From: a virus
IMG/VR virus record: IMGVR_UViG_3300017917_001172
Span: 1 to 64,000 of that record
Length of the DNA stretch: 64,000 nt
Strand: one strand, 5' to 3'
Shown here: piece after piece, positions 1-64,000 of the stretch
Position numbering within the stretch: position 1 is the stretch's first letter
Layout of the letters: the number at the start of each line of letters is the position of its first letter
Translations under genes and position numbers: made by a program
Notes under the pieces: generated by a model
Database searches by the model: none
What the model saw: only the letters and a program-made list of their open reading frames with translations
What the model was told of the DNA's origin: nothing

Positions 1-14
1 CCTGCGCATCATGT

Positions 15-245
15 TCAACCTACCATCACTGCCTTGAGAAGTTCTTTCTTAAAGCCCGAAGCGATCAGCATCTCTTTCAGCATGCAGATCTTGCGAGCAG
101 CAACCTCGACGATCTGATCGTCTGACAGCATCACGCCATCGTCACCAACGCCCCAAATTGCGACAGCAAGATCTTCCATCGGGCATTCCATCTTGTCGCG
201 ATACTCCTGCAAGCTACGGTGCAGGGCCGGGTCAATGTTGCTCAT
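15..245 (-). CDS. Hypothetical early protein, 76 aa
   Basis: Short soluble protein with no recognised domain; it has an acidic stretch around GVGDDGVM and a Lys-rich C-terminus. The ORF is open further upstream, but the start MSNIDPAL at 245 fits best because it lies just after the stop of the preceding gene at 247, in the same early transcript. Two bases after its own stop another ATGATG (12-7) opens a reading frame that leaves the window, so the operon continues. Function unknown. Confidence 0.6.
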   Translation of the reverse strand: MSNIDPALHRSLQEYRDKMECPMEDLAVAIWGVGDDGVMLSDDQIVEVAARKICMLKEMLIASGFKKELLKAVMVG

Positions 246-246
246 C

Positions 247-423
247 TTAGCCCACCATGTACTGTTCAAATTCGTTGCAGAACTGCGCTTCGAGATCATA
301 ATACTCATCAGTGAAACGCTTGGCCTTGCAATACTGCTCGAAGAGCGAATCAAACTGATCGAGCTGATCAGCAGGAACGTTGAACTTGTGTCCGTCGTTG
401 TCCTTGCGGTTAAACTTAGCCAT
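247..423 (-). CDS. Hypothetical early protein, 58 aa
   Basis: Small, strongly acidic and aromatic protein (several Asp/Glu with Tyr and Phe). The start at 423 (MAKFNRKD) is chosen because AGGAG lies six bases upstream, inside the leader GAGCAAGGAG shared by several early genes here. It is the first gene after the early promoter at 449-476. No family recognised. Confidence 0.65.
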   Translation of the reverse strand: MAKFNRKDNDGHKFNVPADQLDQFDSLFEQYCKAKRFTDEYYDLEAQFCNEFEQYMVG

Positions 424-448
424 TTCCAACTCCTTGCTCATTACGTAT

Positions 449-476
449 ATGATAGCACCGCTATCCAAAACGTCAA
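449..476 (-). promoter_or_regulatory. Early sigma70-type promoter
   Basis: TTGACG, 16-base spacer ending in GGTGC, then TATCAT, reading leftwards. Member of a repeated promoter family in this window; drives the genes at 247-423 and 15-245. Confidence 0.7.
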
Positions 477-479
477 CCG

Positions 480-680
480 TTAAAAGTGACAGCTATCGTC
501 GAAGCTCGGATGAGCAGCAGCGTCCTTGGCAGTGCCTCGGGCGAACACTGCGACATCACCTTCCACGACTTCCTGTTGCGCACGAACGTCCCACTTGCGG
601 TGGATGAAATCTGGCTCGCCAAACACTCGGACGGCGCGGCGGAACTCGTCGCCCTTGAACCCTACGAAGTGAACAGCCAT
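480..680 (-). CDS. Hypothetical early protein, 66 aa
   Basis: Small protein with a charged N-terminus (FKGDEFRRAVRVFGEPDF) and a hydrophobic valine-rich centre. Start ATG at 680 is preceded by AGGAG in the conserved early leader and by the promoter at 706-733. Its stop lies at the next promoter's -35 box, so it looks like a monocistronic unit. It may deal with interaction with host proteins, as many early phage mini-genes do, but nothing in the sequence says so. Confidence 0.65.
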   Translation of the reverse strand: MAVHFVGFKGDEFRRAVRVFGEPDFIHRKWDVRAQQEVVEGDVAVFARGTAKDAAAHPSFDDSCHF

Positions 681-705
681 ATCCCGCTCCTTGCTCTATA
701 CGTAT

Positions 706-733
706 ATAATAGCACCTCTATCCAGAGCGTCAA
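706..733 (-). promoter_or_regulatory. Early sigma70-type promoter
   Basis: TTGACG-N16-TATTAT with GGTGC just before the -10 box, followed by the shared leader GTATAGAGCAAGGAG. Drives the gene at 480-680. Confidence 0.75.
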
Positions 734-737
734 CCAG

Positions 738-772
738 AAAAAAGCCCTGCAAGATCAACGACTTACAGGGCT
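738..772 (-). terminator. Rho-independent terminator
   Basis: On the minus strand, AGCCCTG and CAGGGCT form a 7-bp stem around a loop holding a variant of the TAAGTCATTGA motif, followed by six T. It lies just downstream of the gene ending at 788 and ends the early operon 1746-788. Confidence 0.8.
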
Positions 773-779
773 AATGATT

Positions 780-791
780 TCAATGACTTAG
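780..791 (-). repeat. CTAAGTCATTGA motif copy
   Basis: Exact copy of a 12-base motif found at the 3' end of several early genes. The TAA inside it is the stop codon of the gene ending at 788. Confidence 0.7.
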
Positions 792-1021
792 CTGGGGTTA
801 TGCACCTTGAAGGACTTGATGCGATCGGCGCGCTTGGCGCTGTCATCAACCTCGCGGGCCCAGCTGTCAGGCGTATAACCAAGCTCATAGGCATGCTTGG
901 GCCGCAGAGCAGATTCGTCAAAGGGAGCCATGCCGAGGAACTTGAAACGCTCCTGCGCCTGCTCACACCAGGTCTTGAAGTTCACGGTCTTGCTGTTATA
1001 GACTACACGACGGTCGCTCAT
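788..1021 (-). CDS. Hypothetical early protein, 77 aa
   Basis: Small basic protein beginning MSDRRVVYNSKTVNF. The start at 1021 has GGAG nearby and lies two bases after the stop of the upstream gene (1024), so the two are translationally linked. Last gene of a four-gene early operon (1746 to 788), with its stop embedded in the CTAAGTCATTGA motif and a terminator behind it. No domain recognised. Confidence 0.65.
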   Translation of the reverse strand: MSDRRVVYNSKTVNFKTWCEQAQERFKFLGMAPFDESALRPKHAYELGYTPDSWAREVDDSAKRADRIKSFKVHNPS

Positions 1022-1023
1022 TC

Positions 1024-1242
1024 TCAGTCTCCTACATAAACAGGTTTGCCACGTTCGTTCTGGGCACGCCACTTGGCCTTGAGGCGGTGCTCCAGATAGG
1101 TCGTGAAGCTCTTGGGGGTGGGGTTCTTGCGAGTGAAATAGATCATCGCAAGTGACTCTTTGTGGTTGGCTCGGATCTGCTTCTCACGCTCAACTGGAAT
1201 GTCCAGCATCTTGAAAAGGGTGGCCTGCTTGGGGGAAAGCAT
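1024..1242 (-). CDS. Hypothetical early protein, 72 aa
   Basis: Basic protein (many Lys and Arg) starting MLSPKQATLFKML. ATG at 1242 overlaps the upstream stop as TGATG and has AGGAGG seven bases before it. An in-frame GTG one codon earlier is closer to the ribosome site and less likely. Function unknown; it belongs to the early operon 1746-788. Confidence 0.65.
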   Translation of the reverse strand: MLSPKQATLFKMLDIPVEREKQIRANHKESLAMIYFTRKNPTPKSFTTYLEHRLKAKWRAQNERGKPVYVGD

Positions 1243-1433
1243 CACGCAACCTCCTGGATCTCAGTGCCGTAGGGCACACCAACAGCGGCAATCTCGGCTA
1301 CCAGCTCGCGCTTGGTCTTCCAGTTGAACTGCCAGTTACGATAGAACAGCTTGCCATCCTTGTAGAGATCAGCAGCCCACTTGTTATCCCAACCCTTGCG
1401 GATCACCGCGTAGTAGTTCTTGGAATAGCTCAT
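1242..1433 (-). CDS. Hypothetical early protein, 63 aa
   Basis: Aromatic-rich small protein (MSYSKNYYAVIRKGWDNKWAA) with a compact Trp/Tyr core. The start at 1433 follows the upstream stop (1435) by one base and has GGAG upstream. It is the second gene of the early operon. No family recognised. Confidence 0.65.
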   Translation of the reverse strand: MSYSKNYYAVIRKGWDNKWAADLYKDGKLFYRNWQFNWKTKRELVAEIAAVGVPYGTEIQEVA

Positions 1434-1434
1434 C

Positions 1435-1746
1435 TTACATGCTCCAATAAGCTTCGCTGGACGGGCTGCAATAGTTGGGCGTATTCACGCTCTCATAGTA
1501 TTCCTTGCCCGACATGAGGTTGGTCTTCTTGACCATCTTCTCGATGTTCTTGCTGTAGTACCCAACTTCAGCAACCGCGAGATCCTTGGACTTGTAAACA
1601 ATCAGCTCGCCGTTGATCTTGCGGGGCTTCTTCAGCATGCGGGTGCGAGCAGCCTTAGCAGCGGCCTCAGTAGCAAAGGTCTCCTTGCCCCAACGCTTCT
1701 CAGTAACAATACGGGTGGACTCGGTGTTGTAAACTACATAAGCCAT
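1435..1746 (-). CDS. Hypothetical early protein, 103 aa
   Basis: Begins MAYVVYNTESTRIV and resembles in style small phage proteins with a beta-rich N-terminus (Y-N-T/S-x-R) and an Ala-rich helix ATEAAAKAARTRM. First gene behind the promoter at 1771-1798, with AGGAG in the leader. The three genes after it follow at 1-3 base spacing or overlap. Function unknown. Confidence 0.65.
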   Translation of the reverse strand: MAYVVYNTESTRIVTEKRWGKETFATEAAAKAARTRMLKKPRKINGELIVYKSKDLAVAEVGYYSKNIEKMVKKTNLMSGKEYYESVNTPNYCSPSSEAYWSM

Positions 1747-1770
1747 CTGCTTGCTCCTTGCTATTGTTTC

Positions 1771-1798
1771 AGTATATACCCAAAACGTCCAGTGTCAA
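1771..1798 (-). promoter_or_regulatory. Early sigma70-type promoter
   Basis: TTGACA-N16-TATACT followed by the AGCAAGGAGC leader. Its -35 box overlaps the stop codon of the gene at 1795-2016. Drives the operon 1746-788. Confidence 0.7.
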
Positions 1799-2016
1799 TC
1801 GAAATAAGCAGTAATCGCGCGATCGTCACCGTAGCTGATGTTGAAGTAAACGCCCTCGCAGATATCGTCCTTCTTGGGCTCGTAGGTCGCCAGCATCTTC
1901 TCGAACCGCTTGAGACGCTTGGCAAAAATCGGGTCATCAGCAGTAACATACTGGCCCTTGCAGCCGCAGCGGCAAGCATTGTCCTTGCCAGTGTAGATCT
2001 TCGTAATGCGCTGCAT
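1795..2016 (-). CDS. Small cysteine-rich early protein, 73 aa
   Basis: The motif CRCGCKGQ near residue 15 (three cysteines within five residues) suggests metal binding, followed by a helical part AKRLKRFEKML and an acidic C-terminus. The start MQRITKIY at 2016 is chosen for its ribosome site (AAGGGAGAT) and for the promoter 27 bases upstream. No enzymatic motif seen; function unknown. Confidence 0.65.
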   Translation of the reverse strand: MQRITKIYTGKDNACRCGCKGQYVTADDPIFAKRLKRFEKMLATYEPKKDDICEGVYFNISYGDDRAITAYFD

Positions 2017-2042
2017 GTCTATCTCCCTTGCTCTATATCTAC

Positions 2043-2070
2043 ATAATAAGCCCAAACCCCTAGGGGTCAA
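2043..2070 (-). promoter_or_regulatory. Early sigma70-type promoter
   Basis: TTGACC-N16-TATTAT, then the TATAGAGCAAGGGAG leader. Drives the gene at 1795-2016. Confidence 0.75.
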
Positions 2071-2093
2071 CCAGAAAAATGCCAAAATCTTCC

Positions 2094-2130
2094 AAAAAGA
2101 TTACCCTGCAAGATCAATGACTTAGCAGGG
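2094..2130 (-). terminator. Probable rho-independent terminator
   Basis: CCCTGC/GCAGGG stem around a loop containing TAAGTCATTGATCTT, followed by TAATCTTTTT on the minus strand. Lies downstream of the exported protein gene ending at 2184. Confidence 0.65.
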
Positions 2131-2149
2131 GTCTAAAAGGGGTTTAAGA

Positions 2150-2187
2150 TCAATGACTTAGCAGGAGCTCAAATTTCAATGACTTAG
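2150..2187 (-). repeat. Two CTAAGTCATTGA motif copies
   Basis: Exact copies at 2150-2161 and 2176-2187 (a third, 2114-2125, sits in the adjacent terminator loop). The TAA of the 2176-2187 copy is the stop codon of the gene ending at 2184. Confidence 0.7.
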
Positions 2188-2564
2188 CGGACGAGCACGT
2201 ACCTGCAGGTGCGCTTCCGTACTTTCACGTACTGGTTGCGATCTGGGTCGTACTGCCTCACCCACGTCTTGTTGCAGAGCTTGCGGTACAGGGGCTCAGC
2301 CTCGTAGGCGTAAACGGGCGGGGGAGGTGGAACGTAGATGGGAGCGGGCTCGACCCAGACTGGAGCAGGCTGCACATATACCGGGGGCGGAGCATATACA
2401 GGGGGAGGAGCGTATGCCGGGCCTGGACGAAGAATGTTATCGAGCACCACCCCGCCCAGCATGCCCCCTAAAAAATAGGCAGCGTCATCATTCGCTTGGC
2501 CGGGCACTGAACTGAAAGCAGCGAGACCAACGGCCATTGCTACGGTAGCGAGAATCTTCTTCAT
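2184..2564 (-). CDS. Exported proline-rich protein, 126 aa
   Basis: Clear Sec signal peptide (MKKILATVAMAVGLAAFSS, cleavage near GQA-N). The mature part has a glycine-rich segment, then a run of P-P-P-V-Y and P-A-P repeats (about residues 50-90), then a basic tail with two cysteines. Pro-Tyr repeats of this kind occur in periplasmic or cell-wall proteins of alphaproteobacteria. ATG at 2564 is preferred over 2567 for the spacing from GGAG. The stop lies in the CTAAGTCATTGA motif. Probably made early and sent to the envelope; exact role unknown. Confidence 0.65.
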   Translation of the reverse strand: MKKILATVAMAVGLAAFSSVPGQANDDAAYFLGGMLGGVVLDNILRPGPAYAPPPVYAPPPVYVQPAPVWVEPAPIYVPPPPPVYAYEAEPLYRKLCNKTWVRQYDPDRNQYVKVRKRTCRYVLVR

Positions 2565-2584
2565 CATGTACTCCTAGTTTCATA

Positions 2585-2613
2585 TTTATTGCATAGGTTT
2601 TTCAGCCTGTCAA
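2585..2613 (-). promoter_or_regulatory. Promoter for exported Pro-rich protein
   Basis: TTGACA-N17-AATAAA. The -10 region also reads AATAAATA, like the phage late motif, so timing is ambiguous. Confidence 0.55.
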
Positions 2614-2615
2614 CA

Positions 2616-2623
2616 CATAAATA
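2616..2623 (+). promoter_or_regulatory. Late-type promoter motif (CATAAATA)
   Basis: CATAAATA on the plus strand, 60 bases before the HNH endonuclease gene. Matches the NATAAATA motif found before other late genes here. Confidence 0.4.
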
Positions 2624-2683
2624 AAGTACCAGTCGCGATGCGCCAACATCCACTGGTTCTATACGCTAAAGGGAGCATACAGC

Positions 2684-3202
2684 ATGACCATATTTACAGA
2701 AAACAAGTACACTCGTTGGTATCATAGCATCATCTATCGAGCAATAGCAAGAACCACAATTGGATACTCCGAGACACACCATATCATTCCAAAAAGTCTA
2801 GGAGGATCAAACGGTCCAGAGAATCTTGTAACACTTACAGCCCGAGAGCATTTCATATGCCATTTACTGCTAACAAAGATGGTAGATGGTTCAGCAAGGC
2901 ACAAGATGTTATTTGCACTGTGGCGAATGGTTCACGGTAATTCAAACCAAAACAGACACAAGATTAATAGCCTGCAATATTCAAAAATCAAAGCAGCAAT
3001 GGCAGAATCAATTGCAGTTCAGAATAAAACACAGGTGCCCTGGAATAAAGGTAAAAAGACCGGGCAGGTTCCTTGGAACAAAGGTCGAACCAACGTTATG
3101 TCTGCTGAAGCACGGCAGAAGATCAGCGATTTTAGAAAGACATGGCGGAAGAAAAAGTTGGTGGGGATTGAGGGACTTGAACCCCCAACCCATCGATTAT
3201 GA
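2684..3202 (+). CDS. HNH homing endonuclease with NUMOD3 repeats
   Basis: N-terminal HNH core (ETHHIIPKSLGG, then N and the H of REHFICH, residues about 30-65) followed by two PWNKGK/R repeats of NUMOD3 type and an SAEARQKISDFRKTW helix, the DNA-binding part of many phage homing endonucleases. It is an isolated plus-strand gene with GGGAG before ATG at 2684, in a more AT-rich stretch than its neighbours. Its last 14 codons run antisense through the tRNA gene at 3159-3236, so the ending GIEGLEPPTHRL is tRNA sequence read backwards and not a domain. Likely a selfish free-standing endonuclease that inserted beside the tRNA. Confidence 0.8.
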   Translation: MTIFTENKYTRWYHSIIYRAIARTTIGYSETHHIIPKSLGGSNGPENLVTLTAREHFICHLLLTKMVDGSARHKMLFALWRMVHGNSNQNRHKINSLQYSKIKAAMAESIAVQNKTQVPWNKGKKTGQVPWNKGRTNVMSAEARQKISDFRKTWRKKKLVGIEGLEPPTHRL

Positions 3203-3236
3203 GTCGATTGCTCTAACCTGATTGAGCTAAATCCCC
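3159..3236 (-). tRNA. tRNA with CAU anticodon, probable tRNA-Ile2
   Basis: Complete cloverleaf on the minus strand. The acceptor stem pairs GGGGATT with AATCCCC, the discriminator is A and CCA is encoded. D-arm is TAGCTC...GAGCA, anticodon loop CTCATAA and T-loop TTCAAGT. CAU reads AUG (Met) or, with lysidine at C34, AUA (Ile). The closing anticodon stem GA/TC, as in E. coli tRNA-Ile2, and the tilS gene 29 bases upstream in the same direction favour the isoleucine AUA reader. Elongator tRNA-Met remains possible. The encoded CCA is followed by a run of five T, which may end transcription. Confidence 0.88.
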
Positions 3237-3264
3237 ATCTTCAACTTATACTTAACTATAGCAC

Positions 3265-3858
3265 CTAGCTGACAGCAGTCAACTTCTTCTTGATTGTTTT
3301 TTGGATGCCTGGGTTGACCCGAAGCACGTGATCCATCATCTCATGCCTGATGTAGTTGCGGGTATAACGGGTGTCATAGTTGCTCTCGTCCGTGTAGAAC
3401 GGAACGTTCTTGGTCGTGCACCAATCTAGCAGATCCTGCTTGGTGTTGAGCATGAATGGACGCAGGACCTTACCGCGGCAATATTGCGGCAGCTTGGGCT
3501 GACCATGCAAGCTGGACCAGATCCATGTCTCCACAGCATCGTCTAGGTGATGCGCAGTGACCACGGTTCCATCTAGGTAGTCGAAATACTTGTAGCGTTC
3601 ATCGCGCCAATATTCCTCAAGGCTTTCGTCCTTGCGGCGTTCTCTCATGACAGCACCGTCGACTAGCGGAATGTCGTTCAATGAACAATACTTCGTTAAG
3701 AACTCCAGAGCACGTAGGCTTGACTGAGTTCCATGATCAAAGAAAGCTGCCGTCACTTCATGATTGCGCCTCAAGAAGTCGAGTGCAGCCATGCTGTCTA
3801 CGCCGCCCGAACAGGCGACGTAGAGCTTTCGCGGCAACTTTCCAAGAAGCTTGATCAT
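3265..3858 (-). CDS. tilS: tRNA(Ile)-lysidine synthase, minimal form
   Basis: N-type ATP pyrophosphatase that attaches lysine to C34 of tRNA-Ile2(CAU) so that it reads AUA. Seen: PP-loop SGGVDS at residues 17-22, AHHLDD at 102-107 followed by ET, and the TilS signature RNYIRHEMM at 167-175 preceded by TDESN. At 197 residues it holds only the catalytic domain; most bacterial TilS proteins exceed 300 residues and carry extra tRNA-binding domains. ATG overlaps the stop of the upstream DUF992 gene (TAATG). The substrate tRNA gene follows 29 bases downstream. A TtcA-type thiolase is less likely because the RN-x-IRH signature is specific to TilS. Confidence 0.88.
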   Translation of the reverse strand: MIKLLGKLPRKLYVACSGGVDSMAALDFLRRNHEVTAAFFDHGTQSSLRALEFLTKYCSLNDIPLVDGAVMRERRKDESLEEYWRDERYKYFDYLDGTVVTAHHLDDAVETWIWSSLHGQPKLPQYCRGKVLRPFMLNTKQDLLDWCTTKNVPFYTDESNYDTRYTRNYIRHEMMDHVLRVNPGIQKTIKKKLTAVS

Positions 3859-4352
3859 TATTCCTTGGTGAGAGTCATGGTTGCTACACCAGCAGCAACG
3901 TTGAGACCAGTCTGCATGCCAACGCTGAGCGGCTGCAGGGCGATGCTATCCTTGAAACCACCAAGCATGGCATTGGCAGAGAGGCCAGCCACAGCAGTTG
4001 CTTCAGCACCAACGCCAGCGTAAGAACCGTTCAGGCTGTGTGGCTTGCTGTTACCTGGAGCAAGGACTGCCCAAACAAGGGTCTGGCCCTTGGTGACACC
4101 GATGTCAACACCGATGCGCATGAGCTGAGCAGAGTAAGCGATTTCCTCGCCGTTAAAGCCCTTGTAGTAGCAGTTGGCTTCGCGTGAGCTACCGATGACC
4201 CAGCCAATGTTCTTGTCAACTGCGCAGGTCAGCGTACCAACCTTAAGCCATGAAGAGCTCTTAGCAGAGTTTGCGTCAGCGGCTACCGCAGATCCTGCGA
4301 TACCAGCTGCTAGTGCGATGCCAGCCAAGCCAGCCATTAGATTCTTTACCAA
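3858..4352 (-). CDS. Exported DUF992-family protein
   Basis: Signal peptide (Lys then an Ala/Gly-rich hydrophobic stretch, cleavage near AVAA) followed by one DUF992 domain: KVGTLTC near the N-terminus, then GWVIGSSR, GVDIG, LVWAV, LNGSYAG, and the C-terminal SIALQPLSV...GLNVAAG. DUF992 proteins are small secreted proteins of Rhizobiales and relatives with unknown function. TTG at 4352 is the likely start because AGGAG lies six bases upstream; the first ATG is five codons later and badly spaced. It lies between the tmRNA and tilS and overlaps tilS by one base. It points to an alphaproteobacterial host. Confidence 0.8.
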   Translation of the reverse strand: MVKNLMAGLAGIALAAGIAGSAVAADANSAKSSSWLKVGTLTCAVDKNIGWVIGSSREANCYYKGFNGEEIAYSAQLMRIGVDIGVTKGQTLVWAVLAPGNSKPHSLNGSYAGVGAEATAVAGLSANAMLGGFKDSIALQPLSVGMQTGLNVAAGVATMTLTKE

Positions 4353-4373
4353 TTTTTTCTCCTGTTACAAAAT

Positions 4374-4696
4374 AGGTGGGGGAGATTCTGTTTCCAAGCT
4401 CTCCCCCGGGCTCATGTTAGGCCGCTAGGGCCAAACGAGGTGCAACGTTGTCGTTAGCACTTATTCATCGCGCTGTAAAGTCAGTCGCCTCACTGTAGAC
4501 TCCAGTGTCTCGTCTTCATACCGTCGAATCCTATGTCGCCCCCATCAAAAACACAACCCGCTTTGCCTATTTCAGCTTATCCAAGAAACGACCTAGCATG
4601 TTTGCAACCATGTGCTCTAGGCGGCTGTGCTTTTGGTGGAGGCGCCGAGAACTGCCCTCGGGTCCGATATGCGTCTAATCGCTATCAACGCCTACG
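4374..4696 (-). ncRNA. ssrA: Circularly permuted two-piece tmRNA
   Basis: Reading leftwards, the acceptor piece comes first (about 4695-4634) and ends in the T-stem CCGAG/CTCGG, the acceptor strand CGCCTCC and ACCA. An intervening loop follows (4633-4544). The coding piece starts at 4543 with GGGGGCG, which pairs over 7 bp with CGCCTCC (one G-U), then the tmRNA consensus GGATTCGACGG. The tag frame at 4458-4417 reads ANDNVAPRLALAA and then TAA, ending in the ALAA-type degron. The coding piece closes with an 8-bp hairpin, GGGGGAGA/TCTCCCCC (4407-4378). This order, acceptor before coding, is the permuted form known from alphaproteobacteria. tmRNA frees stalled ribosomes and tags the unfinished protein for proteolysis. 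Confidence 0.92.
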
Positions 4697-4901
4697 TCTT
4701 ATTTATATGCTCATCTTTAGGGGTTGTCAATATTCTGCCCCAATTAATGTTGGCCCACGCCCGTTCGTGGAAGTAATAGGCAATGGTTTGAATGATATTA
4801 ATGATAATTGCTGCTTCCAAGCCGACCCATAGGTAAGCAATAATTGTAGCAAGAATTCGCCAAGTGATAGCCTTCACGATTGATCTAGTCTTTGTGTCCA
4901 A
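4692..4901 (-). CDS. DUF2061 small membrane protein
   Basis: 69 residues with two hydrophobic helices (about residues 13-30 and 31-48) and the family pattern T-R-S-I-V-K-A-x-T-W-R at the N-terminus and YYFHERAWANINWG near the C-terminus. DUF2061 proteins are inner-membrane proteins of unknown function found in bacteria and in cyanophage-like viruses. The start is TTG at 4901 with AGGATAGAAA before it. Its last 39 bases carry the promoter of the tmRNA. Its role in infection is not known. Confidence 0.8.
   Translation of the reverse strand: MDTKTRSIVKAITWRILATIIAYLWVGLEAAIIINIIQTIAYYFHERAWANINWGRILTTPKDEHINKT
4702..4730 (-). promoter_or_regulatory. Strong promoter for the tmRNA unit
   Basis: TTGACA-N17-TATAAA; the -10 region also reads TATAAATA, the T4 late consensus, so the unit could be read by host holoenzyme and by late transcription. 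It lies inside the 3' end of the upstream DUF2061 gene. Transcription would continue through DUF992, tilS and the tRNA. Confidence 0.75.
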
Positions 4902-4912
4902 TTTCTATCCTA

Positions 4913-5113
4913 TCAATGTTTGCTTGATCTTTCTTGCCAAGCAGCTTCAAATCCATCCTCATGGAAGGCTGCTTCGTGATTGCCCCACAATCGTCGCATG
5001 TAGTTTTCCTGCATGCTCAGTATGTCTTGCTCGGTCCAACTGTCAGGGATCAAATGTCCCTTGACGATCCAGAATAGGCGGTTTGCTTCTTTGAGTTCTG
5101 AAAGGGTCATCAT
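4913..5113 (-). CDS. Hypothetical protein, 66 aa
   Basis: Short charged protein with helices (LSELKEANRLFWIVKGHLIPDSW). The first ATG (5113) lies exactly five bases after a GATAAATA late motif and has no ribosome site, so the transcript would be leaderless. A second ATG follows directly. Lies between DUF2061 and an unknown gene in one minus-strand run. No family recognised. Confidence 0.6.
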   Translation of the reverse strand: MMTLSELKEANRLFWIVKGHLIPDSWTEQDILSMQENYMRRLWGNHEAAFHEDGFEAAWQERSSKH

Positions 5114-5118
5114 GCGGT

Positions 5119-5126
5119 TATTTATC
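5119..5126 (-). promoter_or_regulatory. Late-type promoter motif (GATAAATA)
   Basis: GATAAATA, then five bases, then ATG of the gene at 4913-5113. It overlaps the stop codon of the upstream gene. Confidence 0.55.
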
Positions 5127-5424
5127 CGTACATCAGTTGGTACATCATGATCGCTTGGTCGATCTCTTCCTTGCAGGCAGCATAGTCCTTGATCAGCTTC
5201 TTGTAATGGTCAGTCAGCTTGCGCTTCCTGCGGCAGGTGACCATCTCAACTGGGATCTGCCTAGCAAGCTTCTCCCAGTTCATCATGAGTCGATCGATCA
5301 TGACCCAGTCCCTGCGGCAATCAGCGGAGATCTCGTAATAGGGCACGTTTAGGATCGACATGTATCTCTTTCGATCCAGATAGTGATTCGACATGTCAAA
5401 GCCAACTTCGCCATATGTGATCAT
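5122..5424 (-). CDS. Hypothetical protein, 100 aa
   Basis: Soluble, helix-rich protein with two Cys in separate halves and a Lys/Arg-rich centre (CRRKRKLTDHYKK). ATG at 5424 overlaps the stop of the L,D-transpeptidase gene as ATGA, so it is translated with it. No domain recognised; cotranscription suggests a link to envelope work but does not prove it. Confidence 0.65.
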   Translation of the reverse strand: MITYGEVGFDMSNHYLDRKRYMSILNVPYYEISADCRRDWVMIDRLMMNWEKLARQIPVEMVTCRRKRKLTDHYKKLIKDYAACKEEIDQAIMMYQLMYG

Positions 5425-5852
5425 GGAACAACCCGCACGATGGTGTTTTCTTGTCCAAAGTATTTCACGATGTCAAACAAGTTCTTGGCATATTCTGGAT
5501 GGAGCCTAACGCAACCGTGGCTGGCAGGGCGGCCCAAACGCTTTAGGTCATAGGTCGCATGTATGGCATATCCGCCATGGAAGAAGATGCTGTGGGGCAT
5601 GGGAGCATCGTCGTACTTCCTGCTGTACCACATCTCTTCCATGCGCTTTACAGTGTATTCACCTGTGGGAGTATTGTATCCTGCCCGTCCCGTAGAAACG
5701 GGCCAAAGTGCATTACCGATAGGTGTCTGCACGTACATCTCCTGTTCCGAGATGTCCACGGTGATGTCAACGTAGGCTTGTTCCTGGGCTTGCGCAAAGC
5801 CCGCCGAGAGCATGAGAAATGCAGCGGCTAACCAACTGAACTTGCGACGCAT
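5421..5852 (-). CDS. Exported L,D-transpeptidase (YkuD domain)
   Basis: Periplasmic YkuD-family enzyme that makes 3-3 peptidoglycan cross-links or attaches proteins to peptidoglycan through meso-DAP. Seen: signal peptide residues 1-22 (MRRKFSWLAAAFLML...AQA), then the YkuD core with H98 (YAIHAT) and the catalytic signature SHGCVRL with H112 and C114. The frame is open 19 codons further upstream, but MRRKFSW at 5852 has GGAG six bases before it and begins the signal peptide. Alphaproteobacterial walls often hold L,D-cross-links, so the enzyme may strengthen or alter the wall during infection. Confidence 0.85.
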   Translation of the reverse strand: MRRKFSWLAAAFLMLSAGFAQAQEQAYVDITVDISEQEMYVQTPIGNALWPVSTGRAGYNTPTGEYTVKRMEEMWYSRKYDDAPMPHSIFFHGGYAIHATYDLKRLGRPASHGCVRLHPEYAKNLFDIVKYFGQENTIVRVVP

Positions 5853-5909
5853 TTGTGGCTCCAAAAAGTCAATGATGCCTAACAATAGCACCAACAAGGT
5901 CTCCGTCAA

Positions 5910-6299
5910 TCAATAACTTGGATCGATGTCCTTGAGACCCTTGCGATTCAATCTAGTATTGTTACCAACGAAAGCTATGCATCCAGCGGTCATGTCCATG
6001 TCCCATTGCGTGATCACCATCTTGCTGTTATCTCTGCTGAAATGATAGATGATAGCAGTGTCTGGAGTGACAGGATTGGCACCGATCATGACATCAGTCA
6101 TCTTCCATTCCTTGAGGATCGCTCGGATGCTGTCTGCATCACCGCACAGCATAGGAACCTGTACCTTCAACGCAGCCACGCCTTTCTCAGGCGCTTGCTC
6201 TTGCTTGGGCTGCTCCTTGGAAGGTTCTGTTGGAGTTTGAGCCAATGATGGGATCACCATTGACACCGCAAGCACTGCACTAATGATGATCCTCTTCAT
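5910..6299 (-). CDS. Exported protein of unknown function
   Basis: Signal peptide (MKRIIISAVLAVSMVIPSLA-Q), then a Glu/Lys/Pro/Gln-rich linker (residues 22-40) and a small globular domain with two cysteines (MLCGD and AGCIAF) and WDMDM. AGGAGATG precedes ATG at 6299. It lies between the large virion protein and the L,D-transpeptidase on the same strand. No family recognised; periplasmic location is likely. Confidence 0.65.
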   Translation of the reverse strand: MKRIIISAVLAVSMVIPSLAQTPTEPSKEQPKQEQAPEKGVAALKVQVPMLCGDADSIRAILKEWKMTDVMIGANPVTPDTAIIYHFSRDNSKMVITQWDMDMTAGCIAFVGNNTRLNRKGLKDIDPSY

Positions 6300-6312
6300 T
6301 GGTCATCTCCTC

Positions 6313-9300
6313 TTAATAACCATTGGCTGTGTTGGTCAGCAAGCTCTTGCTAACGCTCTGCACACCAAACAATGTCTTAGCATCTGTTTCAGTGATACCA
6401 AAATTTGTTGCTAGCGTGGCTAACATGATTCTCTGTGCTAGGGCCACGACTACTTCTAACTGAATGTTAGTTGTGGCAAGATATTCTTTTGTTAAACCAG
6501 ACAGCTCTTCTGTATAGACTGTGTTTTGAAGACCTTCTATGCGCATGAGTTGGCTTATTATCTCTGTCTCGTTACCCAAGACTATTCCATCAGATGGAAC
6601 GTTCTCTTCGTCGAAATTCAATGCTAGGTCTAATCTATCGGTTTCATACAAAAACTCAATAGGATTGTTATTGTATTTTTCCACCATCATGTCAGACATG
6701 ATCACTTGTCCATCTAGCGTGAATAAGAGCTGCCTTATGCAATTCTGCATCAAAAGATCTATATCGGGTTTAAGAGCCTCTACGTTCTGCGAATATTTCT
6801 TTATCAGGTATTGATAATATGTTTCAACTTCTGAATTAACCTGGACATACAATTCTGCAGCTCTTTCAGCATTTTCTGCCCATATGCCTGTCCACGAAGT
6901 ATAATTCGTGTAGGTTGGACCAACACCGTCATTGGTTTCAAAGTTGCTTGAATTGATGCCTGCTGCTCTAGCTCTTGCTTTGTTTCTAGATAGCATGAGG
7001 GCTGCTTGTATCCTCTGTCCATACACATCATTAGTCGTTATCTTGCGTAGATAATCTGCTGCTCTGCCCGATCCAGTCTCGCGTGCAAGATTTTCCAGGC
7101 TGGACGCAAACTCCCATACCTGCATCTTCTCTGCCCTGCCGTCAAAATATCCAGTCCTGTAAACTACTGCTATCCTTGTGTTGAAGGCCGGTGCTGCCGG
7201 AAGGGTTATGGTGTTAGCGGTAGTGTTGACTGTATAATTGGTAGGTGCTTGCCACACACCGCTTATGAACACATCTAAGTCATCAGTGTCATCTATGTCA
7301 ACGCTGAGTGGCAGCACTTGAGTGGTACCATCTCCTATGAACTGATCTGTCTTCTTAGCTGGACCAAGTTGGAAACCATATTCCTTCCTTAGCTTGTGTT
7401 CTCTTGCCAGCAGCATGGCGCTCTCAGTGTGCAGCGAGTCAAGCTCTAACATGAGCGAAGTGACAGTAAGGTCGTTGTCACTTTCTATGGTGCTCTTGGC
7501 ATATTCAAGCTCATCTTCGATAGCATCAACTATGTCAGAAACTGCGTCATCTAAGGTATTATAGATTCCAAATGAATAGCCTGCTGTGGTAGGCGGTTGC
7601 ACAGTGTTTGGCGATGGGAATATACCTGGGACCGTGTAGACACCATTCAACGTATCTTCTAGCAGTGCCAGCAGATCAGCATAATCATCGAAATAAGTTG
7701 TGTCATTGTACAGTTCGGCTTGTATCTCTGCTATCCTAGGTATGGTCACTTCATGTATGTAACCAGCAGCAGTGCCTATGAAGTCAGCTACCGACAAGGA
7801 ACCATCTTCGGTGAAGAACCCAACTGGTGCATACTTCTCTCCTAGTTCACTCATCTGCCTGTAGTCGTATGTGGCAGGATCGCCAGTTATGAGGCTAGTG
7901 TCATACGGCACCTCGAAAGACACAAGCAAGTTGCCTAGATCAGACAGCGTGGTCATGTAACCTCTGCTGTTCACGAACAACATGCTTAGGAAAACAGCAA
8001 TGTCATTGAGCTTGTTGAAATAGTTGTAATCGTAGCTTTGTGGGAAGATCCATTGCGGATCAAGCAAGGAACCTAAGGTAGGAGGAGTCAATGTTGGATC
8101 TATTTCTAAAGCCTGGATTACCACATCTATCGCATCAGGATCGATCACTGATTCTAGGAATTCTGCTATCTGATTGTCGTAGATAGGGTCTGATAGATCA
8201 CGTATGTTTAGCTTTTCCTGCTGCATATATTGCAATAAGCCACAGCTAGCCCCTGCACCATTGATTATTATCTGCTGCGCTATCTGTCCAGCAGTACCGA
8301 TTCTCAACATGTCATTGAGGTCAGCTAATTTGCCCAAGGCTTGTAAATCTGATCCCAGTGCAATGACATTGTTGGTGATGGTACCAAAGCCACGGGTAAC
8401 ATATGCATCCCAATCATAGAACAAGCTAGAAAAGGCATTTATGTTATCCCTGCTGACGATGTCTCTGAGCACTACGTCGGGATCACCTAACCACTGGGCG
8501 GGCTGTATCGTGAGATCTATAGCACTTCTGACCTCGCCGATGGTGGGACCATCTAGTTCTATCCATGCGTTTTCGTCATTGGGCAAACCACTAACATTGG
8601 CCCAATTGTTTAGATCAAGGTCAGTCCAGAGATATCTTGCATTACCAAACACGTTGTTAACAGTGTTCTTCATGGTAAATTGAAGGCTGTTAGCATAGTT
8701 TTGTGCTGCCAGTGCTGCATTAAAGACGCTGATGAATCTTTCTAACTTAGGAGGACTGCTCTTGCTGAATATCTGATTAGCAGTAGAAGTTATCTTATCG
8801 GATACCTGTCCTTGGACGATACCGGTTGCTGATACTAGCTCAGGTGGCATGTTGCCTACCACGCTAGGCAAGATGCTGGCTCCCATTCCGGCTATCTTAT
8901 CTGACACTGCTTGGGTTATTGCAGAAGTGGGATCAGCGAGTGCAGCTGGTGACAGTGGCAATGCACCGCCTAGGAAGTTTTGGGCAGCACTAGTGATACC
9001 TGCCATGGCTGCTGCTAATGGACTGCCACCGGTGAGGACCCCAGCTAGACCTTGCACTATGCTAGGCACATCTAGGCCTAGGTTCTGGCTAAGACCTGCT
9101 GCTATCTGAGGTGCCGAGCTGTTGATGGGCTGGCACCCGCTTCCGCCGCCGCCGCCTGCGCAAGGATCTCCACCGCCGCCTGGTGAGCTGCCGCCAGCTT
9201 GATTGGCTGCTCCGGGTCCTGGGTTCTCTCCGCGTGTGGCACTGTTGACATAACCTTGATTGTTACCCCAGCGCCTCTGGCTCTGTCCTTTCCAATCAGC

Positions 9301-9825
9301 ATGCACGAAACCGGAATCATAATATGAAAGACCCCTCGCACCATTGGCATTGAGATTGTAGATGTATTCGTTCATCTTGGCGCTGCCAGCATACTGTACC
9401 TGGCCACCACATACCAGATAGGTATCCAAGGCTAGGCCATTGAAGTGCGCAGATCCCGGCTTGTCTCTGTAGGCTTTGCCGCCATTGGGACTGACTCTAG
9501 CTTGGCAACCAGAAGGAACCGATTTCAACACGTTTTGTTGGACGGCAGAGCTAACGCCTTGTGTGCTGCCACTGCCGGGCGCGAATCCACTAGAGCTACT
9601 GGTCTCGCCTATCGCACCAGTGTTAGATGGAGTGCCAGTGGGACTAGCAGCGCCGCAACCAGAGCTAGGAGTTCCACCAACTAGCTGGTTAGCGCCATCG
9701 GCTGCGCCTGTACCAAATCTATCACCGTAGGCACCAGTCGCTGCTTTAGCTGCTGATATCTCAGCAGCTGATGGCTTTGCTTGTGGTGCAGCCCTGCCTT
9801 GGGATAATCTACCTTCGTCTGCCAT
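6313..9825 (-). CDS. Large virion protein with M15-type peptidase domain
   Basis: 1170 residues. Residues 1-100 are a low-complexity Ala/Gly/Ser region. Residues about 104-185 form a peptidase M15-like domain with the expected zinc ligands: H127 and D134 in SAHFNGLALD and H175 in GFVHADW. A Gly-rich linker (about 200-230) leads to a long repetitive-free body with many Asp/Asn and aromatic residues, typical of tail or baseplate structural proteins. M15 enzymes cut peptidoglycan stem peptides. ATG at 9825 follows the PAAR stop by one base, so the spike tip and this protein are made together. Most likely a baseplate or tail-tip protein carrying a wall-cutting enzyme. Confidence 0.75.
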   Translation of the reverse strand: MADEGRLSQGRAAPQAKPSAAEISAAKAATGAYGDRFGTGAADGANQLVGGTPSSGCGAASPTGTPSNTGAIGETSSSSGFAPGSGSTQGVSSAVQQNVLKSVPSGCQARVSPNGGKAYRDKPGSAHFNGLALDTYLVCGGQVQYAGSAKMNEYIYNLNANGARGLSYYDSGFVHADWKGQSQRRWGNNQGYVNSATRGENPGPGAANQAGGSSPGGGGDPCAGGGGGSGCQPINSSAPQIAAGLSQNLGLDVPSIVQGLAGVLTGGSPLAAAMAGITSAAQNFLGGALPLSPAALADPTSAITQAVSDKIAGMGASILPSVVGNMPPELVSATGIVQGQVSDKITSTANQIFSKSSPPKLERFISVFNAALAAQNYANSLQFTMKNTVNNVFGNARYLWTDLDLNNWANVSGLPNDENAWIELDGPTIGEVRSAIDLTIQPAQWLGDPDVVLRDIVSRDNINAFSSLFYDWDAYVTRGFGTITNNVIALGSDLQALGKLADLNDMLRIGTAGQIAQQIIINGAGASCGLLQYMQQEKLNIRDLSDPIYDNQIAEFLESVIDPDAIDVVIQALEIDPTLTPPTLGSLLDPQWIFPQSYDYNYFNKLNDIAVFLSMLFVNSRGYMTTLSDLGNLLVSFEVPYDTSLITGDPATYDYRQMSELGEKYAPVGFFTEDGSLSVADFIGTAAGYIHEVTIPRIAEIQAELYNDTTYFDDYADLLALLEDTLNGVYTVPGIFPSPNTVQPPTTAGYSFGIYNTLDDAVSDIVDAIEDELEYAKSTIESDNDLTVTSLMLELDSLHTESAMLLAREHKLRKEYGFQLGPAKKTDQFIGDGTTQVLPLSVDIDDTDDLDVFISGVWQAPTNYTVNTTANTITLPAAPAFNTRIAVVYRTGYFDGRAEKMQVWEFASSLENLARETGSGRAADYLRKITTNDVYGQRIQAALMLSRNKARARAAGINSSNFETNDGVGPTYTNYTSWTGIWAENAERAAELYVQVNSEVETYYQYLIKKYSQNVEALKPDIDLLMQNCIRQLLFTLDGQVIMSDMMVEKYNNNPIEFLYETDRLDLALNFDEENVPSDGIVLGNETEIISQLMRIEGLQNTVYTEELSGLTKEYLATTNIQLEVVVALAQRIMLATLATNFGITETDAKTLFGVQSVSKSLLTNTANGY

Positions 9826-9826
9826 G

Positions 9827-10111
9827 TTAATTCTTACCCACTATGAAGGTGCTGCTGCCTTCTGCTCTAGAATGGCCACAGGTATCTTTGTCTCCCACCA
9901 CGTTGACTGGAATTCCATCTACTAGGAATAGTCGCGTTCCTTGTGCGGTCTTAGCATTACAGTGTTTCTTGACCTTGGGACAGGGTTTGTGCGGGCTGAC
10001 TGGGCTACCATCAACGCTAACTGGTTTGCCATCTATTATGAAGTTTTTGTTACCTTTTATGACCCTACCACCTGCATCGTTTTTGTCGCCTTCACGAACT
10101 ACTTTTGGCAT
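9827..10111 (-). CDS. PAAR-motif tail spike tip protein
   Basis: 94 residues with the PAAR pattern: MPKVVREGD at the start, repeated short beta motifs ending in G-K-P-V/I-x-V and the metal-binding residues H43, C45 and H51-C52 region plus C near GHS. In T4-like phages the PAAR protein sharpens the central spike of the baseplate and helps pierce the outer membrane. GGAGG lies before ATG at 10111. Directly followed by the 1170-residue virion protein. Confidence 0.85.
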   Translation of the reverse strand: MPKVVREGDKNDAGGRVIKGNKNFIIDGKPVSVDGSPVSPHKPCPKVKKHCNAKTAQGTRLFLVDGIPVNVVGDKDTCGHSRAEGSSTFIVGKN

Positions 10112-10162
10112 ATGTGAACCTCCAATCTAGCTGTATTTAACACCGCATGATTGGAGTGTTTT

Positions 10163-10741
10163 TTAATATACGTTTATGTTTATCACACAGCGCATGCCAG
10201 TTTGGGGCTGTCCTGCGGTATGGAAATAGCTACCATCAAAAAGCACTGCCCTGCCCTGCTTAGGCTTTACTCTTTGTATTACTGCTTTATCATCATAAGG
10301 CAATATGGTTGTAGCCGTGCTATTTGCTCTCATGTTGCTAATGAGGGTTTCACCATCCGCATCGATCACGTAATACAGCACCACTAGGTGAGGATGAAAA
10401 GGATCAGTATCCACATGGAAGTTATCCTCCTGCTTTCCTATAAGTGCCCTGTTAAGGGGGAATTGCAACAAGGTCTTGGCATGCGCTATGGCCTTAAAGT
10501 TCCACCCATATCTGGCTGCGCCGAGATGAGCCAATGCATCTATGTCTAAGGTGCTGATCTTCTGACCGTTGTCATATATCATGTGGCTCATCGATGGCCT
10601 AAATTGCAGTGATTGTGGGGTGGTTATGTCATCTACGTAATACCAAGGAAACTGTCCTTCGAACAGATATCTCTTGTACTTCTCCTGTAAGCTTAACGGT
10701 ATGAGATCGTCAACTACGATGATGTCCTTAGGGCTTGACAT
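10163..10741 (-). CDS. 2OG-Fe(II) oxygenase
   Basis: 192 residues with the double-stranded beta-helix signature: H109-x-D111 (NFHVDTD), H174 (YFHTAG) as third iron ligand and R184 (GMRCVI) binding 2-oxoglutarate. Such prolyl-4-hydroxylase-like enzymes are frequent in cyanophage-like viruses, where their substrate is unknown. The gene overlaps the upstream one by 14 bases and lies just before the PAAR gene, so a virion protein could be the substrate (inference). Confidence 0.85.
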   Translation of the reverse strand: MSSPKDIIVVDDLIPLSLQEKYKRYLFEGQFPWYYVDDITTPQSLQFRPSMSHMIYDNGQKISTLDIDALAHLGAARYGWNFKAIAHAKTLLQFPLNRALIGKQEDNFHVDTDPFHPHLVVLYYVIDADGETLISNMRANSTATTILPYDDKAVIQRVKPKQGRAVLFDGSYFHTAGQPQTGMRCVININVY

Positions 10742-11057
10742 TAAGCAAACTCTCCATGGAGCTAGCTGGCTTTATACCGCTGGTGCCGCGTATGTATTCA
10801 TCTGCGACTTCCTTCTTGGCAGGAGCATGCAATGCTACAGCTGACTTGTTCAGGCTCACCTTTGCGTTTGCAAGTTCTGCCGAAAACATAGCCGGAACCA
10901 TACCTAAGCTGCCCTGCGGCGTAGGAATGAGATTAACTGGTTTAGTCACGTAAAACGTAGTTTCTGTTTCCTCAGAATATCTAGCTATCATCTCTTCACC
11001 TGATGTGAGCTTGAAGCTGATTATGTCGTTGAGCGCGTAGCCTTTTTGGATTATCAT
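10728..11057 (-). CDS. Conserved phage protein, 109 aa
   Basis: Short beta-rich N-terminal part (DIISFKLTSGEEMIARYSE...TTFYVTKPVNLI) resembling Sm-like small domains seen in T4-superfamily phages, followed by a variable tail. It overlaps the glutaredoxin stop by four bases (ATGA-type) and the oxygenase start by 14. The Sm-like reading is a guess from pattern; no catalytic residues are evident. Confidence 0.6.
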   Translation of the reverse strand: MIIQKGYALNDIISFKLTSGEEMIARYSEETETTFYVTKPVNLIPTPQGSLGMVPAMFSAELANAKVSLNKSAVALHAPAKKEVADEYIRGTSGIKPASSMESLLNVKP

Positions 11058-11305
11058 TGTAGCCTCTTTAATATGTCTTCTACCCTCATGGTTTTGAGGC
11101 TAGTCCATCCACCAGGAACTAACAGGTTGTCACCTGCAAATAGCACTGGCAGCGTCTTGTGCCCCTGTGAGATTAGCATTTCCCTAGCTTCTGAATCGTC
11201 AGTTATGTTTACTTCTTGGTATGCGATACCAAGCTTCTTTAGATGGTCTTTTGCCTGTGTGCAATAACCACAACCTGTCTTGGTGTAAATGGTCAATGTC
11301 TTCAT
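11054..11305 (-). CDS. Glutaredoxin
   Basis: 83 residues, the usual phage glutaredoxin length, with active site C12-G-Y-C15, the cis-proline loop (TLPVLF) and the GG motif (VPGGWTSL). It passes electrons to ribonucleotide reductase, whose NrdA subunit here carries the matching C-terminal CDSC pair. It lies downstream of nrdB and a methyltransferase on the same strand, as nrdC-type genes often do in T4-like phages. Confidence 0.92.
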   Translation of the reverse strand: MKTLTIYTKTGCGYCTQAKDHLKKLGIAYQEVNITDDSEAREMLISQGHKTLPVLFAGDNLLVPGGWTSLKTMRVEDILKRLQ

Positions 11306-11317
11306 TCCTTCATCCTT

Positions 11318-12058
11318 TCATCTACCTTCTACTAGAGTGAGATGCAGGCTGAAAAACGGCATTTCGCTCTTTGTATGTCCTGGGTTAGCGTATATATCTT
11401 TGTTCATCAAGGCATAGCCATGCTGATAGATAGCGTGCCTGATGTAACCTATGCTGGGCGTCAACCATTCATCTAGGCGGCGGTCATAGGTCATGCGTCC
11501 GGGCGTCCACTCAGGTCCTATGTGCGTGTCTTCTGCATGATAGAATATGGAGTGATTGTTTAGATTAACGAATCGCTCAATGATGATCACATCAGTGACT
11601 TGCTTGCTGCGCAGATGGGCTATGAAGTCATACCAGTTCTCGATGGTCACGTTCCTGACTAGGACGCAATCTCCGTACTTGAAATCATAGTCCTGCCAGC
11701 GTGCCTGGCATATCTTGTCGTAAGGCACATGCTTGCGCAGGAAGTCATAATTCTCTTGGTTAGGCTCCATTGCTATCAGCTCAGTGGGATCGCAGAAGCG
11801 CAGGCCTAGATAGGCTGCACCTATGCCAGCACCAACATCGACTATGCGCCTGTCCCTGAACACGTCATACCATCTCAGCAGATGCTTGAGATTGCGGCAT
11901 TGCCTCAACAAGGTGTAATAGTCTGACTTGTTGATGTTGCCTATGCCAAATGGAAACTTGCACTCGTGCTTGACTGCAAGTATGAGTTCCATCTGTTGAT
12001 GTATCTCTTTTCTCTTGGTCCTGAAGAATTCTCTTGCAGGATCAAAATTACGCCTCAT
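11318..12058 (-). CDS. SAM-dependent methyltransferase
   Basis: 246 residues, class I Rossmann fold: motif I VDVGAGIGAAYLGL around residue 74, the acidic ribose-binding end of strand 2 (IAMEPNQENYDF), then a basic C-terminal domain. ATG overlaps the nrdB stop as ATGA. Substrate unknown; the conserved FFRTKRKEIHQQMELI N-terminal helix has no family I can name. Placed between nrdB and glutaredoxin. Confidence 0.75.
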   Translation of the reverse strand: MRRNFDPAREFFRTKRKEIHQQMELILAVKHECKFPFGIGNINKSDYYTLLRQCRNLKHLLRWYDVFRDRRIVDVGAGIGAAYLGLRFCDPTELIAMEPNQENYDFLRKHVPYDKICQARWQDYDFKYGDCVLVRNVTIENWYDFIAHLRSKQVTDVIIIERFVNLNNHSIFYHAEDTHIGPEWTPGRMTYDRRLDEWLTPSIGYIRHAIYQHGYALMNKDIYANPGHTKSEMPFFSLHLTLVEGR

Positions 12059-13158
12059 AGGCTCATGCCTTTGAACGTGTCTGTGTTAGCATCCTGCTTG
12101 ATGGCACCAATGGTATAGCTAGAGATCTCTGTCTCCTGGGGAGCGACCTGCACTTCCATGCCCGAGATCCACTTCTGCGTCCACGGTAGCGGGTTAGATC
12201 CGATCTTGTATGGGCTAGGCAGACCAACTGATTGCATGCGCCTTGCGGTGATGTACTCAACATATTCGTTCAGCAATTGCTCGTTAAGACCAATCATTGA
12301 ACCATCCTTGAACAGATAGTGTGCCCATGCCTTCTCTTGGTTGGCAGCATCCACGAACATCTTGATGCTCTCTTCCTTGGTCTCCTCAGCGATCTTGACA
12401 AAGTCTGGATCATCCTTGGGCAAGGTCTTGAGCAGCATCTGCGTGCCTGCTAGATGCAAGTTCTCGTCACGGGCGATGAACTTGATGATCTTGGCATTGC
12501 CTTCCATCTTCTTGACCTCAGCGAATGCCCATGAGCAAGCAAAGCTGACATAGAAACGAACACCTTCTAGGATGTTGACTGACATGAGCGCAAGCCACAA
12601 TGCTCGCTTGTGACGATATTCGTTGCCCTTGTAGGCTTCAGGATCTGTGTGATAGAGATTGTTGAGCTCGATCAGTTCGTCATAGTTCTTGGTAATGTCC
12701 TTGGCGCAATCAACGATCTCAGCAATGTCCATCATCTCATCAAAGATCTTTGAAGGATCAGAATAGACGTTGCGTATGATATGAGTGTATGAACGGCTGT
12801 GGATTGTTTCACTGAACGTCCAAGTAGTGATCCAGTTCTCGAGTTCTGGTAGACTGCAAATTGGACCAAAAGCCACGCTTGGTGCGCGGCCCTGCACTGA
12901 ATCCAACAGGATCTGCCTCTTGAGGTTGCTGGTAAAGATGTGCTGTTCGTGTGCAGTGAGAGCCTTGAAATCCTTGGCATCACGGAAGGTGTCCACTTCC
13001 TCTGGGCGCCAGAAGAAGCTGAGCTGCTTATCAGTCAGCTTGTCAATAGCTGGATATTTCATAGTGTCGTATCGCTGGATGGTCACTCCGCCATTTGGAT
13101 CTAGGAATGCTAGGCTCTTGGTGTGGTCGCTCTTGTTGTCTATGTCAAATACGCTCAT
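12055..13158 (-). CDS. nrdB: Ribonucleotide reductase class Ia, beta subunit
   Basis: 367 residues. Houses the diiron-tyrosyl radical cofactor that starts catalysis in NrdA. All ligands are present at expected spacing: D86 (LLDSVQGR), E117 and H120 (SETIHSRSY), E198 (NILEGVRFY), E232 and H235 (ARDENLH), with the radical tyrosine Y124. Separated from nrdA by an amidinotransferase and a methyltransferase gene, all on one strand. AAGGAT precedes ATG at 13158. Confidence 0.95.
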   Translation of the reverse strand: MSVFDIDNKSDHTKSLAFLDPNGGVTIQRYDTMKYPAIDKLTDKQLSFFWRPEEVDTFRDAKDFKALTAHEQHIFTSNLKRQILLDSVQGRAPSVAFGPICSLPELENWITTWTFSETIHSRSYTHIIRNVYSDPSKIFDEMMDIAEIVDCAKDITKNYDELIELNNLYHTDPEAYKGNEYRHKRALWLALMSVNILEGVRFYVSFACSWAFAEVKKMEGNAKIIKFIARDENLHLAGTQMLLKTLPKDDPDFVKIAEETKEESIKMFVDAANQEKAWAHYLFKDGSMIGLNEQLLNEYVEYITARRMQSVGLPSPYKIGSNPLPWTQKWISGMEVQVAPQETEISSYTIGAIKQDANTDTFKGMSL

Positions 13159-13200
13159 GATAATAATCCTTGTCTTCTAACTATAAGCTCTAATGATTGA

Positions 13201-14418
13201 TCAAGCAAAATAATCTTGCATACTGCCTTCACGATCTAAATCTAGCGTGACGCAATGCAGCCCGCCGTCCCAGAAGTGTCTATGCCTCCAAGGTACTATG
13301 TGTGGAGTCATGCCGTGCCGCTCAAAAGCATCAAATGCTTTCTTATTGTAAGAACACACCAATATGTTCTTCTCGTCGATGACCAAGGCATTGACATCAA
13401 ACACCGTTTCTTCAACGTAACCAACCCAATCTCTCATCCAAGTCTCAACTAGCTGTATGAGATCTTCGTCATGCTCATGACCCGGTATCCACCACTTGCC
13501 GGCATTCTTTATCTTGAGCTTTTCCCAATCTTGAACCTTATGCCATGCTTCGTTATTGAGATGGACTATCTCCCAGCTTGGAAAGTTAACATGATGGTCT
13601 GGTACATCAGCTATACTAAGCAATAACCCAGGTTTAACAGGACAGATAACACCATCAACATGCCCGTTGCTGTTGACAAATTTTATGCGATGCTCTCGGA
13701 AATGATTCTTGAGCGGGTCTAACGATGCTTGATCGATCATGTGATCGTCGATACCAAAATATAAGTCCCGTCCAAGCCTTATGACTCCGTTTGGATACAA
13801 TCTATCTAATATAGATATATCTTTCTTAGTGATTACTCGGCTTCCTGCAGACATGACATTCTGGATGATTGGATCAAAGAAGCCAAAGTTCCTGACCGCA
13901 TCTCTATGGGTGTTCTGTACCATAGCATAGTCTTTATCATAGATCTTTGTTGACTGAGCGATAGATAACAGCACTTCATCTTCGATATATTTCTCGATCG
14001 GCTTCTTACCTAAAATTGAAGATATGCTAGCCTTGATGCCATACCCAGCTAGCAATCCTGTGGTCTGCTTGGCTATCAACCTATCATCTAGATTGAACAC
14101 ATAGAGCTTGCTACCTATCATGCACAGCTCATCTCTAGGAACCATGCTGACTGGACCGGGTATCCTATCGCCTGGTTTAAATTTTACATGATATTGATCT
14201 AGGCTCGTAGCTGTCCTAGGCCTGATTACGTTGACACCAAACTTTTCTAATGTCTTGATCAGTCCTTGGTAATCTTCTTCGGTCTCCATAGCGATCTTCT
14301 CGAAGAGCGAACGCAGGCGTGGGTTAGTTATCCAACTGTAAAACTCAGGTGGATAGCTAGCACCTACGGCACAGGTCTTGAGTTTTTGGAAATGCGAGTA
14401 GCTAGAATACAAGATCAA
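13201..14418 (-). CDS. Amidinotransferase-family enzyme
   Basis: 405 residues of the guanidino-group-modifying superfamily. Seen: the His-Asp motif GHVDGVICPVKPG (about residue 251) and the catalytic cysteine motif DGGLHCVTLDLDREG with C389 close to the C-terminus. Relatives (glycine or inosamine-phosphate amidinotransferases, arginine deiminases) move or hydrolyse the amidino group of arginine. Related genes occur in cyanophage-like viruses, without known function. The likely start is TTG at 14418, overlapping the upstream stop (TTGA). It is embedded between nrdA and nrdB. Confidence 0.75.
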   Translation of the reverse strand: MILYSSYSHFQKLKTCAVGASYPPEFYSWITNPRLRSLFEKIAMETEEDYQGLIKTLEKFGVNVIRPRTATSLDQYHVKFKPGDRIPGPVSMVPRDELCMIGSKLYVFNLDDRLIAKQTTGLLAGYGIKASISSILGKKPIEKYIEDEVLLSIAQSTKIYDKDYAMVQNTHRDAVRNFGFFDPIIQNVMSAGSRVITKKDISILDRLYPNGVIRLGRDLYFGIDDHMIDQASLDPLKNHFREHRIKFVNSNGHVDGVICPVKPGLLLSIADVPDHHVNFPSWEIVHLNNEAWHKVQDWEKLKIKNAGKWWIPGHEHDEDLIQLVETWMRDWVGYVEETVFDVNALVIDEKNILVCSYNKKAFDAFERHGMTPHIVPWRHRHFWDGGLHCVTLDLDREGSMQDYFA

Positions 14419-15104
14419 ATCCCATGTTTTTCAATCACTAACCTTATGTTTCCATCTAAACATGCATCAATGCCGTATTTGGTGAAATCAATCTCAACAG
14501 AAAGAAAGGTGCAGTTTAATTTGAGCAACTCTGTTCTCAGATGTTCTGTATTGTTATCAAAATACGCATCTGATTTTAGCTTGTTCACCATAGCCCTGTC
14601 GTTATCAAAAGTACATTCAATCATTCGCACAAAGTTAAAAGTGATGTATGCCCTGCCTCCTGGTTTTAGTATAGATAGCACCTGTTCCAACGTTGATTTG
14701 AATTTAGATACTTTGATGAAATGCAATGAATTGATTGCAATTATAGATTCGTAGCATTCTTGATTGCACCGAACAAAATTATCATCAAAGGAATCTTTAA
14801 TGTCAGCCGATTCGTGTTCAGGATCGATTCCAACTATGTTCTTATAAAATGCCTTCCAAACGTTGCTACCGCATCCTATATCATATATCGTAGTAGGATT
14901 CTTTTCCAACAAGAAATTGATGTAATAAAAAGGATCAACTGAGAACACTTTCTTCATGAAACGTTCTCTAGGCGTGAAAGGTATTAAATTGTAGGCATCG
15001 CCGTTCTGAACAAGCTCATAGCCATCTTCGGCCAATGACTTGCCAATTTCTGTCTTAGAAAATAAGTCCAAGAAATCAGCAGGTATTGGCCTCAGATTTT
15101 GCAT
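14415..15104 (-). CDS. SAM-dependent methyltransferase
   Basis: 229 residues. Motif I IYDIGCGSNVWKAF, then GIDPEHESADI and, near the middle, LKPGGRAYITF, the usual class I arrangement. The coding sequence is distinctly AT-richer than the flanking RNR genes, suggesting recent arrival. AGGACC lies before ATG at 15104. Substrate not evident. Confidence 0.75.
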   Translation of the reverse strand: MQNLRPIPADFLDLFSKTEIGKSLAEDGYELVQNGDAYNLIPFTPRERFMKKVFSVDPFYYINFLLEKNPTTIYDIGCGSNVWKAFYKNIVGIDPEHESADIKDSFDDNFVRCNQECYESIIAINSLHFIKVSKFKSTLEQVLSILKPGGRAYITFNFVRMIECTFDNDRAMVNKLKSDAYFDNNTEHLRTELLKLNCTFLSVEIDFTKYGIDACLDGNIRLVIEKHGI

Positions 15105-15116
15105 TTGCTGGTCCTG

Positions 15117-17423
15117 TTAGATCACGCAGCTATCGCAGCTCTCATCTTCAACAGCAGCAACCGGCGTGTCGACCTGCACAGGCTTGACCATCTTGTCAAC
15201 GTCGATCTCACCAGCACCGTCATAGGTGTTAAAGTAATAGAGCTGCTTGAGACCGTACTTGTATGACATGACCAAGTGGCGCAGCATGTCACTCATCGGA
15301 ATCTTGTCATCCTCGTAGAAGGTTGGGTTGTATGAGGTATTGACAGAGATGCCTTGGTCGATCCACTTCTGCAAGACTGCGCATAGCTTGAGATAACCTT
15401 CTGGACTACGCTGATCCCAAAGCAGTTCGTACTTGTTCTTGAGCTTGCGATACTCTGGAACGACCTGCTTGAGAACGCCATCCTTGCTTTGCTTGACCGA
15501 GACATAAGCACGTGGTGGTTCGATGCCGTTAGTAGCGTTTGCGATCTGCGCTGATGTTTCAGCTGGCATCAATGCCATGACCGTTGCATTGCGAACGCCG
15601 GTCTCCTTGAGCTGCTTACGCAGATCAGCCCATGGCATGCGCTCGACATGTTTCACTAGCTCATCAACGTCCATCTTGCGTGTATCGCAAGGAACAACGC
15701 CCTTGGCAGTCTTGAGATCATCATTGAGCCTGCAAGCGCCCTTCTCCTTGGCAAGATCTGCGCTGGCCTTGATCAAGTAGTAACTCCAAGCTTCTGCGTA
15801 TTCATCTACTAGACCTAGAGCCTTAGGATCGCTGTAGCTGACCTCGTTCTTGGCAAGGAAATATGCGAAGTTGATGATGCCAACACCTAGAGGACGGAAG
15901 TCCTGCGTAGACTCATAAGCTGCCTTGACTGGATAGTTCTGATAGCTCAGCAATGCGTCAAGACCGCGAATGGCCAATGTGCAAGGCTTTTCGAAGTCCT
16001 TGGGATCCTTGATGTTGCCCCAGTTGATGGCTGACAAGGTGCAGAGCGCGATACGACCATCTGGATCATTGAAGTCGTTCAGCGGCACGGTAGGAAGATC
16101 GATCTCAGCGCAGAGGTTGCTCTGCTTGATCGGCCACTTGCTTTCATCAAACGGTGAGTGCGTGTTGGCATGGTCGACGTTCTGCAGATAGATGCGACCT
16201 GTGTCCTTGCGCTCTTGCATGAACGCACTAAAGAGATCGATGGCCTTGACCTTCTTCTTCCTGATGCGAGTGTTGCGTTCTGCTGTCTCATACAGTTCTC
16301 TGAACTTGTCTTGATCAGCAAAGAACGCATCATAAAGACCGGGTACGTCATTAGGCGAGAACAGAGTGATATCACCTCCCGTCATGAGTCGCTCGTACAT
16401 GAGCTTGTTGAACTGCACGCCATAGTCCATATGACGTACCCGGGTATCGTCGGTGCCCTTGTTGTTCTTGAGCACCAATAGGTCCTCTACTTCGAGGTGC
16501 CAGACAGGATAATAGAGAGTAGCTGCTCCTCCGCGTACCCCACCCTGGCTGCATGACTTGACTGCGGCTTGAAAAAGCTTATAAAAAGGTATGACACCAG
16601 TATGTGCGGTGTCGCCATTACGAATAGGACTATTAATAGCGCGGATGCGTCCCGCACCAATTCCAATGCCCGCCTTCTGGCTGACATACTTGACGATTGA
16701 ACTTGCTGTTGCATTTATCGAATCCAATGAATCATCTGTTTCTATGAGAACGCAGGAGCTGAATTGCCTCTGCGGTGTGCGCACACCTGCCATGACAGGT
16801 GTTGGCAAGCTGATGTCATGCTTGCTGATTGCTTCGTAGTAATCCTTGACCCAGTTGAGCCTAGTCTCCTTGGGATAGTCATGGAACAGCGTAGCAGCGA
16901 TCAACACGTATGCCATCTGTGGTGTTTCGTAGATCTGCTTGGTCACACGGTTCTGTGCGAGGTACTTGCCACGCAACTGTTCCATGGCCACGTAGGTTAG
17001 TTCCATGTCGCGCTCATGCTTGATGAACGAGTTGATCTTGTCCCATTCCTCGTCGCTGTAATAGCCGATCAGAGCAGGATCGTACAAGCCAAGGTCGATG
17101 TTGCGCTTGACTAAGTCCTTGACATGCCAAGGATGATAGTCACCATAGACTTCCTTGCGCAGATGGTAGTTGATCAACCTGCCAGCAACATGTTGGTAAT
17201 TGGGATATTCCTCGGAGATGAGATCAGCAGCAGCCTTGATCAACGTTTCCTGCACGTCTGATGTCTTGATTCCGTTGTAGAACTGTATGTGGCTCTTGAG
17301 CTCAACTTCGCTGGCGCTGACGCCACTGATTCCCTCAGTAGCCCAGAACATCACTTTATGCATTTTCTCCAAGTCTAGATCTTCTCGCCTGCCGTCTCTC
17401 TTCGTAACTTGGATTCTGCTCAT
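15117..17423 (-). CDS. nrdA: Ribonucleotide reductase class I, alpha subunit
   Basis: 768 residues. Reduces ribonucleoside diphosphates to deoxy forms for phage DNA synthesis. An ATP-cone (residues 1-95) is present, so activity is probably under dATP control. The catalytic residues sit one position from E. coli numbering: C224 and C461 (redox pair), N436, C438 and E440 (NLCAE). The tail ends in C763-D-S-C766, which exchanges electrons with glutaredoxin. AGAGGACA precedes ATG at 17423. Confidence 0.96.
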   Translation of the reverse strand: MSRIQVTKRDGRREDLDLEKMHKVMFWATEGISGVSASEVELKSHIQFYNGIKTSDVQETLIKAAADLISEEYPNYQHVAGRLINYHLRKEVYGDYHPWHVKDLVKRNIDLGLYDPALIGYYSDEEWDKINSFIKHERDMELTYVAMEQLRGKYLAQNRVTKQIYETPQMAYVLIAATLFHDYPKETRLNWVKDYYEAISKHDISLPTPVMAGVRTPQRQFSSCVLIETDDSLDSINATASSIVKYVSQKAGIGIGAGRIRAINSPIRNGDTAHTGVIPFYKLFQAAVKSCSQGGVRGGAATLYYPVWHLEVEDLLVLKNNKGTDDTRVRHMDYGVQFNKLMYERLMTGGDITLFSPNDVPGLYDAFFADQDKFRELYETAERNTRIRKKKVKAIDLFSAFMQERKDTGRIYLQNVDHANTHSPFDESKWPIKQSNLCAEIDLPTVPLNDFNDPDGRIALCTLSAINWGNIKDPKDFEKPCTLAIRGLDALLSYQNYPVKAAYESTQDFRPLGVGIINFAYFLAKNEVSYSDPKALGLVDEYAEAWSYYLIKASADLAKEKGACRLNDDLKTAKGVVPCDTRKMDVDELVKHVERMPWADLRKQLKETGVRNATVMALMPAETSAQIANATNGIEPPRAYVSVKQSKDGVLKQVVPEYRKLKNKYELLWDQRSPEGYLKLCAVLQKWIDQGISVNTSYNPTFYEDDKIPMSDMLRHLVMSYKYGLKQLYYFNTYDGAGEIDVDKMVKPVQVDTPVAAVEDESCDSCVI

Positions 17424-17456
17424 GATGTGTCCTCTTTTTTCTCTTTGTTAAACGTA

Positions 17457-17485
17457 ATATTAACCTAGCTTGCTTGCTAGATCAA
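17457..17485 (-). promoter_or_regulatory. Possible promoter before nrdA
   Basis: TTGATC-N17-TAATAT about 35 bases before the nrdA ATG, overlapping the end of the upstream gene. Resembles the early/middle promoter family but is weaker. Confidence 0.4.
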
Positions 17486-17906
17486 CTTTATTATAGTGGT
17501 GGATAATCTCTGTGCCCAGGGGCAACGTGGGTGTATTTACGATCTTGCCTTCCCACCAATTAAGGATAGATAATCCATGATCCATCCGACATAAATGTAT
17601 CCAACCTGACGAGTCACGCAAGGTCATCAGATCAAATTCATGGTGAGCAGAATGCTTGCTTAGTTGCAGGCTATAGAACATGCCCAGCGCAACTGCTAGG
17701 TCACAGTAGATGTTGTCATTGACGAGTTCCCAAGGATTGGGCCACGTGTCATGTAGATCAGGAGCCAGATAATGGTTTACCCGTGGCACCATCATCCAAG
17801 TCTTTGCTACCAGATCTAGAGCCGGTGCTATTTCTAGATTATCTAGTTCCTGTCGCCAACTACGCCATTGCAATATGCGATCAGGACAACTGATCGAATA
17901 CCACAT
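17460..17906 (-). CDS. Conserved T4-superfamily protein, 148 aa
   Basis: Trp-rich soluble protein with the segment DTWPNPWELVNDNIYCDLAVA, a pattern I associate with proteins of unknown function in cyanophage-like T4 relatives. ATG overlaps the stop of the tail spike gene as TAATG, so it may be an accessory or assembly factor for that protein (inference from coupling only). Confidence 0.65.
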   Translation of the reverse strand: MWYSISCPDRILQWRSWRQELDNLEIAPALDLVAKTWMMVPRVNHYLAPDLHDTWPNPWELVNDNIYCDLAVALGMFYSLQLSKHSAHHEFDLMTLRDSSGWIHLCRMDHGLSILNWWEGKIVNTPTLPLGTEIIHHYNKVDLASKLG

Positions 17907-19486
17907 TAGGGATTGATTTTTTCAACGCCGTAAGTAAATGTCACATCATCACCGGTGTTAGTAGTAGAATACTTCAATGAGGTTGTACCGCCAGTTACTT
18001 CAACATCAAATGTAAGACCTATGTCCCCGCCATCGAATTGGTAGCTGTCAGATATTGTTGCACCAGCTGAGCTTGCTGTTATCAACAGCTCACCGTGGCG
18101 AGTGTTAGATCCTCTAGTTGCTGTGTAATAAATCCTAGCAGATTTTTCTGTAGAAGCATCAAAAGTCACACCGGTGTTGCCGCTAGGAGTGTTATCAAAC
18201 AAGGTAAGTCGGAGAGTCGGTTTCAGTTGCCTTTTGCCTAGATAAAGTCCACCAATGCCTGTCATAGCAGTGCTAGACTTGTTGCTCAGATTGATCCTTG
18301 GCACAGTAACGTCATCTGCATCAGACCTAATGAACGTGTCACATATGGATGCACATCCTTCGCCTTCAATGAGGATATTGTTATCGTATGGAGTGACAGT
18401 CAACCTATTACCAACGTTATCAAAATAGTTGAAGCTAGAATAGAAATAGCTGATATCATCGTAGCAGTGTATGCCGTTGCTATAGATGCGATCAAAGTAG
18501 CTACCGCTGACATGATAAGCAGTTGGGCCATCGACAGAAGCACCAAATCCTGTGGTGCTCTCGCCTAGCTTGAATCCTTTATACAGATCAAGGTACTTGC
18601 ATGATGTAAAATTGACGCTGTGCGAATCGTCGTCACACAACACGCCAAAGGTGTTGTTAGTGAATTCGCACTGGGCGAAGGTGATATTATTAGTGTGATT
18701 AGCAGCAGTGCTGAATATGGCTAAGCATGCCAATCCGCTTCCCACAGAGGTTGGGCTTGTTATGCTGCCTTTGAATCCCACGCGATGGAAACGAGTGTTG
18801 GTCGTGCTGTTTATTATGAACACGTGGTTGGAAGTGACCTGCTCAAACGTGAGATCAGCGATATCAATGTAGTGTGGCAATGCTCCGCCGTTGTTGCCTA
18901 TGTTAGCACCAACCTGCTGCAAGCTGTCAGCAGTACGTGCGACGCAGATTGGATCTGAATCGATCTGCTTGATTATGCTAGAGTTTAAGCCTTCACCTCT
19001 GAGATAAGCATAGGTTGGTATCTTGATCTCATCGCTAACTACATAGACGCCAGCTGGAAAGAACAAGCTTCGCCTTATCTCAGCATTGACATCTCTGCAA
19101 TAGATCTCGTATAGAGCTCTGTTGATAGCTGCGGTATCATCAGTGACGCCGTCACCCTTGGCACCGAAATCCTTGACTGATGCCATCTCATCCATCTTGT
19201 CCTGGATGCTTCGCGCTACAGGGCTGTTAGCATCTGGACCTGTTTGGACAGTGTATCCGCCTGCTTCTCCCTTATAAGTGTAGCTCTGTGAGAGAGAAAG
19301 TATGTCTGAATATTCAGTCAATATTTCAGTGTTACCTACCTCAGGTGCTCCTTCCGAAGTAGGACCATTACCTATGTAGAGCTTGCGCTGATCTATGACC
19401 CAACCTAGCTCAGCAGCTGATAGCTGAGGTATGTTTTCTGACAGTCCGTAACGGTGCTGTATCCTAGATATTGATACGATTGGCAT
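17906..19486 (-). CDS. Tail spike/fibre with pectate-lyase-like beta helix
   Basis: 526 residues. The N-terminal segment ISRIQHRYGLSENIPQL...ELGWVIDQRKLYIGNG is a short attachment domain typical of phage fibres. SVKDFGAKGDGVTDDTAAINRAL (about residues 98-120) marks the start of a pectate-lyase/GH28-type right-handed beta helix, running to about residue 370. A C-terminal beta domain follows. Proteins of this build bind, and often cut, host surface polysaccharide. A late GATAAATA motif and AGGAT ribosome site lie upstream. Confidence 0.82.
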   Translation of the reverse strand: MPIVSISRIQHRYGLSENIPQLSAAELGWVIDQRKLYIGNGPTSEGAPEVGNTEILTEYSDILSLSQSYTYKGEAGGYTVQTGPDANSPVARSIQDKMDEMASVKDFGAKGDGVTDDTAAINRALYEIYCRDVNAEIRRSLFFPAGVYVVSDEIKIPTYAYLRGEGLNSSIIKQIDSDPICVARTADSLQQVGANIGNNGGALPHYIDIADLTFEQVTSNHVFIINSTTNTRFHRVGFKGSITSPTSVGSGLACLAIFSTAANHTNNITFAQCEFTNNTFGVLCDDDSHSVNFTSCKYLDLYKGFKLGESTTGFGASVDGPTAYHVSGSYFDRIYSNGIHCYDDISYFYSSFNYFDNVGNRLTVTPYDNNILIEGEGCASICDTFIRSDADDVTVPRINLSNKSSTAMTGIGGLYLGKRQLKPTLRLTLFDNTPSGNTGVTFDASTEKSARIYYTATRGSNTRHGELLITASSAGATISDSYQFDGGDIGLTFDVEVTGGTTSLKYSTTNTGDDVTFTYGVEKINP

Positions 19487-19508
19487 TGCGATATCCTATT
19501 GCTAGGAA

Positions 19509-19516
19509 TATTTATC
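19509..19516 (-). promoter_or_regulatory. Late-type promoter motif (GATAAATA)
   Basis: GATAAATA 23 bases before the ATG of the tail spike gene (19486), overlapping the stop of the nuclease gene. Confidence 0.55.
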
Positions 19517-20195
19517 GCTCGCGCCAATACTGCTCTACGCGATCCCACCAGCCATCCTTAAACTGCTGGAAACGGGGGCCTTCTATGACGAAAAGCTGCC
19601 CCTGCAAATCACCCGAGCACATCATGATCACGCCCTGATCTATGTCAGTCCCGTAGAGCTTGTCGTGCGCTTGGGCGTAAGCTGCGAGCTGTAGGAAGTA
19701 GTCATCGATCCACTCTTCCTTCTTGGGCTTGTTGGTCTGCTTGAAATCCATGATAGCAGGGCGGCCACGCCACATGCCCACGCAATCAGTGGTTCCTGCA
19801 TATAGCTCAGGATAGTACAGGTTGGTTTCTACGCCCCATACTTCTTGCACGTTAGGTTTAAGCATTTCTTCGATGATGACGCTAGCCATCTTGTGTGCCT
19901 GTTGCTGCACTAGATTTGAGCCTGGGGTGATGTCCATGCCTACGATGTAGCGTTCTAGGAAGCTGTGCATGGCAGTTCCTCGCCCGGCAGCAGCCTTGGT
20001 GATTTCTATGGCTTTCTCTTCGCCTACGCGCTTGCGCCATTCAGCTAGAGCCTGGCGCTTTTCCTCGGGCTTGGTCTTGTCTAGGATGGTAGTGACCGAT
20101 GGAACCTTGCTGCCGTCTGGGCATAGGTATAGCCTGCCAGTAGCGCCTTCAGTCCTAGAAATGGATTTGTAATCGTAAAGCTCTTTGAACAACAT
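19512..20195 (-). CDS. PD-(D/E)XK exonuclease
   Basis: 227 residues. The nuclease core is visible as E (EVWGVETNLYY), D (YAGTTDCVG) and D-F-K (PAIMDFKQTNK), followed by the QLAAYA helix typical of the Cas4/RecB/YqaJ-like family. An N-terminal GRGTAMHSFLERY helix is usual in this phage group. Probably degrades or trims DNA during replication, recombination or host DNA breakdown. Confidence 0.8.
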   Translation of the reverse strand: MLFKELYDYKSISRTEGATGRLYLCPDGSKVPSVTTILDKTKPEEKRQALAEWRKRVGEEKAIEITKAAAGRGTAMHSFLERYIVGMDITPGSNLVQQQAHKMASVIIEEMLKPNVQEVWGVETNLYYPELYAGTTDCVGMWRGRPAIMDFKQTNKPKKEEWIDDYFLQLAAYAQAHDKLYGTDIDQGVIMMCSGDLQGQLFVIEGPRFQQFKDGWWDRVEQYWRER

Positions 20196-20227
20196 CTGGC
20201 TATGTTAACATGCTAGATGTGTGATTG

Positions 20228-20575
20228 TCAACCAACTGCTTTGTTTGCTGCCCTAGCTGCCATCTTGGTAACGTCCTGCTGCGTACCTGGCACCTGTATT
20301 GGATCTTCTGGCTCAGACGACTTTGCTATGATAGCCTTGGCAGGGGATAGATTGCGCAATAGCTTCTTAGCAGCGTCGCTCTTGTTCAGTATGTCTTGGA
20401 GCTCGTCATATGTTGCTGGCATGCCTGCGTTCTTCATGACGTTGAGTATCTGAGCAGTCGGGACTTCCATCTTGGGTTCATCGCTCTTGCTTAGCATGTA
20501 ATTAAGCAAGGCGACCAGGGTATCACCCTGGTCTGTGTCCTTGTGGAATGGTGATTCTATCTCACTCAGTCTCAT
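20228..20575 (-). CDS. Virion-type protein with CTS-like N-terminus, 115 aa
   Basis: Starts MRLSEIES at 20575, four bases from the stop of the 330-residue gene. L-S-E within the first five residues matches the (I/L)-x-E pattern cut by T4-type prohead protease. The rest is helical with a Lys/Ala-rich C-terminus. Function unknown; possible internal head protein. Confidence 0.6.
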   Translation of the reverse strand: MRLSEIESPFHKDTDQGDTLVALLNYMLSKSDEPKMEVPTAQILNVMKNAGMPATYDELQDILNKSDAAKKLLRNLSPAKAIIAKSSEPEDPIQVPGTQQDVTKMAARAANKAVG

Positions 20576-20576
20576 A

Positions 20577-21569
20577 TTAGGCGCGCTTCTCGCGTCCCAT
20601 TGGTAGCTCACCGCCTGTTGCTGCATCGCTAGCTGCGAATTCGTCACCAGCGAGATCATCCTCAGCGCCTGGTTCTGCACCTAGATCTGCGTCCATGTCT
20701 GCGCCAGCGTCTGGCATTGCTATTGGCGCTGCTTCTCCGCTGAGACCGCGCACTGCGCTATCCATGCTGGTCCTTGCCTGCTGTACTGATCCAAGCAATG
20801 TGTTCAATGTTGACATTGCTGCGCTGCTGAAGGCATCAGCCTTCTCACCGCCCATGTTGCCACGGATGTTGTCAGTCAGTGGAGGAAGCTGCTCGTTCAG
20901 CATCCTTGAAACATCTTCAAGCATGCCCTGGATGCTGTCAACCATGTCCTTAGCGGCCATCATGCTCTCAGCTTGATTAACTTCGTCCTCAGAAAGCATA
21001 GACTCCTTGACAGACTTCTTCTTGAGCTGAAGCACGCCCTTCTTGTCGCGAGCAACGGTTTCCTTGCCCTTGGTCTTCTTCTCGACTTCCTTCTTGAACC
21101 AAGCAGTCATGTCCTTGCTGCCCTTTGGTCCAGCTTCTTCGACGGCCTCTTCGTCAACATGCTTTGGCAAGCCCTTGTGCTTGGTTCCAGCATACTTCTC
21201 GAGCTCCTTGGTGCTCATCTTCATCATTTCTTTTGAAGCACCCTTTAGGCCCTTCTTTGGAGCATCACCGCGCTTGGCTGCAAGAGCTGCGCCAGCTGCC
21301 TGCTGCTGTGCCTTGGAAACTGCTGCTTCTGCGATGAAACTCTCTAGCACCTTGCGGGCTAGCAGCATGCCAGTGTAGGCCTTGTCATTCTGGCTCTCAT
21401 GCAACCTATTGCTGCGGCGCACTGAATTAAGCTTGTTATCAATGCTGGCCATCATTTCCTTAGCTTCGCTCACAGTAAGCCTATCGAGCTGAACGCTCCA
21501 TCCTAGCTTGGCCTGCATCTTGGCGTTTAATTCGCTTGCACTCTTGAGATCTATGTCTGTTAGTTTCAT
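20577..21569 (-). CDS. Conserved virion-type protein, 330 aa
   Basis: Begins MKLTDIDL. An N-terminal helical domain with RRSNRLHESQNDKAYTGML (residues 54-72) recurs in structural proteins of cyanophage-like viruses. It is followed by an Ala/Lys-rich middle (about 85-195) and a strongly acidic C-terminus rich in D-A-G-A-D. The charge pattern is like a head core or scaffold component, but this is inference. A late GATAAATA motif lies 25 bases upstream and AGGA before the ATG. Confidence 0.65.
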   Translation of the reverse strand: MKLTDIDLKSASELNAKMQAKLGWSVQLDRLTVSEAKEMMASIDNKLNSVRRSNRLHESQNDKAYTGMLLARKVLESFIAEAAVSKAQQQAAGAALAAKRGDAPKKGLKGASKEMMKMSTKELEKYAGTKHKGLPKHVDEEAVEEAGPKGSKDMTAWFKKEVEKKTKGKETVARDKKGVLQLKKKSVKESMLSEDEVNQAESMMAAKDMVDSIQGMLEDVSRMLNEQLPPLTDNIRGNMGGEKADAFSSAAMSTLNTLLGSVQQARTSMDSAVRGLSGEAAPIAMPDAGADMDADLGAEPGAEDDLAGDEFAASDAATGGELPMGREKRA

Positions 21570-21593
21570 CTGAGTAATCCTGTTTTATGGAAA

Positions 21594-21601
21594 TATTTAT
21601 C
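21594..21601 (-). promoter_or_regulatory. Late-type promoter motif (GATAAATA)
   Basis: GATAAATA upstream of the 330-residue virion-type gene starting at 21569. Confidence 0.55.
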
Positions 21602-22034
21602 AAAATCGCTGATATAGGACCACTTGCTGGGTGCTATCCAATATGTCTATTATCTCGGTATCTGTGCGGCTAAGCCTGTCGGATATTATCTTAGCTCGCA
21701 GATCATCGTTCTTGCGTTCAGCTGCCAGCATGTGATGATCATATATGTGCTTGTCGATCAACAATCTGCTGAGCTTGTGTTCAGAATTAGCTAGGTAATT
21801 CTCTAAACCGTTATCCATGGCTAAGCTAGTAGCGTAGGCTATGGCCCACGATCTATAGCTAAAGGTCTCTAGCACTTTACCATACCTGCAGACAGCATAA
21901 TAGCTGCCTTTCTTGATAACGTTGATGTCTTTGATCTGGAATTTGTGTTTAGTGGCATTGATGACGGGTTCGTTAGGAATCTGCTGGTAGATGAAATCCA
22001 TTATCTTACCAAGCGATGTCTCGTCTAATCTCAT
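21600..22034 (-). CDS. Hypothetical virion-type protein, 144 aa
   Basis: Start MRLDETSL at 22034 is preferred to an earlier in-frame codon because it matches neighbouring N-termini. L-D-E near the start again fits the prohead protease pattern. The protein holds a small beta region (IKKGSYYAVCRYGKVLETF) and a helical C-terminus. It overlaps the upstream gene by 29 bases. Unknown function. Confidence 0.6.
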   Translation of the reverse strand: MRLDETSLGKIMDFIYQQIPNEPVINATKHKFQIKDINVIKKGSYYAVCRYGKVLETFSYRSWAIAYATSLAMDNGLENYLANSEHKLSRLLIDKHIYDHHMLAAERKNDDLRAKIISDRLSRTDTEIIDILDSTQQVVLYQRF

Positions 22035-22218
22035 AGCTAGCTTGCCCACTTTTCCTCTTGCGCCTCACTACGTCCTTGCGTATCAATGACTGCAATCGTT
22101 TGTAACTCTCGTCATCTAATTTATCAGAGTTGAAATCTTCCTTTACAAGGTCTTGCAATAAAGCAAATTCCTTGTCATCAATCCAAACCGTAACGCCCTG
22201 AGCTATCGTTAGTCTCAT
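22006..22218 (-). CDS. Hypothetical protein, 70 aa
   Basis: Small basic protein (RKDVVRRKRKSGQ) starting MRLTIAQ at 22218, where ATG overlaps the stop of the membrane protein gene as ATGA. Translated with the putative holin. No domain recognised. Confidence 0.6.
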   Translation of the reverse strand: MRLTIAQGVTVWIDDKEFALLQDLVKEDFNSDKLDDESYKRLQSLIRKDVVRRKRKSGQASYEIRRDIAW

Positions 22219-22511
22219 CTGTTCGTGATTATATACCACAGCAAGCCGCCGCTGAGACCTAACAAGGCTGTGATAGCTGAAGCTGCTATAGTCACTAGGG
22301 TGCGAAGCGCAGATGTTTCTTTATTAGTCAGAGTGTTCTTGATTTCTTCGATGCCATTATCGACCTTATCAAGACGTCTGGTCATGTCACTTTCTAGCTT
22401 GTCTATACGATCTGACATGCTCTGTATATCTTCCTGCAAACCTTTATACCTCTCGGCGCAAAGATCAACGTGCGCTTCTAGGCTCTGTTTCTCTATAGAG
22501 AGACTGCTCAT
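22215..22511 (-). CDS. Coiled-coil protein with C-terminal membrane anchor, holin-like
   Basis: 98 residues: a long N-terminal coiled coil (residues 8-65, heptad-like Leu/Ile) and one C-terminal membrane helix (about 73-93) followed by a short polar end. This is the layout of XhlA-type holin-associated proteins, but no sequence signature proves lysis function. AAGGAAGGAT precedes ATG at 22511. Confidence 0.6.
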   Translation of the reverse strand: MSSLSIEKQSLEAHVDLCAERYKGLQEDIQSMSDRIDKLESDMTRRLDKVDNGIEEIKNTLTNKETSALRTLVTIAASAITALLGLSGGLLWYIITNR

Positions 22512-22568
22512 GACATCCTTCCTTGTTGATTCTTTTTTGCCAAAGATGCCTGAGTGAGCCTAACTGTA

Positions 22569-22976
22569 TTATTTAACAGTATCTGGACAATATATTGTGA
22601 CGTTTTTAAGAGGACCAGTAATCATGAACTGTTGCGGGAAGCTAGGAACTGTCTCTGTCAGCCCGGTCATGATGGGAATGCCCTTGATGTCTTCTAGGAA
22701 CAGTTCTCCATTTGATCCTAACACATCTGTCCTGTCCACTTCAAAGGACAAGACCCAGAGCTTGCAGGGCTCAAAGTTGACGGGCCATGGTACTAGGCCT
22801 GCAGGATACGTGTCTACGCTTATCACATGCGGCTGGCAACGCAGGCCTATGACCTGCAACAAGGTATCATAGTTTCGCTGTTGGTTGCGCTTGAGATACC
22901 AATCCTCATCATTGGTCTTGTTTCTCACGCCAGTAGGGGTTATGTCTACGGTAGTGATTATGGTATAAACCTGCAT
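22569..22976 (-). CDS. Conserved T4-superfamily protein, 135 aa
   Basis: MQVYTIITTVDITPTGV start with later RNQQRNYDTLLQVIGLR, a sequence pattern I recognise from cyanophage-like relatives, where the protein is of unknown function. ATG at 22976 overlaps the stop of the upstream gene (TGATG), which fixes the start. Probably beta-rich; virion association is possible. Confidence 0.7.
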   Translation of the reverse strand: MQVYTIITTVDITPTGVRNKTNDEDWYLKRNQQRNYDTLLQVIGLRCQPHVISVDTYPAGLVPWPVNFEPCKLWVLSFEVDRTDVLGSNGELFLEDIKGIPIMTGLTETVPSFPQQFMITGPLKNVTIYCPDTVK

Positions 22977-23413
22977 CAGTTGTACTCCCAAGCACCAGAA
23001 TATGGCGGACAATCAGCGTTATGTAGAGGATCGCAATCTCTGAACCAAACACCTAGCTTAACACAGTCATCGCTGTGATCAAACATTATAGCATCGATGG
23101 TATCATACCCTAGATGAACAGCAGCCTCCCAACGATTGCTGCCCATCTTGACTGCCCAGATCATATCATCATCGTTGATCACAGGAGGCAGCAATGTGCA
23201 ACCACCATAAGGCCAAGGTGCAAATTTCTCCGTCCACCATTGCAGTGTTACCTTATAAAGCAAAATGGGATACCATAGTCCTTGCTGTTCTATGCGCGGA
23301 ACGTCCCTGGTGAGATATCGACGGTCTTCGTGTAAGCACATAGGGTTGAGCTTGGCTAGCTCATATGCTTGTATGCGAGGATCGCGCCATTTTGATGATA
23401 GGTGTCTTGTCAT
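22976..23413 (-). CDS. ParB-like domain protein, 145 aa
   Basis: The segment WAVKMGSNRWEAAVHLGYDTIDAIMF resembles the G-x-x-R-x-x-A...LGY-x-x-I-x-A core of ParB/sulfiredoxin-type domains, preceded by a Pro/Trp-rich part and followed by a Cys-containing C-terminus. No ribosome site is seen before ATG at 23413; a 9-bp inverted repeat lies two bases upstream. Function unknown. Confidence 0.6.
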   Translation of the reverse strand: MTRHLSSKWRDPRIQAYELAKLNPMCLHEDRRYLTRDVPRIEQQGLWYPILLYKVTLQWWTEKFAPWPYGGCTLLPPVINDDDMIWAVKMGSNRWEAAVHLGYDTIDAIMFDHSDDCVKLGVWFRDCDPLHNADCPPYSGAWEYN

Positions 23414-23415
23414 GA

Positions 23416-23450
23416 TTAGAGGGTCACTACGTTATATAGCAACCCTCTAA
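23416..23450. repeat. Inverted repeat before the 23413 start
   Basis: TTAGAGGGT and ACCCTCTAA form a perfect 9-bp stem with a 17-base loop, in the 62-base gap between two minus-strand genes. It has no T-run on the minus side, so it is not a clear terminator. Confidence 0.55.
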
Positions 23451-23475
23451 AACTCTAGCTAAGCTAGCCCTTCAA

Positions 23476-23898
23476 TTATGAAGTAGCAAGCTTGAAGCCA
23501 ACGTCGGTAACAGTCGTACCAGAAACGTCCTTGCTGTTGGTGCCAACGGCAGTGCCGAGAGCGCGGATAGCAGCCTGTAGTGTGGTGTAGGTCCAGCTGG
23601 TGCGCTCGACCATCACAGAGATCTGCCATGGGGTGCTAGTCTCGACCTGGTAGTAAGAGATCGTGCCAGCACCGTGATTTGGAGAGGTGCCACCACCGAG
23701 GATCGTGCGGAGCACAACGTCGATGGTCTCATCAGCCTGACCTTCTGCGTCGATGTTTAGGGTTTCGCCTGATCCGTTCTTGAGTAGGATAGCGAAGCAC
23801 TTTGGCTGTGGGCCAGCGATGCTGACGAGTGAGCCAAGATCGGTGTTCTGCTCAACGCCTGAGAAGATGTCACCGGTTGAACGTGCGATAGAAGCCAT
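23476..23898 (-). CDS. Conserved virion structural protein, 140 aa
   Basis: Starts MASIARSTGDIFSGVEQ, with a Gly/Thr-rich beta body and the segment WTYTTLQAAIRALGTAVG. It looks like the small abundant beta-structured virion proteins of cyanophage-like viruses. The gene stands alone with a late CATAAATA motif, a leader hairpin (23921-23936) and a good AAGGAA ribosome site, consistent with strong late expression. Exact place in the particle unknown. Confidence 0.7.
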   Translation of the reverse strand: MASIARSTGDIFSGVEQNTDLGSLVSIAGPQPKCFAILLKNGSGETLNIDAEGQADETIDVVLRTILGGGTSPNHGAGTISYYQVETSTPWQISVMVERTSWTYTTLQAAIRALGTAVGTNSKDVSGTTVTDVGFKLATS

Positions 23899-23920
23899 TT
23901 TTAGTTTCCTTTATGTTTCT

Positions 23921-23936
23921 GCATCCATTTGGATGC
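23921..23936 (-). promoter_or_regulatory. Leader hairpin
   Basis: GCATCC/GGATGC, 6-bp stem with AAAT loop, between the late promoter and the ribosome site of the gene at 23476-23898. Could stabilise the 5' end of a late mRNA. Confidence 0.5.
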
Positions 23937-23941
23937 TGATG

Positions 23942-23949
23942 TATTTATG
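23942..23949 (-). promoter_or_regulatory. Late-type promoter motif (CATAAATA)
   Basis: CATAAATA upstream of the structural gene starting at 23898. Confidence 0.55.
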
Positions 23950-24622
23950 CTCTGGCAAATTTTTTACCCAGATAGTAGCCACCAATTGCAGCGCCAGCTA
24001 CTTTTGCAGCAAAAGGTATGATGGATTTCTTAGGCTCTTCATCCTTGATCAGCAGGTCTTTCTTAGTAACAGCTTTGTTATATGGTGCATACATGTCAGA
24101 TGCAGCTAACTCACGTTTCATGGTCTGATGTATCTTAGTTGCTGCAAGCCTGCGATCGTTTGGTTCTGCATAGTCCCAATCTGCTACTAAACGCCTAGCT
24201 GCTTTTAACCCAGGGCTTTGTATGCCTAAATCCTTCTGCAATCTTAGCAAGAACTTCCTATCATACTCAGAATCTTCTCGTCCTGCTGCTGTATTACGCA
24301 GGTAGCCCATTAGCTGTAGATATGGCAAGTTTATGTGCCTATCAGTTATCATCCTGCCTGCATACCGATCTGGATTCTTGATCATATAAGCCATATTGTG
24401 CAGATCGCTACCACTAGAACGCCACCCGTCTATGCTGCCGCTCTGTAAGGTCTGCTGAGCATACCTCTGAGCAGCTCTAGGATCAGTCTTCTTTAGTGTC
24501 TGAATAGCTAACATTGCATTGAAAAAATTATCAGCTAGTTCAGAAGTGAATATCTCTGACATCTTGGTTGGATTCTTAAACAACCTAGCTTCACTTAGTT
24601 CTTGTAAGAAGTCGAAGCTCAT
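23945..24622 (-). CDS. Virion-type protein with CTS-like N-terminus, 225 aa
   Basis: Begins MSFDFLQELSEARLF; L-S-E then A at residues 9-12 fits a T4 prohead protease site after a short targeting peptide. The middle is helical and basic, and the C-terminus has a hydrophobic stretch AKVAGAAIGGYYLG that could touch a membrane. ATG overlaps the upstream stop as ATGA. Possible internal head protein (inference). Confidence 0.6.
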   Translation of the reverse strand: MSFDFLQELSEARLFKNPTKMSEIFTSELADNFFNAMLAIQTLKKTDPRAAQRYAQQTLQSGSIDGWRSSGSDLHNMAYMIKNPDRYAGRMITDRHINLPYLQLMGYLRNTAAGREDSEYDRKFLLRLQKDLGIQSPGLKAARRLVADWDYAEPNDRRLAATKIHQTMKRELAASDMYAPYNKAVTKKDLLIKDEEPKKSIIPFAAKVAGAAIGGYYLGKKFARA

Positions 24623-25155
24623 CTCATTTTCCTAAACTTTTCGGTTGCAGCCTGCGCATCTTTGCCCCTTAATACCTCAGTGCCTGATCTCCAAGCATTG
24701 TTAACCCAAGTATATTCCTTGCCCACATATGATACCTTGGATTGACCAGGGATTAATCTTTTGGGCTTTATTGTAGTCTGTTTAGGTGCTGTGGTTGCAG
24801 GTGCTGTAGCAGATTGACCTGCAGGAGCAACAGGCTGAGCAGCACCGCTCTTAGCTATCCTCTGATAGAGGGTCATCATCACTGCTGTTCTCAGTATATC
24901 AGCCACTTGCTGATCATTAGTGAGATCTGCTGCCATTATCTTCTGTTCTAATGGTGCAACGTCGTCGTCCCCTAACTTAGCATAACGAGCTATGATGCCA
25001 CCTAGTGTTGATTGCTGCACAGCTCGATCTTCTATGTTAGCACCTTTCTTAGCTTGTATTTGTAGAGCTTGGTGCCATTTAGTAAGGAAAGGCTTTACAT
25101 AAGCATTTGCTTGTTTTTCTACGGAAGTCGCTTCTGAAATCTCGCCGAATCTCAT
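24619..25155 (-). CDS. Virion-type protein with CTS-like N-terminus, 178 aa
   Basis: Begins MRFGEISEATS, with I-S-E then A at residues 6-9. A helical domain (about 15-100) is followed by an Ala/Pro/Thr linker and a small C-terminal domain with YVGKEYTWVNNAWRSG. ATG overlaps the stop of the 80-residue gene upstream. Probably packaged or head-associated; not proven. Confidence 0.6.
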   Translation of the reverse strand: MRFGEISEATSVEKQANAYVKPFLTKWHQALQIQAKKGANIEDRAVQQSTLGGIIARYAKLGDDDVAPLEQKIMAADLTNDQQVADILRTAVMMTLYQRIAKSGAAQPVAPAGQSATAPATTAPKQTTIKPKRLIPGQSKVSYVGKEYTWVNNAWRSGTEVLRGKDAQAATEKFRKMR

Positions 25156-25394
25156 TGCCCAACCTTCCTGATACCGCGCATGAACTTGGCAGTATCCTGC
25201 CCGCGTATGCTGTTGATCAGCCTGCGCTCTAGCTCGCCAGCAGTCTCAGGATCGTATGTCTCACGTATGAGGTTCACTAGATTTATTGCTGATGAGATGA
25301 TGTGGTTAGCCCTAGATTCTATTATGGCTTCCTTGTCCTGCGGATTATACGCAAAACTAATCTCATCCAATATGCTGCGAGTCTGCTTTTTCAT
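25152..25394 (-). CDS. Conserved T4-superfamily protein, 80 aa
   Basis: Helical protein with the pattern RANHIISSAINLVNLI...ETAGELERRLINSIRG, which recurs in small proteins of T4-like phages. A TATAAATA late promoter ends seven bases before the ATG, leaving almost no leader. It is the first gene of a coupled late trio (25394 to 23945). Function unknown. Confidence 0.7.
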   Translation of the reverse strand: MKKQTRSILDEISFAYNPQDKEAIIESRANHIISSAINLVNLIRETYDPETAGELERRLINSIRGQDTAKFMRGIRKVGQ

Positions 25395-25401
25395 GGTCTA
25401 A

Positions 25402-25409
25402 TATTTATA
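25402..25409 (-). promoter_or_regulatory. Late promoter (TATAAATA)
   Basis: Perfect T4 late consensus TATAAATA seven bases before the ATG at 25394. Confidence 0.7.
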
Positions 25410-25446
25410 GCTCTTTTGACGATTATGGAAGGTTGCAGACCTGTAA

Positions 25447-26850
25447 TTAACTGCTGGTTTTTAGGTTGTTTAGCATCTGCTTGAGCTTTGAGCTCTGCAC
25501 CTCAGCCGTTATCTTACCTGATTCTGCTGGTGCATCGCTGCTTGATGTTACCGTTGGTTTGCTCTTGATGCTATCGATGATCGAGCTAGTGGGCTTCTTG
25601 AACTGTGGTGATCCTTCATCTTCACCTAGGTCACGTATGCGCAAGCTGTCCTGATCAAACTCGAGATCAACCTTCTGGCCCACGCCGCTTGAACTACGTG
25701 TCTTCATGAGCTGCAACTGATAGCGCCCATGTTCCTTCATTGACCTGCTGGTGAAGATACCAAACACGTTGTCTGCTGTATTGATCTTGGAGATACCACC
25801 CGAGATGTGGCTGTGATCAAACTCGATCTCTTCTACCGCGCTTCTGTTAAGCTGAGAAGCGGTGACCAAGACCATGTCTAGTTCTTTGGCCAAGTTACGC
25901 AGTTCTTCTGACACATACTTGTCCTTGACGAACAAGTCTGAGGGACTGACCTTGGCGCTGACTGGCATCAGCAGATCGAGATAGTCAACGCAGATGTAGC
26001 TGAGCTTGTGCCCAGTCTGCACTTGCAGTTCCTTGAGATAACTGCGCAAATCGTTCACGTTGCTCTGTGCTGGCATGTACTTGATCCTCAAGCTGCCTGC
26101 TTTCTTGCCTACCATCTTGATCTTCATCTCAACGGTATCGAGATCCTTGAAGATCTCCTTGCTGGGCACGCTGGTCAGCATGCTATCAATACGCATGGCA
26201 CAGAGCTCTTCGCTAAGTTCTAGCGTGATGTAAGCACCATCTAGTCCTGCTGTCATCCAGTTAACTGCTAGGTTCTGCATGAACAGCGATTTACCTGCAC
26301 CAGATCCGCCTGCGAAGATCTCAAGCTCGCCCCTGTTGAAACCACCATATAGTTTGTTGTCTAGCACTGGCCAACCAGTTGACATCTGGCCGTTGCTAGA
26401 CTTGAGCTTCATCAATCGCCCACGCGGGTCCTCGAAGTAATCCAAGCCTAGATTGCGTGTCAAGCTGATCTGCACTGCATCCTTGACCAGCTTCTCGATG
26501 GGATCATACTCGCCCTTCTCGATCAAGTCTGCGCTTTCTAGGATCACTCGCTTTAGCGTCTCATGCCTCGTGAATGATTCAAACTCATCCATGAACCAAT
26601 CGATCATGCTGTCTTCAAGCTTGTCAATCTTGTTCAGCTCTGTGCCTGTTTCAGCCTTGACTTGTTCAGCACTGGGAAGATCGTTGTACTTCTTGCTGTA
26701 GTCACGCAAGAACGTTGATGCTGCCTTCAAGCTGCGATCAAAGTTGATGGGATCAAATATGTTCTGCACACGCACGAAGCTTTGGGCATCAGACAGCATG
26801 ATCTCCAAGAACAGTTTCTGTAGATCTACTGAATAATCCTTAGATGCCAT
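25447..26850 (-). CDS. gp41: DnaB-like replicative helicase
   Basis: 467 residues. N-terminal helical domain (1-150), then the RecA-like motor: Walker A GGSGAGKS at 181-188, YITLELSEE, Walker B-type YICVDYLDLL and the ASQLNRSAVE loop of DnaB helicases. Unwinds DNA at the phage fork and pairs with the primase whose gene overlaps its start by 11 bases. The C-terminal 70 residues are low-complexity and probably bind partners. Confidence 0.92.
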   Translation of the reverse strand: MASKDYSVDLQKLFLEIMLSDAQSFVRVQNIFDPINFDRSLKAASTFLRDYSKKYNDLPSAEQVKAETGTELNKIDKLEDSMIDWFMDEFESFTRHETLKRVILESADLIEKGEYDPIEKLVKDAVQISLTRNLGLDYFEDPRGRLMKLKSSNGQMSTGWPVLDNKLYGGFNRGELEIFAGGSGAGKSLFMQNLAVNWMTAGLDGAYITLELSEELCAMRIDSMLTSVPSKEIFKDLDTVEMKIKMVGKKAGSLRIKYMPAQSNVNDLRSYLKELQVQTGHKLSYICVDYLDLLMPVSAKVSPSDLFVKDKYVSEELRNLAKELDMVLVTASQLNRSAVEEIEFDHSHISGGISKINTADNVFGIFTSRSMKEHGRYQLQLMKTRSSSGVGQKVDLEFDQDSLRIRDLGEDEGSPQFKKPTSSIIDSIKSKPTVTSSSDAPAESGKITAEVQSSKLKQMLNNLKTSS

Positions 26851-27835
26851 GCCTCTTCCTCATCAACTCTATCTTTAATTTACTATCTTGTTTAGCTTGA
26901 AGTATAGATCTTAATGTGAACAGTTTGCCGTACCGCTGCATGGCATCAGCAGCATCCTTGATGTCTGCCTGCCACTCTGGAAAGCTAACTGACCATCCAT
27001 AAGTCAGTGCTGCATCGATCAGCCGGCCGCCGCTCTTGTCCATGTCTGGAACCACGATGATCTCTCTGCCCAAGCTGTCTATGATCTCTGCTTTCTTATC
27101 TGACACTTCATTAGTTAGCGCAGCCAAACCATTAACAGCTATGGCATCAAACGGTCCTTCAGTCAGCAATGCAAACTTGCTGTCGCGATGCTGCTGATCT
27201 ACACCAAACACGTAATCGCTGCCAACGTGCTGTATGTACTTGCTCATGCCCTTGGTCAGATCAACGCTGCGGGCGGTGTAGCCAACTTCTTTGCCCTGCC
27301 AGGTGTAAGGTATCAGCACTCGCCTGCGATAACCATCCTCGTGGCTCCAGCGCCAATCCCAATCATCCAGCGAGAACCCTCGGTCAGTGATGTATGCTAT
27401 TACCGCCGTGAGATCCTCGTCCTCGTAGCCGTTAGCTAGCCAATCTCTCACGCTGGCATTAGCTGGCAACTCTCGGGGTTCGAACTTTATCTCGGCCTTA
27501 GCACGCTCTTGCTGGACTATCTCTACGTCTAGCTGCCGCATGGCATCAAATACTATGCGCTGTATCTGCCCTTCGTCCATGCCCATCCAAGACATGAGCC
27601 TGCGCATCTTATAACCAAAATGCAAGCCAGGACGCCAGCTAGCTTTGTATCCACAGTTGAAGCAATGATAGCTTGCACCGCCCTCTGGCGTGAACAGCAG
27701 GCCGCCACGGCTTCGCTTGTCCTGCGTCTCGCCATTGTGAGTGCAGCAAGGCGCGTTGAAGCTCAGCCATCCCTTGGCTGCCTTCTTGTGCTTGGGCGGT
27801 AACACGCTCGATATGGCCTGCTGAGTCAGATTCAT
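26840..27835 (-). CDS. gp61: DNA primase, DnaG/gp61 type
   Basis: 331 residues. Zinc-binding N-terminus with C30/C31, H33, C58 and C61 (HCFNCG), a middle domain, and a TOPRIM domain with E in LLTEGPFDA (about 221) and D-x-D in VVPDMDKSG (about 262). Makes RNA primers for the phage fork with gp41. The promoter's -10 box TATAAT lies six bases before the ATG and no ribosome site is seen, so the mRNA is probably leaderless. Confidence 0.9.
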   Translation of the reverse strand: MNLTQQAISSVLPPKHKKAAKGWLSFNAPCCTHNGETQDKRSRGGLLFTPEGGASYHCFNCGYKASWRPGLHFGYKMRRLMSWMGMDEGQIQRIVFDAMRQLDVEIVQQERAKAEIKFEPRELPANASVRDWLANGYEDEDLTAVIAYITDRGFSLDDWDWRWSHEDGYRRRVLIPYTWQGKEVGYTARSVDLTKGMSKYIQHVGSDYVFGVDQQHRDSKFALLTEGPFDAIAVNGLAALTNEVSDKKAEIIDSLGREIIVVPDMDKSGGRLIDAALTYGWSVSFPEWQADIKDAADAMQRYGKLFTLRSILQAKQDSKLKIELMRKRHGI

Positions 27836-27841
27836 CAGTAT

Positions 27842-27869
27842 ATTATAACACGCTTCTAAAATAAGTCAA
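27842..27869 (-). promoter_or_regulatory. Promoter of primase-helicase operon
   Basis: TTGACT-N16-TATAAT, near consensus, with ATG of the primase six bases after the -10 box. Confidence 0.75.
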
Positions 27870-27892
27870 AGGATCTATCTGGACTAAGTATC

Positions 27893-28273
27893 TTGGTTAT
27901 GGATTTGCATTTACAAGAATTTCTGGACAAGTATCCTTTTTTTGCTCTAGTCAGATACTCTGATCAAGAGTTTGTTTGCATCATCCAGAACCAAGACACT
28001 GATGTCACCACTATATATGACTTCAACAGCCTTAAGACCGAGGCACACCGAATCACTTTCATAGCATTAGCTGAACAATGGTGGTGGGAATCAAACAGGC
28101 AGATACCTATAAACATATTCCTCAAGAACGATTGGCATCAGTTCCGTTATGCTAGCAAGACCTTACTGACCAAGGAAGTCAACATAATAGCCGGTCATGC
28201 TGTTAGGCTTAATGATCTAGCCAGCAAGCGCACCAAGCGCAAGATGATACAGCTAGTTCGCCGCCCCACATAG
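27893..28273 (+). CDS. Conserved phage protein, 126 aa
   Basis: Isolated plus-strand gene. The sequence LQEFLDKYPFFALVRYSDQEFVCIIQNQD...YDFNSLKT is a pattern conserved in cyanophage-like T4 relatives (unknown function), with an Arg/Lys-rich C-terminus. Start is ATG at 27893 or two codons later. It is divergent from the primase and overlaps the convergent gene 28253-28822 by 21 bases. Confidence 0.7.
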   Translation: MVMDLHLQEFLDKYPFFALVRYSDQEFVCIIQNQDTDVTTIYDFNSLKTEAHRITFIALAEQWWWESNRQIPINIFLKNDWHQFRYASKTLLTKEVNIIAGHAVRLNDLASKRTKRKMIQLVRRPT

Positions 28274-28822
28274 AAGATTCATGTGTACTGCTACCAACTG
28301 CGCATAGCTAACCGCATGCGCTTTCTTGAAGTAATAGCTACCATCTGCAGGTTTAGTCCAGATATCCTCTGAGACTTCCTTCCAAGTCTTGCCTATCAGA
28401 TGACGCTTAGCTGGACGTATGACCGCTAGGAACATGGCCATCCTAGGTATGCTGTTGACTGGTTCAGGCATCTTATGCAGGGTATCATAGTGGTTGTTGA
28501 TGTGTATGATCTGCTCAACGAACTCCCTGTGATCCAGCATCTCCCACATGGGCTCTGTGTCCATGAGCTTCTGCAAGTGAGATTCATCCTTGACCTGCTC
28601 ATAGACATGCACGTTGAGGAAGTCTAGCTTAACGTATGCTAGATCCTCTGCTAGCTGATAATCTATGCTAGCCCATCCTGTCACGGGATCAGTAGGCACG
28701 TCAGTCACGAACACACCTGTGTTGTGCTTGGTCCACTCGCCCTTGCGCTCTATGCTGGCAGGCACATGCTTTATCAGCTGGAGTATCTTTTCTCTGTCTG
28801 CGAAATCAATATCGATATCCAT
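28253..28822 (-). CDS. DNA polymerase III alpha-like mini-protein, 189 aa
   Basis: Contains in order several landmarks of bacterial PolIII alpha: MDIDIDFADREKIL at the start (like the third catalytic Asp strand DxDxDF-x-x-R), TGVFV...AEDLAYVKLDFLNVHVY (like E-x-x-GLVK-DFLGL-x-TL), a stretch like ALYRPG (LAVIRPAKRHLI) and YYFKKAHAVSYAQLVA (like FNKSHA-x-AYA). The palm segment with the two other catalytic aspartates is absent, as are the PHP and OB domains, so it cannot be a complete polymerase. Related short proteins exist in T4-like cyanophages. ATG overlaps the upstream stop (TGATG). Confidence 0.65.
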   Translation of the reverse strand: MDIDIDFADREKILQLIKHVPASIERKGEWTKHNTGVFVTDVPTDPVTGWASIDYQLAEDLAYVKLDFLNVHVYEQVKDESHLQKLMDTEPMWEMLDHREFVEQIIHINNHYDTLHKMPEPVNSIPRMAMFLAVIRPAKRHLIGKTWKEVSEDIWTKPADGSYYFKKAHAVSYAQLVAVHMNLLCGAAN

Positions 28823-29550
28823 CAGAAGCCTGCCTCTCTAAGCACATGCTTGCACCATTCGGCATCTGCCAGATAATCTTTCAGTTTCTTGTTCCAGAAC
28901 TCAGGGTCGATCCACGGATAGATCATGGCAATTTGTTCGTCGTTTAGCTTGCCCAACGCTTCAATGCCCGTGTCGGAGCAATAGATAACCCACGGTGACA
29001 CGCGGCCGTTCTTGATCATAGCGCACATCCTATTGGTAGATGAATACCTAAAGAAGTGATTTACCACGCTGCTGTGCTCGTCTGCCCAGGCCTGCATCTC
29101 GACTATGGCACGTTCTAGCGCATCCTGTGGATTCTCCCTGCGCAGATACTCTAGCAGATACTGATCATAGAACGCATCTCTGGTCCAGTGATCTAGCTTC
29201 TTGTTGTTCTTGATCACCCATTCTGTGTAGCCAGCAGGATTGATAGCTCTTATGCCATGAAGATGCCTACCAAACTTGACGAAGGCCTTGTAGTAAGGGC
29301 TCTCTGAGAAATCCTCGTAGGTCTTGGTCTTGGCTGAGCCCTGCGTGAGCTCATAGAACTTGATCCATGCGTTGAAGCCTAGCCTCACGCCAACCTCGTC
29401 CTTCTGCTGATGCCTACGCTTGCTCTCACACAGATGCGCAGCCAAGGTTGATTCTTTCATGAATCCCTTGCCGCAGAACTTGCACTTGTATTCTTGTGCT
29501 AGGGGACCAGCTGCAAGTGCATCAGCGATGACCTTAGCGAGCTCACTCAT
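28822..29550 (-). CDS. Zinc-finger protein of the T4 superfamily, 242 aa
   Basis: N-terminal C2H2/C2HC-type finger YKCKFCGKGFMKESTLAAHLC (residues 21-41), then a long helical body rich in Trp/Tyr and a conserved C-terminal segment. The finger followed by ESKRRHQQ is characteristic of a family in cyanophage-like viruses with unknown function; DNA or RNA binding is likely. Overlaps the upstream gene by eight bases. Confidence 0.72.
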   Translation of the reverse strand: MSELAKVIADALAAGPLAQEYKCKFCGKGFMKESTLAAHLCESKRRHQQKDEVGVRLGFNAWIKFYELTQGSAKTKTYEDFSESPYYKAFVKFGRHLHGIRAINPAGYTEWVIKNNKKLDHWTRDAFYDQYLLEYLRRENPQDALERAIVEMQAWADEHSSVVNHFFRYSSTNRMCAMIKNGRVSPWVIYCSDTGIEALGKLNDEQIAMIYPWIDPEFWNKKLKDYLADAEWCKHVLREAGF

Positions 29551-30028
29551 CTGTTCCCTTCATCGCTGCTTTGATCTCTTTCTCGGTCCATCCTCTGTCC
29601 TGCAATTCTTTCAGGACGTCATCCTCGTTGTTCGTGGCTGCTAGGATCTCTAGTTCTGATTCGTTAGCGTTGGGATAGAGCTTGGCGAACAGCTTGAGCT
29701 TCTTGTCAGTCTTGCCTCGCTTGCCCGGCGCGATCCATCCATGCTTCTGTGTGCCCATGCCAGGACTAGCTGCTGTCATCAGCAGATATTGCAGCTTGGG
29801 ATGATCCTTGATGGAGTTGAAACGCTTGTTGACAGTCTCGTTCACTGCCATGAGATAGTAGCGAGCAAAGTCGGGATTACCGCTCACGCTAGATGAATAG
29901 CGCATGTAGAGCCATGCAGGGAACTTGTCCTTCTGGGCCTGCTTGAGCTTGTTCCACCAAGCGCGATCCTTGCGATCAACAGCTGGTAGAACGTCTGCTA
30001 GCTTGATAGCTGATTCATCATCTGCCAT
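29543..30028 (-). CDS. Conserved T4-superfamily protein, 161 aa
   Basis: Helical protein with FPAWLYMRYSSSVSG and ETVNKRFNSIKDHPKLQYLL, a pattern shared with cyanophage-like relatives. The C-terminal segment DVLKELQDRGWTEKEIKAAM resembles a UBA-like small helical motif. It is in the replication/recombination run with the zinc-finger protein; role unknown. Confidence 0.68.
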   Translation of the reverse strand: MADDESAIKLADVLPAVDRKDRAWWNKLKQAQKDKFPAWLYMRYSSSVSGNPDFARYYLMAVNETVNKRFNSIKDHPKLQYLLMTAASPGMGTQKHGWIAPGKRGKTDKKLKLFAKLYPNANESELEILAATNNEDDVLKELQDRGWTEKEIKAAMKGTDE

Positions 30029-30031
30029 GCA

Positions 30032-30532
30032 TCACCATGCTTTAGTTATATCAATGATCTCAGATTGTTTCGATATTTCTTTCACGAAGAACGCACATCT
30101 AGGATTGGGCTTGTCTTCTAGTGGTATCGCTAAGATGTGGCCTGGCTTGAGCTTGGGGAAGTACCACTTGACGTCTTGGTAGACATCAATGATCTCTATC
30201 TGCTCGTAATTGGGCATGATGCCTTTGATGGGATTGAACGTGAAAGCCTTGAAGCTGCGGTCGTTCAACCTAGTCAAGGGCAGCACTTCTAGATCACCAA
30301 AGTCAGGCTCTCCCACTAGCATCTGCCAGTTGTAGGGCATCTTGATCACGTTCTTACCGATCTTCATCACCAGTGCTGGATCGTTGAACGTTTCCATGAA
30401 TATGAGTGGAATGAAGAAGTAGTCTGGATCCTTAGGATCTGAATTGTCTAGCACACAGAACCGCAGATCATCCACGTATTCTGGCAAGTCGTTCATCTCA
30501 TAAGCTGTGTTTTCTGCGGTCAATATCTTCAT
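30032..30532 (-). CDS. Conserved T4-superfamily protein, 166 aa
   Basis: Mostly beta protein with Pro- and Phe-rich segments (YFFIPLIFMETF; MPYNWQMLVGEPDFGDLEVLPLTRLNDR). ATG at 30532 comes six bases after a TATATT -10 box without a ribosome site, so it may be leaderless. No enzymatic motif recognised. Confidence 0.66.
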   Translation of the reverse strand: MKILTAENTAYEMNDLPEYVDDLRFCVLDNSDPKDPDYFFIPLIFMETFNDPALVMKIGKNVIKMPYNWQMLVGEPDFGDLEVLPLTRLNDRSFKAFTFNPIKGIMPNYEQIEIIDVYQDVKWYFPKLKPGHILAIPLEDKPNPRCAFFVKEISKQSEIIDITKAW

Positions 30533-30538
30533 TTAACT

Positions 30539-30567
30539 AATATAGCACTTTGCTCATTACCGATCAA
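30539..30567 (-). promoter_or_regulatory. Probable early/middle promoter
   Basis: TTGATC-N17-TATATT with GTGC directly before the -10 box, as in the early family; ATG follows six bases later. Overlaps the end of the upstream gene. Confidence 0.5.
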
Positions 30568-31066
30568 CCTTATATCGCCAAGTCACGACATCATCGATCT
30601 GTTCCTGCGTCCAGTTGTCGTAATAGCCCTGCTTCTTTAGCATCTCGCTGGCCATGTTGAGCTTGGCTGTTTCTTGCAGCAAGACCAGCGCCCACTTGCC
30701 TTGATTCATCTTTTCGCCAGCCACGATCTCGGGATCATCGGGGTGATCTTCCAGCGCGACCAAACCAGAGGGCATCAACCACTTATGGTTGGCCTGCCAA
30801 GTCAAGTCTGATAGCTGCAAAGGAGACACCTGTTCCTTGTTGCAACCTAGCACGATCACTTCCTTAGGCAGACCAAGCTCTGTGATAGCATAGAGATTGT
30901 TAGTGAGATGTTCTGCGTTGTCACACAATACCCAATGTATCTTGTTCGTGACTAGAGCATTCCTCGCAAATGGGCAAGGCACGTGTCCTAGCTTTTCGTT
31001 AGGTACGCTGACCCAGTTCAGTATCCATTCACCTACGTCATTGATCAATTCTTGCTCAGAGCTCAT
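30557..31066 (-). CDS. Conserved phage protein, 169 aa
   Basis: Start MSSEQELINDVGE at 31066 overlaps the stop of the DUF6614 gene. The N-terminal motif NEKLGHVPCPFARNALV (P-C-P-F-A) recurs in small phage and bacterial proteins of unknown function, followed by an alpha/beta body. No catalytic motif seen. Confidence 0.65.
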   Translation of the reverse strand: MSSEQELINDVGEWILNWVSVPNEKLGHVPCPFARNALVTNKIHWVLCDNAEHLTNNLYAITELGLPKEVIVLGCNKEQVSPLQLSDLTWQANHKWLMPSGLVALEDHPDDPEIVAGEKMNQGKWALVLLQETAKLNMASEMLKKQGYYDNWTQEQIDDVVTWRYKVDR

Positions 31067-31388
31067 CTGGCCAATCCCTATATAATGCATGTTGGATGTC
31101 ATCATCCACGAACTGATTGAAGCTCTGATGCTTGGCTTCTAGATCACCTTCCAAGGGTGCTACACGCTTGAAGGCTGCATCCATCTGCGCCATGTCCTTG
31201 AACTCCATCATGATGTGCCATTCAGGAAGATCTGCTATGCTTCGGAACCCCATCTTGCAGCGAGTGATCCTGTAGCTTTGCAGCTTCTTCTCTAGCATAA
31301 GCTGGTTTAAGAATGACTTCATGTTAGCGACCCACTCCTTGTCAGAGATGTCGCCTTTCTTGTTGGCCCAGATATGATATATGTCCAT
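31056..31388 (-). CDS. DUF6614-like protein, 110 aa
   Basis: IYHIWANKKGDISDKEW at the start, then YRITRCKMGFRS, EWHIMMEFKDMAQMDAAF and ALYRDWPD at the end. These fit a family of small ferredoxin-fold-like proteins common in alphaproteobacteria, function unknown. ATG overlaps the upstream stop (TGATG). It supports an alphaproteobacterial host. Confidence 0.65.
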   Translation of the reverse strand: MDIYHIWANKKGDISDKEWVANMKSFLNQLMLEKKLQSYRITRCKMGFRSIADLPEWHIMMEFKDMAQMDAAFKRVAPLEGDLEAKHQSFNQFVDDDIQHALYRDWPDEL

Positions 31389-31819
31389 CAGATTGGTCCC
31401 ATTGTCTCGAAGCCTTGCATCTCTTTCTTGTATTCGTCAGCGTGACCGAGATAGAGATAGTGGAAGCCTCTGTTCCTGTAGACTGCACATTCATGCTTGA
31501 GGCTGCTGATACCTAATCTGAGACTAGGATCCTCGTAGTTCCAAGCGAACTGTATGCATTCCGCGTTACGCTTGTCATACCTGCGTATGATGCTGAAGGC
31601 GATCAACTGGTCACAGTCGTCATAGTAACCTATGACGTCATTGCTAGGATCAGTATATTCGCTGTCGAAGATTGGCATGTAGCTGGGAAACTTTTTGTAC
31701 CTACAATAGGCGAGGTATATGCCCCCTAGCTGCAAGGGATCAGGGTTGGATAGGTATGTCCATCCACCCTGCATTTGAGTATAGTCAGTCCTGCGTAGGT
31801 CTATTCTTGCGTATATCAT
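31388..31819 (-). CDS. GNAT-like conserved phage protein, 143 aa
   Basis: Contains GYYDDCDQLIAFSIIRRYD, QFAWNYEDPSLRLGISSLKHECAVYRNRGFHYLYLG, a pattern conserved in cyanophage-like viruses and similar to the GNAT or leucyl/phenylalanyl-transferase fold. The acetyl-CoA loop is not clear. The start follows the UvsW stop by one base. Confidence 0.65.
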   Translation of the reverse strand: MIYARIDLRRTDYTQMQGGWTYLSNPDPLQLGGIYLAYCRYKKFPSYMPIFDSEYTDPSNDVIGYYDDCDQLIAFSIIRRYDKRNAECIQFAWNYEDPSLRLGISSLKHECAVYRNRGFHYLYLGHADEYKKEMQGFETMGPI

Positions 31820-31820
31820 C

Positions 31821-33269
31821 TCATATGTTTATCTTCTCAATTGAGAACGGGTAATTAGCTTCGCGATAAAATTGCTTGCGCTTGCCAAGATGCCTTTTCG
31901 AGAACTTGCAGGCTGATGTGATGTCCCAGATCTGAACAAAGTCCTTATCTTCCGCACGCCTAATTCCACGGCCGATAGACTGAATAACACGAACGAAAGA
32001 CTTGCCAGGCTCAACCAGCACAAGATTGAAGATGCGAGGTATATTAATGCCAACGGCAGCCACGCCATAAGTCGCAATGAGTACCTTATCATCGACCTCA
32101 GCCACTTCATCATATTCTGCCTTGCGATCACCAGCCTTGGTTGCACCTGATACGAATACTGCATCCTTGATCCTCGATTCCAGTTCCTTGCCGGTAGTTA
32201 TGCGATCCACTAGTATGAGAGTATTGCCTGAGGTTCGCACTGCCTCTGCGACGCCAGCCATCCAATCCAACCTATCTGCGTTGGTCACTAGGTGCTGCAT
32301 CTCGCTCTGGTAGTTGGCATAGGCTTGCGTTTCCTGCGTCTGCAGGACCTTGACGTGGCATTGCGCTAACACGCCCCTGTCTTGCAGTTCGCTAGCAGCC
32401 ACTCGATTGATCACATCGCCCAAGCTGCACTTGATAGAGATGAACTCGTACTGTTCCTTGGGGATGGTACCAGTCAATCCCCAACGTATCTGCACCTTGT
32501 GTAACACACCTGTCAGCAAGGTCTTGAGAGCATCAGCCTTGGCTTGATGCACCTCGTCCACGATCACCGCGACCACATCCTCGATGAAGCTGCCAATGTC
32601 AGCTTCGCCTTCCTTAGTCTTCTTGAGCATGTTATTCAAGCTCTGCCAGGTGCAGATGGTATGTGTGCGGCCTACCTCTTTCCTGTCACCAAAGTAGACG
32701 CCAACGTCTAGCTGCATGTTCTTGTAGTCGGCTTCGGTCTGCGTGACCAAGCTCTTGTTGGGAACGATGACCAGCGTCCTACCATACGGTTCCATCTTGT
32801 GGCTCAGCACTGCTGTCATCAGCGTCTTGCCTGCGCCTGTTGCGATCTCCTGCAAGGCCTGCGGGTTGTGCAAGAAGTTGTTGATGATCTCTACCTGATA
32901 GTCGCGCAGCATGATCGGCTGACCAGCAGCAGGATGACCTTTTGGCCACTTAACGTAGCTGTAGCTGTCCTCTGACACTTCCTCGAATTGGAAGTTCTGC
33001 CTAGCTTCACGCTGGTCTACTAGCTCAACGTGATAGTTGCGCTGATCTAGCTCTGCTAGGATCTCTGGCAGCAGATTGATGTAGGTACTGCCGCCCATCT
33101 GGAAGAATGAAACGCAACCATCCCAGCGCCCGAGACGGACAGCGGGCAGGTGCCTCGCATATGGAATCTCGAACTTGAACTTCTTGACCAGACGCTTGCG
33201 CATGTCAAGGTCGAGATCCTCAAACTTGCAATTGACCTCGTCCTTGATCACTAATCGGCAACTAGGCAT
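31821..33269 (-). CDS. uvsW: UvsW-type superfamily 2 helicase
   Basis: 482 residues. An N-terminal DNA-binding domain (1-110) precedes motor 1 with ATGAGKT (143-149), the DEVH box (238-241) and GLTGT, then motor 2 with TYGVAAVGINIPRI and QSIGRGIRR. UvsW reverses branched intermediates and clears R-loops, shifting replication to recombination-dependent initiation. Overlaps the upstream gene by eight bases. Confidence 0.92.
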   Translation of the reverse strand: MPSCRLVIKDEVNCKFEDLDLDMRKRLVKKFKFEIPYARHLPAVRLGRWDGCVSFFQMGGSTYINLLPEILAELDQRNYHVELVDQREARQNFQFEEVSEDSYSYVKWPKGHPAAGQPIMLRDYQVEIINNFLHNPQALQEIATGAGKTLMTAVLSHKMEPYGRTLVIVPNKSLVTQTEADYKNMQLDVGVYFGDRKEVGRTHTICTWQSLNNMLKKTKEGEADIGSFIEDVVAVIVDEVHQAKADALKTLLTGVLHKVQIRWGLTGTIPKEQYEFISIKCSLGDVINRVAASELQDRGVLAQCHVKVLQTQETQAYANYQSEMQHLVTNADRLDWMAGVAEAVRTSGNTLILVDRITTGKELESRIKDAVFVSGATKAGDRKAEYDEVAEVDDKVLIATYGVAAVGINIPRIFNLVLVEPGKSFVRVIQSIGRGIRRAEDKDFVQIWDITSACKFSKRHLGKRKQFYREANYPFSIEKINI

Positions 33270-34377
33270 CTACCCTCTCATCATCTGCAATCATATATAG
33301 CACCGCTAGATACTGTTGCGCTAGTTCTAAAGCGGCTTGATTGCCGATCAACACATCAGTGACCAACACCGATTGCTTGGCCTTTGTTGACACTTCTGTT
33401 GCGAAGCCTGGTTTGACCGTGATGTATTCCTTAGAGCAGGCATAGTAATCACTGGTCTTGGCCATGACCCTAGGCATGCTGTTGGTCCTGTACAAGAACA
33501 CGTAATTGAGATCATTGGCCGTGCGCATTAGCTCGTTAAACTTCTGCCAGACCATGTTGCTCTGGCCAGGGTATGAATCCTCGGCGGGGAACTGGGCTTC
33601 GAGCAGCATGCGCCGCGGATCCGTGACGCCAAAGTGTTCCAGCAGGGATCTCGTAACGCCCATGCCATGCTTGAAAGCTAGCAAGCCCATCTTGAGCACA
33701 TCGCCCTGTGGATCAAATCCATGTTGGTGCATGCTCTCGATCAAAGCATCCGTGCAGTTAAGCATCTCGAGACCGTTGCTGGTCAGATCAAGCAACGGGT
33801 AGACCTTGCTGTATAGCTCAAACGATCCTGCGATGTCCAATAGCTCTTTCAGCTTAGGATCTATCTTCCATTCAGTGCTGTTGAATATCTTCATCTTGAC
33901 CAGCTCTGCTATGTTGCATTCTAGCAGATCCAACGACCAATGCTTGGCAGTAGCATCCCACACCCAATGGCCAGGCATCTCACCAGAAGCTGTGCTGAGC
34001 TTGGCAATTACCTTTGGGTCATATGGGAACTTGATGTAGATCCTCTTGTCTTCTATCCAAGCCGAGTGGGTCCTGTCTACTTCTCGGATCGGCAGCGAGA
34101 GCGGAATGTCTTCGCTTTCGAGATAGCTAGGGTCGAGTCCAAGCTGTGTCCACTGGCGCTTGTATTTTTGGATTACCTTGACGGCTAACAGGACCTGCCT
34201 ATCAGTCAACCCAGTGTTATTCCTGATGCTCGTGCAGACGCTCTCAACAAACCTGATATCGTAGGTCGCTAGCTTGATGGGCTTGTTCCTGCGCCATGGG
34301 TCTTTGACAGTCTGTCCATTGATGTCGATCAAGCCGCCCATGAACAGCAACCAATCTTCTAGGAACTTCAGTGACAA
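33262..34377 (-). CDS. UvsW-coupled protein with HARP-like segment, 371 aa
   Basis: No complete family recognised. Residues about 110-160 (IYIKFPYDPKVIAKLSTASGE, then HWVWDATAKHWSLDL) resemble the HARP domain of SMARCAL1-type annealing helicases: beta strand, F-P-Y-D, then W-x-x-x-x-K-x-W. The rest is helical. TTG at 34377 with GGAG eight bases upstream is the likely start. Its stop overlaps the uvsW start by eight bases, so the two are made together. Confidence 0.6.
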   Translation of the reverse strand: MSLKFLEDWLLFMGGLIDINGQTVKDPWRRNKPIKLATYDIRFVESVCTSIRNNTGLTDRQVLLAVKVIQKYKRQWTQLGLDPSYLESEDIPLSLPIREVDRTHSAWIEDKRIYIKFPYDPKVIAKLSTASGEMPGHWVWDATAKHWSLDLLECNIAELVKMKIFNSTEWKIDPKLKELLDIAGSFELYSKVYPLLDLTSNGLEMLNCTDALIESMHQHGFDPQGDVLKMGLLAFKHGMGVTRSLLEHFGVTDPRRMLLEAQFPAEDSYPGQSNMVWQKFNELMRTANDLNYVFLYRTNSMPRVMAKTSDYYACSKEYITVKPGFATEVSTKAKQSVLVTDVLIGNQAALELAQQYLAVLYMIADDERVDA

Positions 34378-34406
34378 AATAATTCTCCCATATCAATCTG
34401 CAAATA

Positions 34407-34445
34407 GAAAAGGGAGGATGAAGGCATTGCTGCCCTCATCCCCCA
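34407..34445 (-). terminator. Rho-independent terminator
   Basis: Long stem GGGGATGAGGGCA/TGCCTTCATCCTC with a four-base loop and G-U pairs, then CTTTTC. Ends the AAA+ ATPase unit before the UvsW operon. Confidence 0.75.
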
Positions 34446-34486
34446 AGTTGCCCCGCCCAAGCTAGGAGTCTCGGTGGGGAGTAGGA

Positions 34487-35494
34487 TCATGCATTCTTCA
34501 TGCATGTGTTCTCTGCGATAGCCTTCCAACGGTCCTCGCTCATGCGGCGCAGGTCAGCAAGCTTGATCGCCATGCGCAAGCTGACCTCGCGCAGCCTGGA
34601 AGACTTCTCAGTCATGAAGTCCAGGATCTCAGCTTCCTGCTCGTTGGTCATGCCGTAGGCTGGGAACAGCTGGCCCGTGCGAGCGATCTGCTTGATGCGC
34701 AGCAGCTTGTCGCGCATGGTATCGATCGTCAGGTCCAAGTAGTGGCAGCGTGACATCAGCGCAGCAAGGTGATCCTTGAGCTTGGTGCTCTTGACGCTGT
34801 CGAACTTGATGTTGGTGATGAAGATCACCGCGCCCTTGAAGTCGAACTTGTTGGGCACACCTTCGCGACGCAGCATGGCGCTGTCAGCGTTCCAGTGGAT
34901 GGTACGCTTCTTGGAACTATCCAACGCAGCCTTGAGCACGTTGAGCGACACGTCTTCCATCAAGATGCTGTCGCAGTCGTCGAACACCAACACGTTGCCT
35001 TCATCGCTGAACTCATGCAGCTTGCAGTAGAGTCCGATCGGCGTCATCGCGCCCTTGACCACTTCGTACTTGCGGCGTCGACCTGCGAGGTCGTCCAGTA
35101 AGCCGCTCTTCTGGAGCTCAGCTTCAACGCCAAAGCTCTTACCAACACCCGGCGGACCAACCACGATCATCGCACGGACGTCACCGTTAACGGTAGCAGC
35201 AGTCATCTCATCGAGGATGGCAAATCGCTCGCCAATACGCTCCATGACCTGCTCGTCCGTCTCAGCCTGCACTTCCTTGATAGGCGTCAATACCTGCATG
35301 TCTTCTCCGTCAACTTCGATATCATTCTCATCAACCAACACGCGGATGACGCCGCGCTCGGGCAAGATACCCGTAGCGTCAACAGTCACGTACCCACCCT
35401 TGGCACCCTCTTGGTAGCCCTTGACGAGCGGAAAGGTGCAATTGACAACCGGGGCATTCCGATACATGCCGTTCTTGATTGTGATGTACTGCAT
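34487..35494 (-). CDS. AAA+ ATPase (MoxR-like)
   Basis: 335 residues. N-terminal small beta domain (1-75), then an AAA+ module: Walker A GPPGVGKS (113-120), Walker B VLVFDDCD (168-175), sensor 1 IFITNIKFD and a helical lid. It has its own promoter (35529-35556), AGGAGG ribosome site and a strong terminator, so it is expressed alone and probably early. Such ATPases act as remodellers of protein complexes; the target here is unknown. Confidence 0.82.
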   Translation of the reverse strand: MQYITIKNGMYRNAPVVNCTFPLVKGYQEGAKGGYVTVDATGILPERGVIRVLVDENDIEVDGEDMQVLTPIKEVQAETDEQVMERIGERFAILDEMTAATVNGDVRAMIVVGPPGVGKSFGVEAELQKSGLLDDLAGRRRKYEVVKGAMTPIGLYCKLHEFSDEGNVLVFDDCDSILMEDVSLNVLKAALDSSKKRTIHWNADSAMLRREGVPNKFDFKGAVIFITNIKFDSVKSTKLKDHLAALMSRCHYLDLTIDTMRDKLLRIKQIARTGQLFPAYGMTNEQEAEILDFMTEKSSRLREVSLRMAIKLADLRRMSEDRWKAIAENTCMKNA

Positions 35495-35528
35495 TAGGAC
35501 CTCCTAGCTTCCTTGTTGCTGTCTACAC

Positions 35529-35556
35529 ATATTAGCACCTGCACTAGGTGCGTCAA
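35529..35556 (-). promoter_or_regulatory. Early sigma70-type promoter
   Basis: TTGACG-N16-TAATAT with GGTGC before the -10 box; drives the AAA+ ATPase gene. Confidence 0.7.
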
Positions 35557-35564
35557 CTGAAAAA

Positions 35565-35807
35565 TCAGTACTGACCCGAAAGAAGTGCTGCCTTGGCTTC
35601 GTTCAGCATCTTGGCCTTGGCGCGGAGCGGAGCGCCACGGAGCTCACCGTCGCAGCAAAGGTTCTCAGGGGAAAGATCACACTCGAGCGAGTCGAGAAGC
35701 TCGCGGGCGTCCTTGGGGGAAATGTTTGCGGGATCAATCTGCGGCTGGTTGAACCACATGCGCTGCATATTACGCTGGGCAATGTACTGGGTGAGGTACT
35801 TGTTCAT
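35565..35807 (-). CDS. Hypothetical early protein, 80 aa
   Basis: Begins MNKYLTQYIAQRNMQRMW; the C-terminal half is helical and Ala-rich (AKAKMLNEAKAALLSG), with a C-C-D-G turn in the middle. AAGGAGATAGCG precedes ATG at 35807, ten bases after the stop of the 48-residue membrane protein. No family recognised. Confidence 0.65.
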   Translation of the reverse strand: MNKYLTQYIAQRNMQRMWFNQPQIDPANISPKDARELLDSLECDLSPENLCCDGELRGAPLRAKAKMLNEAKAALLSGQY

Positions 35808-35817
35808 CGCTATCTCC

Positions 35818-35964
35818 TTAGCGGTTGAAGATCTGGAAGCACGTATCGTAGGAATGCTTTTCCTGGCACTTGGTCATCTCAGCGTTATTGCTGTAGCTGA
35901 GAGTCACGAAGCTCATCACACCGTAAACCGTTGCAGCAACCAGTACCCAAAACATCGTACGCAT
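35818..35964 (-). CDS. Small membrane protein, 48 aa
   Basis: Short gene: ATG at 35964 with the early-leader AGGAG nine bases upstream, one N-terminal membrane helix (about residues 4-22: FWVLVAATVYGVMSFVTL), then a polar tail with two cysteines (C33, C42) that could pair in the periplasm. The stop is 10 bases before the next gene. A host-membrane target during takeover is plausible but not shown. Confidence 0.65.
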   Translation of the reverse strand: MRTMFWVLVAATVYGVMSFVTLSYSNNAEMTKCQEKHSYDTCFQIFNR

Positions 35965-35990
35965 CTACTTGCTCCTTGCTCTATACACAC

Positions 35991-36018
35991 ATAATATAGC
36001 CAAACACACAGGGGTCAA
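35991..36018 (-). promoter_or_regulatory. Early sigma70-type promoter
   Basis: TTGACC-N16-TATTAT followed by GTGTATAGAGCAAGGAG; drives 35964-35565. Confidence 0.75.
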
Positions 36019-36040
36019 CCAAAAAGATTGTGCTTGTTTT

Positions 36041-36052
36041 TCAATGACTTAC
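36041..36052 (-). repeat. TAAGTCATTGA motif copy
   Basis: GTAAGTCATTGA on the minus strand; its TAA is the stop codon of the TOPRIM gene ending at 36049. An inverted copy (TAAGTCATTGA on the plus strand) lies inside that gene at about 36067, so the two could pair. Confidence 0.6.
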
Positions 36053-36576
36053 GTGTAGGTAGTCAGTAAGTCATTGATATAATTGTCGTCTGCTTCACCC
36101 AAATCTTTGTAGAGTTCAACAGTGTGGCTGTCATGTCCAAATTTGGCAAGCTTGCGACCAGCAGCATCGTTATCGCAAATTGCAACGACTTTGCGAGTAG
36201 CTTTAACGATAAAGAGCCATTCGCGAGTGGTATCGTCCAAATCGTTACTTAACGTAGCAATAGCACTAACACCCTTTGCGGTTAGCCTTGCAGCATCGAA
36301 AATACCCTCAGTGACATAAAGGGTATTGGTCAAGTGCCAGCTTTCCAAGCCCCAAACAGCTAGAGCACGTTCCTTTTTATAGGTGTAATACCTGCTCATT
36401 TTTGGGTCATTATCGCGGTGCTTATCCTTGTCAGGACGATACCTTTGATATCCAGCCAACTTGCCGCTAAGGTTCCAAAGCGGAAACGTAGCAGTCCGCT
36501 CGATTTCATCGATCCAAACTGTATGCAATGCGAGGTCTAAATGTCTCGCTTTCAAATTTTCTAATACAGTGGTCAT
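36049..36576 (-). CDS. TOPRIM-domain primase-like protein, 175 aa
   Basis: Residues about 88-165 form a TOPRIM fold: E in LYVTEGIFDAARL, GVSAIATLSN, and D-x-D in VVAICDNDAAGRKLAKF. The N-terminal part (FPLWNLSGKLAGYQRYRP) is like the segment before TOPRIM in phage and plasmid primase/helicase proteins. There is no zinc finger, so it is unlikely to prime alone; the phage has a full primase at 26840. Behind its own promoter. Confidence 0.8.
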   Translation of the reverse strand: MTTVLENLKARHLDLALHTVWIDEIERTATFPLWNLSGKLAGYQRYRPDKDKHRDNDPKMSRYYTYKKERALAVWGLESWHLTNTLYVTEGIFDAARLTAKGVSAIATLSNDLDDTTREWLFIVKATRKVVAICDNDAAGRKLAKFGHDSHTVELYKDLGEADDNYINDLLTTYT

Positions 36577-36599
36577 ATTTGCGTCCTGTTATTGTTTAT

Positions 36600-36627
36600 A
36601 CAATAGCAGAAATTGGATCAAGCACAA
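36600..36627 (-). promoter_or_regulatory. Weak early-type promoter
   Basis: TTGTGC-N16-TATTGT in the same geometry as the other early promoters; drives the TOPRIM gene. Confidence 0.45.
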
Positions 36628-36630
36628 TCG

Positions 36631-36667
36631 AAAAGATTGCCCTGCTAGATCAAGCACTTAGCAGGGC
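36631..36667 (-). terminator. Rho-independent terminator
   Basis: GCCCTGCTA/TAGCAGGGC, a perfect 9-bp stem, then AATCTTTTC. The loop is a variant of the TAAGTCATTGATC motif and includes the stop codon of the GIY-YIG gene. Confidence 0.75.
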
Positions 36668-36976
36668 ATTCAGCACGGGCTTGTGCTTCTTAACAAGCTC
36701 GCGCTCACGCTCGTGGGCCTCAGCCTTGCCCCGCACGACCTCGATCAGCTCAAGCTTGGGCTCGTGGCGCTCTACACTGCGCAGGGCTTCGTAGATGAAC
36801 CAGTTCCAACGATCAGGGTCGTTGCGGCGATACCAATGCTTGTTATAGCGGCGCTTGATGCTGGTGATCACGCCCCCGTCCACGACGGTGACCCCAATGT
36901 AGCTCTGCTTGCCCACTGTGATACGGTAGATAGCATGCTTACGGTCTTTGCGGCGCTTGCGCTTCTTCGTTTCCAT
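36650..36976 (-). CDS. GIY-YIG endonuclease-like protein, 108 aa
   Basis: Lys/Arg-rich N-terminus, then AIYRITVGKQSYIGVT, the Y-x-I...Y-I-G core, and YNKHWYRR and E in VERHEPKLELIEV as further fold residues. Short and without a separate DNA-binding domain. The -10 TATTAT box is six bases before the ATG and there is no ribosome site, so the mRNA is probably leaderless. Could cut host DNA early or be a reduced homing enzyme. Confidence 0.72.
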   Translation of the reverse strand: METKKRKRRKDRKHAIYRITVGKQSYIGVTVVDGGVITSIKRRYNKHWYRRNDPDRWNWFIYEALRSVERHEPKLELIEVVRGKAEAHERERELVKKHKPVLNALLSA

Positions 36977-36982
36977 ACTGCT

Positions 36983-37010
36983 ATAATAGCACCGTTTAGG
37001 GGTGGGTCAA
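36983..37010 (-). promoter_or_regulatory. Early sigma70-type promoter
   Basis: TTGACC-N16-TATTAT with GGTGC before the -10 box; ATG of the GIY-YIG gene follows after six bases. Confidence 0.75.
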
Positions 37011-37042
37011 CCAGAAAAATGCCCAAAAATACCCCTAAAAGA

Positions 37043-37080
37043 TCAATGACTTAGCGAGTCCAATGATTTCAATGACTTAG
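37043..37080 (-). repeat. Two CTAAGTCATTGA motif copies
   Basis: Exact copies at 37043-37054 and 37069-37080, between the SprT-like gene end (37084) and the next promoter. Confidence 0.7.
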
Positions 37081-37083
37081 CGG

Positions 37084-37494
37084 TTAGCCCTGCAAGCGCA
37101 ACTTAATATTGTAGTCTGAGAACTTGTCCTTCCAGGCCCAAAACGTCTTGCCGTGATCTATGCGGTTTTGGAACTCTACCTGATATTGGTGCACCATCTC
37201 ATGTGCAAGGACTTCTATGAATTGGCGCTTGCTCTTGAACTTGAGGTTCATGACTATGCGATCGCAGGTGGGCTTGCTCAGGGGCGGTTTACCATCATCT
37301 AGCGTGCCATAGCAGATGCCGTATGCATCAGACATGTACTTGATCTGCAGGAGTGGGCGCTTGAGCTGATCATCAAACAAGCAATGGTTTATGATGTTGT
37401 ACGCGCGGCTTAGCTGCCTAGGGGTTGGACTAAAGGGTTCAGCTTTTACGCTGGCTCCTGCGAGATACTTCTTGAAATAAGCCCGCTTGCCCAT
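37084..37494 (-). CDS. SprT-like zinc metalloprotease
   Basis: 136 residues. Zinc motif H98-E-M-V-H102 in LAHEMVHQYQ and H114 in DHGKTFWAW, the SprT/Spartan arrangement; the C-terminal zinc ribbon of full SprT proteins is absent. Spartan relatives cut proteins cross-linked to DNA. Similar proteins are common in T4-like phages. GGGGAG precedes ATG at 37494. Confidence 0.85.
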   Translation of the reverse strand: MGKRAYFKKYLAGASVKAEPFSPTPRQLSRAYNIINHCLFDDQLKRPLLQIKYMSDAYGICYGTLDDGKPPLSKPTCDRIVMNLKFKSKRQFIEVLAHEMVHQYQVEFQNRIDHGKTFWAWKDKFSDYNIKLRLQG

Positions 37495-37552
37495 TTGATC
37501 TCCCCATGCAAATACTTATTCGTACAGCCTGGATCAAAAACAACTGATATTT

Positions 37553-38266
37553 TTAGAGGTGCGTCCAGTTCTTGGTGAGGATCTTTTCGGTGATCTCATG
37601 GGGTTTTGGCTTGCCGTGGAATATGACCATCTTGCAATCCTTTGGTATCACGCTGGCTGGCTCTTCCCTGTGATATTGGCTAGTGCGTCCATTCTTGTGT
37701 CCGCCCCTCCAGATCTCCCAACGATAGCTCATGGCCCATTCGTGCGGCCATCTCTGATACTGTTTTACTTCTGATTGTATGAAATCCTGATCACCCCGGT
37801 GTTTTGCCATGTTCTCATCACGGGCTGACTGGAACCGTTCATACAACCAATGCATGTCAGAATCCGACCATGCCATGACAGAACTGTTCAATCCGTCATA
37901 TCTAGGAATGAAGGCTCGATTAAAATCCTGGCAGATAACGAAGCTAGGGTTGCTGTAGTTCCACATCTCCGTGCAGTTACCAGTGACGATAACATCTAGA
38001 TCAACATACAAGTTTCGACCCTGCAGATTGTGGGCAGCGTTGAATATCTCCATCTTGAACCACCACCCTCGGCTGGATGGTACTCGCCATGAAGGAAGAT
38101 TATGTATGACCATGCCAGGCATGCGCTGTATGTGCGAAGCATCATCAGTGAACACATGGAATGCAAAGTTCTTGTCCATGTGTCTCTTGAATCCACAATA
38201 GAGATTGAAGACGTATTCAGGTCCGTAGAGCTTGCCCCACTTCACGCATATCAGATTACGTTGCAC
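37553..38266 (-). CDS. Glycosyltransferase, GT-A type
   Basis: 237 residues. N-terminal nucleotide-sugar fold (CVKWGKLYGPEYVFNLY), the metal-binding D-x-D in NLYVDLDVIV (about residue 95) and a C-terminal catalytic segment ending VIFHGKPKPHE. It resembles small phage and bacterial glycosyltransferases acting on surface sugars. Overlaps the cupin gene upstream; last gene of the minus-strand glycan operon 40776-37553. Confidence 0.78.
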   Translation of the reverse strand: MQRNLICVKWGKLYGPEYVFNLYCGFKRHMDKNFAFHVFTDDASHIQRMPGMVIHNLPSWRVPSSRGWWFKMEIFNAAHNLQGRNLYVDLDVIVTGNCTEMWNYSNPSFVICQDFNRAFIPRYDGLNSSVMAWSDSDMHWLYERFQSARDENMAKHRGDQDFIQSEVKQYQRWPHEWAMSYRWEIWRGGHKNGRTSQYHREEPASVIPKDCKMVIFHGKPKPHEITEKILTKNWTHL

Positions 38267-38600
38267 CGCCTACTGAATCCCGTTCTATGTCGTTGTGTGA
38301 GAACTCTGCCCAGTAGAGCTCAAAGCATACACAATCTTCCTTGCAGACGAACTTGTGTTTCTCACCAGGTGGAACCTTGGTGTATTCGCCAGCCTTGAGA
38401 ACCGTGACGTCAACTAGATCATAATCGTTCTTCCAGACATGTATCTCTAACACACCTGATTCCACGAAGAAACCATTCCACTTGTATTTGTGCAGATGCT
38501 TGCTGCATTGATAGCCAGCTTTGATCTCTGCTCTATGGAATTCTAGGACACCGTTAGCTTCCACCAACTCAGTGCTGCCCCATACCTTGCCTTGCCTCAT
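38256..38600 (-). CDS. Cupin-fold protein
   Basis: 114-residue single cupin: AGYQCSKHLHKYKW and FVESGVLEIHVW as motif 1, VPPGEKHKF as motif 2 with histidine metal ligands. Close in type to the sugar-phosphate isomerase cupin seen fused to the nucleotidyltransferase at 40021. Probably works on an activated sugar or senses one. Overlaps kdsB by 32 bases. Confidence 0.75.
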   Translation of the reverse strand: MRQGKVWGSTELVEANGVLEFHRAEIKAGYQCSKHLHKYKWNGFFVESGVLEIHVWKNDYDLVDVTVLKAGEYTKVPPGEKHKFVCKEDCVCFELYWAEFSHNDIERDSVGGAT

Positions 38601-39285
38601 ATATCCTCCTTGCTAATTCTAGATCACTTGGTGTGTTTACTTCACCTTCAATTTGTTGCACCCTCATGGCACCGATGGTTGAACCATACTCTAACCATCT
38701 TATTTGTTCCAGATTTTCGATATACTCGAGAGTGTTTTCGCTGCCTGCCGTCAAGGCAAATACACGCAAGGTCGGGCGCCTGAAAGCATAGACTCCTGCA
38801 TGTGCGAATCCATGCTTTAACGGCGACCTCGTGAACCAATGTGCTCGCATGAGATTGCCTTCCACATAGCTGCATATTGCCTTGACAGTGTGCGGGTTCA
38901 TCTGTTCGCTTTCACTGATGTCGTAAACTATCGTGCCAACATCAAAGCCGTGCTCTAAGGGAAGAGTTGATGTCAATATCTGCATGGGATGGATGAATGG
39001 CAAGTCGCCTTGACAGTTTATGAATATGTCCTCATCAAACAAATCCACGACGGATGCTACTCTATCCGTGCCTGTCAGTGCGTCTTCGGTGATCCTAACA
39101 TCTACATCAGGTAGTGCTTCTTTGAGTTGTTTGCTGTCAGTGAGCACCGTTACCGGATAACCAGTTGCCGCTGCCTTGTCATAGACATGCCGTATGAGCG
39201 GCCTATCGCCTATCATCTCTAGAGGTTTACCGGGCAATCTCTTGCTGGACATCCTGGCAGGTATGAGTATTCGCACTTTCTTCAT
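38569..39285 (-). CDS. kdsB: CMP-Kdo synthetase (3-deoxy-manno-octulosonate cytidylyltransferase)
   Basis: 238 residues. Couples CTP and Kdo to CMP-Kdo, the activated sugar for LPS core and some capsules. Seen: IPARMSSKRLPGKPL at the N-terminus, INCQGDLPFI, TVKAICSY, HAGVYAFRR and IEGEVNTPSDLELAR near the end, all KdsB landmarks. Overlaps kdsA by four bases (ATGA), so both enzymes of the Kdo pathway are made together. Confidence 0.9.
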   Translation of the reverse strand: MKKVRILIPARMSSKRLPGKPLEMIGDRPLIRHVYDKAAATGYPVTVLTDSKQLKEALPDVDVRITEDALTGTDRVASVVDLFDEDIFINCQGDLPFIHPMQILTSTLPLEHGFDVGTIVYDISESEQMNPHTVKAICSYVEGNLMRAHWFTRSPLKHGFAHAGVYAFRRPTLRVFALTAGSENTLEYIENLEQIRWLEYGSTIGAMRVQQIEGEVNTPSDLELARRIYEARQGMGQH

Positions 39286-40031
39286 CTCATGATCCTTGTC
39301 AGAGTCGCTCTCAGATCCTTAATGTCTATCATGTTAGGGCCATCGCTTGGTGCATTATCTGGATCATCATGCGTTTCCATGAACAAGCCATCAATGCCTA
39401 TGGCATAAGCGGCTTTAGCGAGTGGTTCCACGAACTCCCTCTGTCCTCCAGAACTGGTTCCATTGCCGCCTGGTTGCTGCACGGCATGAGTAGCGTCGAA
39501 TATGATAGGCTTGCCAAACTGTTTCATGATAGGGATACCTCGGAAGTCTACTACCAAGGTGTTATAACCAAAGCTAGTACCACGCTCAGTGAGCCATACA
39601 TCGTTGTTTGGAATCTTTGCTATCACGTTCTTCATGTCCCACGGTGCTAGGAACTGTCCCTTCTTGACGTTGACTATGTCTACAGCTTCTCCTGCTGCCT
39701 GTAACAGATCTGTCTGCCTGCAAAGGAAGGCAGGTATCTGCAATACGTCTACAGAAAAAGCTAGCTTCGGACATTGCCAAGTCTCATGCACGTCTGTCAG
39801 AGTCTTGACCTTGAAGCCTTCTCTTATTCCTTGCAGGATGTCTGCGCCCTCTTCTAATCCAACACCGCGGGCACCTCTTGCGCTGGTCCTGTTAGCTTTG
39901 TCGTAGCTTGACTTGTAATAAAAGTCTATATCACGAAATGGACTGATCGCATCGAGGATCAATTCGCACATCTTGGTAGCATGCTCTCGAGATTCTATCT
40001 GGCAGGGGCCTAGTATGAGCTTAAACGTCAC
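39282..40031 (-). CDS. kdsA: Kdo-8-phosphate synthase
   Basis: 249 residues. Condenses phosphoenolpyruvate and arabinose 5-phosphate to Kdo 8-phosphate. Seen: LILGPCQIES, YYKSSYDKANRTS, TDVHE, QIPAFLCRQTDLL, KKGQFLAPWDM, ERGTSFGYN and FDATHAVQQPGG, all conserved in KdsA. The frame is open up to a TTG at 40064, but the GTG at 40031 with AGGAGG nine bases upstream gives the normal family N-terminus. Overlaps the upstream gene by 11 bases. Confidence 0.92.
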   Translation of the reverse strand: MTFKLILGPCQIESREHATKMCELILDAISPFRDIDFYYKSSYDKANRTSARGARGVGLEEGADILQGIREGFKVKTLTDVHETWQCPKLAFSVDVLQIPAFLCRQTDLLQAAGEAVDIVNVKKGQFLAPWDMKNVIAKIPNNDVWLTERGTSFGYNTLVVDFRGIPIMKQFGKPIIFDATHAVQQPGGNGTSSGGQREFVEPLAKAAYAIGIDGLFMETHDDPDNAPSDGPNMIDIKDLRATLTRIMR

Positions 40032-40776
40032 GGATGATGTCCTCCTCGATGCAATTGGTTCCAAACTGTATCTCTACTACTTTCACTGGTTGTTCTGTGA
40101 TGTTGAACAACCTGTGCCACTCGTTTGGTTTGATCTCTAGCTTGCCGTGCGTTGGTATCATCATCACATGCTCGGGTGTGCCTAGCCCTACGCTAGCAGT
40201 GCCGCCGCTCACTAGCCATATCTCTGATCTATGTTCGTGCTTTTGCCTGCTGAGGCTCTTGCCGGGATCTACCACTAGCTCCTTGACCTTGACTGTCTGT
40301 CCTTCTGAATGTAGCACTCTGTAATAGCCCCATGGGCGCACGGTCTTAGGTGCCTTCCATTCTTCCAATATCCAGCTGCTGGAGTTTGCCTTGTTCTCTC
40401 CACCTATGCCAAACAGGAACTCAACGCCTGATTCTGTCATCTCAGGAATGTTTTCAACAGTCCTGTCACCGCCGTTCATGAAACGTATGTGATGGCTAGC
40501 AAACATCTCCTTGACTTTCTGTATGGCATTACGTGCTGAGCCATCGCTGTCATCAAAGTCTATGACATAGTTGATGCCTTGTATGGCTTGCAAGACAGCC
40601 GCACGTTCTGACCATGGCATGAAGGGCCGTCCCTTCTTGCGAGTTAACCACCCGTCTGAGTTAAGCCCTACTACCAATATGTCACAGTGCCTAGCCGCTG
40701 ACTTTATGTAATTTATGTGACCGCTGTGTATGGGATCAAACCCACCCGTGATCAAACCAATGTCTAATTTTGCCAT
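40021..40776 (-). CDS. Cytidylyltransferase-cupin fusion
   Basis: 251 residues, two domains. Residues 1-135 are a nucleotidyltransferase with GGFDPIHSGH (11-20) and later MNGGD, like the HldE/RfaE or glycerol-3-phosphate cytidylyltransferase family, which charges sugar phosphates. Residues about 143-245 are a cupin like the C-terminus of mannose-6-phosphate isomerases (RPWGYYRVL, KHEHRSEIWLVSGG). Start MAKLDIGL at 40776 follows GAGG. Heads the minus-strand glycan operon. Confidence 0.82.
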   Translation of the reverse strand: MAKLDIGLITGGFDPIHSGHINYIKSAARHCDILVVGLNSDGWLTRKKGRPFMPWSERAAVLQAIQGINYVIDFDDSDGSARNAIQKVKEMFASHHIRFMNGGDRTVENIPEMTESGVEFLFGIGGENKANSSSWILEEWKAPKTVRPWGYYRVLHSEGQTVKVKELVVDPGKSLSRQKHEHRSEIWLVSGGTASVGLGTPEHVMMIPTHGKLEIKPNEWHRLFNITEQPVKVVEIQFGTNCIEEDIIRDV

Positions 40777-40786
40777 CTTAGCCTCA

Positions 40787-40794
40787 CATAAATA
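40787..40794 (+). promoter_or_regulatory. Late-type promoter motif (CATAAATA)
   Basis: CATAAATA on the plus strand, 29 bases before the ATG of the glycosyltransferase at 40823. Confidence 0.5.
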
Positions 40795-40822
40795 TGACAC
40801 TATTATATATCAGGAATCAAAA

Positions 40823-41512
40823 ATGAGCAAACGAGTTTACATCGGTTGGGATAGCAGGGAAGACATCGCATATCAAGTAGCAAGGCATAGCATATTGAAG
40901 CATGCACACGGTGTTGACGTAGTTCCACTAAAGCTACATGAGCTCAAGGATCAGGGGTTGGTCACAAGACCAGACGATCCCAAAGCCAGCACGCAGTTCA
41001 CTTTCACTAGATTCCTGGTGCCACATCTAAACAAGTATCGAGGATGGGCGTTGTTCGTAGACTGCGATTTTCTCTTCCGAAGCGATGTCAACGAGCTGTT
41101 TGATCTAGCAGATCCCAGCAAGGCAGTGATGGTAGCCAAGCACGAATATAACGTCGCAGATGGTTCAGCCAAGATGGACGGTAAGGTACAGCATGCCTAT
41201 CCTAGGAAGAACTGGTCAAGCTGCATCTTGTTCAACTGCGCACACCCTAAGAACATACAAGGACTAGATCCTCTAGTGATCAACGAAGCGACCATGAGCC
41301 ACTTGCATCAGTTCCGCTGGCTAGACGACGAGGATATCGGCGAGATACCTCACACATGGAACTGGCTAGTTGGGCATTATCACGAGCCCAAGGATGGCAT
41401 TCCAGATGCTGTTCATTACACGCTAGGTGGGCCTTGGTTTGATGAATACAAGGATGTTGAATACGGACATCTCTGGGACGAAGCCAAGAACGAATATTAC
41501 AAGAGCTGGTGA
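40823..41512 (+). CDS. Glycosyltransferase, GT-A type
   Basis: 229 residues. Starts MSKRVYIGWDSRED at 40823 (AGGA upstream; an earlier in-frame ATG lies in the divergent gene and is unlikely). D-x-D in ALFVDCDFLF, then NWSSCILFNC and HYTLGGPWF, the layout of glycosyltransferases of the galactosyl/GT8-like group. Divergent from the cytidylyltransferase and overlapping the convergent gene end by 16 bases. Confidence 0.8.
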   Translation: MSKRVYIGWDSREDIAYQVARHSILKHAHGVDVVPLKLHELKDQGLVTRPDDPKASTQFTFTRFLVPHLNKYRGWALFVDCDFLFRSDVNELFDLADPSKAVMVAKHEYNVADGSAKMDGKVQHAYPRKNWSSCILFNCAHPKNIQGLDPLVINEATMSHLHQFRWLDDEDIGEIPHTWNWLVGHYHEPKDGIPDAVHYTLGGPWFDEYKDVEYGHLWDEAKNEYYKSW

Positions 41513-42306
41513 AGCACTTCCTGCGCTAAGCCCGATTGCATCTCTGCTTTAGTGAACTGCCTATAGCTGAGAGTGTTGATCCAGCTTTGCCTTTCTGGCA
41601 TGCGGGGTTTTTCTATGCTGCTCAATTGATCTGTAGATATGGTAGAAGTTGCAGACGACGGGTGTGATATCACAGGTATCCCAGCTATCGCTGCTTCTAC
41701 TCCAACTATGCTAGCCAGGGTAACTACTGCCCAGCAGTCTTTTAAGTCTTCTGCTACAGATTTGGTTTCTACCATAGGGCCACTGGTGCCATTCTTTCGC
41801 GGCTTGTTCCTGATCACGATTGGCCTGTCTGTGTGTTTCTTGAGCTCTGCTAGGGTCTCGTTCAACCACTGTTTCGCATATCTCCCTGTCACCCAGCTAG
41901 TCATGGTATCGCTGCTGGGTGCTATCAATATGTGGCTACCTGATTTGCGCCAGTCTCTGAGGCTTAAACCTAAAGATTTTACTCTATCCTCGGGATAATC
42001 GTTTGCTCTAGTCTCATGCAATCCGTTTGGAATCAAGCGCCAATGGCAAGTCTCAGCAGTGTGTTCTCCCATCCATCTGTTAAAATAAGGCATGTCGGCG
42101 AACAGCCATGGAATCTTTTGATTCACGCAAGCTTTGCTTATGTTGAAATTCTCTGGCCTTAATCCCCATATGCAGACTGGCCTAGAATCTGGTTGCCAGT
42201 GATTGTATATGGTAGATCCTGCCCACCCCTGTTGCAAGGGCGTGAGCACCTGCCAGCATTTGCTGGTGGGTTTATTTTTAGGTCCTATGATGTTTAAGCC
42301 AGCCAT
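41497..42306 (-). CDS. KpsC/KpsS-like capsule glycosyltransferase
   Basis: 269 residues from MAGLNIIG. A GT-B-like C-terminal half with RPIVIRNKPRKN, then AEDLKDCWAVVTLASIVGVEAAIAGIPVISHPSS, the pattern of capsule Kdo transferases (KpsC/KpsS) and the related capsule polysaccharide synthesis family. Shares its C-terminal end (Y-x-Q-F-T-x-A-E) with the protein at 45838. The start is uncertain because no clear ribosome site precedes it. Confidence 0.65.
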   Translation of the reverse strand: MAGLNIIGPKNKPTSKCWQVLTPLQQGWAGSTIYNHWQPDSRPVCIWGLRPENFNISKACVNQKIPWLFADMPYFNRWMGEHTAETCHWRLIPNGLHETRANDYPEDRVKSLGLSLRDWRKSGSHILIAPSSDTMTSWVTGRYAKQWLNETLAELKKHTDRPIVIRNKPRKNGTSGPMVETKSVAEDLKDCWAVVTLASIVGVEAAIAGIPVISHPSSATSTISTDQLSSIEKPRMPERQSWINTLSYRQFTKAEMQSGLAQEVLHQLL

Positions 42307-42318
42307 TATGTATGTAGT

Positions 42319-42326
42319 TATAAATA
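42319..42326 (+). promoter_or_regulatory. Late promoter (TATAAATA)
   Basis: Perfect TATAAATA five bases before the ATG of the glycosyltransferase at 42332. Confidence 0.7.
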
Positions 42327-42331
42327 GCTGC

Positions 42332-43162
42332 ATGATACCTTATCTCTTTGTAACCACATTTAACAAGAACGGTTACCAGCTGTACGGGCAGAAGATGCTG
42401 GAATCTTTCCTGAACTTCTGGCCTGCTAATCTAAAGATGATGGTTTACATCGAAAATTTTGCTATCGATAAAGATCTAGCGAACAACCTTCGGATATTGA
42501 CTAGAGATCTCAATGCCGTGCAAGATCTAACCATATTCAAGAACCGACACAAGAACAACCAAAAAGCACACGGCTTTTGGCCAGAAGGTAGGACAGCTAA
42601 AGAATTCCAGTTTGATGCAGTGAGATTTAGCCACAAGGTATTTTCCTTGTATGATTGCTTTAAGAATCCTCCGCTAGAATACAAGAGCATGATATGGCTA
42701 GATGGCGATACCATAACGTTCAGGCCGGTTCCTGACAACTTCTTAGAAACAGTTGCACCTAGGAATTTCTGGAACAGCGGTGTAGGAAAACAGAAATATG
42801 GTATATCTTATCTCGGCAGATCGAGGCAGCATAGTGAATGCGGGTTCATGAGTTTCAACAAGACGCATCCGCTCATGCCTGCGTTTTGGGAGATGTTTGC
42901 TGACATGTATCGCACTGATCAGATCTTTGATCTAGCAGAGTGGCACGATAGCTTCGTGTTCGATCACGTGAGGAAGATCTTTGAAGCAAAGGGCATGATA
43001 AATCTCAATCTCACTCCTAAGATAGCTTCTGGTCATCCATTCATAAACTGTGATCTTGGATTATACATGGATCACATGAAGGGAGCTAGGAAACGCAACG
43101 GTCGTAGCAGAAAGACTGAGCGACACATGAAAACCGACCAAGATCCAGATTGGTGGAAATAA
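42332..43162 (+). CDS. Glycosyltransferase
   Basis: 276 residues. Starts MIPYLFVTTFNKNGYQLYG, the nucleotide-sugar binding start of a GT-A family, with D-x-D in MIWLDGDTITF (about residue 110) and ECGFMSFN. ATG at 42332 lies exactly five bases after a TATAAATA late promoter with no ribosome site, so translation would be leaderless. First of six plus-strand genes of the glycan module. Confidence 0.78.
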   Translation: MIPYLFVTTFNKNGYQLYGQKMLESFLNFWPANLKMMVYIENFAIDKDLANNLRILTRDLNAVQDLTIFKNRHKNNQKAHGFWPEGRTAKEFQFDAVRFSHKVFSLYDCFKNPPLEYKSMIWLDGDTITFRPVPDNFLETVAPRNFWNSGVGKQKYGISYLGRSRQHSECGFMSFNKTHPLMPAFWEMFADMYRTDQIFDLAEWHDSFVFDHVRKIFEAKGMINLNLTPKIASGHPFINCDLGLYMDHMKGARKRNGRSRKTERHMKTDQDPDWWK

Positions 43163-43163
43163 C

Positions 43164-43829
43164 ATGATCAGTCTATTATGTCCTACTAGAGGTAGACCCG
43201 ATCGCGCTGTTCAATTCTTGGACAGCGTGCTTTCAACACAGACCAACGATAACGAGATCATCTTTGGTCTACAGACAGATGATCCCAAGCTCAACGACTA
43301 TCCAAAAGAGATAACATCCAGAGCGATGTTCTTTGAACCTAGTTCAACTGTCTATTACTGGAATGCCATGGCATCTATGGCTACAGGGCATCTGTTGACT
43401 CTCATAGCAGATGATGTCATCATGCGCACACCTGGATGGGACAATAAATTTGAAACCGCTGCTGCTCAATATCCAGATGGCATATGCTTGATAACCACGC
43501 AAGATGGACGCAATCCTGGAGAGCCACCAGATCAGCTACCTACACCTCATCCTACCATCACCCGCAGATGGTATGAGACACTAGGCTACTTCACCTTTCC
43601 TGGATTGTTCCACTACTATGCAGACACTTGGAATTCTAGCATCGCTAGGAGACTGGGCAGGCAGATCAATCTTTACGATGTCATGTGGGAACACATCAAG
43701 GAGTTTGATGATACTCGCAAGGAGATGCGCCGTAACAAGTGGGCTGAACTCGACGACATGGTCTTCAAGCAGTGTGTTAGGCACTGGGAAACTGATCTAG
43801 AGCTTCTCAGAGACAAGATAGAAAGATAA
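43164..43829 (+). CDS. Glycosyltransferase, GT2-like
   Basis: 221 residues. Starts ISLLCPTRGRPDRAVQFLDSV, typical of GT2 family enzymes, followed by LLTLIADDVIMRTPGWD as the D-D metal-binding strand. The C-terminal half is helical and may bind the acceptor. Two bases after the upstream stop. Confidence 0.78.
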   Translation: MISLLCPTRGRPDRAVQFLDSVLSTQTNDNEIIFGLQTDDPKLNDYPKEITSRAMFFEPSSTVYYWNAMASMATGHLLTLIADDVIMRTPGWDNKFETAAAQYPDGICLITTQDGRNPGEPPDQLPTPHPTITRRWYETLGYFTFPGLFHYYADTWNSSIARRLGRQINLYDVMWEHIKEFDDTRKEMRRNKWAELDDMVFKQCVRHWETDLELLRDKIER

Positions 43830-43831
43830 GC

Positions 43832-44554
43832 ATGCTTACAGTCATAATGCCAGCTGCCGGAAAAGGCACGCGACTAAACCTTCCATATCCCAAGGAGATC
43901 TTGCGCCTCGACAAGGAGCAAGCGTTGATCGACTATAGCTTTGACTTCTTCCGTGACTATGGCAGGAGAGACGTTGAGTTCGTGGTAGTGATCAACGAAG
44001 ACAAGACCGAGATAGTAAGATATCTCAGCAAGTACAAGGACAAGTTCAACATCAGCTTTACCTTCCAGAATCCTAACGAGCGCGAGTACACTGGTGCCAT
44101 CAAGAGCGCCAAGCATCTGTTCGGTGAGCACAATGTGGTATTGCTACCTGATACCATCATGACCTTAAAGCCAGGTGTTGACCTAGTAGAAGCTGTGCAA
44201 GATTCTGTTACCGAGACTGGCTTCACTTTCCTCTACAAGCGAGAGTCAGAAGACAAGATGCTACGCACCAAAGGCGCACTATTGATCGATGAGAACGGGC
44301 TAGTCAAGAGCTACGAAGACAAACCCGAGGAAAATGTGAGTACCTATAATGCCTTCTGGTGCAGCTTTGCTTTCCGCAAGAGAGCTTTTGATCCTGCTAT
44401 TGCTTTCATGGAGAAGAGCACGCTCAGGCAGCGTGTGTTGCCTAACGAGATAGAATCTACTCCAATATACAGCAGCAAGGGCATAGAAGTCCTAGACTAC
44501 AAGGATCTAGGCACCTGGGATGAGATCAGGAGACTGTTGCGTGACACTATCTAA
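43832..44554 (+). CDS. Sugar-phosphate nucleotidyltransferase
   Basis: 240 residues. Starts MLTVIMPAAGKGTRLNLPYPKEIL, the G-x-G-x-R-L signature of the RmlA/GlmU-type family, then LLPDT for the metal site and YEDKPEE. Makes an NDP-sugar for the glycosyltransferases beside it; base and sugar cannot be told from sequence alone. Confidence 0.82.
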   Translation: MLTVIMPAAGKGTRLNLPYPKEILRLDKEQALIDYSFDFFRDYGRRDVEFVVVINEDKTEIVRYLSKYKDKFNISFTFQNPNEREYTGAIKSAKHLFGEHNVVLLPDTIMTLKPGVDLVEAVQDSVTETGFTFLYKRESEDKMLRTKGALLIDENGLVKSYEDKPEENVSTYNAFWCSFAFRKRAFDPAIAFMEKSTLRQRVLPNEIESTPIYSSKGIEVLDYKDLGTWDEIRRLLRDTI

Positions 44555-45137
44555 GGTCATAGTGACAGACTGCGATGGTGTGCTGCTTGATTGGGAGTTT
44601 GCCTTTGACGTCTGGGTAGCCGAGAAAGGTTACAAGAGGCTGCCTGGTACCGAGCAGATATTCTGGGCAGGCAGCAGATATGGCATACACAATGATGATG
44701 TCTTGAAGCTCATATATGAGTTCAACGAATCGGCCTGCATAGGCTTTCTTCCTGCGCTGCGAGATGCTCAGCACTATGTCAAGGCACTAGCCGACCAAGG
44801 TTATGAGTTTGATTTAGTATCAAGCCTGCATGTTGACCGTTATGCACAGATGTTGCGCATCAATAACCTGACGCACATATTTGGTGATGTGTTCCGCAAG
44901 ATCAATGCGCATCTCAGCATCACAGGTAGCAAGGAAGATTTCCTGCGAGAGCATTACGAATCTAGCAACTGTTGGTGGATAGAAGATAGGACTGACCACG
45001 TGGATGCTGGTATCAGAGTAGGCATGCGCGGGCTATTGATGGATCATCCGTACAACCAAGATTACGTAGGCAAAGCCACTAGAGTCAAGAACTGGCAAGA
45101 GATATATGAGATAGTAACAGGAAATGATTTTACATGA
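44541..45137 (+). CDS. HAD-family phosphatase
   Basis: 198 residues from the GTG at 44541 (AGGAG eight bases upstream); it overlaps the previous gene. Motif I IVTDCDGVLLDWE, motif II VSSLH, motif IV WWIEDRTDHVDAG. Dephosphorylates a small molecule, perhaps a sugar phosphate of the neighbouring pathway (for example Kdo 8-phosphate, for which no KdsC is otherwise visible; inference). Confidence 0.78.
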   Translation: MTLSKVIVTDCDGVLLDWEFAFDVWVAEKGYKRLPGTEQIFWAGSRYGIHNDDVLKLIYEFNESACIGFLPALRDAQHYVKALADQGYEFDLVSSLHVDRYAQMLRINNLTHIFGDVFRKINAHLSITGSKEDFLREHYESSNCWWIEDRTDHVDAGIRVGMRGLLMDHPYNQDYVGKATRVKNWQEIYEIVTGNDFT

Positions 45138-45841
45138 GCACACCGCATCTAGAAGCTAACCTAGGAGATTATGCCGAGACAGTGTTGCTGCCTGGTGATC
45201 CCCTGAGGGCGCAATGGGTAGCAGAAACTTATTTCAAGGACATCAAGTGTGTTAACAAAGTACGAAACATGCTTGGCTTCACTGGGCTTTACAATGGCAA
45301 GAAGATCAGCGTGCAAGGTTCTGGCATGGGACAACCTAGCCTAGGCATATACGTGAACGAGCTATACGATCGTTATAGAGTCAAGAACATCATAAGAATT
45401 GGTAGCTGCGGTGCTATCGATCAGGCTCTAACAGTAGGCAGCATAGTAGCTGCCATGACAGCTTGCACAGATTCAGGGTTGCCTACTAGCATAGCACAAG
45501 GTTGGCATTATAGCCCAGCAGCTAGCTATCATCTATTAGAGAACTATGTCAAGCAGCACAGGATGAGAGGTTTGCCTATAACAGTAGGCAGCATAGCAAG
45601 CACAGATAACTTCTATCAACCAAATTCGCTCTGGTGGAGGCCCTTGGCCGATCACGGCGTGATAGCAGTAGAGATGGAAACATACATGCTGTACACGCTA
45701 GCACACAGGCATAAGCGTCATGCACTTTCAATCAACACAGTCAGCGACAATGTTGTAACCAAGCAGCAGATGAGTAGCAATCAGAGGCAGACTGGACTAG
45801 ACAACATGGTGACTTTCCTGCTAGACAGCTTAGTGCTATGA
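45134..45841 (+). CDS. deoD: Purine nucleoside phosphorylase, DeoD type
   Basis: 235 residues, nearly the full length of E. coli DeoD. Conserved sites are all there: TPHL at the start, LLPGDPLRAQW phosphate loop, NKVRNMLGFTG, IIRIGSCGAID, VEMET and NTVSDNV with the catalytic Asp, plus the following Arg (NQRQTG). Splits purine (deoxy)nucleosides to base and pentose 1-phosphate. Overlaps both neighbours as ATGA, so it is a built-in member of the glycan operon. Confidence 0.92.
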   Translation: MSTPHLEANLGDYAETVLLPGDPLRAQWVAETYFKDIKCVNKVRNMLGFTGLYNGKKISVQGSGMGQPSLGIYVNELYDRYRVKNIIRIGSCGAIDQALTVGSIVAAMTACTDSGLPTSIAQGWHYSPAASYHLLENYVKQHRMRGLPITVGSIASTDNFYQPNSLWWRPLADHGVIAVEMETYMLYTLAHRHKRHALSINTVSDNVVTKQQMSSNQRQTGLDNMVTFLLDSLVL

Positions 45842-46665
45842 GAGTCGTAGGGTACGAGACCAAGAAAGCGCACACTACTGAGATAGTGAAAGCTGCATTG
45901 CGCCCGTACAATGGCCAATTGCTGCCTATCGAAGATTTCTTAGACAACGGATTACCTGCGGTTGACCTAGTGATAATATCAGGCATACTCAGAGGCAGCG
46001 GGCTAGTCTACAAGGAATGCCTGCGCCAGAACAAGGACTTCTTGTTCATCGACCATGCCTACTTCCTCAAGGGCTATGAGGGCGTGAACTGGATGCGTGT
46101 TACTAAGAACCGCCATGCATTTGGACCTAATCTGATCAACAAGCCCAATGATAGATTCAAGCAATTCTTCGAGCACAAGTATGCGCTAGACTCGTGGAAA
46201 GGCAATAGGCAAGGGCATGTGCTTGTCTTGCCTCCGACCAATGCCATATCTTGGTTGTTTAATGCACATGACTGGGAAAAGAACATCGTTGATAGATTGA
46301 AGCAAGTGACTGATAGACCAATCAAGATCAGAGCAAAGCCAGAAGATCCCATCGTTGACGATCGAGGAAATCTCATGCGCATGCAGATCAACGATACCAA
46401 AGACATACCTCTGGCAGAAGATATCGCAAGAGCGCATGCTGTGGTAGCATACAATAGCAATAGCGTGATCGAAGCAGTGAAGCAAGGTGTGCCTGTCATA
46501 TGTGAAGATCCTTGTGCTGCTAGCCCTATATCATTCAAGCTAGAGGATCTATCACAGCCAGATAAGTTCATGTCAGAGCCGCCAAGGCAGCAGCTATTCA
46601 ACGATCTAGCTTATTCACAGTTTACCAGAGCAGAGCTAAAGATCATCAATCTATCAAGTGCGTGA
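45838..46665 (+). CDS. KpsC/KpsS-like capsule glycosyltransferase
   Basis: 275 residues. FLFIDHAYF in the N-terminal half, then RPIKIRAKPEDP and AEDIARAHAVVAYNSNSVIEAVKQGVPVICEDPCAA in the GT-B C-terminal half, as in capsule Kdo transferases. Paralogue of the proteins at 41497 and 48135. Last gene of the plus-strand run; overlaps the convergent gene by 20 bases. Confidence 0.68.
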   Translation: MRVVGYETKKAHTTEIVKAALRPYNGQLLPIEDFLDNGLPAVDLVIISGILRGSGLVYKECLRQNKDFLFIDHAYFLKGYEGVNWMRVTKNRHAFGPNLINKPNDRFKQFFEHKYALDSWKGNRQGHVLVLPPTNAISWLFNAHDWEKNIVDRLKQVTDRPIKIRAKPEDPIVDDRGNLMRMQINDTKDIPLAEDIARAHAVVAYNSNSVIEAVKQGVPVICEDPCAASPISFKLEDLSQPDKFMSEPPRQQLFNDLAYSQFTRAELKIINLSSA

Positions 46666-48106
46666 GATCATGCATCATCTTAGGCTGCATCATCTTCAAA
46701 CGCCTGAAATAGATCTTTATGTTTGAATCATCATACAGCATCTTGCTGATGAAGGCATCGTCTAGCGCAGTCTCATCTTTCCAAGATCCAACCTTGCCCT
46801 TGCGGACCTTTAGCTTGTCAGGATCGCCATCCCACTTGCGCATGCTCAATCGACCTATACCTGCTGCACTTGGATGTTGATTAGCTTCTATCTCTGCTTT
46901 TTGCATTGAATAAAATTGGCTGTCGCTGCTAGCTCTATCTATGCTAGCTGCGTCTTTCCTGATCTTCATGAAATCAAACATGCGTGTCATCTCTCTAGAC
47001 ATGTTTTCTATCATGTGTTCGTAAGTGATGAAAAGCACGTTTGGTCGCATGATCAGATAATCTAGCATCTGGTCCATCCAGATGCAATACCTGCCCAATC
47101 CATATCTATCATCTAGCATGAATTCCCTGATCGATAGGTCGAGATTGTTCTCAGTGCGCTCTCGCTTGACTTTATGGTAGTAATAACTTACCATGGTATC
47201 CATTGGGTTCCTAAACAAGAAAATGATAGGCTTCTTGTCAAACAGCTCTTTGAAATAGACGCAAGGACGTTCGTTATTGTTGAAATTTAGATCAAACCAA
47301 TCATGCGTGAAATGTATGTTAGGGAAATCTAGCTCTTGCCTTTCATCCGACCAATAAGGCTGCGGCATGAACTCGAGATCCATGGGCATGTTGTGGCTGA
47401 TGTTGAGGTATCGTCCTAGGAAATACCTTATCCAGGTACGCCCGCTCTTTGGAAAGCTCACGATGGGATAGTCGCATCTAGCAAGATGTTCTGCCTTGCT
47501 AAGGTTCCTTAGATTGACCCTGATGCCATTGAGCCTTTCTTCTAGATCTGGTTTCTGCCAAACGATTAACCTGCCTCGATGTTCTTCATCATTCTCGGTT
47601 GGTCGCACTTCATACATCATCTGCCAACCTGTCAGGATCTTATAGATATCATCCTTGTGTTCTGCCCAAAAGTATTCTGGTACTCTCAGAGCAAAAAACT
47701 TGTCAGCTAGTTTCACAGCTTGCTCGAGACAAGCTATAGGGTTATTGAGCTTTTGCAATATCGCTAACAGCAACACGATGTCAAAGCTGCCTGATATGCC
47801 TGCTTTGTCAAGATGATCAGCATTTCCTCTTATGAATTCGTACCTACCATCTGCTATCTGATCAGCGTATATCTCACGCGCCGATGCGACTTTGATCTCG
47901 TCACCTTCTAGTCCTACTAGCCTAGAAGGTTTGCCCATGGTTAACCAATCACCTATCAATCCTTCAGCGCAGCCAACATCTAATACTGATACTTCTTCTA
48001 CGGTTTGCAGTGTCCTAATAGATTTCTGTAAAGGCTCTAACCCTGCCGTCCTATCGTCCAACGTTCTTATTCCTTGTGTAGTTTCTGTCGTGAACCAATT
48101 TGCCAT
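46646..48106 (-). CDS. Methyltransferase-sulfotransferase fusion
   Basis: 486 residues. Residues 1-190 are a class I methyltransferase (VLDVGCAEGL at 41-50, LVGLEGDE, FDIVLLLAILQKL). Residues about 213-480 are a PAPS-dependent sulfotransferase with the 5'-phosphosulfate loop SFPKSGRTWIRY (217-228) and the 3'-phosphate motif LFRNPMDTMVSYYYH (about 297). Start MANWFTTE at 48106 lies four bases after an ACTAAATA late-type motif without a ribosome site. One polypeptide could methylate and sulfate the same glycan. Confidence 0.82.
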   Translation of the reverse strand: MANWFTTETTQGIRTLDDRTAGLEPLQKSIRTLQTVEEVSVLDVGCAEGLIGDWLTMGKPSRLVGLEGDEIKVASAREIYADQIADGRYEFIRGNADHLDKAGISGSFDIVLLLAILQKLNNPIACLEQAVKLADKFFALRVPEYFWAEHKDDIYKILTGWQMMYEVRPTENDEEHRGRLIVWQKPDLEERLNGIRVNLRNLSKAEHLARCDYPIVSFPKSGRTWIRYFLGRYLNISHNMPMDLEFMPQPYWSDERQELDFPNIHFTHDWFDLNFNNNERPCVYFKELFDKKPIIFLFRNPMDTMVSYYYHKVKRERTENNLDLSIREFMLDDRYGLGRYCIWMDQMLDYLIMRPNVLFITYEHMIENMSREMTRMFDFMKIRKDAASIDRASSDSQFYSMQKAEIEANQHPSAAGIGRLSMRKWDGDPDKLKVRKGKVGSWKDETALDDAFISKMLYDDSNIKIYFRRLKMMQPKMMHDLTHLID

Positions 48107-48110
48107 GCCA

Positions 48111-48118
48111 TATTTAGT
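48111..48118 (-). promoter_or_regulatory. Late-type promoter motif (ACTAAATA)
   Basis: ACTAAATA four bases before the ATG of the methyltransferase-sulfotransferase gene. Confidence 0.45.
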
Positions 48119-48134
48119 AGGGATAAAATAGTAT

Positions 48135-49001
48135 ATGAAGATTAGCACTTGGGAAAGCTGCCTGCCTGGAAACGCCACTAACGTCTATTCAAAGATATTA
48201 GCAGCGATGAAATCAACCAACGATGAACTGCTGTATCAGAAGCTAGAAGGCGATGCTGGTTTCATCTGGTCAGTCTTATGGTGGGGGCGGATGAGCAGAG
48301 CTAAGCCAGTCTGGCAGCACTATCGTTCCAATAACAAGCCAGTCATAGTAGCCGAGGTTGGCGGCTTAGTCAGAGACAAGACTTGGCGACTCAGTGCTAA
48401 CGGGATCAACCGATCAGCTATGTTTCCCAAGGTTAATCTAGATCCTAACCGTCCTAGCAAGTTAGGACTGAGCTTGCAGCCATGGCATGATGGCAAGTAT
48501 GTCTTGATATGCGGTCAGCATGAAAGGAGCGAGCAGTGGCGCAACATGCCCAGCATGGATGATTACTATAAGCAGACCGTGCTAGATGTTCGCAAGCATA
48601 CCGATCGGCCTATCATCATACGTAGCCATCCTAGGTACAGAGAAAACTTGTTCTTCAAGATCGATGCTGAGTTTTATTCTAAGCACAACGTGGAATGGAA
48701 CGCACCTAAGCATATAAAGAACACCAAGGATAGCTACGATCTCGAATCATTGCTGCCAGAATGCCACTGCGTGATCAGCCATAGTTCAAACTCAGGACTG
48801 AGTGCAATCATGGCTGGCACACCTGCTATCGTCAGCAAGGAAAGCTTGGCTTACGACATGGCCACAGATGACATATCTAAGATAGAATCTCTACCTAGGC
48901 CAGATCGATCTCAGTGGTTGATAGAGCTAGCCCACAAGGAATGGTATGAAGATGAGCTAGCTTATGCTTGGCAGCACCTAAGGCCTATGATATTACCTTG
49001 A
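48135..49001 (+). CDS. KpsC/KpsS-like capsule glycosyltransferase
   Basis: 288 residues. VLICGQHERSEQW, RPIIIRSHPRYRE and LLPECHCVISHSSNSGLSAIMAGTPAIVSKE give the GT-B pattern of the same family as 41497 and 45838. No ribosome site is evident before ATG at 48135; divergent from the fusion gene, 28 bases away, and convergent with the carbamoyltransferase (17-base overlap). Confidence 0.68.
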   Translation: MKISTWESCLPGNATNVYSKILAAMKSTNDELLYQKLEGDAGFIWSVLWWGRMSRAKPVWQHYRSNNKPVIVAEVGGLVRDKTWRLSANGINRSAMFPKVNLDPNRPSKLGLSLQPWHDGKYVLICGQHERSEQWRNMPSMDDYYKQTVLDVRKHTDRPIIIRSHPRYRENLFFKIDAEFYSKHNVEWNAPKHIKNTKDSYDLESLLPECHCVISHSSNSGLSAIMAGTPAIVSKESLAYDMATDDISKIESLPRPDRSQWLIELAHKEWYEDELAYAWQHLRPMILP

Positions 49002-50454
49002 CGCCGTAGATCTTTTCAAATCGATAAGCATCTGCTTTGTTGTTTACCATGGGTTGACCTTTGATGTTTAAGCTGGTATTCAACAGCAACGGGCATCCAG
49101 TTGCATCATGCCATGCTTCTAGTATCTTGCGCATGTTACCTGTTGATACGGTCTGCACTCTGGCTGTTCCGTCAACGTGATGCACAGGCCTGTATTCTAA
49201 CGCTCGCGTTGCAGGAACCACATATTGCATGTAGTCGTAGTCACAAGCAGGATCTAGCTTGAACCATTCGTCGGCGTGTTCAGCTAGTATAGCAGGAGCA
49301 AATGGCCTGTATTTCTGCCTCTGCTTTATCTCGTTGACTGCATCGTTTATCCCTGGTCTGCGAGGATCAGCCAACAAGCTACGATTGCCCAGCGCCCTAG
49401 GTCCCCATTCAGCGCGGCCGTTAGCTACGCCTACTATGCCATTTGATAGCAATTCGTTGATCACCGATTTAACATCTAGCTCACCTGGAATGTCCTCACC
49501 TAGGAATGCATCCTTCCAGTCGAGCTTGCTGCCGTAGCCTAGTGCTGCTGCACCTAGCGCAGATCCGCAGTCGCCTGGATTAGGCGGTATCCATATCTGG
49601 CTCCATAGCTTAGGTAGCTGAGCGTTGAAGGCACAATTGAGTGCAACGCCGCCGCCATAACATACCACATCTTCGCCTGTTAGCTCTCGAGCTCGCTTGT
49701 GTATCTCGAACAACACATCTTCTGTGACGGCCTGCACGTTAGCTGCCAGGTCTTCGTTGTTTAGTTCGCTAGGCCAATCTTCGCAGCCAAGATGCAGGTT
49801 ATGTCGCAGTGTCACGTCTTCTAAGCTGTTAAAGAACTCATCCTTGACCACGTTCTTCATGTGATCAGATTTCTTACCGTAAGCAGCCATGCCCATGAAG
49901 ATGTATTCATCTTCCATGGGTTTGAGACCAACATATTGCGTCATGGCAGAATAGAACAAGCCTACTGAGTGAGGATAACGCCTCGTCCAATACCGCTTGT
50001 ATCGCGCACGACCATCTAGATCATACCAAGCTGACCAGATGCTGACAGTATCAAATTCACCTATAGCGTCAATCACGACTACAGCAGAATGCTGGAAAGG
50101 GCTAGTCTGGAAAGCCACTGCTGCATGGCTGAGATGATGCCCCCAGCTAGTGTACTTCTGAGGTAGCAACGCATAGCCTAGCTTGATCTTGAACTCGCTC
50201 ATTGACTTGAGCGATTGCCCTGCAAACAACCTGCGTAGATTAGTCAGATAGTTTCGCTCGTAATAATGGACGCTAGACTTTGCTTCAAACTTGCGCCTGA
50301 TCTGATCAAGCATAGCTAAACTTAATTCAGGATCATTCTTGATCTTGCTGTAACGTTCACTATGGGCAGCATAGAGTATGTCACCTTGGGGAGACACGAC
50401 GGCTGCACCTGCATCATGGAAGCCTTGGCTAAATCCTATGCATTGTTCAGTCAT
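48985..50454 (-). CDS. Carbamoyltransferase, NodU/CmcH type
   Basis: 489 residues. N-terminal actin-like domain (GFSQGFHDAGAAVV, GHHLSHAAVAFQTSPF, VVVIDAIGEFD, GGGVALNCAFN) and the C-terminal YrdC-like domain with AEWGPRALGNRSLLADPR. Moves carbamoyl from carbamoyl phosphate to a hydroxyl of a sugar or similar molecule. Relatives occur in cyanophage-like viruses. Its start overlaps the 33-residue gene. Fits as a decorating enzyme for the phage glycan. Confidence 0.9.
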   Translation of the reverse strand: MTEQCIGFSQGFHDAGAAVVSPQGDILYAAHSERYSKIKNDPELSLAMLDQIRRKFEAKSSVHYYERNYLTNLRRLFAGQSLKSMSEFKIKLGYALLPQKYTSWGHHLSHAAVAFQTSPFQHSAVVVIDAIGEFDTVSIWSAWYDLDGRARYKRYWTRRYPHSVGLFYSAMTQYVGLKPMEDEYIFMGMAAYGKKSDHMKNVVKDEFFNSLEDVTLRHNLHLGCEDWPSELNNEDLAANVQAVTEDVLFEIHKRARELTGEDVVCYGGGVALNCAFNAQLPKLWSQIWIPPNPGDCGSALGAAALGYGSKLDWKDAFLGEDIPGELDVKSVINELLSNGIVGVANGRAEWGPRALGNRSLLADPRRPGINDAVNEIKQRQKYRPFAPAILAEHADEWFKLDPACDYDYMQYVVPATRALEYRPVHHVDGTARVQTVSTGNMRKILEAWHDATGCPLLLNTSLNIKGQPMVNNKADAYRFEKIYGVKVIS

Positions 50455-50548
50455 AGATGAAAGGATCGCGCTTCTTGAGTTCTTTCAATCGCTTGCGATA
50501 CATCAGTTCTACTCTGATCCTATTGATCAGTTTCTTTATCCATTTCAT
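50447..50548 (-). CDS. Conserved tiny basic protein, 33 aa
   Basis: Starts MKWIKKLINRIRVEL and ends RDPFIYD; about 40 percent of residues are Lys or Arg, one amphipathic helix. ATG overlaps the methyltransferase stop as ATGA and the stop overlaps the carbamoyltransferase start, so it is translated between them. I recall very similar tiny proteins in cyanophage-like viruses. Function unknown. Confidence 0.65.
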   Translation of the reverse strand: MKWIKKLINRIRVELMYRKRLKELKKRDPFIYD

Positions 50549-51285
50549 GGCAACATCTCCACTGCTAAATCATGCCTCTGTCTATCTAGCCATTCAAGCA
50601 CTAGGAATTCCTGCTTGAGATAGCCGTATTTAAGGACGCAATTGTCAGCCGAAACAGGTAGCAGTTTCTTCTCCATGAGGTCATACCATGTGGTAGAACG
50701 CCTATCCATTGGTTCGTGCTTGCTCTTGTAGACTGCTGCCCAGATGTAAGGGTCATGCCTTCTCTGCCTTAGGAAGCCTTCTCTGCAATCGAATCCGCTA
50801 GTAGCCAACATGCGAATCAACGTGACCATGTTGTAACTATAATAACAATCTGGCTTTAGTTCAACTTGCCAGCGAGAGAGATCGTCTATGTAATTGTTCT
50901 GAGGTATGGCTAAGATCAGCATGCCGTTCTCTTGCATGATGCTATGCCAATGCCTCAGTGTGTTGAATGGGTCTATAGATTGCTGGAAACTGTTATAGCA
51001 CCAGATGAGATCTACCTTGTTCTTCTGCACACCAGTAGCATCCCAGTCTTTCCTGATCTGCCTTATGTTGGGTAGCCTGTTCTTGTTATCTAGCGCAACC
51101 TTGTCGTCGATAGCTAATACCGTGTACTTCCTGTTCTTGTTTCCTTCAACCACTTCTCTGGTTGCCCACCACTTGCTGTGATGTCCTGCACCGCTGCCCA
51201 TGTCAGCAATCACGTCAAGCTGGCTCATGAACTCGTCATAGTTGACCAGCATATCGAGAACTTGCTGAGCATTCTCGTCGATCAA
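50545..51285 (-). CDS. SAM-dependent methyltransferase
   Basis: 246 residues. Motif I IADMGSGAGHHSKWW (about residue 26), LAIDDKVAL, then DLIWCYNSFQQSIDPFNTLRHW, a class I fold typical of T4-superfamily phages. The start is TTG at 51285 overlapping the upstream stop (TTGA). Placed in the recombination run but next to the carbamoyltransferase; substrate unknown. Confidence 0.75.
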   Translation of the reverse strand: MIDENAQQVLDMLVNYDEFMSQLDVIADMGSGAGHHSKWWATREVVEGNKNRKYTVLAIDDKVALDNKNRLPNIRQIRKDWDATGVQKNKVDLIWCYNSFQQSIDPFNTLRHWHSIMQENGMLILAIPQNNYIDDLSRWQVELKPDCYYSYNMVTLIRMLATSGFDCREGFLRQRRHDPYIWAAVYKSKHEPMDRRSTTWYDLMEKKLLPVSADNCVLKYGYLKQEFLVLEWLDRQRHDLAVEMLP

Positions 51286-51737
51286 ATGGTGATGTCCTCC
51301 ATGCCAGCAACTCTCAATCGAGTGATGTGTCCTAGCTGGAAGTTCTTGCTTTCAAGCGCCTTCATGATACCAAGCCACTTGTTACGTACCAATGCGACTT
51401 CGTTGATGATGGTTTCAAAGTCAACGACTTCTTCCTCACCATCGACATACTTCTCAGCTTCTCTAGCACTGAGCGCACGATTGTATCCTTCCAGATACTT
51501 CTGGAAATGCTTGCGGCGTATCTTACCTAGCTGGATGTTAAGGTAGTTGAGCACCGCTTCAATCTCTTGAAGCTGGTTAAAGCGATGCTCTGTTATACCA
51601 GGAAGGTCAGCGAGGTTCTTCTCGATCTTGCCTGCGATCCTAACGTCACGCTTGGCTGATTCTAGTTCATTCTCGTAGTGAGCTATGAAGTCTGGAATGG
51701 CAGCTAAGCTTGACGTTACTCTTGAGTACCAACTCAT
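51282..51737 (-). CDS. Conserved protein of the UvsX operon, 151 aa
   Basis: Helical protein with PGITEHRFNQLQEIEAVLNYLNIQL, KHFQKYLEGYNRALSAREAEKYVDGE and a conserved end ESKNFQLGHITRLRVAGMEDITI. Strong conservation in cyanophage-like viruses next to uvsX is recalled, but function is not known. Position and size suit the UvsX loading factor UvsY; the sequence does not let me confirm it. Confidence 0.65.
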   Translation of the reverse strand: MSWYSRVTSSLAAIPDFIAHYENELESAKRDVRIAGKIEKNLADLPGITEHRFNQLQEIEAVLNYLNIQLGKIRRKHFQKYLEGYNRALSAREAEKYVDGEEEVVDFETIINEVALVRNKWLGIMKALESKNFQLGHITRLRVAGMEDITI

Positions 51738-51952
51738 AGTTCCTCATAATCGTCGTCGTCAGAATCAGTTTCACCGAGATGATCTTCTACTGCCCTGCGC
51801 AAGATAGAATTGCCTTTGCACATAGCGAATAGGTCTTCATCATCTGTGCCAGCATCAATCAGTTCGTTGACTAGATGATGGGCAGCAGCCTCATGGTCGC
51901 GAGCAGGAATGTACTCGCTCAAGATCTTCCAAAAAATATGGGTATTTTCCAC
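51734..51952 (-). CDS. Small acidic protein of the UvsX operon, 72 aa
   Basis: Begins with GTG at 51952 (AAAGGAT upstream), MENTHIFWKILSEYIPARD, and ends in a very acidic tail (SDDDDYEEL). The pattern is shared with cyanophage-like relatives. The acidic tail could mimic DNA or bind a basic partner such as UvsX. Stop overlaps the next gene. Confidence 0.65.
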   Translation of the reverse strand: MENTHIFWKILSEYIPARDHEAAAHHLVNELIDAGTDDEDLFAMCKGNSILRRAVEDHLGETDSDDDDYEEL

Positions 51953-51975
51953 TTTTCAATCCTTTTTGGAGATAC

Positions 51976-53034
51976 TTATTCCTCTTCCTTGATTTCTGCA
52001 ATCTCTACAGGAACCTCAGAAGCCTTGGACTCATCCCACTCATCCATGATGATCTTGAGCTTGTCTTCAGTCCATTGCTTGCGGAACTCCTTGATGACTT
52101 CGCCATCCTTGGTAGTGTAAGCGAGCTTGTTGCCATCCTTCTTGATCACGCCCTTGGCTTCGAACAGCTCAAGCAAGCCTGATGTTGGGCTCATGCCTGT
52201 GTCATAAGGAATCTTTACCTGTACTGATTCAAATGGCTTGGCATAGCGTGTCTTCATGACCTTGCAAGCTGCACGGATACCACGCACCTCGGAGATCTTG
52301 TTGCCATCCTCATCTTCCTTGAGCTTGAGCTTGCGCATAGCTACCACGATAGATGAGGCATAGATGAAGCCTTGGCCGCCTGAGATCTTGTCGTCTGGAT
52401 CAAACATGTCTTGGCTTGCATAGGTATGGTTAGTAGCAACCAGACCAACGTTCATGCTGCCAAACATGTTGACGCAGTTACGAACAAGCGCAGTAAGAGC
52501 CTTGGGCTTACGTCCCATGTCACCCTTCATGTCACCAGCTTCGAACTGATTGACGTCTGTGGGCGTGAGCAGCATACCTAGCGAGTCAAGCACGAACAGG
52601 ACTTTGGGACGCTCATCAGCTGCCATGGTCTTGTAATCCTTCATGAAGGTGCTAATCATCTTAGCAACGTCATCAATCATGGCCATGTTCAGCTTGAGCA
52701 GCTTGCTCTCGTCTGTGTCAACGCCAAGTGCTTTGAGCCAATCCTCGTCGAGAGCGTTCTCAGTATCGATCAGCACGACAAAAATGCCTTGCTGCTGGGC
52801 ATGCCTCACGATGTTACCAGAGCAGATGTAGCTCTTGCCTGCACCTGATTCACCAGCGAACACAGTGACCTTGCCCATGGGAATGCCCTTATGGAAGTCA
52901 CCGCTGATGAGATAGTTCAGCGTGTAGTTGCCTGTGCTTACCCAGTCAGTAGGATCATTGAATCCGATGCTGAGTCCGTCAATGCTCTTGGTTAGATCCT
53001 TGCGGAATTTTGATAAGTCAAATGGTTTAGCCAT
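51976..53034 (-). CDS. uvsX: UvsX recombinase (RecA-like)
   Basis: 352 residues. RecA core with Walker A GESGAGKS (61-68), VVLIDTENALD, Walker B VLFVLDSLG and the L2-type segment before ISGGQGFIY. Forms filaments on ssDNA coated with gp32 and drives strand exchange for recombination-dependent replication. The start overlaps the stop of the radical SAM gene by eight bases. Confidence 0.95.
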   Translation of the reverse strand: MAKPFDLSKFRKDLTKSIDGLSIGFNDPTDWVSTGNYTLNYLISGDFHKGIPMGKVTVFAGESGAGKSYICSGNIVRHAQQQGIFVVLIDTENALDEDWLKALGVDTDESKLLKLNMAMIDDVAKMISTFMKDYKTMAADERPKVLFVLDSLGMLLTPTDVNQFEAGDMKGDMGRKPKALTALVRNCVNMFGSMNVGLVATNHTYASQDMFDPDDKISGGQGFIYASSIVVAMRKLKLKEDEDGNKISEVRGIRAACKVMKTRYAKPFESVQVKIPYDTGMSPTSGLLELFEAKGVIKKDGNKLAYTTKDGEVIKEFRKQWTEDKLKIIMDEWDESKASEVPVEIAEIKEEE

Positions 53035-54196
53035 GTTGTTGCCTTTCTGTCAATTCATAAAAAGTCTTAAAGATTTGCCTACTGTCTAATCCTCGGCGTG
53101 TGTCGAGGTCAGATATATATCTCTTGGTCGCAGCAAGATCAGATTCAAATGGTTGCTTGATGTGATCCAACAACACCTTGTATCCGTCCTCTAATAGGTA
53201 ACCGTGCTTCATTGCTATTCGTTCTCTTAGTAGGCTTTCTAAAGATAATAGCGTGTCTTGCGGCAAATTCCTAATATCCAGTTGGACAGGTCCTTTTATT
53301 GCACCTAACGCAAACGAATTCGCTGCAAATCCTTGTGACATGAAGTAGTCAATGGTATCAAACAACGAGGTATGATTGAGCACGAACCAAAGCATGTTAA
53401 AAGTTATCTTGTGCGGTAGCTGTCTGATGGTCTGTAGATTATTCAGCAAGTCCTGCCACACGCCGCCATATCGTATGTACTCAAACTCTTTGCCCATGGT
53501 TTCTACGCTAACTGTCCAATGCACGTTAGGAAAAGAACAGATGAGACGGAAGATGCCCGTGCTAGTGTTGCTTAGATTAGTATTGACCCTGAGCTCAACT
53601 TCTGGATTGCATTCCTTCAGCTTTGACAGCAGTTGTTCGTTCTCTGTCATCAGCATAGGTTCGCCGCCTGCTAGATAGATGTTCTTGAGCTTGTGTGCAT
53701 TGTCCATGACATAAGACTTCATCCGCTCATAACGTTCAGCAGGAGGCTTTTCAATGTTGAGTCCTAGCTCTCTTTCCCACTTGCTACTCCATTCTGGTCC
53801 ACAGTAGATGCATGCAAAATTGCAGGTGTTTTGCCATCTTAGATCTACGTGGCTAAGATCAAAGTTGTCGATGCTATCGTATGTGCCGAGCGGTACTGAC
53901 TTGAGTTGTTTTAAGTAGTACAGCCTGCTACTCATTATGCCCTGAATGCTTTTCTTGCCCGCTTCTAGAGAATGGCAACCTTTACAACCAGAAGGATATT
54001 CATTGTTTAACATAGCACGTCTTATCTTGCAGTTAGTTTCACTGCCAAGGACGTTTTCTATCGGCGCGTCTTTGATGTTACCTAAGGTTTCTGTAGACTG
54101 TGTACAGTTCTTTACCGTGCCATCAATTTGATAATAGAACCCAGTCCACGGCAATGGACAAAAGCTACCATTGGTTAGATAACCTTTAGGATCCAT
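53027..54196 (-). CDS. Radical SAM enzyme with N-terminal twitch/SPASM-like part
   Basis: 389 residues. N-terminal FCPLPWTGFYYQIDGTVKNC and C71-x-x-C74 look like a twitch/SPASM cluster-binding part placed before the core. The radical SAM cluster motif is C125-N-F-A-C129-I-Y-C132, followed by YLAGGEPM. Generates a 5'-deoxyadenosyl radical; substrate unknown. Overlaps both the SDR gene (11 bases) and uvsX (8 bases). Confidence 0.85.
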   Translation of the reverse strand: MDPKGYLTNGSFCPLPWTGFYYQIDGTVKNCTQSTETLGNIKDAPIENVLGSETNCKIRRAMLNNEYPSGCKGCHSLEAGKKSIQGIMSSRLYYLKQLKSVPLGTYDSIDNFDLSHVDLRWQNTCNFACIYCGPEWSSKWERELGLNIEKPPAERYERMKSYVMDNAHKLKNIYLAGGEPMLMTENEQLLSKLKECNPEVELRVNTNLSNTSTGIFRLICSFPNVHWTVSVETMGKEFEYIRYGGVWQDLLNNLQTIRQLPHKITFNMLWFVLNHTSLFDTIDYFMSQGFAANSFALGAIKGPVQLDIRNLPQDTLLSLESLLRERIAMKHGYLLEDGYKVLLDHIKQPFESDLAATKRYISDLDTRRGLDSRQIFKTFYELTERQQHG

Positions 54197-54740
54197 TTTT
54201 ATTTGGTCCTAGTGAGATTTCAGGTATCTTGAAATCGCTTCCGCATATATCCATCAGCGTTAGCAGAGTCTTGGCCCAATCATCAGCATCTGCTGCATTC
54301 TCTACGGTCATTCCGTTTCCGGTAGCTACTGACCCTGGGCGCACTAGCATCATCTTTGGTCCATTTTCATGTTCATGATATAGTTGCCTGTGTGCTTCTT
54401 CCAACGCTAATTTCTGCACCCTGTATTGATTCATGCCTATGCCTGGCATCGAAGCTACAGGACTGTTAGTCATCATGGTTGATATGTTCATTATGAACTT
54501 GTTAGGTTCATCTTTCCATTGTTCATATACTGCATACAGCAGCTCAGTCTGGGAGAATCCAGCCTGTGCATTGTTGATGAACCAATCACATTCTGCAATG
54601 GGACCTACGATCTTATGGAGGCTCTTGATGTTATAACCGTTTCGCCTGCTGAGACCAACTATCTCGTGACCTCTGTTAGCTAGCTGATTAGCTAAAGCCA
54701 GGCCGATACCAGAACTATGACCAGTGATAGCAATTTTCAT
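54186..54740 (-). CDS. Short-chain dehydrogenase/reductase
   Basis: 184 residues, short for the family. NAD(P)-binding G7-H-S-S-G-I-G13, INNAQAG, a serine in NISTMM and catalytic Y106-x-x-x-K110. Likely oxidises or reduces a sugar or small molecule. Sits between two radical SAM genes and overlaps both. Confidence 0.85.
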   Translation of the reverse strand: MKIAITGHSSGIGLALANQLANRGHEIVGLSRRNGYNIKSLHKIVGPIAECDWFINNAQAGFSQTELLYAVYEQWKDEPNKFIMNISTMMTNSPVASMPGIGMNQYRVQKLALEEAHRQLYHEHENGPKMMLVRPGSVATGNGMTVENAADADDWAKTLLTLMDICGSDFKIPEISLGPNKNGS

Positions 54741-55698
54741 AATTGGTTCCTCTAAGTTTATCTTGTTCTTTAATGTAGTTTAGCAATTCATCAGAGTTAT
54801 CAGGTCCTACTGCCACATCTTGTACGTGTGCAGCTTGCCTAGTCAGAGGGTTGCTATAATAAACATCTAGAGCAGAAGGATGTTTCAATCTTCCCATGCT
54901 GACAGGTATGCCAACCTGCTCGCTATACTGTCTTATCTCATCTAGATTACCTACGGTATAAGCAGATACAGTAGTCCAGAAATCTAGAGACAATTGGCTA
55001 TCTTTCTCGCTAATCTCCTTGTAACGCATGACCGTCTCGTTAAAGACTGGCCAGCGCAAGGGCCATCTCGCATATTCATAGATCTTGTCAGTGCCATCCA
55101 AGCTCATGGTTATTATGACCTTGATGCCTTTGGCAAGGATCTTAGGCAAAGGCTTGATGAACTTGCTAGCGTTTGTGTTAACCCTGACTATCTTAACATT
55201 GCTGGGCAAATCATCTAGCAGTGCTAGATAATTAGGACTGTTAGATGGTTCGCCCCCGTTGATATCGAGTTCAATGATCCTGTCCTGCGGCAAGGATTTA
55301 AAAGCATCAACGTTGTTGACTATCTTATAATCAGGCCCACTTAGGCTACCAATCTTAGTGCTTAGGTTAGCACTACAAAACTGGCAAGCTGCGTTGCAGA
55401 TGTTATCTAATATACCACCTACTATTAAGTAGTCAGGCCTAACGTGCTTCAATATCTTATCGCGTTGTATAGCATGTTGCCTTATGCTAGTTTGTCCTAG
55501 GCTTTCTTCTTGTTGGCATCTAACGCATTCTTTTGGCCAAGTGCTATTGTTGAAATGATCCTTGATGGATAAAAGAGCTGAGTTGCCTTCGAGGTCCTCT
55601 AAGGTTTGTGCTGTTGGGCCATTCATCATGTGTCCGCAAACACCTATCTTGCCGTCTGGCATTATGCGCCTGAAATGATTTAACCTAGGGCAAAACAT
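54715..55698 (-). CDS. Radical SAM enzyme
   Basis: 327 residues. N-terminal FCPRLNHFRRIMPDGKIGVCGHM and C58-x-x-C61 resemble an auxiliary cluster part. Core motif C101-N-A-A-C105-Q-F-C108 followed by ELDINGGEP. Same general architecture as the enzyme at 53027 but clearly divergent, so the two probably do successive or paired steps. Overlaps the sulfotransferase gene by 14 bases. Confidence 0.85.
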   Translation of the reverse strand: MFCPRLNHFRRIMPDGKIGVCGHMMNGPTAQTLEDLEGNSALLSIKDHFNNSTWPKECVRCQQEESLGQTSIRQHAIQRDKILKHVRPDYLIVGGILDNICNAACQFCSANLSTKIGSLSGPDYKIVNNVDAFKSLPQDRIIELDINGGEPSNSPNYLALLDDLPSNVKIVRVNTNASKFIKPLPKILAKGIKVIITMSLDGTDKIYEYARWPLRWPVFNETVMRYKEISEKDSQLSLDFWTTVSAYTVGNLDEIRQYSEQVGIPVSMGRLKHPSALDVYYSNPLTRQAAHVQDVAVGPDNSDELLNYIKEQDKLRGTNYENCYHWS

Positions 55699-56296
55699 CT
55701 GCTAACCTCTTGGCGTGGCCAAACACATGGTTGTATAAAGGCCTGTTGGATGCGATTTTGGCCAATATCTCTCCGAGATTCCTATCCTCACCTACCATGC
55801 TATACAAGCATTGATCAGCTTCTAGATAGAACGACATGTTGTTTATCTTCCAATCTGATCTCTGAGCAGTCTTGTTCTCTGTTAGGTCAGTCAAGCTAGA
55901 CAAGTGTTCCATTCCCCTAAGCTTGAGCAATGCATCTTTAGAACAGTAGGTTCCTAGCCAGATCAACCAGTTTATCTGCGGCAGGTAATGCCTATCTAAG
56001 AACGCATAATGCTCTACGAAGTATCGAACAGTAGCAGGATCTAACTTTTCATCAATGCCTGATGCAAAAGCTTCTATTCCAGCATTAAATCTATCAATAG
56101 GATCTCGAAGTATGATCTCGATAGACTCGCATTTCTTTATTTGCTGGTTGATCAATATCTTCCGGTTATCTAGCTTAGCCTGTTTACGCAGGCTGCTACT
56201 ACCATTCTTGAAGATAGGAAAGACGAAACGCTGTGAGGCAAACTCAATCACCTCACAGCGGTTTGGGTATAAGATCTTATCGATCTCAGTGAACAT
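55685..56296 (-). CDS. Sulfotransferase family 2-like protein
   Basis: 203 residues. FVFPIFKNGSSSLRKQA (residues 23-39) fits the 5'-phosphosulfate loop (P-K-x-G-S-S-S-L) and IEIILRDPIDRFNAGIEAF the 3'-phosphate motif (RDP-x-x-R). ATG overlaps the gp32 stop as TAATG, so its synthesis is coupled to gp32. Acceptor probably a sugar. Confidence 0.75.
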   Translation of the reverse strand: MFTEIDKILYPNRCEVIEFASQRFVFPIFKNGSSSLRKQAKLDNRKILINQQIKKCESIEIILRDPIDRFNAGIEAFASGIDEKLDPATVRYFVEHYAFLDRHYLPQINWLIWLGTYCSKDALLKLRGMEHLSSLTDLTENKTAQRSDWKINNMSFYLEADQCLYSMVGEDRNLGEILAKIASNRPLYNHVFGHAKRLADVLP

Positions 56297-57309
56297 TACT
56301 TCTGGCGTGAACGGATCATCGCCAAGATGTCTTCTGCACGGGCACTACCACTGCTAGCCTTGGGAGGCTCAGTGGCTGTAGCAGTGCCGGTCTCAAAAGG
56401 GACTTCATCGTCCTCGTTCACAGCAGACTTAGCAGATACAGGTGCGGGATTCGCTGGCCTTGCCGCAGCTGAGCTACGAGCAGACTTGTCGTCTGCGTCT
56501 GCTTCGTTCCTGCTACCACCAGCGATCTGGAGACCAGCTGGCTTGTAGTATTGGCCCCAACGATCAGGATCATATGCCTGGCCATCAACGCTGGCTTCAA
56601 ACATATCCATGATCACCTGGAGCTCAGTAGACGTTGGCTTCTTGGGCAAGAAGTCCTTGAGGTTGAACAACCCGTGGGCATCGATAGCAGCACGTTCAAC
56701 ATTGCTCAGTGCAGACTCCTTGCGAGCCCACTTAGACGTGCTGTAGTCAGCGTAACCACCCTTGCTGGTCTTCGTGATGCTAAAGTCTAGACCACGATCA
56801 TAGCTGGTCGGAAGCTCTTCGATCTCACTGTCCATCAGCGCGGCCTTGACCACGTTGAAGATCTGGGGACCGATGATGAACCTACGGATTGGATTCTCAG
56901 GCTGCGTTTCTTCGCTCATGGGGCTTTCGCGAACGAAACCCTGGAACACGTAAGAACGCTTCTTCCAATACTTACGGCCTTGGTCTTCCAGTGACTTGTC
57001 CTTGAACCAACCGCGCACTTCGCTAAGAACTGGGCAAGTTTCGCCCCACATCTCGACGCAGGGAACCTGTACCTGGGCAGGCTTAGAATCCATCTGCCCT
57101 TTGACACCTGCAAACGGCAGCTTGATCATCGCACGTTCAACCCAGAAGAAATCATTGGTGTTGTCACCATCTGGGAGGAACCTAACTTTTGCTGTTGAAC
57201 CTTCTGGAATGTTCCAGTGCGGGTAGATGCCCTTGTCGCCCCCGCCCTGTCCCTGACTGCGGGACTCTTGCTGCTGTAGCCTTGCGCGAATTTCTGCTAG
57301 TGTAGCCAT
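56296..57309 (-). CDS. gp32: Single-stranded DNA-binding protein gp32
   Basis: 337 residues. The N-terminal LAEIRARLQQQESR is the cooperativity part, the core includes VRFLPDGDN, the Cys-containing zinc-type region VPCVEMWGETCPV and YVFQGFV, and the C-terminus is Ala/Ser/acidic (EDDEVPFETG) for partner binding. Coats ssDNA and coordinates UvsX and gp41. The leader carries a 16-bp hairpin (57351-57386) and AGGAG, as suits an autoregulated gene. Confidence 0.92.
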   Translation of the reverse strand: MATLAEIRARLQQQESRSQGQGGGDKGIYPHWNIPEGSTAKVRFLPDGDNTNDFFWVERAMIKLPFAGVKGQMDSKPAQVQVPCVEMWGETCPVLSEVRGWFKDKSLEDQGRKYWKKRSYVFQGFVRESPMSEETQPENPIRRFIIGPQIFNVVKAALMDSEIEELPTSYDRGLDFSITKTSKGGYADYSTSKWARKESALSNVERAAIDAHGLFNLKDFLPKKPTSTELQVIMDMFEASVDGQAYDPDRWGQYYKPAGLQIAGGSRNEADADDKSARSSAAARPANPAPVSAKSAVNEDDEVPFETGTATATEPPKASSGSARAEDILAMIRSRQK

Positions 57310-57350
57310 GATGCATATCTCCTCTGTTGCCTATTCATGCCTTAGTGTTG

Positions 57351-57386
57351 CCTTAGCACACACTGTTCACACAGTATATGCTAAGG
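57351..57386 (-). promoter_or_regulatory. 16-bp hairpin in the gp32 leader
   Basis: CCTTAGCA...TGCTAAGG closes a continuous 16-bp stem (two G-U pairs) with a GTGA loop of GNRA type on the minus-strand transcript. It starts one base after the CATAAATA motif and lies 42 bases before the gp32 ATG; between them CTAAGGCA is repeated. Candidate stability or autoregulation element, analogous in place to the T4 gene 32 operator pseudoknot. Confidence 0.65.
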
Positions 57387-57394
57387 TATTTATG
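57387..57394 (-). promoter_or_regulatory. Late-type promoter motif (CATAAATA)
   Basis: CATAAATA upstream of gp32, directly abutting the leader hairpin. Confidence 0.5.
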
Positions 57395-57418
57395 TCTGCA
57401 AATTATTTGTTGGTAAAA

Positions 57419-59803
57419 TTAGATTCCAGCGAGGGTTTTTAGGAGCTGGAGGCTTTCAGCCATCAACTTGTCCTCGTTGATGTCTGCTTCGTTGTATGGC
57501 TTGTCTTTGGTAGCTGCGATAGCCTTGTCCTTGGGCTCACCGCTCTTGACCCTGCGGGCGATCATCACATCTGCGAAATCGCTATCACCATCACCGTCCT
57601 GATCGTCCTTGACCCTTAGTTCCTTCTCGACAACTACTTCGCTGTCGTTCATCAGCAATTCGCGCACAGCAGCTTCATCAAACTTGCCCTGCACAACCAT
57701 CTTCTTCATCATCGAAGTAAGTGCAGCAGCCTTCTTGGGATCGCTAGCTGCGGCCTGCATGATAGTGCTGCCGATACCGCCTAGCATGCCCTTGGTCTGC
57801 GTTCCTGGAGCCTTGCCAGCAGCCTGAGCAGCCATTGCTTGTGCTATCTGGTTTGGAGGCGCCTTGATTCCAGCAGCTTGTGTTACTTTGCTAACGTTCT
57901 TAGCTGCCTGTTGCAGCTTGGGATCACGCAAAGCATCAGCTGGACTAGCTGGTTGCTGCGGTGCTACAGGAGCAGCTTCATTTACATCCAATGATCTGAT
58001 GATGCTGTTAACCCATGCGCTGACGTCGCTAGAACCGATCTCATCAACATCGCCTACAAATTCAGCTTCGTCTTGCGCTGCCTGCATGACCTTGTCTAGT
58101 CCATACTTCTGAACTAGATCCATGTGGCGCATCTGAATCCTGCGCAGGATAGCATTAAACGCAGGAGAATCCTCGTAATCCATGCCATAATCTGCTTCTG
58201 ATACCTGATCTTCATCCATACCAGTTACAGCCTTATGAGCAAATCTTTTAGAGATCGCTTTCTGTCGATCTGCGTCTCTTGTCTTCTCCTTGCTATATTC
58301 TGGACTGATTCGAGAGACCAGTGATACTTTAGACTTTGCTTGATCTCTGTAAAATCTTTCATTGTCGGCATATTTCTTAGACCAATCAGCAGCATCTTTT
58401 TCATAATCTTCTGGCATTAACTCAGTTGCCCAAGACTCAAATGCTTCTGCTTCATGGAAGCCGCCTTCACGCTTCTTCTTAGCGCCATATACTTCCCTTG
58501 GATCCTTGCGCACCATCTCTCCGTATGCAGGATCAGTTGCCATCTTCTTGATGTCGTCCATGTAACGCTTGGCTAGCAACATGCCTAGTTGCTTGTCCTT
58601 GGGATCTAGTTCTCTGTCGTGTAGCCTCTCAGCTACATCGCTAGCAAAGTTTGCTAGTGCATCCATGTCGTCACCGATCGCTCTGCTAGCAATGTCGGAA
58701 AGGATGAAGCCCATCAAGCCCATTGCATCAGTGAACTTGGTCTTGCGGATCATCTGATCGGCTGCTGGATCAGCTTTCAGCACTATCAGCTTTTTGGGAT
58801 CCTTAATCATCTTCTCTACTGAGCCTGAAGCTTCAGTGATCTCTGCGCTTGCCAATGCGCGACCTACGGCTGGTAATAGCTGTTCCATCTTTTGATCCCA
58901 TACTTTCCTAGTGAATATTTCCTTGATCTCGTCCAGCTTGCCGTTTGGGTCAGCATCGCTTGGCTTGTAATTCTCTGCATAGGTCTTGTAACCATTAGGA
59001 TGGCTCAATGCACCTAGCGTAGCCTTCAGTCCTTGATATCTTTCCACAATCTTGTTGCGTATCTCAGCAGCATGCTCATCTTCCATAGCGTGGCTGCGAG
59101 TCATCCTAGCAAACTTGCTGAGATCGCGCATCTCGCCAATCATGCCTAGTATGTGCTTGCCCATGTCATCGTATGGAGTGCCGCCCTCTGAGACGTGGCG
59201 TGCCATCGCTCTTGCACCAGTTAGATAATTGTATGGGAACTTGTAACGCTCACCATCTGAACGCTCTAGATAGATGCCATGTATGCTTCTTGACCTAGCG
59301 CCAGGCACTGCTTCATCTACGCTCTTGCTGTGTTGGACTATTATCTTCACAGACTCGAGAGCTTGATAGCTCCTGCGCTTGCTGCCCCACATGGTGCTTT
59401 CGCTGATGCTAACGTCTTTTTCCTTCATAGTACCGTCTGCCTTGCTTAACCAATCAAAATCTCTTGAGTCTAGCTGATCCTTGGCCATGTCTCTTGCATC
59501 AAACGTGAGGAGGTTACGCTTGGCAAATTCTCGCAGTTCTTTCAAGAATCCGTACCAAGCAGCCTTGTCCTCGACTGCATCGACTATGTTCTCGCCAAAG
59601 AACACTTTCATGCCCCTACCATCTACCAAGCTGATGCTGACTGGGCCAACAGGCTTGTCATTTTCCTTGTAGATTATGTTAAAGAATCTAGCTTCTGAGG
59701 GCTCAGTAGTGCTCTCAGATTTCTCGTTACCCAGCGTTACTGGGCTGAAACGGCTTCTCAGCTTTTGGAATAGATCATTTGCTGTTTTATCAATCGGGCG
59801 CAT
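57419..59803 (-). CDS. Large conserved T4-superfamily protein, 794 aa
   Basis: Starts MRPIDKTANDLFQKLRSRFSPVTLG. The N-terminal 240 residues (QARFFN-like start, VSISLVDGRGMKVFF, NLLTFDARD, SRSIHGIYLERSDGERYKFPYNYLTGARAMARHV) match in pattern a large protein of cyanophage-like viruses, probably virion-associated. The rest is helical, with an Ala/Gln/Pro-rich stretch (about 620-690) and a D-x-D-x-D-G-D-x-D calcium-like loop (DDQDGDGDSD) near the end. A GCTAAATA motif is four bases before the ATG; no ribosome site. Confidence 0.68.
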   Translation of the reverse strand: MRPIDKTANDLFQKLRSRFSPVTLGNEKSESTTEPSEARFFNIIYKENDKPVGPVSISLVDGRGMKVFFGENIVDAVEDKAAWYGFLKELREFAKRNLLTFDARDMAKDQLDSRDFDWLSKADGTMKEKDVSISESTMWGSKRRSYQALESVKIIVQHSKSVDEAVPGARSRSIHGIYLERSDGERYKFPYNYLTGARAMARHVSEGGTPYDDMGKHILGMIGEMRDLSKFARMTRSHAMEDEHAAEIRNKIVERYQGLKATLGALSHPNGYKTYAENYKPSDADPNGKLDEIKEIFTRKVWDQKMEQLLPAVGRALASAEITEASGSVEKMIKDPKKLIVLKADPAADQMIRKTKFTDAMGLMGFILSDIASRAIGDDMDALANFASDVAERLHDRELDPKDKQLGMLLAKRYMDDIKKMATDPAYGEMVRKDPREVYGAKKKREGGFHEAEAFESWATELMPEDYEKDAADWSKKYADNERFYRDQAKSKVSLVSRISPEYSKEKTRDADRQKAISKRFAHKAVTGMDEDQVSEADYGMDYEDSPAFNAILRRIQMRHMDLVQKYGLDKVMQAAQDEAEFVGDVDEIGSSDVSAWVNSIIRSLDVNEAAPVAPQQPASPADALRDPKLQQAAKNVSKVTQAAGIKAPPNQIAQAMAAQAAGKAPGTQTKGMLGGIGSTIMQAAASDPKKAAALTSMMKKMVVQGKFDEAAVRELLMNDSEVVVEKELRVKDDQDGDGDSDFADVMIARRVKSGEPKDKAIAATKDKPYNEADINEDKLMAESLQLLKTLAGI

Positions 59804-59807
59804 GCGA

Positions 59808-59815
59808 TATTTAGC
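59808..59815 (-). promoter_or_regulatory. Late-type promoter motif (GCTAAATA)
   Basis: GCTAAATA four bases before the ATG at 59803. Confidence 0.45.
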
Positions 59816-59830
59816 GCGGATTAGATTTTC

Positions 59831-61393
59831 TTAAAGCACGATGAATGGCATGGGTTCTATCATGTCTGCAGGATTATCCTTCAAGCTTTCAGCTATGCTA
59901 GCATCGTAATGCTTGAGGATGTTGGCCATGTTTACAGCTAGCAGCGTAGCAGAAACTAGATCGTCTTTTTCGCCAGTCTTTGCAGCAAATCCTGCACCGT
60001 GTGCAACAAAGGTCTTGAGCTCAGATATCAAGGGCTTGCTGAATATTCTCATCTTGCCCGTTTCTACCCAATGCTTGAGCTTGGCACAAGCTGCGACCTT
60101 CTTGGTATTTGTGGTGTTGAATCCTTTGCGATAGCGCCTAGCAGCCCCTGCCTTGTAAGGCTCTGAAAGGAAGGTCCCGTGTATGTTTTCCTCGCCGATC
60201 TCAGCTATGACGTTTAGCGCAGCTTCGCCTATGGTGTTGTTTTCTACCGTATAATAGATGTTGTTAGCGTCATCAATCTGCTCTGCTAGATACCTGTTGA
60301 TCTCCTTGAGTATGATGACCTGCCGCGTTATAGGGGTCTTGTTATGCATCCATTCTGCGACCTGCTTCATGCCCTGCAATTGGAAGACCTGGATAGCAGC
60401 ATCATCGCCGCCGGTACCTAGGCTAGGATCCCAGCTGACTAGATAGGTCATGCCCTTGACGGGCTTCGCATACCAGCGCACCTGTCCTTGGCGTTCTATG
60501 GGATCTGATCCTTCCATCTCAGACAGGAACAAGCTGGATATCAGCGTCTCGTCATAGATGATGAATTCGCAGTTGTGTTCGCGACGGAAGCGTTCTGTGC
60601 CAATGCGGCCTTCTTCCTCTTGCGCCCATGTCTTGTCTCGGTCAGGGTGTGCATCCCACTTGGCAAGATAGTGTGCAAACCCGTTTATGCCTATCTTGGT
60701 AGTGTTACCAAACTCGTCTATGTTCTTCAGTGCGCCGCGCCAGATGGTGCTGAACTGATCGTCGTCTGAGTTTGGCGTTGAGGTTATGATTGCCTTACCA
60801 CCAGTTGCTAGAGTAGGAGATATTGAAGCCCAGAACTCTCTAGCGATTCCTGGTCTCACGAACGCAAACTCGTCAGCGTATAGCATTGATATGGACATAC
60901 CGCGTCCGGTTGTTTCTGTTGTCGTCGCTGAAACGATTCTGCTGCCGTTATCAAAGTCGATGCTGCCCTTGTTGTATGATACCACACCGCAGCGTATGTG
61001 ATCAGGGCAAGCTTCGTAGGCATAGCGTATGCGCTGCATGATTTCCTGCGCGCCTGTGTACTTGTGAGCGGCGATCAAGATCGTGCTGTCTGGCACGAAC
61101 ATGGCAAACCAAAGCAGGTATCCTGCTGCAACTGTGGTCTTGCCCATCTGCCTTCCCAGCATGTTGATCGAGAACCTGTTCTCGTGATAGACATGTATGA
61201 GGTCTACCTGGTAAGGAAAGGGATCAAACTTCAGCTTGCCCTTGGTAGGATGCTGTATGTAGAAGAAGTTACGCAGGAAGTATTCAGGACCATTGTCAGG
61301 ATCAGCAGAACTAACAAACTCTGCTATCTGCTGGTCCGTAAAGTCTTGCTTCTGATGCGCTTTCTTGATTAGTACGTTATCTGTGCTGCTCAT
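59831..61393 (-). CDS. gp17: Terminase large subunit
   Basis: 520 residues. ATPase with Walker A-like LGRQMGKT (79-86), Walker B MLYADEF (170-176) and TSTPN coupling motif. The RNase H-like nuclease has D in VSWDPSLGTGGDD (about 322), E in TVENNTIGE and D in EKDDLVSA. Packages DNA into the prohead. Gene start overlaps the upstream 82-residue gene by four bases. Confidence 0.94.
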   Translation of the reverse strand: MSSTDNVLIKKAHQKQDFTDQQIAEFVSSADPDNGPEYFLRNFFYIQHPTKGKLKFDPFPYQVDLIHVYHENRFSINMLGRQMGKTTVAAGYLLWFAMFVPDSTILIAAHKYTGAQEIMQRIRYAYEACPDHIRCGVVSYNKGSIDFDNGSRIVSATTTETTGRGMSISMLYADEFAFVRPGIAREFWASISPTLATGGKAIITSTPNSDDDQFSTIWRGALKNIDEFGNTTKIGINGFAHYLAKWDAHPDRDKTWAQEEEGRIGTERFRREHNCEFIIYDETLISSLFLSEMEGSDPIERQGQVRWYAKPVKGMTYLVSWDPSLGTGGDDAAIQVFQLQGMKQVAEWMHNKTPITRQVIILKEINRYLAEQIDDANNIYYTVENNTIGEAALNVIAEIGEENIHGTFLSEPYKAGAARRYRKGFNTTNTKKVAACAKLKHWVETGKMRIFSKPLISELKTFVAHGAGFAAKTGEKDDLVSATLLAVNMANILKHYDASIAESLKDNPADMIEPMPFIVL

Positions 61394-61638
61394 ATCATGT
61401 ACTTATGAGTGAAATTGATCCGTTTCATCCCGCCCCAATAGTCTGCGTGGCTTAAATATATTGCTTGGATACGAGCCTCTATGTTGTTCTTCCAGTGATC
61501 CAAAAACTTGTGTATCCTCGGAAAATCTGGATTCTGATCCACAGTCTGCCATAAGAATTCTTGGATCAAATGGCTGTGATCAGGCATGTAGTAATATATC
61601 TGTACGGTGGTCAACCGTTCTTCGAATAACTGACCCAT
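61390..61638 (-). CDS. Conserved protein preceding the terminase, 82 aa
   Basis: Contains VQIYYYMPDHSHLIQEFLWQTVDQNPDFPRIHKFLDHW, conserved in pattern in cyanophage-like viruses. ATG at 61638 is exactly five bases after AATAAATA, without ribosome site, so leaderless. Coupled to gp17 by ATGA overlap. A packaging role such as small terminase is possible but not shown by sequence. Confidence 0.68.
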   Translation of the reverse strand: MGQLFEERLTTVQIYYYMPDHSHLIQEFLWQTVDQNPDFPRIHKFLDHWKNNIEARIQAIYLSHADYWGGMKRINFTHKYMI

Positions 61639-61643
61639 GCAAA

Positions 61644-61651
61644 TATTTATT
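61644..61651 (-). promoter_or_regulatory. Late-type promoter motif (AATAAATA)
   Basis: AATAAATA five bases before the ATG of the gene at 61390-61638, heading the terminase unit. Confidence 0.55.
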
Positions 61652-61729
61652 ATGGTTCTGGTCCAATTTATTGGTTGGCGTATCCTTGCCTTCGTATATA
61701 GTAAAGAGAGAGAAAGATGGAAGAAGAAA

Positions 61730-62248
61730 ATGAGTGATTGCTTGATCTTAAACGCAGATTATCGTCCGCTTTGCTATCTGCCCCTTTCCACGATTCCGTG
61801 GCAGCAGGCAGTCAAGCTTAGCTTCTTGGGTCGAATCAAGATCCTAGAAACATATGATGATTGGGAGGTCCGTAGCCCCAGCACCATAATGAAGGTGCCT
61901 GCACTAGCCATCACCCGAGAGTACATGAAGTACAAGCGAGCAGTTCGCTTCTCTCGCAAGAACCTGTATCTGCGCGACTTGTATCAGTGCCAGTACTGCG
62001 GGGAGACTTGTGACACGCATGAGTTAACAATCGACCACGTGATCCCGGTTTCCAAAGGCGGCAAGACCACGTGGGACAACTGCGTGACGGCTTGCTATGA
62101 TTGCAACTTCGAGAAGGGTAACAAGCATCAGCTGCCCAAGAGGTTGCCTTTCAAGCCCGAGTATTGGCATCTTGTGGGCGCAAACGCTGAAAAGCTAGGT
62201 TGGCACATCAAGCATCCTAGCTGGAACGACTACATGAACATCAAGTAG
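61730..62248 (+). CDS. HNH endonuclease next to terminase
   Basis: 172 residues from MSDCLILNADYRPL. A conserved N-terminal domain (YDDWEVRSPSTIMKVP, RKNLYLRDLYQCQYCG) leads to the HNH core: C-x-x-C, LTIDHVIPVSKGGKTTWDN, ACYDCN with K-G-N. This build is frequent in phages and is often conserved rather than a mobile homing enzyme; HNH proteins beside terminases can assist packaging. Divergent from the terminase unit. Confidence 0.82.
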   Translation: MSDCLILNADYRPLCYLPLSTIPWQQAVKLSFLGRIKILETYDDWEVRSPSTIMKVPALAITREYMKYKRAVRFSRKNLYLRDLYQCQYCGETCDTHELTIDHVIPVSKGGKTTWDNCVTACYDCNFEKGNKHQLPKRLPFKPEYWHLVGANAEKLGWHIKHPSWNDYMNIK

Positions 62249-62999
62249 ATTTCATTTTACAGTTGTCTTGATGCCAACGTAAATGATTGCCTTTAGTATT
62301 TTCCTTGCCGCAATGTTCACACTTGTATAAGACGGACATTGCGGCAATATAGTTTTTACGTTCCTCTTCGGTTGGCACACGTCCTTTAATTTTAGCTCGT
62401 TGTTTTTCAACTGCTTCTCTATTTTTAGGTTTTCCTTTAAGCGATGCTGATATTTTTTGCTTAAATTCTTCTGATCTTGTGTAAGTTTTACCTAAATTTA
62501 TTTCTCTTAATTTTTGTTTAGTTTCATTAGTATGAGGCTTGCGAGGTTTACCTTTTTGTTTTTTTGATTGTAACGCACGGTGTTCGTCGGTTCTAACTTT
62601 GCCAACATTTTTTCCCTTCATTGATTCGGATAATTTCTTTTTTGCTTCTTCGCTCATTGGTTGTCGCGTTTTTCCTAAATGAGCTTTTGATATTTTTTCT
62701 TTTGTTTCATCTGACAACTTACTTCCTTTTTCTGCACCTTTGCCACCATCGCCGCCATCTGTTTGGTTTCGTAATATTCCAGTTCCCTTATCAATTCTTC
62801 CGTACCACCGAATAAGCCAACACTCTAACGCTAGACTTCCTGTAACTGTAAGATTGTTTTCAACAATAATAATTCTATTAGGATCAGTAGGCTTTCCGAC
62901 TTCGTATCTGCCCTTGTCCCAAGCTCTTTTTCCAGAGCCTTTACCAATGTAATACGGAGAACCGTCCTCTCGTAAATATGCGTAAACATAGTATTTCAT
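62241..62999 (-). CDS. GIY-YIG homing endonuclease with NUMOD repeats
   Basis: 252 residues from MKYYVYAYLREDG, where ATG is five bases after GATAAATA. GIY-YIG core: YVYAYL...PYYIGKG, then ECWLIRWYGR. A series of NUMOD3-like repeats follows (SDETKEKISKAHLGK, SEEAKKKLSESMKGK and so on, about residues 95-205) and a C-terminal finger CEHCGKENTKGNHLRWHQDNC. The gene is markedly AT-richer than its neighbours. Free-standing homing endonuclease placed between conserved head-region genes. Confidence 0.85.
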   Translation of the reverse strand: MKYYVYAYLREDGSPYYIGKGSGKRAWDKGRYEVGKPTDPNRIIIVENNLTVTGSLALECWLIRWYGRIDKGTGILRNQTDGGDGGKGAEKGSKLSDETKEKISKAHLGKTRQPMSEEAKKKLSESMKGKNVGKVRTDEHRALQSKKQKGKPRKPHTNETKQKLREINLGKTYTRSEEFKQKISASLKGKPKNREAVEKQRAKIKGRVPTEEERKNYIAAMSVLYKCEHCGKENTKGNHLRWHQDNCKMKST

Positions 63000-63004
63000 A
63001 TGTT

Positions 63005-63012
63005 TATTTATC
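63005..63012 (-). promoter_or_regulatory. Late-type promoter motif (GATAAATA)
   Basis: GATAAATA five bases before the ATG of the GIY-YIG endonuclease. Confidence 0.55.
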
Positions 63013-63037
63013 ACCAGTTAGTTACAGTTAAGTGAAG

Positions 63038-63238
63038 TTAGATAGGAGTTTCTTTTGTTAATGCTGTTCGTGCAAACCAAAGCCTAAACCAAGCATCTGT
63101 GCCAGGCTCTATCTTGCGTTCTTGCTGTATAGCAGCCTTCTCAGTGCCAGTCATGCTGATGTTGCTGCCCACTTGCACTGGGCTCATGCTGGCAAGATTC
63201 TTTATCCCAGCTAACGCTCTGAGAGTATCGATATCCAT
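63038..63238 (-). CDS. Conserved virion-region protein, 66 aa
   Basis: MDIDTLRALAGIK, then VGSNISMTGTEKAAIQQERKIEPGTDAWFRLWFAR, a pattern recalled from small proteins in the head gene region of cyanophage-like viruses. ATG overlaps the upstream stop (TGATG). Function unknown. Confidence 0.7.
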   Translation of the reverse strand: MDIDTLRALAGIKNLASMSPVQVGSNISMTGTEKAAIQQERKIEPGTDAWFRLWFARTALTKETPI

Positions 63239-63615
63239 CAGACGCCGTACTTGTTCTTCTTCTTAGCTGCTACAGGGCTGACAGAATTAGTGTCTTCAGC
63301 TTCTTGGCTGCGCATGTCGCCGTGGTTGAGATCTTCGTGATCAGCACCTACTGTGTTATAGGCATGCCTTAGCATCTCATGTTCAATGTCACTGTAAGGA
63401 TGTGCGCTCTTCTTCTTGCCTATCCAGCTCTTAGCGTCCATCTCTATGGGATTGATGCCATCGGCACAGGCCAGCGCAAGGCTAAGCCTGTACATGGTAT
63501 AATCGCTGTTCATCTTCTCGTTGTCAGAATAGAGATGGAGACCACGTGTAGCACGTTGCTGATCGCTTGGCATCTTGCCTTGCTTAGCTTCGTTTATGAA
63601 CTCCTTGGCGCGCAT
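63238..63615 (-). CDS. Conserved protein with T4 capsid-targeting-like N-terminus, 125 aa
   Basis: Start at 63615 (MRAKEFINEAKQGK) is fixed by TGATG overlap with the upstream stop. This N-terminus strongly resembles the T4 internal-protein targeting peptide, and I-N-E then A is a prohead protease type site. The body has MNSDYTMYRLSLALACADG and SWIGKKKSAHPYSDIEHEM, conserved in cyanophage-like viruses. Probably packaged in the head or made during its assembly. Confidence 0.7.
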   Translation of the reverse strand: MRAKEFINEAKQGKMPSDQQRATRGLHLYSDNEKMNSDYTMYRLSLALACADGINPIEMDAKSWIGKKKSAHPYSDIEHEMLRHAYNTVGADHEDLNHGDMRSQEAEDTNSVSPVAAKKKNKYGV

Positions 63616-64000
63616 CACACAATCTTTGAGACTGGCTTCTTGGACCACATCCTGCATGACCAGTAGCCAGCCTTAGTGCGATCCTTCTTGTCAGAGCAGT
63701 TGTGGCGAGCGCGGAAGTTCTTCCTGCGAGCTGGGTTGTCGCGCTTGATCTCCATGTTCTTGTCACCAAAGTTGACCTTCTTAACGTTACCACTCTTGGG
63801 ATCACGCACATAGACCTTGTACTTCTTGACGTCACCCGACATTGGCTTGCCTAGCTTAACATCGCGACCTTGATATTCTGCTTCATCGACCTTGTTCATC
63901 TTTTTTAGCTTAGCGATCTTTGTTCTGATTGCATCTAGCTCTTGGCTAAGTGGATCATTCAATCCTACTTTACCACCTTGCTTAACAATGCTGTCGATCT
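63615..64000 (-). CDS. Conserved basic protein, 5' end outside the window
   Basis: The frame is open from the right edge; a TTG at 63962 could be read as start, but coding-like sequence (IVKQGGKVGLND) continues beyond it, so the gene is cut by the window edge. The C-terminal part KYKVYVRDPKSGNVKKVNFGD...NPARRKNFRARHNCSDKKDRTKAGYWSCRMW is a conserved motif in many T4-superfamily phages near head genes, with two cysteines. Function unknown. Confidence 0.72.
   Translation of the reverse strand, partial: IDSIVKQGGKVGLNDPLSQELDAIRTKIAKLKKMNKVDEAEYQGRDVKLGKPMSGDVKKYKVYVRDPKSGNVKKVNFGDKNMEIKRDNPARRKNFRARHNCSDKKDRTKAGYWSCRMWSKKPVSKIV

Follow-up and report, generated by a model that had tools for sequence, protein, structure and literature searches.

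The window, by which we mean the whole 64,000-nucleotide stretch analysed, comes from a viral record of 78.5 kb, which represents a fragment of a large T4-like phage; the window has genes for terminase, RNR, a DnaB-type helicase, a UvsX-like recombinase, and tail and head proteins. The terminase shares approximately 54% identity with its counterparts in Pseudomonas PA5oct-type large phages and approximately 50% with those in Sinorhizobium Phosso and Agrobacterium Atu_ph07. ARAGORN called a circularly permuted tmRNA gene of the alphaproteobacterial type on the minus strand at 4375-4734, and the locus has the following features:

4692..4901, minus: DUF2061-like membrane protein gene upstream of the tmRNA, TTG start (translation)
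4725..4730, minus: -35-like TTGACA, 17 nt before the TATAAATA box (sequence)
4700..4707, minus: TATAAATA box, T4-type late motif or -10 like (motif comparison across phage tmRNAs)
4634..4695, minus: tmRNA acceptor piece with encoded CCA at 4636-4634 (RF04321 alignment; 5' end approximate)
4544..4633, minus: intervening segment, 90 nt, not part of the mature tmRNA (tmRNA piece boundaries)
4551..4630, minus: structured RNA element R1, with P1, a P2/P2b hairpin with GUUGCAAA loop, and a P3/P4 arm (covariation, folding, model)
4375..4543, minus: tmRNA coding piece (RF01849 alignment; 3' end approximate)
4417..4458, minus: tag reading frame ANDNVAPRLALAA-stop (ARAGORN, sequence)
4378..4407, minus: 3' terminal hairpin GGGGGAGA...TCTCCCCC with conserved TGGAAACAGAA (sequence, RF01849 alignment)
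3858..4352, minus: DUF992 protein gene downstream of the tmRNA (PF06186, 146.6 bits)

The tmRNA gene and its phage setting

An earlier note, made from the sequence alone, had described a phage-encoded, permuted two-piece tmRNA, and this description was borne out by covariance models, by the phage context, and by synteny in a relative. Both Rfam models for permuted alphaproteobacterial tmRNA, the search that the note had proposed, matched the gene above their gathering scores (RF04321, 103 bits, E 6e-19, gathering 47; RF01849, 82.7 bits, E 7e-21, gathering 50), far beyond chance. The sequence features it had listed are all present, on the minus strand, which it had not named: the acceptor piece precedes the coding piece, the GGGGGCG/CGCCTCC acceptor pairing is found with the coding piece opening in GGGGGCG at 4543, the tmRNA consensus GGATTCGACGG lies at 4531-4521, and the tag frame runs from 4458 to 4417. 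This frame has both the resume codon and the hydrophobic Ala-Ala end by which the tag of a permuted tmRNA is recognized. Read from the sequence, the acceptor pairing (GGGGGCG / CGCCUCC-ACCA) contains G3-U70, the alanine identity pair, for alanylation. The TGGAAACAGAA motif of the 3' hairpin recurs in other phage tmRNAs; a molybdenum riboswitch match at this hairpin (15 bits, against a gathering score of 36) was taken as chance.

Like the alphaproteobacterial tmRNAs of RF01849 and RF04321, the window gene has the acceptor piece, CCA, TTCGACGG, an ANDN tag start, an LAA end, and the 3' TGGAAACAGAA. It differs from them in being shorter after the tag, where some 40 model positions are missing, in a tag that is absent from GTDB genomes, and in an intervening segment that carries a structured element. 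A colinear relative (G008; TerL 74% identical, some proteins up to 91%) encodes a permuted tmRNA at the same locus, with the same flanks: a DUF2061 gene upstream and DUF992 downstream. Contamination by a host genome is ruled out by the surrounding phage genes and this colinear phage relative. SmpB (PF01668) had no match in the 78.5-kb record, itself a fragment, so SmpB is presumed to be supplied by the host. From tmRNA type and neighboring genes only, we infer an alphaproteobacterial host.

The earlier note regarded phage tmRNAs as rare, but by 2021 a phage genome database had already yielded 53 two-piece tmRNAs out of 133 unique structures (PMC9004378), and another list contains 79 phage tmRNAs (PMC11915505). 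The window tmRNA gene itself thus belongs to an already published type, the phage-borne permuted tmRNA (PMC9004378, PMC11915505). With Methylophilales phage Melnitz, in which a two-piece tmRNA was reported, and with pelagimyophages, the window shares a permuted alpha-type tmRNA in a T4-like phage, although its gene context (DUF2061, DUF992, TilS) is unlike theirs (PMC9004378). The Melnitz tmRNA, too, is coupled with a second RNA; that one, however, is a predicted glutamine riboswitch and lies in the 3' domain (PMC9004378), whereas the second RNA of the window is an uncatalogued three-way junction within the segment that is excised. ARAGORN found approximately 20 more distinct permuted tmRNAs in the viral contigs examined here.

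The earlier note had also proposed that the gene has its own strong promoter. The elements it named, TTGACA (4730-4725), a 17-nt spacer, and TATAAA (4707-4702), are indeed present; however, the conserved box is TATAAATA, and the -10 hexamer ends in A, so that a strict sigma-70 scan (TTGACA, 16-18 nt, TATAAT with its final T) did not list the site. Measured from the CCA end, TATAAATA lies at -74 to -81 in 10 of 22 distinct phage permuted tmRNAs, against an expectation of 0.03, and several of these tmRNAs also have TTGACA at the correct spacing; over the whole window the box is not clearly enriched (3 found, 1.35 expected). The T4-type late promoter motif has been given as TATAAAT (PMC9004378). 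Because the conserved box is TATAAATA, late-type control of the tmRNA is no less likely than control by a strong promoter of the sigma-70 type, and one box could possibly serve both early and late transcription.

A third suggestion, that a phage copy alters the degradation tag, survives in part. The exact window tag was found in none of 84,980 GTDB species genomes, searched with a fully degenerate pattern, and is present in five viral contigs, but it ends in the usual LAA degron. The tag of G008 is ANDNFVRNEQIAQSIVVRDRDLVAA, unlike that of the window; the locus is thus retained as its tag drifts. Tags vary across phage tmRNAs but end in LAA or VAA. One further permuted phage tmRNA (L118) has, according to ARAGORN, a 28-residue tag, DNTSIKTESAFPAFDDDMDFAMEYALAA.

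A conserved folded RNA in the intervening segment

R1, which the earlier note did not mention, is an 80-nt three-way-junction RNA inside the 90-nt intervening segment. An exact 25-mer search found it in four viral contigs and a looser pattern in one more. The distinct copies number five: three in tmRNA intervening segments (the window, G008, and G053), one in a tRNA-Cys/tRNA-Asn spacer, and one in another tRNA region. In G050, a T4-like phage record of 169 kb whose TerL is 30% identical to that of the window, R1 fills the tRNA-Cys/tRNA-Asn spacer inside a long perfect stem. In G051, the other tRNA-region copy, no tool-recognized tRNA directly adjoins R1; just downstream lies a 60-nt tRNA-like sequence (L212, 4180-4240), with an apparent acceptor stem and T-arm, that received no tRNA call. 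All five R1-carrying phages encode a permuted tmRNA, separate from R1 in G050 and G051, and each record has a single R1 copy. Another contig (L213) fitted the looser pattern and was rejected, since the site is embedded in unrelated sequence and the R1 model does not match it. Two of the three tmRNA-borne copies come from colinear phages, and a terminase closely related to theirs (L014) occurs in the sample that yielded G053; the tmRNA-borne copies may therefore reflect one lineage.

The five copies align without gaps over 80 columns, with an almost invariant core and covarying stems. In the three-way junction 98.4% of cells are paired, as against approximately 40% in slid controls. Two-sided changes occur in 11 of 25 pairs, a level reached by none of 500 shuffles, and 17 cells carry two-sided compensatory changes. 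The P3 and P4 pairs scarcely vary, and these helices are supported by folding, not by covariation; folding energies on their own are unremarkable (z approximately -0.9). Core invariance was partly built in by the exact-word search, but invariance extends beyond the 25-mer (to GUUGCAAA and GGUCGUUUC), and the second half was not required by the looser pattern. Such a core suggests that R1 may have a specific partner.

A model of R1 scored the copies at 102-107 bits and everything else at no more than approximately 16 bits in 1.6 Mb; against 50 phage records, it matched only the known G008 copy. As neither search found diverged copies, these data do not distinguish strong constraint from recent horizontal spread. 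No Rfam family matched the R1 region at E up to 10, the glutamine riboswitch included, nor the other two R1 contexts (G050, G051) at E up to 5, and a catalogued riboswitch or ribozyme was therefore rejected. R1 is absent from INPHARED and PLSDB (blastn) and from GTDB genomes (exact 25-mer). As an antisense to its own phage, R1 showed no long complementary match and no excess of 11-14-mers, save one local sense match in G051.

Intervening segments and tRNA spacers compared

We compared the pieces of the phage tmRNAs pairwise, with gaps counted. Among the three R1 carriers the intervening segments are 86-90% identical (window and G008, 90%; window and G053, 88%), the acceptor pieces 57-70%, and the coding pieces 53-65%. 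Over 190 pairs of distinct phage tmRNAs, median identity of the intervening segments is 50%, approximately the level of unrelated sequences under this gapped alignment, and similarity clearly exceeds that of the acceptor in only three pairs, all among R1 carriers. Conversely, the tmRNAs of two pairs (L088/L094 and L097/L126) have acceptor pieces that are 100% identical and coding pieces that are 91-94% identical, yet their intervening segments are unrelated. A second element appears in both kinds of place: 39 nt of the intervening segment of L120 match, at 90% identity (E 2.5e-6), a tRNA spacer in the same phage that carries R1 between tRNA-Cys and tRNA-Asn:

L230 19790-19896 (G050 139790-139896): second element, G050 copy, in the tRNA-Trp/tRNA-Pro spacer

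Unrelated segments within tmRNAs of identical acceptor, together with the L120 element in a tRNA spacer, point to cassette exchange at the tmRNA intervening site.

Nesting of one RNA gene within another has been seen before, in a permuted tmRNA whose intervening sequence contains a tRNA-Ala (PMC11915505); the nested gene there, however, is a standard tRNA, from a single MAG of nominally archaeal origin, whereas R1 is a non-tRNA structured RNA in five phages. R1 can also be likened, by description only, to RNA C and RNA D of the phage T4 tRNA cluster, with the difference that it occurs inside tmRNA genes as well. Those two, likewise distinct from tRNAs, are small and stable, derive from a tRNA precursor, and have no assigned role.

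What the intervening segment may be for

The reading that we favor, with a probability of roughly 0.6, is that the window encodes a working phage permuted tmRNA whose excised segment carries R1, a small phage RNA flanked by processing sites of the tRNA type. A single transcript would be cut by host tRNA-processing enzymes into the acceptor and coding pieces; together with SmpB, alanyl-tRNA synthetase, and tail-specific proteases of the host, both pieces would then free stalled ribosomes during infection. The same cuts would release the intervening segment with R1. We place R1 between processing sites because it occupies equivalent positions, the tmRNA intervening segment and the tRNA-Cys/tRNA-Asn spacer, in differing phages.

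Alternatively, R1 may act solely in cis, as a folding or processing aid or a ligand sensor that steers cutting of tmRNA or tRNA precursors, with no life after excision. Phage tmRNA intervening segments do retain an outer stem adjoining the CCA and the 5' end of the coding piece, P1 of R1 is that stem, and tRNA-type ends adjoin R1 in at least four of its five copies. Most phage tmRNAs nevertheless lack R1, and the unrelated sequences of their intervening segments indicate that maturation needs no special sequence; moreover, R1 matches no known riboswitch, and directly downstream of the tRNA-array copy there is no gene, just tRNA-Asn. We therefore consider a role in cis unlikely, although a serious contender. 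Less probable still is that R1 brings the phage no benefit and, as a small cassette of a selfish or mobile kind, spreads by recombination between tRNA and tmRNA spacers, as the near-invariance of its core in phages with terminases only 30% identical, and the segments that differ between tmRNAs of identical acceptor, might suggest. The compensatory changes imply instead that the RNA fold has been kept over time, each record holds one copy, and no endonuclease gene was noticed adjoining R1.

As for the tmRNA, it could be a relic with only a passive presence, or could act, instead of rescuing ribosomes, as a dominant inhibitor of the host tmRNA. A CDS-less, and thus tag-less, tmRNA of phage DS6A does inhibit the endogenous tmRNA (PMC11915505), but the window tmRNA is intact in its acceptor, G3-U70 pair, LAA-ending tag frame, and 3' motif, and the gene is kept in G008, making either fate improbable. 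Finally, we reject a peptide-coding role, in place of a structural RNA, for the conserved stretch: one frame (LEHMVANMLGRFLDKLK-stop) is open in all five copies, but its ATG is absent in two, the core codons show nearly no synonymous changes, base pairing accounts for the variable sites, and tblastn with this frame gave no convincing relative (E 6).

More speculatively, tmRNA intervening segments and the spacers of tRNA arrays may be places where phages keep small structured RNAs of at least two families (R1 and the L120/G050 element). Such RNAs would be swapped as cassettes and released by tRNA maturation, and during infection they would act in trans, perhaps on translation or by serving as decoys for host defenses that sense tRNA or RNA; we put this forward as a possibility against which the odds still lie. 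What is new here is a conserved, folded, uncatalogued RNA in a tmRNA segment that is normally discarded, recurring between tRNA genes of unrelated phages. Were the excised segment to accommodate other RNAs, phage small RNAs could be sought in a region now regarded by annotators as waste, and tRNA arrays would acquire a second layer of content. Given the pattern of swapping and the shared elements, this idea can be tested with existing metagenomes and RNA-seq of infected cells.

Neighboring genes

In the L082 contig, a homolog at the place equivalent to that of the DUF2061-like gene matches PF09834, and a DUF992 homolog is the second gene downstream of the tmRNA; a homolog search with the DUF992 protein returned nothing. 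A TilS-type lysidine synthetase is encoded at 3159-3858 on the minus strand (TIGR02432, 110 bits, cut-off 93.6), immediately before a tRNA with a CAU anticodon, likely tRNA-Ile2. The same pair is found in G008, and PA5oct-type phages also encode TilS. Among the isoleucine codons in the coding genes of the whole record, AUA occurs 287 times, AUC 435 times, and AUU only 108 times, even though third positions elsewhere are often U, and the genes divide into AUA-rich and AUA-poor sets. This skew fits a phage-borne TilS/tRNA-Ile2 pair. At 5421-5909, also on the minus strand, lies a gene for a protein with an L,D-transpeptidase (YkuD) domain, possibly related to the cell wall. In several phages (L082, at 1889-2110; L222, L088, and L207) the tmRNA is followed by a gene for a small protein whose first part includes EIRLELLKLAQ; this protein had no Pfam or PHROG match, and its position resembles that of the transcription coactivator adjoining ssrA in Melnitz.
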